Shown in pieces: positions 1-35,369 of a stretch of 35,369 bases of DNA. The notes beneath the pieces were generated by a model. That model saw nothing but the letters and a program-made list of their open reading frames with translations, was not told the origin of the DNA and ran no database searches. This DNA comes from Phycisphaerae bacterium (lineage in GTDB: Bacteria; Planctomycetota; Phycisphaerae; Sedimentisphaerales; Anaerobacaceae), in assembly GCA_029858035.1 (NCBI GenBank), contig JAOUFU010000005.1, positions 1 to 35,369 on the forward strand, given 5' to 3'. Numbering within the stretch: position 1 is the stretch's first letter; each line of letters begins with the position of its first letter. A program made the position numbers and the translations under genes.

Positions 1-63
1 ATCGACAAATATGGCGAGGACCTGCCGGAAATCCGGAACTGGAAGTGGGGCAATCCCAAATGA
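1..63 (+). CDS. xfp: Phosphoketolase, C-terminal end only (partial)
   Basis: Frame 1 is open from the left edge and ends in TGA at 61-63, giving IDKYGEDLPEIRNWKWGNPK. The pattern GEDxPEIRxWxW is the characteristic C-terminus of D-xylulose-5-phosphate/fructose-6-phosphate phosphoketolases, thiamine-diphosphate enzymes that split sugar phosphates into acetyl phosphate and an aldose phosphate. Only 20 residues are visible, so no catalytic domain can be checked. The next gene starts 28 bases later on the same strand, consistent with an operon. The call rests on recall of the family's terminal motif. It is absent from the ORF track because its start lies outside the window. Confidence 0.75.
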   Translation: MDKYGEDLPEIRNWKWGNPK

Positions 64-91
64 ATGCACAAGAGCTTATGGTGGAAGGACA

Positions 92-850
92 ATGAAAAAG
101 CTAATTGTTTTTGATCTGGACGGTACACTTGCTGAAAGTAAATCGTCTCTTGATGCCGAAATGTCGGCACTGCTGCACGACCTTCTCGGTATAGTCAAAG
201 TGGCCGTGATTTCCGGAGGCAATTGGCCGCAGTTTGAAAAACAACTGCTCTCCAATCTGCCCCATGACAAGCACCTGGTGAACCTATCCATCCTTCCGAC
301 ATGTGGAACAAAGTTCTTCCAATACGCAGGGGATTGGAAAAAGATCTACTCGGAAGATTTCACTGCGGATGAAAAAGAAAAAATCGTCAGTTCGCTAAAG
401 AAGGCGCTGGGAGAAGCGGGCTTCAAGGTCGAAAAGGTCTGGGGAGAGGTCATCGAAGACCGGGGAAGCCAGATAACATATTCCGCCTTAGGTCAGCAGG
501 CACCCTTGGAAGAAAAGAACAAATGGGACCCTGATTTCGCCAAGCGGAAAAAGATCAAGGCAATCCTTGACGCTTTAATTCCCGAGTTTTCGGTTCGACT
601 GGGCGGCGCAACATCCATTGACATCACCAAACCTGGCATTGACAAAGCATACGGAGTAAGAAAACTGCGAGACATCCTTGGTGTTTCATTGAAAGAGATG
701 ATTTTCATAGGTGACGCCTTGTTCCCTGGTGGAAACGACTATCCGGCCGAAGAAGCAGGTGTTGTTTCTATCCCGGTTCGAGGTCCCAATGAGAGTAAAC
801 GGGTTACCGAAGCAATCATTGCCTGTTTAGATCGCGATCAGCAAGCGTGA
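92..850 (+). CDS. HAD-IIB family hydrolase, phosphomannomutase/sugar-phosphatase-like
   Basis: This is a 252-residue cytosolic phosphatase or phosphomutase-like protein. I start it at the ATG at 92 rather than at 11, because GGAAGG lies just upstream and the HAD motif I, VFDLDGTLAES (nucleophile pair D8/D10), then sits at the N-terminus as usual. The late motif IGDALFPGGNDYPAE matches HAD motif IV (GDxxxxGxD), which binds Mg2+. The cap insertion and length fit the Cof/PMM-like HAD-IIB class. Such proteins dephosphorylate sugar phosphates; the substrate cannot be read from sequence. Position between phosphoketolase and GH130 genes suggests a role in sugar-phosphate handling, possibly releasing mannose or glucose from its phosphate. 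No signal peptide is seen. Confidence 0.85.
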   Translation: MKKLIVFDLDGTLAESKSSLDAEMSALLHDLLGIVKVAVISGGNWPQFEKQLLSNLPHDKHLVNLSILPTCGTKFFQYAGDWKKIYSEDFTADEKEKIVSSLKKALGEAGFKVEKVWGEVIEDRGSQITYSALGQQAPLEEKNKWDPDFAKRKKIKAILDALIPEFSVRLGGATSIDITKPGIDKAYGVRKLRDILGVSLKEMIFIGDALFPGGNDYPAEEAGVVSIPVRGPNESKRVTEAIIACLDRDQQA

Positions 851-867
851 CCCTGTGAGAGGATTTT

Positions 868-1056
868 ATGAGTGGATTTAAGTTTCAGCGCATGGGGCAG
901 ATAATGGAGCCGGAACCGGGCAATCTTTGGGAGATCGAAGGCGTCCTGAATCCGGCTGCCGTTCGTGGCCCAAACGGTGAGACCTACCTATTCCCACGGC
1001 TGGCTACGCGGGGCAATTACTCGCGTATCAGAAAGAATACTCATTATGAAATCTAA
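868..1056 (+). pseudogene. Truncated GH130 phosphorylase N-terminus (relic)
   Basis: The reading frame starts after a good ribosome site (GAGAGGA) and encodes a typical GH130-type N-terminus: MEPEPGNLWEIEGVLNPAA, then ETYLFPRLATRGNYSRI. In intact relatives this continues into a five-bladed propeller of about 300 residues. Here the similarity stops after roughly 54 residues. The frame then reads RKNTHYEI and stops inside the start of the H+-ATPase gene. The relic carries none of the catalytic region. It belongs to a different subfamily from the intact GH130 at 3557, since the N-terminal motifs differ. A deletion or insertion that brought the ATPase gene into a former GH130 locus would explain it. 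It may still be translated and couple to the ATPase. Confidence 0.7.
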
Positions 1057-3526
1057 TGCCGACCAACCCAAGGCGCCCGGATTGAAGCCCGATGCGAAGG
1101 ATGATTTGAAATCTCTGCCCTTGCCGGAACTGGAGAAGAAATTGGAGTCGTCGCCGGACGGCCTCAGTCAAGCCGAGGCGCAGAAACGGCTGGCCCAATA
1201 TGGGCCTAACGAGATTCAAGAAAAGAAAAGTCGTCCGTTCCTAAAATTTTTCACCTATTTTTGGGGTCCCATTCCGTGGATGATTGAAGCTGCTGTAATC
1301 CTCTCGGCGATCGTACGTCACTGGGCCGATTTCTGGATTATCCTGGTTTTACTTTTAATGAACGCAGTCGTCGGCTTTTGGGAAGAATATCAGGCTGGAA
1401 ATGCCATTGAGGCGTTGAAGAAGAAATTGGCTCTGAATGCTCGCGTTCGAAGAGACGGTGCATGGAAAACAATACCCTCTTGCGAATTGGTTCCCGGCGA
1501 TATCATCCGCCTTCGTCTGGGGGAAATAATACCTGCCGATTCCAAACTTCTTGAAGGGGATCCAATAGAAGTCGACCAGTCCACGTTGACAGGCGAATCG
1601 CTGCCTGTCGAGCGAAAAAAAGAAGATGATGTTTATTCCGGCTCTATTGTAAATCAAGGTGAAATTGAAGCAATTGTTTATGGTACCGGAGCCAATACCT
1701 ATTTTGGTAAGACGGCGCAAATGGTCGAAGGAGCCAAAACTGTAAGTCACTTTCAACGCGCAGTATTGAAAATCGGAGATTACCTGATAATTCTCGCTGT
1801 GGCACTGGTTGCATTAATTCTTATGGCCGCACTCTTCAGACATGAGAAAATCTTGACAACACTACGATTTGCCTTGGTGCTGACGGTGGCGGCAATCCCT
1901 GTCGCCATGCCTACAGTTCTGTCGGTGACCATGGCAGTGGGTGCAAAACTACTGGCTGCCAAACAAGCTATCGTACGAAGACTTGCTTCAATTGAGGAAC
2001 TTGCAGGCATCGATATTCTGTGTTCAGATAAGACAGGAACATTGACTCAAAACAAGCTGATCCTCGGTGAACCGGTTGCTTTCACGAAAGTCCCAGGTGA
2101 GGAAATCATTCTTGCAGGTGCATTGGCTTCACGAGCAGAGGACAAAGATGTGATTGACCTCGCTGTGATCAGTGGTTTGAAAGACTCACAGGTAATGGGC
2201 ACTTATCAAGTCGTGCATTTCCAGCCTTTTGATCCTGTTCATAAACGAACCGAAGCCACAATCAAGGACTCCAGTGGAAAGGTTTTTAAAGTCAGTAAAG
2301 GTGCTCCACAGGTCATTTTTGAACTTGCAGCAAATAAATCAGATATCCAGGAGATGATGGAAAAAACAGTAAATGAATTTGCCGGTAAAGGCTATCGTTC
2401 TTTGGGAGTTGCCAGAACTGACGAAAAAGATCAATGGCAATATTTAGGTGTGCTTGCTCTGTCCGACCCGCCTCGAGAAGACTGCAAAGATACTATTATC
2501 GCAGCAAAACAAATGGGTGTAAGTGTGAAAATGGTAACCGGAGATCAGGTAGCTATAGCTAAAGAAATAGCCGGTCAAATAGGATTAGGCAAAAATATTC
2601 TCGACGCTCAAATGTTCGGTGATACAAAACATCATGAATCGAGCCGATTGGCAGAATCTATTGAAGAAGCGGATGGTTTTGCTCAGGTGTTTCCCGAACA
2701 CAAGTATCATATCGTGGATGTCCTGAAGAAACGAGGCCACATAATTGGAATGACAGGCGATGGTGTTAATGACGCGCCGGCATTAAAAAAAGCTGATGCC
2801 GCTATAGCTGTATCGGGTGCTACCGATGCCGCCCGAGCAGCGTCGGATATTGTGTTGCTGACACCAGGGCTATCCGTAATTATCGATGCTGTCAAAGAAA
2901 GCCGGAAAATATTCCAGAGAATGAACAGCTACGCCACTTACCGGATTGCCGAGACAATTCGTGTTTTACTGTTTATGACACTTAGCATACTCGTTTTCAA
3001 GTTTTACCCCGTGACTGCCGTAATGATTGTTCTGCTGGCGTTACTTAATGACGGCGCTATTCTTTCTATAGCTTATGACAGAGCCCATATCTCAGATGTT
3101 CCTGAAGTATGGAATATGCACCGAGTGCTTGGAGTTGCAACGACACTAGGTATTACCGGCGTGATAGCATCTTTTGGTCTTTTTTATCTCGCAGAGCATA
3201 TCTTCAAACTGGACAGGAACACTATTCAGACCCTTATGTATCTTAAGCTTTCTGTAGCCGGGCACATGACCATATTTCTTACCCGTACCCGCGGGCATTT
3301 CTGGGCCGACCGGCCTTCATACATTCTGCTTGGAGCGGTTATAGGTACTCAATTAGTTGCTACATTGGTTGCAGTCTATGGCCTGTTTATGACACCCCTC
3401 GGCTGGAGCTGGGCAGCACTTGTCTGGGGATATGCTTTGGCATGGTTTTTGGTCAATGACTGGGTCGAAATTTGGGCATTGCATATCTTCGACCCTAAGA
3501 AACCTGGCCTGTTAACAAAAAAATAA
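1046..3526 (+). CDS. Plasma-membrane-type proton-efflux P-type ATPase (type IIIA)
   Basis: An 826-residue P-type ATPase, expected to pump H+ out of the cytoplasm using ATP. The start at 1046 (MKSNADQ) follows GAAAG and removes a 27-residue extension that merely reads through the GH130 relic. Visible motifs are TGES at about 182-185 (actuator dephosphorylation loop), DKTGTLT with the phosphorylated Asp at about 328, KGAPQ in the nucleotide-binding domain, and TGDGVNDAPA from about 570. Membrane motif PVAMP in M4 and LLNDGAILSIAYD in M6 (the Asp is the proton acceptor in fungal/plant pumps) specify the H+-ATPase subfamily. Membrane pairs flank the catalytic domains as expected. With the Mg2+ pump downstream it forms a cation-transport pair. 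Regulation is not visible, and a long C-terminal autoinhibitory domain is absent. Confidence 0.93.
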   Translation: MKSNADQPKAPGLKPDAKDDLKSLPLPELEKKLESSPDGLSQAEAQKRLAQYGPNEIQEKKSRPFLKFFTYFWGPIPWMIEAAVILSAIVRHWADFWIILVLLLMNAVVGFWEEYQAGNAIEALKKKLALNARVRRDGAWKTIPSCELVPGDIIRLRLGEIIPADSKLLEGDPIEVDQSTLTGESLPVERKKEDDVYSGSIVNQGEIEAIVYGTGANTYFGKTAQMVEGAKTVSHFQRAVLKIGDYLIILAVALVALILMAALFRHEKILTTLRFALVLTVAAIPVAMPTVLSVTMAVGAKLLAAKQAIVRRLASIEELAGIDILCSDKTGTLTQNKLILGEPVAFTKVPGEEIILAGALASRAEDKDVIDLAVISGLKDSQVMGTYQVVHFQPFDPVHKRTEATIKDSSGKVFKVSKGAPQVIFELAANKSDIQEMMEKTVNEFAGKGYRSLGVARTDEKDQWQYLGVLALSDPPREDCKDTIIAAKQMGVSVKMVTGDQVAIAKEIAGQIGLGKNILDAQMFGDTKHHESSRLAESIEEADGFAQVFPEHKYHIVDVLKKRGHIIGMTGDGVNDAPALKKADAAIAVSGATDAARAASDIVLLTPGLSVIIDAVKESRKIFQRMNSYATYRIAETIRVLLFMTLSILVFKFYPVTAVMIVLLALLNDGAILSIAYDRAHISDVPEVWNMHRVLGVATTLGITGVIASFGLFYLAEHIFKLDRNTIQTLMYLKLSVAGHMTIFLTRTRGHFWADRPSYILLGAVIGTQLVATLVAVYGLFMTPLGWSWAALVWGYALAWFLVNDWVEIWALHIFDPKKPGLLTKK

Positions 3527-3556
3527 TGAATTGATTAATTTCTTTAAGGTGTTGTT

Positions 3557-4474
3557 ATGGATACAAGAATTTTTAAATTATCCTCCAAAAATCCTATCAT
3601 TTCACCATTGGACCTTCCGTTTCAGGCCGCCGCCGTACTCAATCCAGGCGCTACCGAACAAGGCGATGACGTTGTCTTGCTTCTTCGCATCGAAGACCAT
3701 GCCGGATTCTCAAATCTCCATATAGCACGCAGCAAAAATGGCGTTACTGATTGGAAAGTCGATCCAAAACCGATACTTGCCTACGGCGAGCCAGACTGGC
3801 AGTATGAAGAATGGGGATGTGAAGATGGACGAATCACATTTATACCGGAAGATAAATGCTGGTATATTGCTTATACCGCCTATTCTCCTAAAGGTGCTGC
3901 AGTGGCATTAGCACGTAGCTGTGACCTCGTTGTGGCCGAGCGAATCGGACTCATTTTGTCGCCCAGTAATAAAGACGCCGTTCTATTTCCTCAGAAATTC
4001 AACGGCCGATGGGCTGTACTCCACCGTCCTGATGCCGGCGGTGACGAACATATCTGGTCAGCCTACTCGCCTGATTTGATCCATTGGGGCGAGCCACACT
4101 CAGTGTTGCCAGAAGAAGGCGGCGCAGCATGGGATAATATTAAAGTCGGCGCAGGAGCGCCACCTATTCTTGTCGAAAAGGGTTGGCTGCTTATATATCA
4201 TGGTGTTAAGGGCTATGGAGGCCATCTGGTCTACCGCGTTGGCGTGGCCTTGCTGGACAAGGATAAGCCTTATAAGGTTATTGCTCGGTCGCGCGAGTGG
4301 ATATTCCAGGCTGAGGCTCCATATGAGCTTTCTGGTTTAACGCCAAATGTTGTCTTCCCAACCGGATTGCTGCTTCGCGGCGACGAGTTGTGGATGTACT
4401 ATGGAGCCGCCGACACTTGTGCTTGTCTGGCCACAGCCAAACTATACGATGTTCTGGCAATGTTGGAGAAATAA
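3557..4474 (+). CDS. GH130 family glycoside phosphorylase/hydrolase
   Basis: A 305-residue soluble protein with the GH130 fold signature (five-bladed beta-propeller). The motif WGCEDGRITFI places the conserved catalytic Asp at about residue 90, and AYTAYSPKGAAVALARS, HRPDAGG and GAGAPPI follow in family order. Members phosphorolyse beta-1,4-mannooligosaccharides or related beta-mannosides, giving mannose-1-phosphate. The exact substrate cannot be assigned, and some members are hydrolases. AAGG lies just upstream of the ATG. It sits 30 bases after the H+-ATPase and 14 before the Mg2+-ATPase, so it is probably co-transcribed with them. No signal peptide is seen, consistent with cytosolic action alongside the HAD phosphatase and phosphoketolase. 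Confidence 0.9.
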   Translation: MDTRIFKLSSKNPIISPLDLPFQAAAVLNPGATEQGDDVVLLLRIEDHAGFSNLHIARSKNGVTDWKVDPKPILAYGEPDWQYEEWGCEDGRITFIPEDKCWYIAYTAYSPKGAAVALARSCDLVVAERIGLILSPSNKDAVLFPQKFNGRWAVLHRPDAGGDEHIWSAYSPDLIHWGEPHSVLPEEGGAAWDNIKVGAGAPPILVEKGWLLIYHGVKGYGGHLVYRVGVALLDKDKPYKVIARSREWIFQAEAPYELSGLTPNVVFPTGLLLRGDELWMYYGAADTCACLATAKLYDVLAMLEK

Positions 4475-4488
4475 AGCGTTAAGGTAAC

Positions 4489-7014
4489 ATGGACGAGCGA
4501 ACACTTACATTTTGGAGTATGCAAACTACCAAGCTATTGGGTTTCCTTAGTACTTCAGAGAATGGATTAACAGATGACGAGGCAAAACTGCGTCTAATTA
4601 AGCACGGGGGAAATATCATATCTGCTCCCAGGTATTCAAGCAATTTAAGAATTTTCGTCTCTCAGTTTAAAAGTCCTATTATTCTCATTCTCATTTTCGC
4701 GTCGTTATTATCCTTTTTCCTTCATGATGCCGCCGATGCTCTGATTATACTTGCAATTGTTTTGATCAGTGGTTTACTTGGTTTCTGGCAGGAACGTGGA
4801 GCAGTTGGCGCAGTTAACAAATTGCTTAAAATGGTGCAAACAAAAACAGTCGTCTTGAGGGACGGACAAGAAAAAGAAATCGCTGCCGGTGAAGTTGTTC
4901 CTGGTGATATAGTTATCCTCTCCGCAGGTGCCAGTATACCGGCAGATTGCTTTATCTTGGAATCGAAAGACCTGTTCATCAATGAAGCGGCTTTGACAGG
5001 AGAAACATACCCTGTAGAAAAAACAGGCGGAATTCTGCCGCTCCAAACACCCTTGGCTCAACGTAAAAATGCCCTTTTCATGGGCACTTATGTCGTCAGC
5101 GGTACTACGCGGGCCGTGGTCGTCCGAACAGGAAAAGAGACTGAATTCGGACGAGTTTCCGAACGACTGAAGCTCAAATCTCCGGAAACAGATTTTGAAC
5201 ACGGGCTAAGACGATTCGGATATTTTTTGATGGAGGTTACTTTACTGCTGGTAATTGTGATCTTTGCTGTAAATGTGTATTTAGCAAGACCTTTTTTGGA
5301 CGCTTTTCTTTTTTCCCTTGCTCTTGCGGTGGGCCTGACACCACAGCTATTACCAGCGATTGTAAGCGTAAATCTTGCCCACGGTGCGCGGCGAATGGCA
5401 CAGAAGAAAGTAATCGTCAAGCGTCTTGCTTCTATCGAGAACTTTGGCAGCATGAATGTGCTTTGCTCCGACAAAACCGGTACTCTGACCGAAGGGCTTG
5501 TGACTTTGAACTCTTTCGTGGATGTCGATGGGAATGAAAATGAAAAGATACTTCTGTATTCATATCTGAATTCCTTTTTTGAAAAAGGCTTCACAAATCC
5601 GATGGATGAAGCTGTTCGCAGGTACAAACAGTTTCAAATCGAAGGTTTTCAAAAACTGGACGAAGTGCCCTATGACTTTATTCGTAAGCGATTAAGCGTG
5701 TTGGTATCTTATGAAGACAAAAAAAACATCATTATTACGAAAGGTGCGTTAGTTAATGTTCTGAATGTGTGCACAAAGGCTGAGCTTTCTGATGGCTCTC
5801 AAACTGACATATCAACTGTAAGAAAGAAAGTAATTGAACGTTTTGAGGAACTTGGCGACAAAGGATTCCGTGTATTGGCAATAGCATACCGAAATCCTGG
5901 TGATAAGCTGCGGATCGGCAGAGAAGACGAGACAGGTATGATATTTTTGGGCTTGCTTACTTTCTTTGATCCTCTCAAGCAGGGTCTAACCGAGACCATA
6001 GAGAGATTAAAGCAGCTTGGCATCTTACTAAAGCTAATTACAGGAGACAACAGGCATGTGGCAACGTATATAGGCCGGCAAATAGGTCTACAGAAACCGA
6101 ACATCATCACAGGCTCTGAACTTCGCCAAATTAGTGATGACGCCATTCTTCAGCAAGTGAACCAGGTAGATATTTTCGCAGAAGTTGAACCAAACCAGAA
6201 AGAGCGGATCATTTTGGCCCTTAGAAAATCAGGTAATATTACAGGTTTTATGGGGGATGGTATAAATGATGCTTCCGCACTGCATGCGGCGGATGTTGGT
6301 ATTTCCGTGGACGGTGCTGTTGATGTAGCCAAAGAAGCGGCTGACATCGTATTGCTTGAGAAAGACCTTGCAGTGCTTCTGGAGGGTGTGCAGGATGGTA
6401 GAGCAACCTTCGCCAATACTCTCAAGTATGTATTTATGGCGACCAGCGCTAATTTTGGAAACATGTTCAGTATGGCGGGTGCTTCACTTTTCCTGCCGTT
6501 TTTACCACTACTGCCAAAGCAGATTCTGTTGGTCAACCTGATGACTGATTTACCGGAAATGGCCATCGCCACCGACAGTATTGATTCAGAGCTGCTCGAA
6601 AAGCCCCACAAATGGGACATAAAATTCATACGCAAATTCATGATTACATTTGGTCTTTTAAGCTCCATTTTCGACTTTTTAACTTTCGGCACGCTTATAC
6701 TTATCCTTCATGCTTCGCCGCAACAGTTGAGAACAGGATGGTTTATCGAGTCAATTGTTTCGGCGGCACTTGTTGTGATGGTTATTCGCACACGCAGGCC
6801 ATTTTTCAAAAGTAAGCCCGGGAAATATTTGATAGCAGCAACTTTGGCAATAGTTGTAATTGCATTGCTGTTGCCGTTTACCCGAGTGGCTGCGATTTTT
6901 GGATTCCAGCAGCTTCAAGTACACTTCCTGGCTTTTCTGGCGGTGATCGTAGCAGCTTACATCGGTTGTGCAGAAGTTGCTAAAAGAGTGTTTTATGATA
7001 AAATCAGGTGGTAA
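4489..7014 (+). CDS. mgtA: Magnesium-translocating P-type ATPase (type IIIB, MgtA/MgtB-like)
   Basis: An 841-residue membrane pump. Motifs: TGET at about 170-173, DKTGTLT with phosphorylated Asp at about 328, KGALVNV, TGDN, and MGDGINDASAL from about 588. The C-terminal membrane half contains MTDLPEMAIATDSID and a WDIKFIRKFM loop, both typical of MgtA/MgtB importers. These take Mg2+ (and sometimes Ni2+) into the cytoplasm. In enterics MgtA activity is stimulated by cardiolipin, which is notable because a cardiolipin synthase closes this cluster. Length fits the family (about 850-900), slightly short at the N-terminus. Spacing to its neighbours is 14 and 29 bases, supporting one operon. No mgtA-type riboswitch leader fits the short upstream gap. 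Confidence 0.92.
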   Translation: MDERTLTFWSMQTTKLLGFLSTSENGLTDDEAKLRLIKHGGNIISAPRYSSNLRIFVSQFKSPIILILIFASLLSFFLHDAADALIILAIVLISGLLGFWQERGAVGAVNKLLKMVQTKTVVLRDGQEKEIAAGEVVPGDIVILSAGASIPADCFILESKDLFINEAALTGETYPVEKTGGILPLQTPLAQRKNALFMGTYVVSGTTRAVVVRTGKETEFGRVSERLKLKSPETDFEHGLRRFGYFLMEVTLLLVIVIFAVNVYLARPFLDAFLFSLALAVGLTPQLLPAIVSVNLAHGARRMAQKKVIVKRLASIENFGSMNVLCSDKTGTLTEGLVTLNSFVDVDGNENEKILLYSYLNSFFEKGFTNPMDEAVRRYKQFQIEGFQKLDEVPYDFIRKRLSVLVSYEDKKNIIITKGALVNVLNVCTKAELSDGSQTDISTVRKKVIERFEELGDKGFRVLAIAYRNPGDKLRIGREDETGMIFLGLLTFFDPLKQGLTETIERLKQLGILLKLITGDNRHVATYIGRQIGLQKPNIITGSELRQISDDAILQQVNQVDIFAEVEPNQKERIILALRKSGNITGFMGDGINDASALHAADVGISVDGAVDVAKEAADIVLLEKDLAVLLEGVQDGRATFANTLKYVFMATSANFGNMFSMAGASLFLPFLPLLPKQILLVNLMTDLPEMAIATDSIDSELLEKPHKWDIKFIRKFMITFGLLSSIFDFLTFGTLILILHASPQQLRTGWFIESIVSAALVVMVIRTRRPFFKSKPGKYLIAATLAIVVIALLLPFTRVAAIFGFQQLQVHFLAFLAVIVAAYIGCAEVAKRVFYDKIRW

Positions 7015-7043
7015 AATTGAGCTTATGACAGGCTAATACTCTG

Positions 7044-9593
7044 ATGAAAAGAAGCATGGCACATAATGTTGGCTATCTTATCAGCCTGGGTTTATTTATT
7101 GTGGCGATGGTGGTGCTGCACTATGAGCTCAAGCACTACCGCTTCCGGGATATAGTTGCTGAGCTCAAGGCGGTTCGGCTGGCATTTCTTGGCCTCGCGG
7201 TGCTGCTGACTTTCCTGGACTATTGGGTGCTAACAGCCTACGATACGCTGGCACTTCGCTATATCCGCCATCGCTTAGAGTATCCCAAGATAGCTGTCGC
7301 GTCCTTTATCGGCTATGTGTTCAGCCACAACATGACCATCGTGGGCGGCAGCACGGCACGATACCGTATCTATTCAGCCCTGGGGGTGTCCGCGGGGGAG
7401 GTGGCCAAGTTGGTCATTTTCTGCGGCCTGACTTTCTGGTTGGGATTCTTCGCCATTGGAGGGGTAGTCTTTATTTCGGAATCTCGTGAAATTCCTGCCG
7501 CATTACATCTTCCATTTGCTACGGTAAAGCCCATCGGCATGATCTTCATCGCCGTTGTAGCTGCATATCTGATTGTCATTGCTTTGAGGCGAAGACCTCT
7601 AACAATCCGTGAGTGGGAATTCACCATACCGTCTTTTCCGATCTCTGTCGGCCAGATTGCAATTGCCTCGCTCGACTGGCTCTTAGCCTGTGGTGTTCTT
7701 TATGCCCTTCTGCCGGCCGCTGCAAAGCTGACATATATTGAATTTCTGGGTATCTTCATGCTCGCCCAGGCAGCCGGACTATTAAGTTATGTGCCAGGTG
7801 GTCTTGGCGTCTTTGAAGCGGTGATCCTGCTATTGCTGTCAGACCGAGTGGAAAAATCGTCAGTCCTAAGTTGCCTGGTGTTGTATCGGCTTATTTACTA
7901 TCTGCTTCCTTTTGCTGTGGCTACCACATTATTGGCCGTCTACGAAATGGCAGCAAAGAAACGCTCACTACAAAGGTTTGGAGTCACTTTTGGAAAATGG
8001 GGTTCTGCAGTCACGCCTCACGTTCTTGCGGCTGCGAGTTTCATCGCCGGTGTCATACTGCTTTTCTCCGGGGCCTTGCCCGCCACAAAGGGGCGGATCA
8101 CCTGGCTGGTGGAACTGCTGCCCCTTCCTGCAATGGAGCTTTCTCACTTTTTGGGCAGCCTCGCCGGCGCAGGTCTACTGATACTGGCCCGCGGGCTTCA
8201 GCGACGTGTGGATGCGGCTTATCATCTCACTGTTGCCCTGCTGGGTTTGGGAATCGTTCTTTCGCTGCTGAAAGGCCTTGACTACGAAGAGGCAATCATA
8301 CTTGCCGTGATGCTGCTGATATTCTTGCCCTGTCATCGTGAGTTCTACAGAAAGGCTTCCGTGATAAGTGAACGGCTCACTCCTACATGGGCCATTCTTA
8401 TAACCGCTGTACTCATCAGCTCCGTTTGGCTGGGTATTTTCTCACATAAGCATGTGGAGTATTCTGGTCAGCTCTGGTGGCGATTTGCCGTAAATGCCGA
8501 TGCACCGAGGTTTATGCGGGCAACCACGGGAGCAGCCGTCCTGGTTTTGCTTTACGGTGTCGTCAGACTATTGTCCCCTCGCGTCGCAGGGCCTTTACCA
8601 ACGGATCCCGAAACTATGCTGGCGGTCGAGGACATCGTGAGGCGTTCGCCGAAGACTTGTGCCTGTCTGGCTTTGTTGGGTGACAAGTCCTTTTTGCTCA
8701 GCGAGGGCCGCAGCTGCTTCATAATGTATGGCATTGAAGGACGCAGTTGGATTTCCATGGGCGACCCCGTTGGATCCAAGCAGGAGTGGGAGTCTCTTCT
8801 GTGGAGGTACCGCGAGCTGTGTGACCGTCATGACGGCTGGCCCGTGTTCTATCAGATTGAAAGTGATAATCTCGATCTCTATCTTGATCTTGGGATGACA
8901 TTCCTCAAGCTTGGTGAAGAAGGTCGTGTGCATCTCAAAGACTTCTCGCTTGAGGGTTCGTCCCGAAAGGGACTGCGCCACGCATACAACAAAATTGCAA
9001 GAGAAAATTGTAGTTTCAGCGTTGTCCCTTGTGAGCAGATTTCTGATGTGCTCGACCAGCTCAAGCATATATCCGATGCCTGGCTCGAAGAGAAGAATAC
9101 GCGTGAGAAAGGATTCTCTCTTGGTTTCTTTGAATCGGCTTACATCAAAAAAACTCCGGTGGCAATAGTCCGTAAAGAAGGAAGCATTGTCGCCTTTGCC
9201 AATATCTGGGCCGGCGCGGAAAAAGAGGAGCTTTCCATAGACTTGATGCGGCACCTGCCCTCAGCCCCAGGTGGAATTATGGATTACCTGTTCGTTGAGC
9301 TTATGCTATGGGGGAGACAGCAAGGCTACAATTGGTTCAACCTTGGTATGGCCCCAATGTCGGGGCTTGAAGATAGACAGCTGGCTCCGTTATGGCATAG
9401 ACTCGGAACATTCATCTTCCGCCACGGTGAGCACTTCTACAACTTCCAGGGCCTGCGCCAATACAAAGAAAAATTCGATCCTCTCTGGGAGTCGAAGTAT
9501 CTTGCCTGCCCGAGAGGTCTCATGCTGCCAAGAATTTTGGCGAATCTCGAAACACTTATATCAGGTGGCATGAAAGGAGTTGTGGCAAAGTAG
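7044..9593 (+). CDS. mprF: MprF-like bifunctional aminoacyl-phosphatidylglycerol synthase/flippase
   Basis: An 849-residue integral membrane protein. The N-terminal part (about 1-330) is the flippase domain with many hydrophobic helices and the signature YVPGGLGVFEAVILLL. A second membrane block spans about 330-510. The C-terminal DUF2156/GNAT-like synthase domain (about 530-849) has GDPVGS, DLMRH, GIMDYLFVELMLWG, FNLGMAPMSGLE and the closing FRHGEHFYNFQGLRQYKEKFDPLW block. MprF transfers Lys or Ala from aminoacyl-tRNA to phosphatidylglycerol and flips the product, lowering envelope negative charge and giving resistance to cationic peptides and acid. Amino-acid specificity cannot be read. Full length for the family (about 840-880). 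An in-frame ATG at 7056 is an alternative start. Confidence 0.93.
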   Translation: MKRSMAHNVGYLISLGLFIVAMVVLHYELKHYRFRDIVAELKAVRLAFLGLAVLLTFLDYWVLTAYDTLALRYIRHRLEYPKIAVASFIGYVFSHNMTIVGGSTARYRIYSALGVSAGEVAKLVIFCGLTFWLGFFAIGGVVFISESREIPAALHLPFATVKPIGMIFIAVVAAYLIVIALRRRPLTIREWEFTIPSFPISVGQIAIASLDWLLACGVLYALLPAAAKLTYIEFLGIFMLAQAAGLLSYVPGGLGVFEAVILLLLSDRVEKSSVLSCLVLYRLIYYLLPFAVATTLLAVYEMAAKKRSLQRFGVTFGKWGSAVTPHVLAAASFIAGVILLFSGALPATKGRITWLVELLPLPAMELSHFLGSLAGAGLLILARGLQRRVDAAYHLTVALLGLGIVLSLLKGLDYEEAIILAVMLLIFLPCHREFYRKASVISERLTPTWAILITAVLISSVWLGIFSHKHVEYSGQLWWRFAVNADAPRFMRATTGAAVLVLLYGVVRLLSPRVAGPLPTDPETMLAVEDIVRRSPKTCACLALLGDKSFLLSEGRSCFIMYGIEGRSWISMGDPVGSKQEWESLLWRYRELCDRHDGWPVFYQIESDNLDLYLDLGMTFLKLGEEGRVHLKDFSLEGSSRKGLRHAYNKIARENCSFSVVPCEQISDVLDQLKHISDAWLEEKNTREKGFSLGFFESAYIKKTPVAIVRKEGSIVAFANIWAGAEKEELSIDLMRHLPSAPGGIMDYLFVELMLWGRQQGYNWFNLGMAPMSGLEDRQLAPLWHRLGTFIFRHGEHFYNFQGLRQYKEKFDPLWESKYLACPRGLMLPRILANLETLISGGMKGVVAK

Positions 9594-9646
9594 TAGACAA
9601 TGAATAATAATACATGGAACAACAAAAATTTAAACAGGGATAATAT

Positions 9647-10477
9647 ATGTACAGATTATGGAACAATATCAAAACGGTGATGTTAATGGGGGGGCTAATG
9701 GGCCTGTGTCTGGCGATAGGTTATTTAATTGGTGGCCAGTCGGCCCTGTTGCCTGCCTTGGTGATTGGATCAGTAATGAATCTGTTTGAGTTTTTTTTCA
9801 GTGACAAGATTGCCCTGGCGACAATGCGGGCCGTCGAGGTCTACGAAGAAGACGATCCCGAACTGTGGAACACCGTGGCCCGGCTCGCCAAGCGAGCTGG
9901 CTTGCCGATGCCTCGGGTATACGTTTCCCCAGCCACAGCTCCTAATGCCTTTGCAACGGGTCGCGGGCCGCATCATAGTGCCGTATGTGTAACTGCGGGG
10001 CTGCGTGAGAAGCTCAATGAATATGAGCTCGAAGGTGTCATTGCTCATGAGCTATCACACATTAAACACAGAGATATTCTGAACAGTACTATGGCGGCCG
10101 TAGTTGCCGGAGCCATAAGCTGGATCAGCTATCTGGCGTTCTGGGGCGGCGGCAGCAGAGATAGAAGGGCGAATCCGCTAATTGCTCTGTTGCTTCTGAT
10201 TCTCGCACCTCTGGCTGCTACACTCATACAGCTTGCCATAAGCCGCTCTCGAGAGTTCGAAGCCGACCGACTTGGGGCTGAATTGGCAGGGACAGGCCGA
10301 GGTCTCGCGAACGCCCTGTACAAACTCGAAAACGCCAACAAGCGGATACCGTTGCATGTTCCCGACTCCCAGAGCAATATGTTCATCGTTCAGCCTCTAA
10401 CCGGCAGCTCAGCAGCAAAACTGTTTATGACTCACCCATCTACTGTGGAACGTATCAAGCGTCTATTAGAAATTTAG
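9647..10477 (+). CDS. htpX: HtpX-like M48 membrane zinc metalloprotease
   Basis: A 276-residue inner-membrane protease. Two hydrophobic segments precede a cytosolic domain containing HELSH at about 134-138 (zinc ligands and catalytic Glu). The third ligand is Glu205 in SREFEADRLGAEL, exactly the HtpX arrangement, and two further hydrophobic stretches lie between them. HtpX degrades misfolded membrane proteins and works with FtsH in envelope stress. AGGG lies a few bases upstream of the ATG. It follows mprF after 53 bases and is 4 bases from the next gene, so it is probably part of the same transcription unit. Its presence supports an envelope-stress reading of the cluster. Confidence 0.93.
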   Translation: MYRLWNNIKTVMLMGGLMGLCLAIGYLIGGQSALLPALVIGSVMNLFEFFFSDKIALATMRAVEVYEEDDPELWNTVARLAKRAGLPMPRVYVSPATAPNAFATGRGPHHSAVCVTAGLREKLNEYELEGVIAHELSHIKHRDILNSTMAAVVAGAISWISYLAFWGGGSRDRRANPLIALLLLILAPLAATLIQLAISRSREFEADRLGAELAGTGRGLANALYKLENANKRIPLHVPDSQSNMFIVQPLTGSSAAKLFMTHPSTVERIKRLLEI

Positions 10478-10481
10478 TGAT

Positions 10482-11483
10482 ATGCCAGAGACAGAAAACA
10501 ACAAAAATAACTCACCGATGTTTCCAGCGAAAACAAAAGGCCACAAATTCAGATCGTGGTTTTTAGGCATTTTGTTGCTGGCCGGAGTAATCGCGGCCGT
10601 AACTCACCTCGGTGAAATAGAACATTTTGCCAAACTGGCACGTGAGGCCAGGCCTATGTGGTTGCTGGTAGCCTTGCTTCTGCAATTCGGTACTTACGTT
10701 TGTACCGCGTTAGTTTGGAAACGGGCTCTGCATTATGTTAATATACGGCAAAGTTTTTTTTCATTCGTACCGCTTGCCTTTGCCAAACTATTTGCAGACC
10801 AGGCCCTTCCGAGCGGTGGAGCGAGCGGAATCAGCTTTTTCATCGCAGCCTTGAAACGTCGTGGGGTGCCTACAGATCTCTGTATGGCTATGATGTTAGT
10901 AAGCCTCGTAGCATATTATGTGGCCTATCTGATTGTCGCGTTAGCAAGCTTGGCCCTGCTGTGGTTCTATCACGCAATTCACATCTGGATTCTGTTGCTT
11001 GTAGGATTGTTCTGCCTGGTGGCGGTGGCAATCCCTGCCAGTGCATTAATGCTGCAGCACTGGAGCAAGAGAGCTATTCCAAAGCTATTGACACGGCTGC
11101 CAAACGTCAGAGATTTACTACAGGGATTTACCCAAGCGCCTAAACACCTACTACGTAATCGGTCCTTGGTGGTTACATCAATATTATTGTATGTCGCAGT
11201 ATTTCTGCTTGACGCAGCAACGCTATGGATAATGTTGCTTGCTATAGGACAGGACGTTTCATTTCTCGCGGCGTTTCCCAGTTTTGTAGTTTCCTCAATA
11301 ATTGCCACGCTTAGTCCGATTCCACTTGGCATAGGCATTTTTGAAGCAAGTTCCACAGGCATGCTTAGTGCACTCGGTATCCCAGTTGAGGCAGCGCTTA
11401 CAGCTACTTTGCTATTACGCGGCTTTACGCTATGGCTGCCAATGTTACCGGGTCTTTGGCTGGCAAGACGGGAGTTGAGGTGA
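10482..11483 (+). CDS. Flippase-like integral membrane protein (UPF0104/LPG synthase TM family)
   Basis: A 333-residue protein with about eight hydrophobic segments and the UPF0104-type motifs FAKLFADQALPSGGASG and LSPIPLGIGIFEASS. These correspond to the flippase half of MprF, here without a synthase domain. Stand-alone members are thought to move lipids or lipid-linked molecules across the membrane, but most are uncharacterised. The ATG lies 4 bases after the htpX stop, suggesting translational coupling, because no strong ribosome site is visible. The first 24 residues are charged and hydrophilic. It is the second flippase module in this cluster, so it could serve a different lipid substrate or help the MprF-like protein. 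It converges with the cardiolipin synthase gene. Confidence 0.85.
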   Translation: MPETENNKNNSPMFPAKTKGHKFRSWFLGILLLAGVIAAVTHLGEIEHFAKLAREARPMWLLVALLLQFGTYVCTALVWKRALHYVNIRQSFFSFVPLAFAKLFADQALPSGGASGISFFIAALKRRGVPTDLCMAMMLVSLVAYYVAYLIVALASLALLWFYHAIHIWILLLVGLFCLVAVAIPASALMLQHWSKRAIPKLLTRLPNVRDLLQGFTQAPKHLLRNRSLVVTSILLYVAVFLLDAATLWIMLLAIGQDVSFLAAFPSFVVSSIIATLSPIPLGIGIFEASSTGMLSALGIPVEAALTATLLLRGFTLWLPMLPGLWLARRELR

Positions 11484-11515
11484 CAATTATATATGTATAG
11501 GATAAATCAATAATG

Positions 11516-11547
11516 CATCATGCCGTCAAAACATCGGCGCCATGATG
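11516..11547. terminator. Inverted repeat between convergent genes, possible terminator
   Basis: CATCATG at 11516-11522 pairs perfectly with CATGATG at 11541-11547, and an inner CCG/CGG pair extends the stem. It spans the 3' end of the cardiolipin synthase gene and the gap to the convergent flippase-like gene. On the minus strand the stem is followed by a T-rich run (CATTATTGATTTATCC), so a terminator for the cardiolipin synthase transcript is plausible. The loop is long for an intrinsic terminator. Confidence 0.35.
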
Positions 11548-12923
11548 TGTATGACCGCCTCAAGCAGATTGCGTAGTATGGATGCATCCTTTACGCCTTG
11601 GCGACAATCACGGAATGTATCATTCATCCATGACTCAATCGCCTTGATTGAGCCTATATCGTAGAAAAAGGCAGCGATTTCATAATCGAGGAAGAGACTG
11701 CGCACATCCATGTTCGCGGTGCCGATCATGGCGAGGTCATCATCCTTAAGCAGGATCTTGGCATGCATCATTCGCGGTAGATAGAGATAGATCTTGGCAC
11801 TAGCCTGTTGCAGATTACGCAGGTATCTCCCCCTTACCATATCGGCCATGGCATAGTTGGACTTGGCCGGTACTATAATCCTGACATCCACGCCGCGCTG
11901 GGCTGCGATCTCCAGAGCTTGAGCCAGGGCCTGGTCCGGAACGAAATAGGGACTGGCAATCCACAATCGTTGCTCAGCGTTAAAGGCCGTGGTGATGATA
12001 GCGTCGTACAGGGCATCGTGCGGGACGTCCGGCCCGGAGGGCACCACCTGGACAGCGGCCAAAGCCTTGGATTGGAGATCACACGGTGGGATGCTCGATA
12101 TAGGCTCCAGAACTTCATCAGCGGCAAATTCCCAATCCGCACGGAAGACTTTTGCGTAGTGCTTGACCGCGGGCCCATGCAAGACAAATGATAAATCGTG
12201 CCAGCGGTCCGACGTTGGCGATGGACCCATATATTCAGTCCCGATATTTCGACCTCCGCTCAAGACACATTTGTTGTCAAAGAGGGCAATCTTGCGATGG
12301 TTCCGCAGATTCGTCCGCCCTCGGAAGGGTCGATGCAGGAGCGGAATAAAGTAGGCGAGGTGCCCCCCGGCCTTAGTAAGTGAATGGAAGAAGCGGCGGT
12401 GAGTATGTAAGGACCCAACACCATCCAACAGCAATCGCACATCCACACCCTGCATTGCTTTTTCAGCCAGACGATACCGGATGTCTTCTGCAATAGGATC
12501 CTTATTAAACGCATAAATAGCAATGTAGATTGAATTCTGCGCCTCCTCAATAAGTCGGATCAGGCTTCTGTAGACTTCTTCGCCGGAACCAAGCAATTCG
12601 AATTTATTGTTGGCACACGGACCTGGCACGCCGTAGGCTCTAAGAAGGCGACGCACAGGGCCGGTACCTTCTGAAGACGGAAGTTCGATGCCGGTTAGAT
12701 CGAGCCAGCCTTTCTTGGCGGTTGTATGACGGACCTTGCGTCCGCTCAAGACCAAATATAGGGGCACCCCGACGTAGGGCATAAACAGGATCGCCAGTAA
12801 CCAAGCAAGGGTTACGGCTGGGCTTTGACGTTGGAGAAGAATGTGTACAACCAATACAATGCCGAGCCCAATGCCCATAAGCAAAAAGAGGTGCTTCTGG
12901 ATTAGAGAAAACATTAGAAGCAT
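11526..12923 (-). CDS. cls: Cardiolipin synthase (phospholipase D family, ClsA-like)
   Basis: A 465-residue membrane enzyme that joins two phosphatidylglycerols into cardiolipin and glycerol. Two N-terminal hydrophobic helices (about 11-60, ending VPLYLVLSGRK) are followed by two PLD half-sites. HKD motif 1 is NHRKIALFD (His209) and motif 2 is MHAKILLKD (His387), each followed by the usual GGRNIG and GTANMD signatures. Length is close to E. coli ClsA (about 486). The start at 12923 is supported by AGGAGA eight bases upstream. It is transcribed toward the MprF/HtpX cluster, so it is a separate unit, but phosphatidylglycerol is the shared substrate of MprF and Cls. Confidence 0.95.
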   Translation of the reverse strand: MLLMFSLIQKHLFLLMGIGLGIVLVVHILLQRQSPAVTLAWLLAILFMPYVGVPLYLVLSGRKVRHTTAKKGWLDLTGIELPSSEGTGPVRRLLRAYGVPGPCANNKFELLGSGEEVYRSLIRLIEEAQNSIYIAIYAFNKDPIAEDIRYRLAEKAMQGVDVRLLLDGVGSLHTHRRFFHSLTKAGGHLAYFIPLLHRPFRGRTNLRNHRKIALFDNKCVLSGGRNIGTEYMGPSPTSDRWHDLSFVLHGPAVKHYAKVFRADWEFAADEVLEPISSIPPCDLQSKALAAVQVVPSGPDVPHDALYDAIITTAFNAEQRLWIASPYFVPDQALAQALEIAAQRGVDVRIIVPAKSNYAMADMVRGRYLRNLQQASAKIYLYLPRMMHAKILLKDDDLAMIGTANMDVRSLFLDYEIAAFFYDIGSIKAIESWMNDTFRDCRQGVKDASILRNLLEAVIHIMAPMF

Positions 12924-13419
12924 TCTATCGCTCTCCTGGATCTTGTGAAAACTTGAATGATATTGTCTTCAGTAATTCACATAGAATCCGCGAGTCTGGC
13001 ATATTCAATGCACAATGATACCAGAGTTATTTAGAATTGGCTAATATGAATTTTCTTAATGTACTCTTGCTTTTGTCTGGCGAACGTGCGGTACTCACAC
13101 CACACAGATTGCTTACAAACTCGTAGCCCAGAATCAGAAATTTTCTAATGCGTGAATGACATGCTAATCAATTTGAGATAGATGCAGATTTGATAGTGGA
13201 TAATGGGATGTACCTTCCTGAAATGTTTCCCATCGGTTTTCGTAAGCAAAGACACACGGATTGAACATACGTTTGACACCGGATTGAACGTCCCATTTCC
13301 TCCGGAACAGGGATCCATTTGCAGCAGTTCAACCATTGTTTGGCTATGCTAATCTGAAGATGGCTAACAACATATCACTTTAAGTGGAATCTTGTCTATC
13401 CGATGGTGATAAGAAATAA
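12924..13419. other. Intergenic, AT-rich; no gene supported
   Basis: About 500 bases upstream of the cardiolipin synthase gene without a convincing coding frame. The short antisense ORF at 13145-13336 has no recognisable motif. The only structure I see is the direct repeat listed separately. A promoter for the cardiolipin synthase gene must lie near 12930-13000 on the minus strand, but no good hexamer pair was found. Confidence 0.5.
13251..13291. repeat. Short direct repeat, about 17 bp x 2
   Basis: GACACACGGATTGAACAT at 13251-13268 is followed by GACACCGGATTGAACGT at 13275-13291. The cores GACAC(A)CGGATTGAAC match except for one inserted base. The start-to-start distance is 24 bases. A regulator-binding pair or the debris of a mobile element would both fit. 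Confidence 0.45.
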
Positions 13420-13629
13420 CTATTTCGAGAAATAATTTGCCTTTACCCAGTTAAAATTCAAAATTATATGCAAAGCGATAAGGCAGAGTAAAATCATCCC
13501 GGCGGTTTTGTGAAAAATATCAAACGCCGGGCGAGAGAAACTGTCGCGGAATATTGCCGATATAGCCTGATTAAGGAAAAACACCACTAAAATTGGATTT
13601 AAAATTTTAAGTATCTTATTTCTTTTCAT
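13420..13629 (-). CDS. Small DUF4405-like membrane protein
   Basis: A 69-residue protein with two hydrophobic helices. The second carries FHKTAGMILLCLIALHIILNFNWVK, which matches the usual HxxxG...LHxxLNWxWIK layout of DUF4405-type proteins. The conserved histidines (about 41 and 55) recall haem-binding or b-type cytochrome-like helices, but function is not established. I start it at the ATG at 13629, which has AGGA eight bases upstream; the track's longer version begins with TTG. It stands alone in an AT-rich region with no obvious partner, and family members are usually single two- or four-helix proteins. Confidence 0.65.
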   Translation of the reverse strand: MKRNKILKILNPILVVFFLNQAISAIFRDSFSRPAFDIFHKTAGMILLCLIALHIILNFNWVKANYFSK

Positions 13630-13790
13630 AATGATCCTCATACAATTCAATCATTCATTCTTCTGTTAAATGATTCGACATAACCATTCTTAGAACAGTG
13701 GAGAATATATCACTACTTTCCAACAGGAGCAAGGACAATAGGAATATTGAGAAACAGACAAATAGGTTATTTCCTATCAAAACTACAAAA

Positions 13791-14050
13791 TTCCCTTATC
13801 CCTGTAAGCAGAAAAAAGGGAGTTATTTTGTTTTTTGGGGAGAGAAAATAACTATTGAAGAACTGACCAACAGGACAAACAGGAATGCAGGCATATCTTT
13901 TTTTGACGAATAAGAAAAAGATATGTGCTCTCAGTAGGTGAGTAGGGAGTAGTTTTATTTTTCTCAATAGGCCTATTATTCCCCATTAGCAGAAAAATAG
14001 CTTCTTATTTTCTTTTATGGGGGATGGGAATTACAAAAAACTATTGATGA
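13791..14050. repeat. Imperfect direct repeat, two copies about 180 bp apart, each with hairpin potential
   Basis: Copy 1 (about 13791-13858) and copy 2 (about 13976-14047) share, in order, CCC-rich start, AGCAGAAAAA, TTATTTT, a GGGG run, and AACTATTGA. Copy 1 contains the perfect inverted pair AGTTATTTT (13821-13829) and AAAATAACT (13845-13853). Copy 2 contains ATTCCC/GGGAAT and CCCCAT/ATGGGG inverted pairs. The shared order of blocks suggests diverged copies of one element rather than chance. No coding frame is associated. Confidence 0.5.
13933..13952. repeat. Mini heptanucleotide repeat (AGTAGGG-like)
   Basis: AGTAGGTGAGTAGGGAGTAG reads as nearly three units of a 7-base AGTAGGG-type motif, lying between the two copies of the direct repeat. 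It resembles in period the heptad array at 20221-20314. Confidence 0.4.
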
Positions 14051-14478
14051 TGAGAGCAGGGCAAGCCCATTAATCAGGAGAAATCACCACGCAACACCAA
14101 CCATGTGAGGGCAATTAGAAACAGCAGACTACATGTTATCAGTACGACTATCCGTGCGTCTTGACTGAAGCATTTAAGTAAAAGACTATGCCACAAGACA
14201 CACTTCTCCTGAGTCACAAATTGTTAGAATTCTTCGACAAAACCTTGTCACCAAAATGTCACTACAGATGCTGATTTTGCCTGAATCGAGTCCGAATATA
14301 TATCATTATTTGGCTGAATATTGCAATTTTCAAAAAAATATCGGGCCAATAAAGGATTCAATGGCCGGCGTCTATTTGCTTGCATTCGTCGTTGCAGAAA
14401 GATAGCATGGGTCATCACGTGCGGTGCTGCCGGTGGCGGTCCTGCGTATGAGTATTGATTGCTTCAGGGAGAATAGCA

Positions 14479-14688
14479 ATGAGACATCTCAGTCGTCGTT
14501 TGTTCTTGGAAAAGACCCGGCTGACCTTCGTCCCATGGGTCGGGATCGACTCAGACAGGAAGAAGTCTATCGATAATCCGGCGGCGGACGGCTCTTCTAA
14601 CGCGCGACTACCAAAAGCCCTTCGTAGTGCCGGCCGAGAACGATATCTGACAGGTACAATACGTTTAGTGCCGATCCTTGAGAGGTGA
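14479..14688 (+). pseudogene. Possible relic of a Tat-exported protein N-terminus
   Basis: From the ATG at 14479, preceded by AGGGAG, the frame begins MRHLSRRLFLEKTRLTF. This looks like a Tat signal (SRRxFLxK) whose hydrophobic core has decayed into charged residues. The remaining 50 residues are polar and match nothing I recognise, and the frame stops 3 bases before the next gene. I treat it as a decayed gene start; a genuine 69-residue protein or chance cannot be excluded. Confidence 0.3.
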
Positions 14689-14691
14689 AAA

Positions 14692-17292
14692 ATGATCCAG
14701 AGAGCCCCTGCATTCGCGTTGGCCCTGTTCGCTGCTTCGGCGGCTCTTGCAGAAGCTCCCTATCCTGCAAGTGCGGTTGTTACCGATGCTGTGTTGCACC
14801 CCTGGTCCACTAATACACATCCGACCGACGTCGCCAAGTCGCACGTCGAGGAGATCACCGCTTCGATGGGGGCGAGACACAAGTACACGGTCCTCCAAAG
14901 CGGCACAATGGATGGCCGCAATTGCCGGTCGCCTATGGGCTGCGGGATAGCGAGGGAAGGGGCCTTCCTCCAGACCTGGGAGTCCAACCGCTCGGTTCGG
15001 ATGGAAAACGTCGGTGACGTCGACGTGGTCAACCCGTGGCTTTCCAATGGCCGCAACAACTTCCGCAGCGTCGAAGAGATTGTCTCTTCCGCTGTCTCAC
15101 CGGGCATGACGGATGCGGACAAGGCTTTTGCCCTCTGGTTCCAGGAGATCCGGTATCGACACCATTCCCCGGGCGACAACAGTGAGCTGGGCGACCCTGT
15201 GAAGGTCTTCAATATCTATGGGTACAACACCTGCGGCAATGACTCCATCTGTTTGGCTACGCTATGGCGCGAGGCCGGTTTCAAAGTGGCGCCGGCACGG
15301 GCGCTGGGCCACTGCATCTCGCAGGCTTTCTATGACGGCGGCTGGCACTTCTATGACGGCGACATGCACTCCGTCTACCTCCTGCGAGACAACCAGACTG
15401 TAGCCGGCGAACAGGACATCGTGCGCGACCACGACTTAATCAAGCGGACCCATTCCAAGGGAATCCTGTTTCCGGATACATGGTGGGCCGAGCCGGAAAT
15501 GTGCTCCATGTATTTTTTCGAGGGACAGGTCGCAGGCGAACGCTCCGGCAAGTCCGATACCACAATGAACATGGTCCTGCGTCCAGGCGAGGCGCTCACA
15601 TGGCGCTGGGGACAGCTCCGCCCGCTCAAGTATCACGGGATGCTGCACGTGACCCCCACGTACGAAAGCGCGATCTACAATGGCCTTTGGGAGTATCGCC
15701 CGGATTTCTCTAAGGTCGTGTGGCGCAAAGGGGCTGCGGCTGTGGAGAATATCACGATGGCGCCGGACGGCTTGGCTGCCTACGAGGGCAAGACCGGCAC
15801 GATCGTCTGGTCGATGCGCAGCCCGTACGTCTTCGTGGGAGGCCGCCTCAACGTAGAGGGTACGGGGGCCCGGTTCTTCATTTGCCAGGATGGCAAGACC
15901 TGGAGGCCAGCGCAAGACAACATTGATAAGTTCTTTTCGATTGTTGGTCCGGCCTGCTACGATTACCAGCTCAAGTGCCGGCTGGAAGGGCCATCGCGGC
16001 TTCGGCACTTGGCGATAATCAATGACGTGCAGATGGCCCCTTTGGCGCTGCCGGAAATGGCCGTGGGCGAGAATGTTTTCACGTACAGTGACCAGTCCAC
16101 AGGCGACCGCAAGGTGCGGATTACTCACAAATGGGTCGAGCGGTCGGCCTCAAGACCGCCATTAGCGCCGGTCGGCGCCGTCCGGCCGCTCGACGAAGGC
16201 GAAGCGAACGGAACGGACGTCGTCTTTCAGTGGACGGCTTCCAGCGACCCCGACGGCGATAAAATTGCCGATTACCAGTTTGAACTGTCCGCCCGCGCCG
16301 ATATGAAGTGGCCGCTCTCGATGAGCTTCTACAAGCTTATCTCACGAACCGCCGAAGCCAGTAAGGAAAAGGACAAGGTCACCGGCAAGGAGAGCATCAC
16401 AGTCAAGGCCCAGTATACCCTGCCCCAGTCGGGTCTGCTGATGCCGGATCGCACGTACTACTGGCACGTGCGGGCACAGGACGACAAGGGCGTGTGGGGG
16501 CCCTGGAGCAAGACTTGGCGATTCACTCCCCATGGCCCCGCTCACCCGCTCGATTTGACCGTGGACTACGACCCGGCCAAGAGTGTAGGCACTCTCCGTT
16601 GGAAAGCCAACCCGGTGGGTCGCAGGCCGGTCAAGTACCGGGCCTACGGCAGTGACGAGAAGGGCTTCACGATAGCTGACCAGAGGCACCAGAGCGTGGT
16701 GGGCGTGACCAAGGAGGAGATGGCTGACTGGAATCCGTGGTTCCCGGCGAACTTCATCGCCGAGACCTCGGCTGCGGAACTGGCTGTGCTTGGCATCGAC
16801 GTGGATTTGTCTGCTGCCAACAAGACCTACTACCGTGTGGTGGCGGTTGACGAGCAGGGCAAGCGCAGCGGGCCGTCTGACTTCGCCGTTGCTCCACGGC
16901 CCGTTATCTACAGTAAGCCGATAGTTACCGCCCAGGTTGGCACCGAGTACCGTTATAAGGTACTCGCCAATCGATCTCTGGGTGACCTCAGTTCGCGGAT
17001 GGCGGACGACCGGCAGACAAGCGGCTACTTCGACATCGAGAAGCCCCGATTCACGCTTACCAAGGGGCCCGCGTGGCTCAAAATCGACGAAGCGGCCGGC
17101 GTGCTCTCAGGCACGCCAGATGTGCCGGGCAGGGCCGACGTCATCGTCACTATCACCATTGATCGCCAGGTGCGGAAGCTCGATGAGGCGGTCCTGCGTT
17201 GGGGCGGCGAAAAGGTCCTTTCTGTGGATATTGAGCGAGTCGGCGTGACAACCCAGAAGTTCGTCATCGATGTTGTGAGGAAAGAGCCGTGA
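14692..17292 (+). CDS. Exported transglutaminase-like domain protein with FN3-like and putative Ig modules
   Basis: An 866-residue secreted protein. A Sec signal (MIQRAPAFALALFAASAALA) precedes a transglutaminase/papain-fold region at about 70-270 with Cys181 in YNTCGND, His207 in ALGHC and Asp222 in WHFYDGD, a plausible catalytic triad. A middle region of about 270-500 has no clear family. About 495-620 reads as a fibronectin-III-like module (DPDGDKIADYQFELS, TYYWHVRAQDDKGVWGPWS). A second FN3-like stretch follows, and the C-terminus has the putative-Ig pattern GPAWLKIDEAAGVLSGTPDVPG. Transglutaminase-like folds act as proteases, amidases or crosslinkers, so the reaction is open. GAGAGGTG precedes the start. 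It is convergent with the esterase gene and probably acts at the cell surface. Confidence 0.75.
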   Translation: MIQRAPAFALALFAASAALAEAPYPASAVVTDAVLHPWSTNTHPTDVAKSHVEEITASMGARHKYTVLQSGTMDGRNCRSPMGCGIAREGAFLQTWESNRSVRMENVGDVDVVNPWLSNGRNNFRSVEEIVSSAVSPGMTDADKAFALWFQEIRYRHHSPGDNSELGDPVKVFNIYGYNTCGNDSICLATLWREAGFKVAPARALGHCISQAFYDGGWHFYDGDMHSVYLLRDNQTVAGEQDIVRDHDLIKRTHSKGILFPDTWWAEPEMCSMYFFEGQVAGERSGKSDTTMNMVLRPGEALTWRWGQLRPLKYHGMLHVTPTYESAIYNGLWEYRPDFSKVVWRKGAAAVENITMAPDGLAAYEGKTGTIVWSMRSPYVFVGGRLNVEGTGARFFICQDGKTWRPAQDNIDKFFSIVGPACYDYQLKCRLEGPSRLRHLAIINDVQMAPLALPEMAVGENVFTYSDQSTGDRKVRITHKWVERSASRPPLAPVGAVRPLDEGEANGTDVVFQWTASSDPDGDKIADYQFELSARADMKWPLSMSFYKLISRTAEASKEKDKVTGKESITVKAQYTLPQSGLLMPDRTYYWHVRAQDDKGVWGPWSKTWRFTPHGPAHPLDLTVDYDPAKSVGTLRWKANPVGRRPVKYRAYGSDEKGFTIADQRHQSVVGVTKEEMADWNPWFPANFIAETSAAELAVLGIDVDLSAANKTYYRVVAVDEQGKRSGPSDFAVAPRPVIYSKPIVTAQVGTEYRYKVLANRSLGDLSSRMADDRQTSGYFDIEKPRFTLTKGPAWLKIDEAAGVLSGTPDVPGRADVIVTITIDRQVRKLDEAVLRWGGEKVLSVDIERVGVTTQKFVIDVVRKEP

Positions 17293-17489
17293 GAACATGT
17301 ACATTCGCGTTGACGCGGACCATAGCTGTGAGAACAGAATACTCTGCCGGCGAACTCAAACGAACGTCGTCGCAGACTTGAGGCTGGCGAAGTTCGCCCG
17401 GATTGCGATTGTGCGCGCCGTACATGATACCTGGACGATGGTCAGGTACAGGCCGTTGAGGGAAAGAGACGGGAGGAGAATCCACTGGC

Positions 17490-18428
17490 TCAGTGCATTT
17501 GCTTGGGCGGCTTGAGGAATCCCTGATGCCGCAGCCAAGTGGCACATGCCTGCGTCCACGTGGAACACGGTTGGTCGCTCGTACGGACGCCGAAGTCATG
17601 TGCGGCCGTCGCATAGATGTGCAGTTCCGCCGGGATGTTTGCTTTCTTCAGCGCAAGGTACATCAACACACTGTGATCCGGTGGGCTGATGATATCGTCC
17701 CCGCCGTGCGCGAGGAAGATCGGGGGCGTTCTGGGCGGGATACGCAGGCCGGGAGCGATCTCATCCTTGTCCTTTGCCTTCAGGTAGCCCGAATAGACTC
17801 CAATGGCAAAGTCGGGCCGGCAACTGATTTTGTCCACGTCATCGATTGGCTCGTAGGTTCGCCGGTCAAAGCTCGTTGCTGTCGCAATAGCCAGATGGCC
17901 GCCGGCCGAGAAACCTACCATTCCTATCTGCTGCGGCTGGATGCCCCACTGACTCGCTCTGCTCCGCACCAGGCTGACGGCCCGCTGTGCATCCTGGAGC
18001 GGGCGGCGGGCCGGCTCGCCCTTGGGCTCATCGGGTCGGCGCGGCACACGATACTTGAGGATGATGCCGGTGGCGCCAATTGAGTTCAACCAGGCGGCCA
18101 CTTCCTCGCCTTCCAGTTGCCAGTAGAGGTCCCAGTAGCCACCCCCGGGGCAGATCAGCACCGCGGTACCGGTGTCCTTGTCCTTCGCCGGCCGATAGAT
18201 CGTCAGTGTCGGTTTGGTGACGTTGGTCACCAGCTTCGTCGACTCGGTGACCTCGACCTGCTTGCGGTCCAGCTTCGGCGACATGCGGAACTTTTCCTCG
18301 CCGATGTTGCCGTTTTCGTCCGGAGCCGTGCCCGGCCAAATCTCAACGACCAGCGGCTTGTCAGACCCAACCGCCGACCAAGCCGCGCACAAACAGGTGA
18401 CCAGAGAAACAATCAATGTGAGTCGCAT
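17490..18428 (-). CDS. Exported alpha/beta hydrolase, acetyl-xylan-esterase-like
   Basis: A 312-residue secreted serine esterase. The track's 488-residue version adds 176 residues that read antisense through the neighbour. I start at 18428, where MRLTLIVSLVTCLCAAWSAVGS forms a Sec signal with GAGGA upstream. The oxyanion region is ICPGGGYW (about 92-99), the nucleophile Ser174 is in GFSAGGH, the acid is in HGGDD (about 241-245), and His277 is in ATAAHDFG. This layout is that of the BD-FAE/acetyl-xylan esterase-like group in polysaccharide-degrading bacteria, which remove acyl groups from hemicellulose. The substrate is inferred. It is the last gene of the minus-strand operon, 56 bases after the amidohydrolase paralogue. 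Confidence 0.87.
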   Translation of the reverse strand: MRLTLIVSLVTCLCAAWSAVGSDKPLVVEIWPGTAPDENGNIGEEKFRMSPKLDRKQVEVTESTKLVTNVTKPTLTIYRPAKDKDTGTAVLICPGGGYWDLYWQLEGEEVAAWLNSIGATGIILKYRVPRRPDEPKGEPARRPLQDAQRAVSLVRSRASQWGIQPQQIGMVGFSAGGHLAIATATSFDRRTYEPIDDVDKISCRPDFAIGVYSGYLKAKDKDEIAPGLRIPPRTPPIFLAHGGDDIISPPDHSVLMYLALKKANIPAELHIYATAAHDFGVRTSDQPCSTWTQACATWLRHQGFLKPPKQMH

Positions 18429-18484
18429 AACTGAACAATCCTCATTTCTTTGCATTGCTCGATCCTTTCGGCGTTCGCCCCGTG

Positions 18485-19261
18485 CTACAACCGCAGCCAG
18501 GTCATCGCGTTCTGCGAGCGGATCTTTTCCTTGTCGGCCTCGCTCGCGTCCAATACTTCCAGCTTCACTAATGCGGGGTCCGGATAGTTGAAGGGCATCC
18601 CTGTCCCGAACATCACACGCTCGGCGCCCAGGTTGGCTATGAGCTGCCCAAGCTCGTTCGCCAGCACGGCACTCAAGCGGGACAGCTCGATGGCATAATT
18701 GGACGGCAGACCGTTGTCCTTCCGCCCGAGCGGGCACCCTGTGTAGCCGATGCCGTTCAGCAGGATAAAGCGTCCTTTTGGGTGAGCTTTCACCAACTCG
18801 ACAATCTCCTCCAGGGGCACGTCGGGGACGTTCAGCAGCCAGCTCCGCTGGCGGTTGTCCTCCACGCGGATGGGAATGGAGATGACCATGCCTCGCTCGG
18901 TCGCGGCGTTCACGAGCTCCCGGCAGCACGGGCTGGAGAGCTGATAGTTGTGCCACTTGGGATAGAGGCGCAGGCCCGTCATGCCGAACTCCTCGTGGCA
19001 GATTTTCAGATCATCCTGCCAGCCGGCGTAGAACGGATTGATGACGGCAAATGGAATCAGCCGGTCGCCATGACCACGGACCTCCTCCACCACCTCCTCA
19101 TTGCCGGCCTGTGCGTTACGGTAGGTAATGGCGCTGGCGCTGGAGACGACCGCCTTGTCGATTTGTTTGGAGTCCATCAGCGCGAGCAGCGACGCGGCCG
19201 TGTTGTGCCGCAGCAGGCGGAACGCAAAATGGCCGAGATAAGCATTCACGTCAACGATCAT
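18485..19261 (-). CDS. Amidohydrolase-2-like paralogue lacking metal ligands
   Basis: A 258-residue TIM-barrel protein of the amidohydrolase superfamily by overall layout: MIVDVNAYLG at the start, GMTGLRLYPKW in the middle, and ERVMFGTGMPF near the end. The metal-binding positions seem to be lost. The N-terminal HxH is NAY, the strand-5/6 histidines are replaced (ISIPIRVED, FILLNG), and the terminal Asp of FGSDxP is Gly in FGTGMP. It has no signal peptide. Its ATG overlaps the stop of the upstream amidohydrolase (ATGA), so translation is coupled. Likely a catalytically inactive or re-purposed partner; an unusual metal-free activity is the alternative. Confidence 0.75.
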   Translation of the reverse strand: MIVDVNAYLGHFAFRLLRHNTAASLLALMDSKQIDKAVVSSASAITYRNAQAGNEEVVEEVRGHGDRLIPFAVINPFYAGWQDDLKICHEEFGMTGLRLYPKWHNYQLSSPCCRELVNAATERGMVISIPIRVEDNRQRSWLLNVPDVPLEEIVELVKAHPKGRFILLNGIGYTGCPLGRKDNGLPSNYAIELSRLSAVLANELGQLIANLGAERVMFGTGMPFNYPDPALVKLEVLDASEADKEKIRSQNAMTWLRL

Positions 19262-20202
19262 AATTTTCCCCTCCGCAAGAGCCTCGTCATGTTCCCGCTC
19301 AGGATCTTCTGCTTGTCCTGTGCGCTCAGGTTCGCCCCGCGAATCTTGCCCACCCCTGCTGTCATGGACGAGTCACAGCCAAAGACGAGCCGATCCACCC
19401 CTACTACTGCTGCTGCCATCTCCACTGTGCCTTCATCTGTTACGCTGCCGCTGGTATCGAGCAAGACGTTCGGCGCGTGGCGCAGAACCTTGATCGTCCA
19501 CTCCCAATCGCCCCCGCCGGAGATGTGCGCGCAGATGAGCATGGCCTTCGGGTAGCGGCGAGATAGTTCAGCAAGGTGCCCACCGTCGGACATACGCGGC
19601 TGGTCATCAACGAAGTAGTGGGAGTGCGAGGCGTGCTGCAGGATCGGCACGCCCAGCTCAATCGCCAGCTCCACAATGGGAAAGACCACCGGCTCCGTGC
19701 AGGTGTACTCGTTGTAGAGCTTGATGCCGATAAACCCACGATCCACCACGCAGCGGCGGATTTCCTCCAACGCCTCTCGGCCGTAGCCGGGATTTACATA
19801 GCAGTAGCCGAGCACCCGATCGGGGAACCGGCGTATCCCGTCGGCCGTCCACCGGTTGCATTCCTGAAAGCCCTCGGCGGTCGCAGGCCGGCGCGGTGTG
19901 AGGATCGAGCAGCACAATTGGTCGATTCCCAGCTTGTCCGCCGCCTCAATGAGCTTGCGGTCGTCCGCTTCCCATGTCGTGCGGCTCCGATGAGTCAAGT
20001 GCGCATGACAGTCGATGACCTTGCCTTTGGGGAGTCGGTTGTTCGACGTGCCAGGCACAGGCTTCTCGACGGCCGCGCATGCTAACGGCAGTGTCGCTAC
20101 TCCTATCGCCACGGCCGTGGCGGCCGAACCCTTCAGGAACGTTCGTCGCGAGATGCGCGGCTGAGGTATCGGTGGACCCGAGGTTATCTTAGGGATAGCC
20201 AT
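19258..20202 (-). CDS. Tat-exported amidohydrolase-2 family metal-dependent hydrolase
   Basis: A 314-residue protein with an N-terminal twin-arginine signal, ISRRTFLKGSAATAVAIGVATLPLACA, at about 17-43; the Cys after LPLA could be a lipobox. The catalytic barrel retains VIDCHAHLTH (H66/H68), LQHASHSHYF, ICAHISGGGDW and VFGCDSS, the full ligand set of amidohydrolases. Family members hydrolyse lactones, amides or decarboxylate aromatic acids; in carbohydrate loci they are often lactonases. The start at 20202 has AGGAGG eight bases upstream; the track's longer start reads the upstream repeat. Its first 14 bases overlap the 3' end of the BNR gene, and its stop overlaps the next gene. Confidence 0.87.
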   Translation of the reverse strand: MAIPKITSGPPIPQPRISRRTFLKGSAATAVAIGVATLPLACAAVEKPVPGTSNNRLPKGKVIDCHAHLTHRSRTTWEADDRKLIEAADKLGIDQLCCSILTPRRPATAEGFQECNRWTADGIRRFPDRVLGYCYVNPGYGREALEEIRRCVVDRGFIGIKLYNEYTCTEPVVFPIVELAIELGVPILQHASHSHYFVDDQPRMSDGGHLAELSRRYPKAMLICAHISGGGDWEWTIKVLRHAPNVLLDTSGSVTDEGTVEMAAAVVGVDRLVFGCDSSMTAGVGKIRGANLSAQDKQKILSGNMTRLLRRGKL

Positions 20203-22618
20203 GTGTTTCTGCCTCCTGTCCATATGTTGTATGTCGTATCTCGTATATCGCATCTCGTATCTCGACCGACGACGGACGATTCATCTCTCGTGCCTCGTCT
20301 CTCATCCCTCGTACACGGTGCGGCACGGCTGGGCCTCGCCAGATGCTGCCGCCGAAAGTGGTGACGTAGATCAGACCGTCGTCGGATGGTTCGAATGTCA
20401 CTCGCTGGATGTTCGAGAAGGGCAAATCGTCGAACGCCTGCCACGTTTGACCGTTGTCCTGCGAGAGCCACAGACCTGCGCCGGCAGCGCCCTCGGTGAG
20501 TGTCATGTAAATCCATCCATCGTGCTTTGGGTGGAAATAGCCACCGAAGGTTTGTTGGGCCTGGCGGCCAATGCGCTGCCAGGTTTGGCCGCCGTCCTGC
20601 GTGCAGTAGAGACCGCCGGACTGATCACCCCCGCCCGCGTCGCACACGCCCACCAGAATAATGTTGCTGTTCTGCGGGTGGACCGCAAAGTCCTTGGGAT
20701 ACAGAAAAAGCTGGGATGCGTTGACCTTCTCCCAGGTCTCGGCGCCGTCCCTGGACCGGTACAGCCCGACTCCCTCGCTCATGAGCGGCTTTCCCCGGGC
20801 GGGACGCATGGCGCAGATCATCGCAAAGAGTGTTCCATCCTTGTGCAGAATCACACGGGAGACGCGGATGTTCAGCGGATGGCCCAGGCCATTTTTCTTC
20901 AGCGTCCAGGTCTTGCCGTCATCGGTCGATTTGTATACGCCTTCCATGAAGAGGCCGGCGTAGAGCGTGCGGGTGTTCTTGGGGCTGCGGGGGTCGAGCA
21001 CGATGGAGGTCACCGGCCGCAGCGGCAGACCCTGCGCTTCCGGCTTCCAGGAAGCGCCGAAGTCATGGGAGATGCACACGCCGCCGGGCCCGTTGTGGCT
21101 GTGACGCTCGGAAATGATGTTGTCGTTTGGGATGTCGTGCACGTTGGAAAACGCACCCCACATTTTGCCTGGGATGTCCGGGTCGAACGCGGTCTCGTAG
21201 CAGGTGTTTCGCCATGGGGCCCAGGTGTTCTTGTCCCACCAAATCCAGGACTTTCCGCTATCGATGGACCGAGCGAAGCCGATGTCCGTATAGGCGATGT
21301 AATGACGGTTGGTTTCGAACGGGTCGATATAGTAGTTCCACGTCGTGGTGACGACAAGGCCGGTACACACCCATGCGCTGCCCGGCTTGGGTTGCTGGCC
21401 GGCAGCGGGGTAGGTATCACCGTTGAACCACGTGTCGCCCCCATTATGGGTAGCGTAGGACTGGCTCCACACCAGGATCAACCGGCTCGGGTCACTGTTG
21501 CAGATCGCAGCGCCGAAGGGGGTATCGCCTCCTTTGTACGATTGTCCCGACGAGGCGGTGACGTAGTTGGGAGCCACGTTGTATTGTTGAAAACGCGGGT
21601 CTTGGAAGAAAGTCGCTTGCCAGTTGTCACCACTGTCATCGCTGCGATAGACTGTCTCATGATGTGGCGGATGAAAGCCCGTGCTTGTATTCGTGACGTA
21701 AACTGTCAACGGTCTAGCGTCAGTGGCAAGAACCTGCTTGTACTGTGAGATAGGACCGTAAGACCACCGGTCGGCTTTCGTTGTGTCCACATTGATGCCG
21801 CGGCCCATCGCCGACTGCCAGGTCTGCCCGCGGTCCCGGGAACGGTAGACGCCCCCCCGCAAGACGCCGTTTTCCAGTTTGCTGGTCACAGTGCAGTAGA
21901 GCATGGTGCCCTCCGAATCGGAGCCTCCGCCGAAACCCTTGATCTCTTTCCAAGGCAGCCCATCGGTTCTCTCCACCCAGGTCTGTCCGCCATCATCAGA
22001 TCGCCAAATGTTCTTGTCCATGGCGGCGAACATCGTTCGGCCTTTGTTTGTGCGGTCGAAGTGGAATCCGATCACTCGGCCCTGCGGGCCCGGACAGGAG
22101 GTCCAGGTAAAGCCCGCATCGCGTGACAGCCGGCACCGGCCGTTGCGGGTACCCACGAGCATGATGCTTGGGTTTGAGGAATTGACCGCGATTTCACCGG
22201 AGAGGGAATCCTTGAGATCGCCGATGGGCGTAAAGGTCCGGCCACGGTCGCGGCTGATCTTCAGCCGGCCCGAGGAGGAGGCATAGACTATATTGGCATC
22301 GGACGGGTGAAAGCCCGGGCGACATTGGGTGTCGGTGCGCAACTGGGCATGGTGAATCATCCGCCAGTTGTGGCCGCCGTCCTCGGAGATGTAGGCGGCA
22401 CTCATATCGCAGTTGAGCATCATCAGGTTAGGGTCCGATGGCGAGATCGCGGGACTGAACATGCCGCCTCCGCCGGACAGGCCTAAGGGTTCCCAATTGC
22501 AGATTTCGGATTGCGTATTGTGAATTAGCGGCCCGCCTGATCCACAATCAGCCCACGCCAAAATTGCTGCCAGTAAGCAAAGGCAATTTACAGATGAGAA
22601 TAATATGCGATCTTTCAT
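20189..22618 (-). CDS. Exported BNR/sortilin-type beta-propeller protein
   Basis: An 809-residue secreted protein. I prefer the ATG at 22618 (GAGGAA upstream, ATGA overlap with the isomerase stop) over the GTG at 22624. A Sec signal (ILFSSVNCLCLLAAILAWADC) is followed by about 13 BNR/Asp-box motifs of the form SxDxGxTW, such as SEDGGHNW, SDDGGQTW, STDDGKTW, TQDGGQTW and SQDNGQTW. They are spread over the whole length, which fits a double seven-bladed propeller like GH74 or sortilin. No clear sialidase FRIP or catalytic set was seen, so glycan binding or cleavage is open. The natural end appears to be YVTTFGGSIWRGPAVP; the last 40 or so residues are translated heptad repeats. Confidence 0.85.
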   Translation of the reverse strand: MKDRILFSSVNCLCLLAAILAWADCGSGGPLIHNTQSEICNWEPLGLSGGGGMFSPAISPSDPNLMMLNCDMSAAYISEDGGHNWRMIHHAQLRTDTQCRPGFHPSDANIVYASSSGRLKISRDRGRTFTPIGDLKDSLSGEIAVNSSNPSIMLVGTRNGRCRLSRDAGFTWTSCPGPQGRVIGFHFDRTNKGRTMFAAMDKNIWRSDDGGQTWVERTDGLPWKEIKGFGGGSDSEGTMLYCTVTSKLENGVLRGGVYRSRDRGQTWQSAMGRGINVDTTKADRWSYGPISQYKQVLATDARPLTVYVTNTSTGFHPPHHETVYRSDDSGDNWQATFFQDPRFQQYNVAPNYVTASSGQSYKGGDTPFGAAICNSDPSRLILVWSQSYATHNGGDTWFNGDTYPAAGQQPKPGSAWVCTGLVVTTTWNYYIDPFETNRHYIAYTDIGFARSIDSGKSWIWWDKNTWAPWRNTCYETAFDPDIPGKMWGAFSNVHDIPNDNIISERHSHNGPGGVCISHDFGASWKPEAQGLPLRPVTSIVLDPRSPKNTRTLYAGLFMEGVYKSTDDGKTWTLKKNGLGHPLNIRVSRVILHKDGTLFAMICAMRPARGKPLMSEGVGLYRSRDGAETWEKVNASQLFLYPKDFAVHPQNSNIILVGVCDAGGGDQSGGLYCTQDGGQTWQRIGRQAQQTFGGYFHPKHDGWIYMTLTEGAAGAGLWLSQDNGQTWQAFDDLPFSNIQRVTFEPSDDGLIYVTTFGGSIWRGPAVPHRVRGMRDEAREMNRPSSVEIRDAIYEIRHTTYGQEAETHGYP
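20221..20314 (-). repeat. Heptanucleotide repeat arrays embedded at a gene end
   Basis: On the minus strand, GAGATAC GAGATGC GATATAC GAGATAC GACATAC is followed by AACATAT. A second array upstream reads GAGGGAT GAGAGAC GAGGCAC GAGAGAT. The consensus is near GAGAYAC with a strict 7-base period, and a roughly 20-base spacer separates the arrays. Because 7 is not a multiple of 3, it encodes a seven-residue repeat of the EIRDAIY type at the C-terminus of the BNR protein. It ends just before the AGGAGG of the next gene. Confidence 0.75.
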
Positions 22619-23619
22619 ATCCACTTCCTCATTATCCGCAGGTACTCGCGGCAGGTTTCTCGTATGTCGGGATCGCCGGGATGCTGGTCCTGCTCGATGG
22701 AGGCGAAGCCGTTGAAGCCGACCTGTTTGAGGGCCGTGATAATCGCCTGGATGTCCATCACGCCCCGACCGAACGCCGGGAACTGTCGCATCAGGCCGTC
22801 GATATCGCGCATATGCACGTTCATCAGGTGCCTGCCGACTTTATGTATCGCGAGCGGAGGGTATTCCCGCTGGAGCAGTGTCCAGCCCGCGTCAAGATTG
22901 TAGCCCAAATCGTCGTCGCGAATCTGGTCCCACAGCCGCAGGAACGAAGCCGCATCCGGGACTAAGCAATGCGTGTGCTGCTCGATGGAGAACTTAAGGC
23001 CGTGGGCTTTCGCCCGTGACAGGCAGGCTTTGGTAGTCTCTACGTAGGCGTTCCAAACCCGGTCCCAATCGAATTCTTCCGCAATGTCGATGTGATACTT
23101 CTGTCCTGGTTTAGGATTGGTGATCTCGTAGTAACGGGGCAGATACCCCGTCGGCCCTTTCAGTTCGCGAGCCCAGGGAGCAACGATATTGATGATCGGA
23201 GCCCCCAGCTTCTTGCCGATTCGGCAGCCCGCCTCGAAGTAGGCCAGTGCCTGCTCGCGAGCGGCTCGATCCGTGCTCGACAGGTCCTCGACCACCGGCT
23301 GGAAAAGAACGAATTGCGACACAAGCAACTTATTTTGCCGGAGTCTTTTATTGAGCTGGTAGATCCTTGTGTCGGTCCAGAAATCCTTGAGATCCCTTCG
23401 CGCCGTCACGATCAACTCGACGCCGCCAAAGCCCAGCTCGCCGATGATATCCAGGGCCGGCTCGGGGTCCGCAGCGGGACCCAGACTGTGAAAACACCAA
23501 CTCAGGCAGCCAACTTTAGGCTTGCTCTGTACATGCGATTGCGGTTGCGCTGCTGCCGACATCAACGGTAGTGTGGATGTCGCCAGCGCGACATTTCTAA
23601 GGAATTGACGGCGATTCAT
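22615..23619 (-). CDS. Tat/Sec-exported sugar phosphate isomerase/epimerase-like TIM barrel
   Basis: A 334-residue xylose-isomerase-like TIM-barrel protein. MNRRQFLRNVALATSTLPLMSAAAQ is a short twin-arginine-type signal, unusual for a family that is mostly cytosolic but common in Planctomycetota. Metal and substrate positions expected of the family are present: GGVELIV, APIINIVAP, FSIEQHTH, GYNLDAGW, MNVHMRDID and FASIEQDQH. Members isomerise or epimerise sugars, keto-sugars or inositols; the substrate is unknown. GGAGG lies 12 bases before the ATG. It is the first gene of the minus-strand operon, and its stop overlaps the BNR start by the ATGA arrangement. Confidence 0.87.
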   Translation of the reverse strand: MNRRQFLRNVALATSTLPLMSAAAQPQSHVQSKPKVGCLSWCFHSLGPAADPEPALDIIGELGFGGVELIVTARRDLKDFWTDTRIYQLNKRLRQNKLLVSQFVLFQPVVEDLSSTDRAAREQALAYFEAGCRIGKKLGAPIINIVAPWARELKGPTGYLPRYYEITNPKPGQKYHIDIAEEFDWDRVWNAYVETTKACLSRAKAHGLKFSIEQHTHCLVPDAASFLRLWDQIRDDDLGYNLDAGWTLLQREYPPLAIHKVGRHLMNVHMRDIDGLMRQFPAFGRGVMDIQAIITALKQVGFNGFASIEQDQHPGDPDIRETCREYLRIMRKWI

Positions 23620-23650
23620 AATTTTACAGTGCCTCCAAGTATAAATAAGT

Positions 23651-23782
23651 CTATTGATATTGCGTTTCGGTTTTGATGGTTGTTGTTAGGGGCTTGCCGC
23701 TCACCATTCCACCGAGGTCACCCGAGGCGTTAAAACGCAGCAGCCAACTGGATATTACTCCATTCATATATGTGTCTCCCAT
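23651..23782 (-). pseudogene. Short unrecognised frame upstream of the isomerase gene, possible relic
   Basis: A 43-residue frame (MGDTYMNGVISSWLLRFNAS then GDLGGMVSGKPLTT) ends 31 bases before the isomerase start. Its composition reads like ordinary protein rather than random translation, and it resembles the end of a longer secreted protein. I cannot name a family. It may be the 3' stub of a deleted gene. Confidence 0.25.
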
Positions 23783-23909
23783 GATCTGTCGGACACAAGT
23801 CTCGAAACATCATCCCACACTTTTCACCGCAATGCAAGAGTCCTGTAAGTCCCGAAACAGAAACTTTCTTCTCCAGCAGCAGTTTTCCGATTCGGCCAAC
23901 GAAAGTAAG

Positions 23910-23938
23910 TTGAAAATCAGTACAGACTGTGGTATTAT
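23910..23938 (+). promoter_or_regulatory. Sigma70-like promoter for the nitrilase gene
   Basis: TTGAAA (23910-23915), a 17-base spacer and TATTAT (23933-23938) form a near-consensus pair in the divergent intergenic region. Transcription would start near 23945, giving a leader of about 75 bases before the ATG at 24019. Confidence 0.55.
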
Positions 23939-24018
23939 TAACTGTGTGGCGTGCAAGAGCACCGTTTATGAAGTTATATGGGAAATGTCCGTTAAGAATA
24001 GGAGAAGCCCTGATTACA

Positions 24019-25014
24019 ATGCGAAAATCACTTCTGAGCTTTCTTGTAATTGCCGCTTGTTTCTCGGTCGTGTCGGCCGAACAAGCCGACGTAAAACCCG
24101 TTCCTCAGCTTGACCGAGACAAGCTTCCTGGAAAGCAGGTCAAGGTCGCGGCGATTTGCATCGGCTTCGGCGGAGAGCGCAAGGCCAAGCTAAAAGAGGC
24201 CATCGACCAGCTTCATACCGCCGGCCGGAACGGCGTCGATATCGCCTGCCTGCCCGAAGAATTCGCCGGCACCAACGCCGAAACCATTCCCGGACCAACG
24301 ACAAACGCCGTCGCCGAACTGGCTAAACTTTACCATATGTACGTCGTCTGTCCCATCCGCGAACAGGCCGGCGACAAGAAATACAACACCGCCGTCCTGA
24401 TAGACCGCAAGGGCGAGGTTACCGGCTACTATCGCAAGGTCTTTGTGTTCTGGGGCGAAGGCCTTAACCTTGGCACCGAGGGTGTTAAAGTCTTCGAGAC
24501 TGATTTCGGACGTGTAAGCATCCTGACCTGCTTCGATTTGAACTATCCCGAACTCTGGCAGAAGTGCGACGACCTGGACGTCGATATCGTCTTTTGGCCG
24601 AGCGCCTACGGCGGCGGCTCCCCTCTCAACGCCATGGCAATCCTCTATCATTACTACATTGTTCCCGTCGGTGCCGGCAACATCATCGACATCACCGGCA
24701 AGACCTCACCCCGAATCGAAAAGCCCCGACCAAAGCAATTCATCGCCACGCTCGACCTCGACCGCGCCTTCGCCCACCACGACTTCAACCGCGAAAAGGT
24801 CAAGAAGATGCTTGAAGAGCACGCCGGTGAGATAGAAGTCGAGCGAAATCTTAGCGAAGAAGACCTCGCCCCGTGGTGGCTCTTCAAGGCGACCAAACCG
24901 GGCGTCAGAGTGCGAAAGCTTCTGAAAGAATACAAAATCGAAACCCTGAGAGAATACCAGAACCGCAGCAGAAAACAAATCAACCAGGCCCGAAAAGAGG
25001 GCAGGAGAATATGA
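24019..25014 (+). CDS. Exported nitrilase-superfamily carbon-nitrogen hydrolase
   Basis: A 331-residue protein. The start at 24019 gives a clean Sec signal (MRKSLLSFLVIAACFSVVSA); AGGAG is present but about 14 bases upstream. The track's longer version has a non-protein-like N-terminus. The catalytic triad is visible: Glu80 in CLPEEF, Lys140 in YYRKVF and Cys171 in LTCFDLNYPELW. The family hydrolyses amides, N-carbamoyl compounds or nitriles in the cytosol, so secretion is notable. The C-terminal 30 residues are rich in Arg, Lys and Gln. It is divergent from the isomerase operon and followed by a beta-helix gene, so it may act on amide groups of an extracellular glycan. Confidence 0.88.
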   Translation: MRKSLLSFLVIAACFSVVSAEQADVKPVPQLDRDKLPGKQVKVAAICIGFGGERKAKLKEAIDQLHTAGRNGVDIACLPEEFAGTNAETIPGPTTNAVAELAKLYHMYVVCPIREQAGDKKYNTAVLIDRKGEVTGYYRKVFVFWGEGLNLGTEGVKVFETDFGRVSILTCFDLNYPELWQKCDDLDVDIVFWPSAYGGGSPLNAMAILYHYYIVPVGAGNIIDITGKTSPRIEKPRPKQFIATLDLDRAFAHHDFNREKVKKMLEEHAGEIEVERNLSEEDLAPWWLFKATKPGVRVRKLLKEYKIETLREYQNRSRKQINQARKEGRRI

Positions 25015-25022
25015 AACATTAC

Positions 25023-25106
25023 GACATGTCCCAGTGCGTTATTCCGGTTCGATATGTCCCGTTGCGTCGGTCCGTTCCGATGTATCACGCTTGATTATTC
25101 CGGCTA
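25023..25106. repeat. Degenerate 28-bp tandem repeat, three units
   Basis: Units start at 25023 (GACATGTCCCAGTGCG), 25051 (GATATGTCCCGTTGCG) and 25079 (GATGTATCACGCTTGA), each 28 bases long. Units 1 and 3 also share TTATTCCGG at the same offset. The array fills almost the whole gap between the nitrilase stop and the ribosome site of the beta-helix gene. Confidence 0.55.
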
Positions 25107-25122
25107 ATATGAGGAGAATCCC

Positions 25123-26817
25123 ATGAGTAGTTGGCTGGTTCCGGTAGGGCTCGCCCTGCTTCTGTGTACTGCGTCCCTCAAAGCTCAAGAGGGCTTTCGA
25201 CGAGGCAAAATCAAGAAGATCGACCTGGAACACAGGATCCTGAGCTTGGCGGTGGACGGCAAAGATGAGGAGTTTCAACTGGCGGAGGATGCCCGGATTC
25301 TCGGGGCATCGGGCAAAAACCTCCGGGAGCGGTTACAGGGCATCAAGGAGGGAGCCGAGATCTTTTTCAAGGCAACGAAGCGGGACGGCCGATCCATCGT
25401 CGTCGCCCTGAAGCCGGTCATCGGGTCGTACGGCGCCACGCTGGCCCCGAAGATGCCTGTCGGGGCTGTCGTCGTGCCGGCTGAGGATGGTGCCCTCGCG
25501 AAAGCAATAAGCTCTCACGGTACCGATACAGTCTTCTATTTGAAAGCCGGTATCCACACCGGAAACGGCGAAATGCGACCGAAGGCGGGATCGGTGTTCG
25601 TCGGCGAAACGGGAGCGATCCTCGATGGTGGAAATGCCACGGCCAAGTGTTTCATCCACGACGTCGGCGTGATTCCCTACAAGGCCTCCGCACCGCGGTA
25701 CGTGGTCACCTTGCGTAATCTCGTGGTCAGAAACTACTCCTCCGCCGATCAGGAATGCGCGGTCATGATCCACGACTCGGGCCAGGGGTGGCCGCGTGCG
25801 CTGTCCGACCCGGCCGATCGCAACGGCTGGCTGCTCGAGCACTGCACGTTCACCTCGAACCGAGCGGGCGGGGCGTACCTCGGTTCGGCCTCGACCGCAC
25901 GGGGCTGCCTTTTTGCGGATAACGGCCAGATCGGCGTCAAAGCCTGTGGGCGCAACGTGCAGCTCTTGGCTTGCCGCTCTACGCGTAACAACGTGGCCCG
26001 CAAATTCAACTACATGTGGGAGGCCGGCGGCACCAAATTCTGGGGCGTAAAGGATATGCTTGTCGACGGCGGCGAGTATGATCACAACGGCGGCTTTGGC
26101 TTGTGGTTCGATTATGTTTGGGATGGAAATGTCGTCAAAAACGTTAGCTTCCACCACAACTTGCGGCCCGGGCTCTCGATTGAGATGGCAGCGGGCGTTG
26201 AGGTCACCGGCTGCACGTTCAGCCGCGACGACCTTGACGGACTCAGCGGCGAGATCCCCCTTGCGTTTCGACCCTGGGATAAGTCGCCGAAATCCGGCCC
26301 GGATCTGTGGAGCGGCGAAATCATGCTCTTCAACCCCTGCGCCGCCGGTACGTACGTCGACCCGGTCACAAAGGTCTCCTACTCCTTTTCCTCCAAGACC
26401 TGGATACATGGCAACACGATAGTCGACGGCGGCGGGGGAATCTTGTGCCAGTATCAGGACAGAGGCGGCATCGACCCCACCCACCAGGGACAGGGGAGCG
26501 AGAACGGCCCGGTAGCCGGGTTGGTCGGGATCGTAGTCGAAGACAACACGATTGCCTGTAACGCCGGTCGTGCGGCGACCGTGACGACGCTCCCGAATCG
26601 CGACTACAAGGACGCCTCCGGGTCGTGGGGGCCAATCCCGGCGACCCAGGCGGAGGCTCAATGCCAGGGCCCTCTCTTCCGCCTCAACCGCTACTCCGGA
26701 AGCGTCATGTTCCGCGTACCCAAGGCAGCCGTGGCAGGCGGGAGCACCAACATTTGGGAATGGAATGACCGGGCGGATATCGACCTGGCGAAATGGCGTT
26801 CATTAGGGAAGCTTTGA
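25123..26817 (+). CDS. Exported right-handed beta-helix protein with N-terminal beta-rich module
   Basis: A 564-residue secreted protein. GAGGAG precedes the ATG, and MSSWLVPVGLALLLCTASLKAQ is a Sec signal. Residues of about 24-100 (FRRGKIKKIDLEHRILSLAVDG and following) form a small charged beta-rich module of unknown kind. From about 125 the protein is a parallel beta-helix of pectate-lyase type: PAEDGALAKAIS, FYLKAGIHTGNG, then repeated short strands such as NVVKNVSFHHN and GVEVTGCTFS. Such proteins are polysaccharide lyases, epimerases or glycoside hydrolases, but no diagnostic catalytic set was identified. It follows the nitrilase on the same strand after 108 bases of repeat and may be co-transcribed. 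Confidence 0.78.
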   Translation: MSSWLVPVGLALLLCTASLKAQEGFRRGKIKKIDLEHRILSLAVDGKDEEFQLAEDARILGASGKNLRERLQGIKEGAEIFFKATKRDGRSIVVALKPVIGSYGATLAPKMPVGAVVVPAEDGALAKAISSHGTDTVFYLKAGIHTGNGEMRPKAGSVFVGETGAILDGGNATAKCFIHDVGVIPYKASAPRYVVTLRNLVVRNYSSADQECAVMIHDSGQGWPRALSDPADRNGWLLEHCTFTSNRAGGAYLGSASTARGCLFADNGQIGVKACGRNVQLLACRSTRNNVARKFNYMWEAGGTKFWGVKDMLVDGGEYDHNGGFGLWFDYVWDGNVVKNVSFHHNLRPGLSIEMAAGVEVTGCTFSRDDLDGLSGEIPLAFRPWDKSPKSGPDLWSGEIMLFNPCAAGTYVDPVTKVSYSFSSKTWIHGNTIVDGGGGILCQYQDRGGIDPTHQGQGSENGPVAGLVGIVVEDNTIACNAGRAATVTTLPNRDYKDASGSWGPIPATQAEAQCQGPLFRLNRYSGSVMFRVPKAAVAGGSTNIWEWNDRADIDLAKWRSLGKL

Positions 26818-26900
26818 CGGCCGGCCGTGACGCCTCCACTGGAAGCCGCCGTGAAGCCGACGAGACAAAGAGCAGCATAGGCGGCCAATCACCAAAGTAG

Positions 26901-28163
26901 CTACCAGAAGATGATGTAAATAGCAACGTAAGCGCCGGCTACGAGGCTCCACCAGAGGATGAGGTTCTTGTACCATGGGTTGGAACCGATTTTCTCCCCG
27001 GTCGGCAGAAAGAGCATGTGTCGCTTCCAGATCCATTGATTTACCCTGGCTGGCTCGGAGGCCGCTCGCATGTAACTCATTGTTACATGGAATGCGACGA
27101 CAGGAACCAGGAGGATACCCGCCAGGACGAATGAGTTAAAGTCGACATGCAGTATTTTCAGTATAGCCGGCAGCAAGGTCATCGGAATGCATAACAGCAG
27201 AGTGGCAGTGGCGGAGAAGTTGTTCGAACGAGACCACAGCAGGGCCGAGACGAACACCACGACGATGGGTACAGCCATAAAGAACCAACATTCTTGGAAA
27301 TAGCCAAACAGTGTTTCCCATCGGCCGACGACAGGGGTCCAAGACACTCCGATCACCAGAACGACCGCGGCAGTGTAACGGCCGATACGGATCATCTCGC
27401 GATCTGTAGCAGACGGTTTCCAAAGGCGCTGGTAGAAGTCGATGGTCAGGACGGTCGAACACGAGTTCACCAGCGAATCGATGGTGGACATGATCGCGCC
27501 GATCAGGCAGGCAAAGAACAGCCCCCGGATTCCGTATCCCAAGAGCCCGATCAGGTGGCTGACAAGTCGGGGATAGGCCTGATCGGGATTCTCCAGGTTC
27601 GGGAACAACCGATAGGCAATCACACCAGGGAAGCAAACGGCCAGGGTCAGAAATATTCCAAGGAACCCGGCGAAGATGACACCGGCGCGAGCGTCCCACT
27701 CACTCTTTGCACCGAGGACCCGCTGATTTATGTACTGGTTCGTGGCATAGTACCAAAGATGCGTCGAAACAGTCAGCACAAGTATGCCGGTCCAGGGCAG
27801 TTCGGGGTGGGCGGCTGAGAGGATCAGATGCGCACGGTCGCCGGTACCGCGCATAGCCTCCCAGCCTCCGACTTCGTTCAGACCGAGAAAAAACACGAGC
27901 AGACCGCCGCCCAGGAGCAGTATGGCCTGAAGCAGATCCGTCCAGACAACCGAGGCCAGCCCGCCCGCGACGGTGTACGCCCCGGCGACCACCGCCAGCG
28001 CGATTATGGCCAGCCAGAGGTTCACGCCGAAGATGGCGTGCAGGGCCAGGCCGCCTGCGAACAGAACGCCAGCTAAGTTGATGAAGATGTATGAGAGGAT
28101 AGTAATGACTGCGAAGGTAAATCGGCTTGATGGTCCGAAGCGGTGCTCCAGCCTGATCAGCAA
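26901..28163 (-). pseudogene. SSS-family sodium:solute symporter missing its 5' end
   Basis: The frame encodes about 420 residues of a solute:sodium symporter of the SGLT-like group. LEHRFGPSSRFTFA at the start, GGLASVVWTDLLQAILL, TNQYINQRVLGAKSEWDARAG, and LIGAIMSTIDSLVNSCSTVLTIDFYQ are characteristic, and the C-terminus looks complete. Family members are about 530-600 residues, so about 90 or more N-terminal residues, including the first membrane helices that hold part of the Na+ site, are missing. The frame has no ATG: it begins with TTG directly after an in-frame TAA in recombinase-derived sequence. I infer truncation by the rearrangement at about 28155. Probably non-functional; substrate would be a sugar or sugar acid. 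Confidence 0.82.
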
Positions 28164-28418
28164 AAATTATTCGACGATAATTTCAATTACAAACGTTGGA
28201 AGAAAATATGCAAAAAAGCTGGACTATTAGATTTAAAATTTCATGATCTTAGAAAGACCTTCGGTTCAGTTCTTGCACAACATGGAGTTTCAACAGCTGT
28301 GACGCAGAAGCTGCTGGAGCACTCTTCACCAAATCTGACAAACAAGGTATACACGAATGTTGATCCTGTACTGCGCCATGCCGTAGAGCAAATACCGGTT
28401 GGTGACTGGCTAAAATGA
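28161..28418 (+). pseudogene. Tyrosine recombinase/integrase C-terminal fragment
   Basis: About 85 residues of the catalytic end of a tyrosine recombinase. LKFHDLRKTFGSVLAQHGVS carries the HxLR box, LLEHSS the second His region, and NKVYTNVD the nucleophilic Tyr. The first catalytic Arg and the N-terminal DNA-binding domain are missing. The fragment is AT-richer than its neighbours and begins exactly where the SSS gene loses similarity; the GTG-start frame in the track reads into SSS sequence. It is the footprint of an integrative element or of a rearrangement through it, and is not expected to be active. Confidence 0.82.
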
Positions 28419-28761
28419 TAAATGTGCGCGATATTATTGTGCTGCTTTTGTAAATATGTAATTAGGACAACTGACAAGGCCGCAAGCCAGCAGGTTAAAG
28501 TCCCGTTGTACTCATTTTCCAATTCAGGCACGTAGTGATATGAGTGCTCATGCTGAGCATTTGCCTCTTGTGCGAAAGTAAATTCTTGTTATATATGATG
28601 TACGGTATTATCTGCAGAGCAAGCCAATATACGGAGATAGGCGGTTACTGAGACATCCGACGGGGACGGAGTGTGTTTAGCTTGTTCTGTTTTGGTGTGG
28701 TGATTGAGATTGAAAAGATAAACCATCCCCGAAGATATTGGCATATAGATAAGGAGCAACG
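28419..28761. other. Intergenic, AT-rich; short hairpin, possible element boundary
   Basis: About 340 bases follow the recombinase fragment without a supported gene. A perfect 6-bp inverted repeat, TGCTCA-TGC-TGAGCA, lies at 28545-28559. A stretch at about 28488-28512 (CAGGTTAAAGTCCCG and following) resembles a degenerate tRNA T-arm, as found at integrase attachment sites, but no full cloverleaf is present. AGGAG directly precedes the next gene. Confidence 0.4.
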
Positions 28762-29754
28762 ATGTATAAGCGATTATTTTTGAATTTCGCCCTGGCGATG
28801 ATGGTCTTGATTGCCGGGAGCGACGCATCAAGTCGAACGAAGCGGTTGGTGGCTCGTGAAAAGGGTAGACAATGGTTTGGCAAGGCGAAATTCGGCGTGT
28901 TTGTCCATTACCTCGGGCAGGGTGATGAGTGGAACAGCAGGATTAATTCGTTTGATGTCGAACAATTCGCCGACCAGATTGCCAGGACAAAAGCGGGATA
29001 TGTAGTTTTTACACTGGGCCAGAACTCCGGGTATTATTGCGGCCCGAACGCAATGTATGAAAAATATGCCGGCTACAAGAGCGGCAAGCGCTGCTCGAAG
29101 CGTGATCTTCCAATGGAGATTGGCGATGCACTGGCCAAGCGTGGAATTCGTCTGATGTTGTATCTTCCCTCGCGATCCCCACAGAGGGACAAGCAGGCGA
29201 TGGCCGGCCTTGGCGATGTCCATGAGAGGCAGCCCGCCCCGCAGGAGTTCACCGGCAAATGGTCCGAAGTCATCCGCGAATGGTCGCTTCGCTACGGGCG
29301 CAAAGTCTCCGGGTGGTGGTTTGACGGGTCTTACAATACCGTGGGGTGGGATGACCTGCGTAAGCCCTACAACTGGAATACGTGGGCCGACGCCTGTCGG
29401 GCGGGGAATCCTCAGAGTATCCTTGCTTTCAATCCCGGTGCGGATATCGGATATGCTTTTAACCGACTGACGGACCAGCAGGATTATACCGCAGGTGAGC
29501 AGAACAAGTTCGCGGCGACACCTAAGTCGAATCCGGCCCCGGCGGGAATGCAGTGGCATATATTATCGTTTCTCGGTACATACTGGGCCCGCAAGGACGG
29601 GCCGATAAACAGTGACCAGTACATGATTGACTATGTCAAGACCGTCAATTCCCAGGGTGGCGTGGTAACAATGGACGTGCATGTTTCCTATGACGGCACG
29701 ATTTATAAGCCCCACCTCAACCAGCTCATCGAAATCGGAAAATCAATCCGATGA
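28762..29754 (+). CDS. Exported GH29-like (alpha-L-fucosidase-like) protein
   Basis: A 330-residue secreted protein with a Sec-type N-terminus (YKRLFLNFALAMMVLIAGSDA) and AGGAG upstream. WFGKAKFGVFVHYLGQGDEW, QIARTKAGYVVFTLGQNSGYY, and VSGWWFDGSY follow the order of GH29 fucosidase landmarks. The Asp in WWFDGS corresponds to the usual nucleophile. Typical GH29 enzymes are 400-500 residues with a C-terminal beta-sandwich that is absent here. It therefore belongs to a shorter, less characterised fucosidase-like group, and substrate is uncertain. Its stop codon overlaps a short relic frame that begins ATGA. Confidence 0.75.
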   Translation: MYKRLFLNFALAMMVLIAGSDASSRTKRLVAREKGRQWFGKAKFGVFVHYLGQGDEWNSRINSFDVEQFADQIARTKAGYVVFTLGQNSGYYCGPNAMYEKYAGYKSGKRCSKRDLPMEIGDALAKRGIRLMLYLPSRSPQRDKQAMAGLGDVHERQPAPQEFTGKWSEVIREWSLRYGRKVSGWWFDGSYNTVGWDDLRKPYNWNTWADACRAGNPQSILAFNPGADIGYAFNRLTDQQDYTAGEQNKFAATPKSNPAPAGMQWHILSFLGTYWARKDGPINSDQYMIDYVKTVNSQGGVVTMDVHVSYDGTIYKPHLNQLIEIGKSIR

Positions 29755-29822
29755 CTGCGCGGCTCCTCTATTGGAACGCCGGTGGCGGCGAGGTGCGCTT
29801 TGGCAATAACCTCTTCCTGTAA
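29751..29822 (+). pseudogene. C-terminal stub resembling a beta-helix protein
   Basis: A 23-residue frame, MTARLLYWNAGGGEVRFGNN and stop, overlaps the GH29-like stop. YWNAGGGEVRFGNNLF resembles beta-helix rungs such as LYWNASGAPITFSG in the gene at 32500. It is probably the remnant of a deleted beta-helix gene, though very short. Confidence 0.25.
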
Positions 29823-29889
29823 GGTATCGGTCCGAGGATTCCGCCGGAGCAGCCATAAATGAATATTGATAGATGACATGGAAAATAAA

Positions 29890-32340
29890 ATGAAGACTAA
29901 AACTTATCTGCTGATACTGGAGTGCCTCTTCGCCGCCACATGGGTCTCGGCCTCGACTACTGTGCATGTCAAATCAACCGATTCTCTGGGCATGCTCCGC
30001 GAGAGATTGGCGAACGATGCAGACATCCGAGAGGTGATTTTCGAGGAAGGTGTTTATTTCGGTGGTTTTGCCATTGATGGACCAGAGGATACGGATTTCG
30101 CAAAGCACCCGCTGCTGATGGGCAGTGCCAATGGTACAAAGCTCAAAACGGCAGTGGATTATCTCGAACGCACTATTGCTCCACCCGAATCTAGCCGCGT
30201 TCCGAAATCCCTACGCCAAGGTAAATTCCTTTCGCCGCAGAGCGTCTCGGCATTGGCAATCAGCCCCGATGGCCGCCAACTCGCAGTAACGACGATGGCC
30301 TTCCGCCACGACCATAACTTCTGGTTGCTGGCCGAGGATGGCCGTGTCCTCTGGGGGCGGTATCTCGAACCGTGGGCTCCTGGCCAGGTCGCCTTCCTCC
30401 CCGAGGGTAAGCGTTTCGCGGTAGGGCTGGCTTACTCACGCTTCACGGACCCAAACCCAACGCTTGCTTTTTTTGACGGCGAAAACGACACGAACATTTA
30501 TGGATGTGACGATGGCTGGGAATTGGGGTGGATGCGCTACGGCACCGGAAACTGGCGGACGGGCTGGATGGCCAGCCTGTTGGCCGACATGCTGACCGCG
30601 ACCAAAGGAGGGCTCTTCACCACTCCATTTCACTTCGACGACAAGGCTACAGAGAAACCCGGCCAGTGGTGTCGTCGTCCGAACCTTGGTAAGCGGGCTT
30701 GGCGGATGGCGGCCAGTGCCGATGGCTGTGTTCTGGTGTGTGGATACTTCGCGGTGGATAACCGCAAGTCCAAAGTGCGGGGTGTTGCGAGTCTGGGGTC
30801 GCCAGGGATCACGCTTGCTGCTATCGACGGCACAACCGGCATGGTCCGCTGGAAGACAAAACCCATCTCCCCGGCGCCTGAGGTGCCGCTCCCGCCGGAA
30901 CCAACTGACGAGTTCCGCCCGTTAGCCGATGACTTTCACATGACGCCGTTTGCCATGGTGCCGTTCCAGGCAGCGATCTCCGTTGCAGCCAGCCATGACG
31001 CCAGCCGCGTGGCTTGCACGGAATACGCTGGATATGCGCGTATTGGCCAAGAGCACATCCATCCCAATTGGAGCCCGCGTCATCCCCTCTGGCTCTGTCC
31101 ACGGCAAGAGGGGACTTTGCGAGTGTTTGGTGCCGAGGGCGAAGAACTGGCACGCGCCGCGCTGCCCGAGCCAGGGCTCTTCGAGGTCCACCTCTCACCA
31201 GATGGCAGCCTGGCATGGTGCGTCCCGATGAGTTGGTTCGCCCGTGGGCTTGCGGGCTGCCCTTGGCTGCCAGCCGACGATAAGGCCAATCGGGTTTTCG
31301 TCTTCGATATAACGCGCGCACAATGGTCAATGTCCTGGCAATTCCCGGATGCTGTGTCCGACTTCGCCCTGCATCCTCAAGGCCAGACCACGTTAGCCTC
31401 CTGTTGGAACGGCCGGCTCTACCTTGTTCGCTACGACGGCACCGTGCAGGCCACAATCGAAGTGGGCGGCCCGGCGAGGCTGTGGTGGAGCGCTGATGGC
31501 CGATTCGCCATCGCTGGAACTCAGAAAGGCGAGATTTGGCGGATGGAGTCTGACGGCAGGACCGCCTGGCACGCAAGCATCCCAGTGCGACAAGCCCCGC
31601 CGGTGGCCCAACCACTCAAGCCGGTTTTCGATGGCATCCCAATCTACCGTGTCGGCCGTTTCGGTCCGGAACATGCCTACGTCGGCGACATCTGGCTGAT
31701 CAAAACGCCCAAGGGTGGTATCCTCGTGGACTCCGGCGGGACTTCCGCGGTCTCCTTAACTCTGGAGCGGGTTAAGGCCGCCGGCGTTGACCCTCGGCAG
31801 ATTAATTATCTACTTCTGAGCCACACTCACGGTGACCACATCGGCGGGGCCTACTTGTGGCGGAGCATGGGCGCAAAAGTCGTGGCGCCGGCACCCGCAG
31901 CGTTCCCCGCAACATGGATGATCCCTACATTGAACCACTACGGCATCTGGGGCCCTTGCGCTATCGACCAGCCTTTACCCCTGGCCAGCCCTGGTGACAC
32001 CACACACTTCACCCTCGACGGTCTCGACATCCAGGCGATCTTCGTCCCTGGGCACAGTTTCGATACCGTCGTCTATGTTTTGAATCTCAGTGGCCGGCGG
32101 ATCTTTCTCACCGGTGATATCGGCTTTCATGGGAACAGCCACATTCTCAATCGCTGCTGGGGCGATGTGCCGAAAGCTCGCAAGGTCATGGAAATCCTTC
32201 GCGAGCGCATCCTACCCCTGAAGCCGGAAATAGTCTTCACTGGCCATGACGAACATTCCAACGGGATCGAGTATTGGCAAGACATCATGCGCTCGACCGA
32301 AGATGCCATACTCAAAGCCAAGACTCCGCACAATCAGTAG
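29890..32340 (+). CDS. Exported beta-propeller/metallo-beta-lactamase-fold fusion protein
   Basis: An 816-residue secreted protein. I start at 29890 (MKTKTYLLILECLFAATWVSAS, Sec signal, GGAAA upstream); 29878 and 29866 are in-frame alternatives. Residues of about 23-90 look like the opening of a beta-helix protein (VIFEEGVYFGGFAIDGPEDT). From about 115 to 575 WD40/PQQ-like strands repeat (ALAISPDGRQLAVTT, LSPDGSLAWCV, LHPQGQTTLASCWNGRLYLV), forming a propeller. The C-terminal 230 residues are an MBL-fold hydrolase: HTHGDH at 645-650, PGHSFDT, LTGDIGF and FTGHDEHS keep the dinuclear metal set. Family activities include hydrolysis of lactones, esters and phosphodiesters. Substrate unknown; the fusion is unusual. 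Confidence 0.8.
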   Translation: MKTKTYLLILECLFAATWVSASTTVHVKSTDSLGMLRERLANDADIREVIFEEGVYFGGFAIDGPEDTDFAKHPLLMGSANGTKLKTAVDYLERTIAPPESSRVPKSLRQGKFLSPQSVSALAISPDGRQLAVTTMAFRHDHNFWLLAEDGRVLWGRYLEPWAPGQVAFLPEGKRFAVGLAYSRFTDPNPTLAFFDGENDTNIYGCDDGWELGWMRYGTGNWRTGWMASLLADMLTATKGGLFTTPFHFDDKATEKPGQWCRRPNLGKRAWRMAASADGCVLVCGYFAVDNRKSKVRGVASLGSPGITLAAIDGTTGMVRWKTKPISPAPEVPLPPEPTDEFRPLADDFHMTPFAMVPFQAAISVAASHDASRVACTEYAGYARIGQEHIHPNWSPRHPLWLCPRQEGTLRVFGAEGEELARAALPEPGLFEVHLSPDGSLAWCVPMSWFARGLAGCPWLPADDKANRVFVFDITRAQWSMSWQFPDAVSDFALHPQGQTTLASCWNGRLYLVRYDGTVQATIEVGGPARLWWSADGRFAIAGTQKGEIWRMESDGRTAWHASIPVRQAPPVAQPLKPVFDGIPIYRVGRFGPEHAYVGDIWLIKTPKGGILVDSGGTSAVSLTLERVKAAGVDPRQINYLLLSHTHGDHIGGAYLWRSMGAKVVAPAPAAFPATWMIPTLNHYGIWGPCAIDQPLPLASPGDTTHFTLDGLDIQAIFVPGHSFDTVVYVLNLSGRRIFLTGDIGFHGNSHILNRCWGDVPKARKVMEILRERILPLKPEIVFTGHDEHSNGIEYWQDIMRSTEDAILKAKTPHNQ

Positions 32341-32499
32341 GGCACAATGAAACTTCGCCTGGTTTCACTCGTGCTCCCTGGGAGGTATGACAGCATATTA
32401 TTAGTGTAAGAAAGGATAACATAATGAAAGGCAGTCACAATGAATAGTTTGCATGTGAGGCCATGTTATAAAGATGAGGACAGAAAAGGAAAATGTCTG

Positions 32500-34563
32500 A
32501 TGGCGCAAGTTCGAATCCTGACTCACCGAGGCATCTTGTGGGCAGCTATTGTGATAATTGTGATGGTATCAAGTATGTCGGTATGTTCGCGAGCGGTGGA
32601 CTTCTTCGTCTCCGGACACGGTAGGGATACGTGGTCTGGAAAGCGGGCCGAGCCAGGTGAGAACGACGGGCCGTTCGCGACGATTGGGCGGGCGCAGCAG
32701 GCCGTGCGGAGCATCCGAAAGACGGATCCCCAGTCCGCCGTTCGAGTGACACTGCGCGGTGGAACGTATTACCTCGACTCGCCGCTGGAGTTCGGTCCGG
32801 AAGATTCCGGTCGGCAAGGTTCTCCGATCATTTACGCGGCCGCGTCTGGAGAGGAAGTTGTCATAAGCGGAGGACGCCGCTTTGAAGGCGGCAAATGGGG
32901 CGAGGTAAACGGCCGGAAAACCTGGGTAATCGATATTCCAGAGGTGAGAGAAGGCCGGTGGAATTTCCGTCAGCTTTTCGTGAACAGCCAGCGCCGGCCG
33001 CGAACGCGAGTGCCCAAAGAGGGGGAATACCAGATCGAGGCCCTGCCCGACTTGAAGATTTCCAACGAGACCTGGGCCGAACCGGTCAGACGATTTGTCT
33101 ATTCAGGTACTGATATTCAGCGCTGGCACAATCTTGTTGATGTGGAGGTAGTGGCTTGCTGCCGCTGGGTGGACAACCGGCTTCCCATACAGCAGGTCGA
33201 TCCGGACAAGCGCATCGTGACCTTTGAACGCCCGAGCCGGTTTAATCTGGTCGAGCTTTATCACACAAAGCCCTCCACCTACTGGGTGGAGAATGTTCTT
33301 GAGGCACTTGAGAAGCCGGGCCAATGGTATCTTGACCGACCGCTGGATCGGTTGTATTACCTGCCCATAGGAAGTCAGGACATGGGCAAGGTTGAATTCG
33401 TCGCTCCGAGGTTGTCGCAATTGGTGAGGATTGTTGGCCGGGAGGATGCGCCGGTGCGGTTCGTCAGATTCGAGGGCATCACCTTTGCCCACACGGAATG
33501 GCCGCCCCCGCCGGACTGGGCGATATCATCTCAGGCCGCTGCAGACGTGCCGGGAGCTATATTCCTTACACACGCAAGCCGGTCTGCCATCATCCAATGT
33601 AGTGTGGAACACGTGGGCACGTATGCTATCGAGTTGGGCGCCGGATGCCGGGACATCGAGATTTCGCACAATCGGCTGACTGATTTGGGCGGAGGCGGCA
33701 TCAAAGTCGGGCATGACAGCGAACGCACAACGGTAGCAAACAACGAGATTGTCCACGCAGGACGGCTGTTCATGAGCGCAGTTGGTATTTGGGTCGGACA
33801 TAGTGCCGGAAACAATATTATTCACAACCATATTCAGGATCTCAATTACTCAGGAATTTCTGTCGGCTGGCAGTGGAATTTCAAGCCCAGCAAGGCGGTG
33901 AATAACATCATTGAATATAATCACATACATGACCTGGGGCACGGCCTGTTAAGCGATATGGGGGGAATCTACACGCTTGGAGTCTCTCCGGGTACGCGGC
34001 TTCGGTATAATCTGATTCATGACGTAAAGGCCCGCGCTTACGGCGGGTGGGGGATCTATCCGGATGAAGGAAGCAGCGAAATTCTGATCGAGAAGAATGT
34101 GGTCTATCGGTGCAGTTCCAGTCCCTTCTTCGCGCACATCAACCGGAAGATCACCGTCCGGAATAATATTTTTGCTTTCGGCGAACAGTGCCAGGTCCAA
34201 CGCGCCGGCGCAACTTCCGGGCCCGAGCAGGAATATGCATTTTTGCGGAACATCGTTTATTACCGGCAGGGCCAGTTGGTCGGATACTGGAACGATCAAA
34301 ACCGTAACTTCTCTTTCAAAAGTAATCTTTACTGGAATGCTTCAGGAGCACCAATCACGTTTAGTGGCAAAAGCTGGAATGACTGGCAGGCGGCGGGACA
34401 AGACGCCGATACCCTTATCGCGGACCCGTTGTTTTTAGATCCGGAGCACGGCGAATTTCGCCTGAAGCCGGATTCTCCCGCCGCCAAGATTGGGTTTGAG
34501 CCGTGGGATATGTCGGCCGTGGGACCGGTCAAGGACTCAGGCAATGTGCCGTACGAGCATTAG
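32500..34563 (+). CDS. Exported large right-handed beta-helix glycan-acting protein
   Basis: A 687-residue secreted protein. I start at 32500, after AAAGGAAA, where a signal-anchor-like hydrophobic stretch (GILWAAIVIIVMVSSMSV) begins soon after; the track's start at 32440 adds a charged 20-residue leader but also has AAAGG. DFFVSGHGRDTWSGKRAEPG and GPFATIGRAQQAVRS are a widespread N-terminal signature of parallel beta-helix carbohydrate-active proteins. A beta-sandwich-like insertion (about 130-290, with YLDRPLDRLYYLP) precedes the rungs (NRLTDLGGGGIKVGHD, NIIEYNHIHDLGHG). Similar proteins include GH and PL families; no catalytic residues could be fixed. It may act with the GH29-like enzyme and the transporter of this locus. 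Confidence 0.8.
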   Translation: MAQVRILTHRGILWAAIVIIVMVSSMSVCSRAVDFFVSGHGRDTWSGKRAEPGENDGPFATIGRAQQAVRSIRKTDPQSAVRVTLRGGTYYLDSPLEFGPEDSGRQGSPIIYAAASGEEVVISGGRRFEGGKWGEVNGRKTWVIDIPEVREGRWNFRQLFVNSQRRPRTRVPKEGEYQIEALPDLKISNETWAEPVRRFVYSGTDIQRWHNLVDVEVVACCRWVDNRLPIQQVDPDKRIVTFERPSRFNLVELYHTKPSTYWVENVLEALEKPGQWYLDRPLDRLYYLPIGSQDMGKVEFVAPRLSQLVRIVGREDAPVRFVRFEGITFAHTEWPPPPDWAISSQAAADVPGAIFLTHASRSAIIQCSVEHVGTYAIELGAGCRDIEISHNRLTDLGGGGIKVGHDSERTTVANNEIVHAGRLFMSAVGIWVGHSAGNNIIHNHIQDLNYSGISVGWQWNFKPSKAVNNIIEYNHIHDLGHGLLSDMGGIYTLGVSPGTRLRYNLIHDVKARAYGGWGIYPDEGSSEILIEKNVVYRCSSSPFFAHINRKITVRNNIFAFGEQCQVQRAGATSGPEQEYAFLRNIVYYRQGQLVGYWNDQNRNFSFKSNLYWNASGAPITFSGKSWNDWQAAGQDADTLIADPLFLDPEHGEFRLKPDSPAAKIGFEPWDMSAVGPVKDSGNVPYEH

Positions 34564-34595
34564 AGTCCCGATAGGCAAATGAAAGAGGTGACAAG

Positions 34596-35369
34596 ATGAG
34601 AACAATGCTGAAAATAACATTAAACCTGTCTGTCTTGGCACTCATTTATTCCTATGACGCGGTGGCGCATGCGCAGGCGGCAGCTTCTGAAGGGCGGATT
34701 ACGGCTGGGCCAATCCGCAGCGGACGCCTCACTGGACAACGATGCCGATCTCTACGTGGGTGGCACGCCGAAGGGGCACAATCTGGAAGGTGCGATCGAT
34801 TTCATGCGCATCGCCCGCGGTACACTGGCCGACGCGAAGACGACGATCGATGAACTCTACGCGTGGGAGTTCAACGGACCGTTTCTTTACGACTTCACCA
34901 GCTGCAAGCGTCCGGCTGATGGCGGAGAAGCCGGCGCCATTGATGATGTCGCTCTTGGGCATATTCGGGCGGCCACGTACGTGGTTGACAAGGCGGCCCC
35001 CGGCGCGGCCGACACCAATCCGGGAACTGAGCAGATGTCCTTCAAGACCGTACAGCACGCGGCCGATGTGGCCAAGTCGGGCGACACCGTATACGTCATG
35101 GCGGGCAAGTATGACGAACGCGTCAAGGTCAAGGCCGGCGGCACAGAGGGCAGGCCTGTCGCCTTCGTGGCGACTCCCCGGCGTTCGGCGACCGTGGCCG
35201 GCTTCGACATGGAGGCGAGCTACATCCGCGTGGAGGGCTTCGAGATCTCCGCCGACAAGCCGGGCACGGCCGTCCAGTTGCGCGCCAGCCACTGCGAAAT
35301 CCTGGACAACTACATCCATGATATGATGGTGGCGGTCAACGGGACGGTAGGCAAGCCTAGCGCCGATGG
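34596..35369 (+). pseudogene. Frame-broken secreted LamG-tail/beta-helix protein, runs off window
   Basis: GAGGTG precedes MRTMLKITLNLSVLALIYSYDAVAHAQA, a good Sec signal. Within about 30 codons the meaningful reading shifts to the +1 frame (around 34700). There DASLDNDADLYVGGTPKGHN and GAIDFMRIARGTLADAKTTI form the end of a LamG/concanavalin-like domain. This is followed by ATYVVDKAAPGAADTNPGTE and FKTVQHAADVAKSGDTVYVM, the start of a beta-helix (DUF1565-like) domain still open at 35369. Nearly the whole LamG domain is missing between signal and tail, so a deletion with frameshift is likely. An internal start near 34804 or an assembly error are alternatives. The true frame is not in the ORF track. 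Confidence 0.65.

Follow-up and report, generated by a model that had tools for sequence, protein, structure and literature searches.

A pair of overlapping amidohydrolase genes

The window, by which we mean the whole 35,369-nucleotide stretch of contig JAOUFU010000005.1 from a Phycisphaerae bacterium, carries on its minus strand (17490-23619) a tight run of five genes joined by short overlaps or gaps: an AP_endonuc_2 barrel, a BNR protein, the two related amidohydrolase-type proteins considered here and an esterase. Parts of this five-gene order recur in several Phycisphaerae loci. The neighbours (the AP_endonuc_2 barrel, the BNR repeat protein and the esterase, which is of the BD-FAE type) suggest a role in carbohydrate breakdown. 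A common substrate was also sought among them; the recurrent neighbours differ among subfamilies and define no single pathway. On the opposite strand, at 14692-17292, lies a gene for a secreted-looking protein of 866 aa with Ig-like repeats, the N-terminal half of which is similar by eye to a transglutaminase-like core, though unrecognised by Pfam. The features of the gene pair are as follows.

19258..20202, minus strand: metal-site member (the Tat protein), an Amidohydro_2 protein of 314 aa with a Tat signal (PF04909 92.8 bits, TAT_signal 25.2 bits, six ligand positions)
18485..19261, minus strand: metal-less member (the small protein), an Amidohydro_2 barrel of 258 aa without signal peptide (PF04909 48.1 bits, barrel predicted by AF2)
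19258..19261, minus strand: ATGA, stop/start overlap of the two genes
20086..20154, minus strand: core of the Tat signal, SRRTFLK and the hydrophobic stretch, residues 17-39 (TIGR01409 at 17-39, PF10518 at 17-36)
20212..20217, minus strand: AGGAGG, probable ribosome-binding sequence for the Tat gene, judged from sequence
19270..19274, minus strand: GGAGG within the Tat gene, probable ribosome-binding sequence for the small gene; relatives have a similar stretch

The open reading frames, their strand and the ATGA coupling proposed in a preliminary description of this DNA are borne out by the sequence. Both proteins pass the PF04909 gathering cut-off of 26.4 bits, the Tat protein over residues 63-310, and direct BLASTP aligns them with 22% identity over 271 columns (E 2e-8). 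TAT_signal exceeds its Pfam cut-off in the Tat protein and no signal is detected by Pfam in the small protein, in agreement with what had been read by eye. The proposal that the fold survives in the ligand-less copy is supported by its PF04909 match and by an AF2 monomer model, which predicts a full 8-strand barrel (pLDDT 81, pTM 0.84) with low-confidence loops at residues 13-18, 133-142 and 223-227, pLDDT falling below 50 at 133-142. In Foldseek comparisons both proteins adjoin gamma-resorcylate decarboxylase and ACMSD (E 2e-12 to 2e-13).

The ligand positions of the Tat protein, H66, H68, K161, H190, H226 and D277, align with N6, Y8, R98, P130, N169 and G221 of the small protein. These positions and the conserved motifs of the metal-less family (119 members, with 111 adjoining partners; see below) lie at the following places.

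19999..20007, minus strand: HAH, metal ligands H66 and H68 (invariant in orthologues of the Tat protein; His at both in 97 of 111 partners)
19720..19722, minus strand: K161 of the Tat protein, a lysine conserved in the barrel, equivalent to R98 of the small protein (Lys in 96 of 111)
19633..19635, minus strand: H190, strand-5 metal ligand (109 of 111)
19525..19527, minus strand: H226, strand-6 histidine (110 of 111)
19372..19374, minus strand: D277, strand-8 aspartate (Asp in 96 of 111; His in the degenerate YTYHHH sub-clade and its sister lineage)
19238..19246, minus strand: NAY in place of HAH, N6 and Y8 of the small protein (first residue Asn in 109 of 119)
18944..18970, minus strand: RLYPKWHNY, R98 to Y106, near-invariant motif of the metal-less family (P101 100%, H104 99%, Y106 95%, R98 92% of 119)
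18851..18862, minus strand: E134-D135-N136-R137, near-invariant loop after strand 5 in the metal-less family (E134 92%, D135 96%, R137 99% of 119)
18755..18757, minus strand: N169, at the position of the strand-6 histidine (Asn in 106 of 119)
18599..18601, minus strand: G221, at the position of the strand-8 aspartate (Gly in 30, His in 63, Tyr in 20 and Asp in none of 119)

The Tat protein has the complete ligand set for a mononuclear metal (HxH, strand-5 His, strand-6 His and strand-8 Asp), invariant across 17 orthologues; its export signal, HAH motif, barrel histidines and terminal Asp are all as first described. The small protein has N, Y, P, N and G at these places, and the alignment puts NAY, IPIRV, LLNG and FGTGMP where the preliminary description had placed them, every expected ligand being replaced. 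Ligands at shifted positions appear in none of the alignments made. The loss extends across the family: in 103 of the 119 metal-less members all six ligand residues are gone and in the other 16 a single one is left, and all six (HHKHHD) are kept in 94 of the 111 partners. The replacements are non-random, with the first His changed to Asn in 109 members, the Lys to Arg in 109 and the strand-6 His to Asn in 106. Beyond the ligand positions, P101, H104, Y106, E134, D135, R137, R15, N54 and W81 are near-invariant. Many invariant residues sit on barrel-mouth loops, several of them unplaced by AF2 in the monomer, and binding of the partner or of a ligand may bring order to these low-confidence loops.

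Pairing, phylogeny and selection

The genome of the window holds one such pair. In a genome collection, 19 loci with 51-93% identity were found in Planctomycetota, Verrucomicrobiota (L016, L018 and L019 only) and Armatimonadota, and a Tat-type gene lies immediately upstream wherever the flanks are complete, usually with the 4-base overlap (most of L003-L021). The small type was found in 31 of the 294 genomes searched in the phylum and in 89 of the 199 searched in one class, the latter count including weak matches. Once neighbourhoods had been fetched and duplicates removed, 119 distinct metal-less members remained, and in 111 of these an Amidohydro_2 partner lies no more than 1.2 kb away. Synteny in other Planctomycetota, suggested earlier as a check, is thus preserved, and the pairing withstands the proposed counter-test, that the second gene might be common without the first, since orphans are rare and mostly lie at contig ends or have a partner elsewhere. 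Of the eight partnerless members, three (L072, L073, L131) are at or near contig ends; L095 has a partner-type gene farther off; L128 and L135 have a partner of the matching sub-clade elsewhere in the genome; and the genomes of L136 and L148 contain a partner-type gene. Apart from these eight, in L149 the adjoining gene scores only 48 bits and a matching partner is found elsewhere in the genome.

In a tree of 39 pairs and unpaired relatives, a single branch (support 91, by a quick method and with some long branches) separates all metal-less from all metal-bearing members, a split that agrees with a single ancient duplication. Purifying selection acts on the two genes to a similar extent, dN/dS being about 0.09-0.16 for each when the window is compared with eight relatives. 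An apparently stronger conservation of the small gene was confined to close relatives and disappeared when the signal peptide was excluded and all pairs were compared. The distance matrices of the two members correlate at 0.88 over 109 pairs, against a permutation maximum of 0.09, which fits both co-evolution and shared species history. Loss of ligands is not decay in this family, a point that goes beyond the preliminary description: the replacements are fixed (N, R, N), a separate polar set is near-invariant, and decay is ruled out by a dN/dS of about 0.1.

Export signals, fusions and a partner without its metal site

Tat signals were scored in 109 pairs by our own motif and hydrophobicity rule rather than a trained predictor. 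The signal belongs to the metal-bearing protein in 24 pairs (L015 added by eye) and to the metal-less one in 22; 63 pairs have none, and no pair has two. With 4.8 doubly signalled pairs expected, the absence of any has a P of 0.002 without phylogenetic correction, and the tree requires no fewer than 10 changes to account for the placement of the signal. The pattern known from Tat hitchhikers, a signal on one subunit only, is thus seen in 46 pairs, and two signals occur in none of the 109. Export is not general, since 63 pairs have no detected Tat signal. The Tat system carries folded complexes on the signal of one subunit (PMC4273604, PMC10924467), so a signal that switches partners and is never doubled fits the co-export of a preformed complex.

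The two halves also occur as single chains. Six haloarchaeal proteins of ~560 residues, from five plasmid records (WP_254810888.1, L195:4143-5837, is one of the proteins), join an N-terminal HHKHHD half to a C-terminal half of the metal-less type, which keeps N6, N54, W81, P101, H104, Y106, D135 and R137 and, in most, R15, R98, E134 and N169; the metal half comes first, as in the gene order of the window. One of these plasmid records (NZ_CP119797.1, L197:2317-5834) has the fusion in two tandem copies and has five matching places. Seven planctomycete loci are fused in the opposite order. Such fusions are the strongest evidence that both halves work in one place. The preliminary description had left two possibilities for the unsignalled protein, that the pair is divided between compartments or that it is carried out together; the second is favoured and the first disfavoured because the signal moves between partners, is never on both, and single-chain forms exist.

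A further sub-clade bears on the role of the small member. In 13 pairs (L058, L059, L061, L062, L075, L127, L134, L143, L144, L146, L150, L160, L161), the seven planctomycete fusions among them, the partner reads YTYHHH at the six positions, HxH, Lys and Asp being lost; the seven fused loci have one Tat signal per chain. In at least two genomes of this sub-clade the matching partner is encoded at a distant place in the genome. The loss of the metal site looks stepwise, because the partner in the sister lineage (pairs L162 and L169) is HHKHHH. The polar residues of the small member are all kept in the 13 pairs, with the exception of N169 in one. As they persist beside partners devoid of the metal site, pure service to the partner's metal chemistry would not be expected; the small subunit probably does more than provide a scaffold, and a metal-free ligand-binding or catalytic role is a serious possibility.

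A probable two-part enzyme and its relation to known systems

Taken together, long pairing, occasional fusion and no more than one export signal per pair strongly suggest that the pair works as one two-part enzyme. We consider it probable that the two proteins form an obligate heteromeric Amidohydro_2 enzyme, that one of its subunits is a conserved metal-free barrel, and that signal-bearing pairs are exported by Tat hitchhiking; contact between the subunits and their co-export are what we infer from the patterns above. The enzyme would belong to the ACMSD and gamma-resorcylate decarboxylase-like branch of Amidohydro_2. The Tat-signalled subunit would hold a conventional mononuclear metal site and presumably act as a hydrolase or lyase-type enzyme on a small organic acid or a derivative of a sugar. 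Its smaller companion would be a homologous barrel that gave up its metal in one ancient duplication and retained a polar set at the barrel mouth (N6, R15, R98, H104, Y106, E134, D135, R137, N169). By binding the metal subunit it would probably help to form or cap the active site and to hold the ligand, as Arg239 does in ACMSD, where this residue comes from the adjacent subunit, completes the site and is essential (PMC11650718). In signal-bearing pairs, both folded subunits would be exported together as a hitchhiker complex on a single signal peptide. The pseudoenzyme partner proposed at the outset is thereby strongly supported by adjacency, dN/dS, trees, archaeal fusions and the limit of one Tat signal per pair. 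The word inactive does not carry over with it: polar residues that are fixed, and kept even beside a partner without a metal site, leave the loss of the canonical site as the only part established.

A possible but clearly less probable explanation is that the small protein catalyzes a reaction of its own without metal, at a new site built from N6, R98, H104, Y106, E134, D135 and R137, and so performs a second or linked step in a bifunctional pair. The polar set is near-invariant in the 119 loci, is kept in the YTYHHH pairs as described and is largely kept in the archaeal fusions, and PF04909 includes cofactor-less members (PMC10811679). It matches no known catalytic motif, however, and a conserved subunit contact or a ligand-binding regulatory site would predict identical residues. 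To a similar, minority degree of belief, the metal-less barrel could be the conserved working half, with a metal-independent active or ligand site, and the YTYHHH pairs would then have dispensed with metal altogether.

That the pair represents two independent enzymes of one pathway, co-transcribed, making no contact and with the unsignalled one cytoplasmic, appears improbable. The operon context with exported sugar-related proteins (the BNR repeat protein, the esterase and the AP_endonuc_2 barrel) would suit it, but the fusions in haloarchaea and planctomycetes, a Tat signal that switches partner and is on both in none, and duplicates that remain paired rather than dispersed all argue against it. 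Metal binding by the small protein through other positions, such as the near-invariant H104 and D135, is quite unlikely, as these residues occupy canonical ligand positions in no alignment and the near-invariant R98 and R137 fit anion binding better than metal. A decaying duplicate without function, to which the loss of all canonical ligands might point, is scarcely credible, since dN/dS is about 0.1 and the protein is conserved in several phyla and in archaea as well.

Heteromeric PF04909 enzymes and amidohydrolase-fold pseudo-subunits are already known. The closest likeness is to AibH1H2, the 2-aminoisobutyric acid hydroxylase of Rhodococcus and a PF04909 heterotetramer (PMC7782822), which depends on a PF04909 subunit that is itself non-catalytic (PMC7782822, PMC10401708, PMC12141560). 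Here too, two paralogous PF04909 barrels are encoded by adjacent genes, and the AibH heteromer combines a catalytic with a required non-catalytic subunit (PMC7782822, PMC10401708). AibH1H2 differs in that AibH1 has a mononuclear and AibH2 a dinuclear metal and in the use of ferredoxin and reductase in a monooxygenase system, whereas the pairs described here have a second subunit without canonical ligand and a near-obligate pairing, and include fusions and members with Tat signals. The AibH1H2 chains are not matched by the metal-less family profile at E up to 1, and in the alignment the small protein has no ligands like those of the AibH1 mononuclear site (D24, H26, H201, E255, D328; PMC7782822), which places it outside an AibH1-like group. 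A dinuclear oxygenase of the AibH2 or PtmU3 kind was considered and rejected for the Tat protein. In AibH2 the second-metal motif after the strand-8 Asp is D337-x2-H340-x-D342 (PMC12141560); the Tat protein reads D277-S-S-M-T-A, without second-metal residues, and the neighbours scanned include no Rieske gene.

The enzymes ACMSD and gamma-resorcylate decarboxylase, which the Tat protein resembles in fold and in metal ligand pattern, are known as homomers with metal in every subunit, and the window pair differs from them in this respect. The pseudo-dihydroorotase (pDHO) of the Pseudomonas ATCase has an amidohydrolase fold and is inactive yet required by its partner, and a homologous fungal domain is reported to be without zinc ligands (PMC7053772). 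It differs from the small protein in that its partner is a transcarbamoylase rather than an active paralogue, and in belonging to another superfamily branch. The Tat hitchhikers HybOC and PaoABC are alike in that one signal peptide carries a folded complex, and unlike the window pair in that their partners are not paralogues; movement of the signal between partners is not described for them in the available part of the source (PMC4273604). PF04909 is very large, yet the literature search found no pseudoenzyme pairs in it beyond AibH1H2, and a near-obligate pair with a wholly metal-less member, a mobile Tat signal and archaeal fusions, as delineated here from sequence, appears to have no description in the literature searched.

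The two-part amidohydrolase looks widespread, from haloarchaea to Planctomycetota, with the pseudo-subunit apparently kept since an ancient duplication. Its split and fused forms, the Tat signal on either partner and the stepwise loss of the partner's metal site amount to natural experiments. In the records seen, the annotation "amidohydrolase family protein" hides a member or half without a catalytic metal site. A remote pair on a Klebsiella plasmid (CP067510.1, L200:807-1532 and 4001-4726) lies in a PTS operon that also encodes an ADP-ribosylglycohydrolase; of the two proteins, one is HHKHHD and the other is degenerate but retains the strand-8 Asp, and no match to this pair was found in E. 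coli genomes. More distant Amidohydro_2 pairs at L066, L068, L091 and L097, in which a weakly related second protein is without several ligands, are possibly further pair families.
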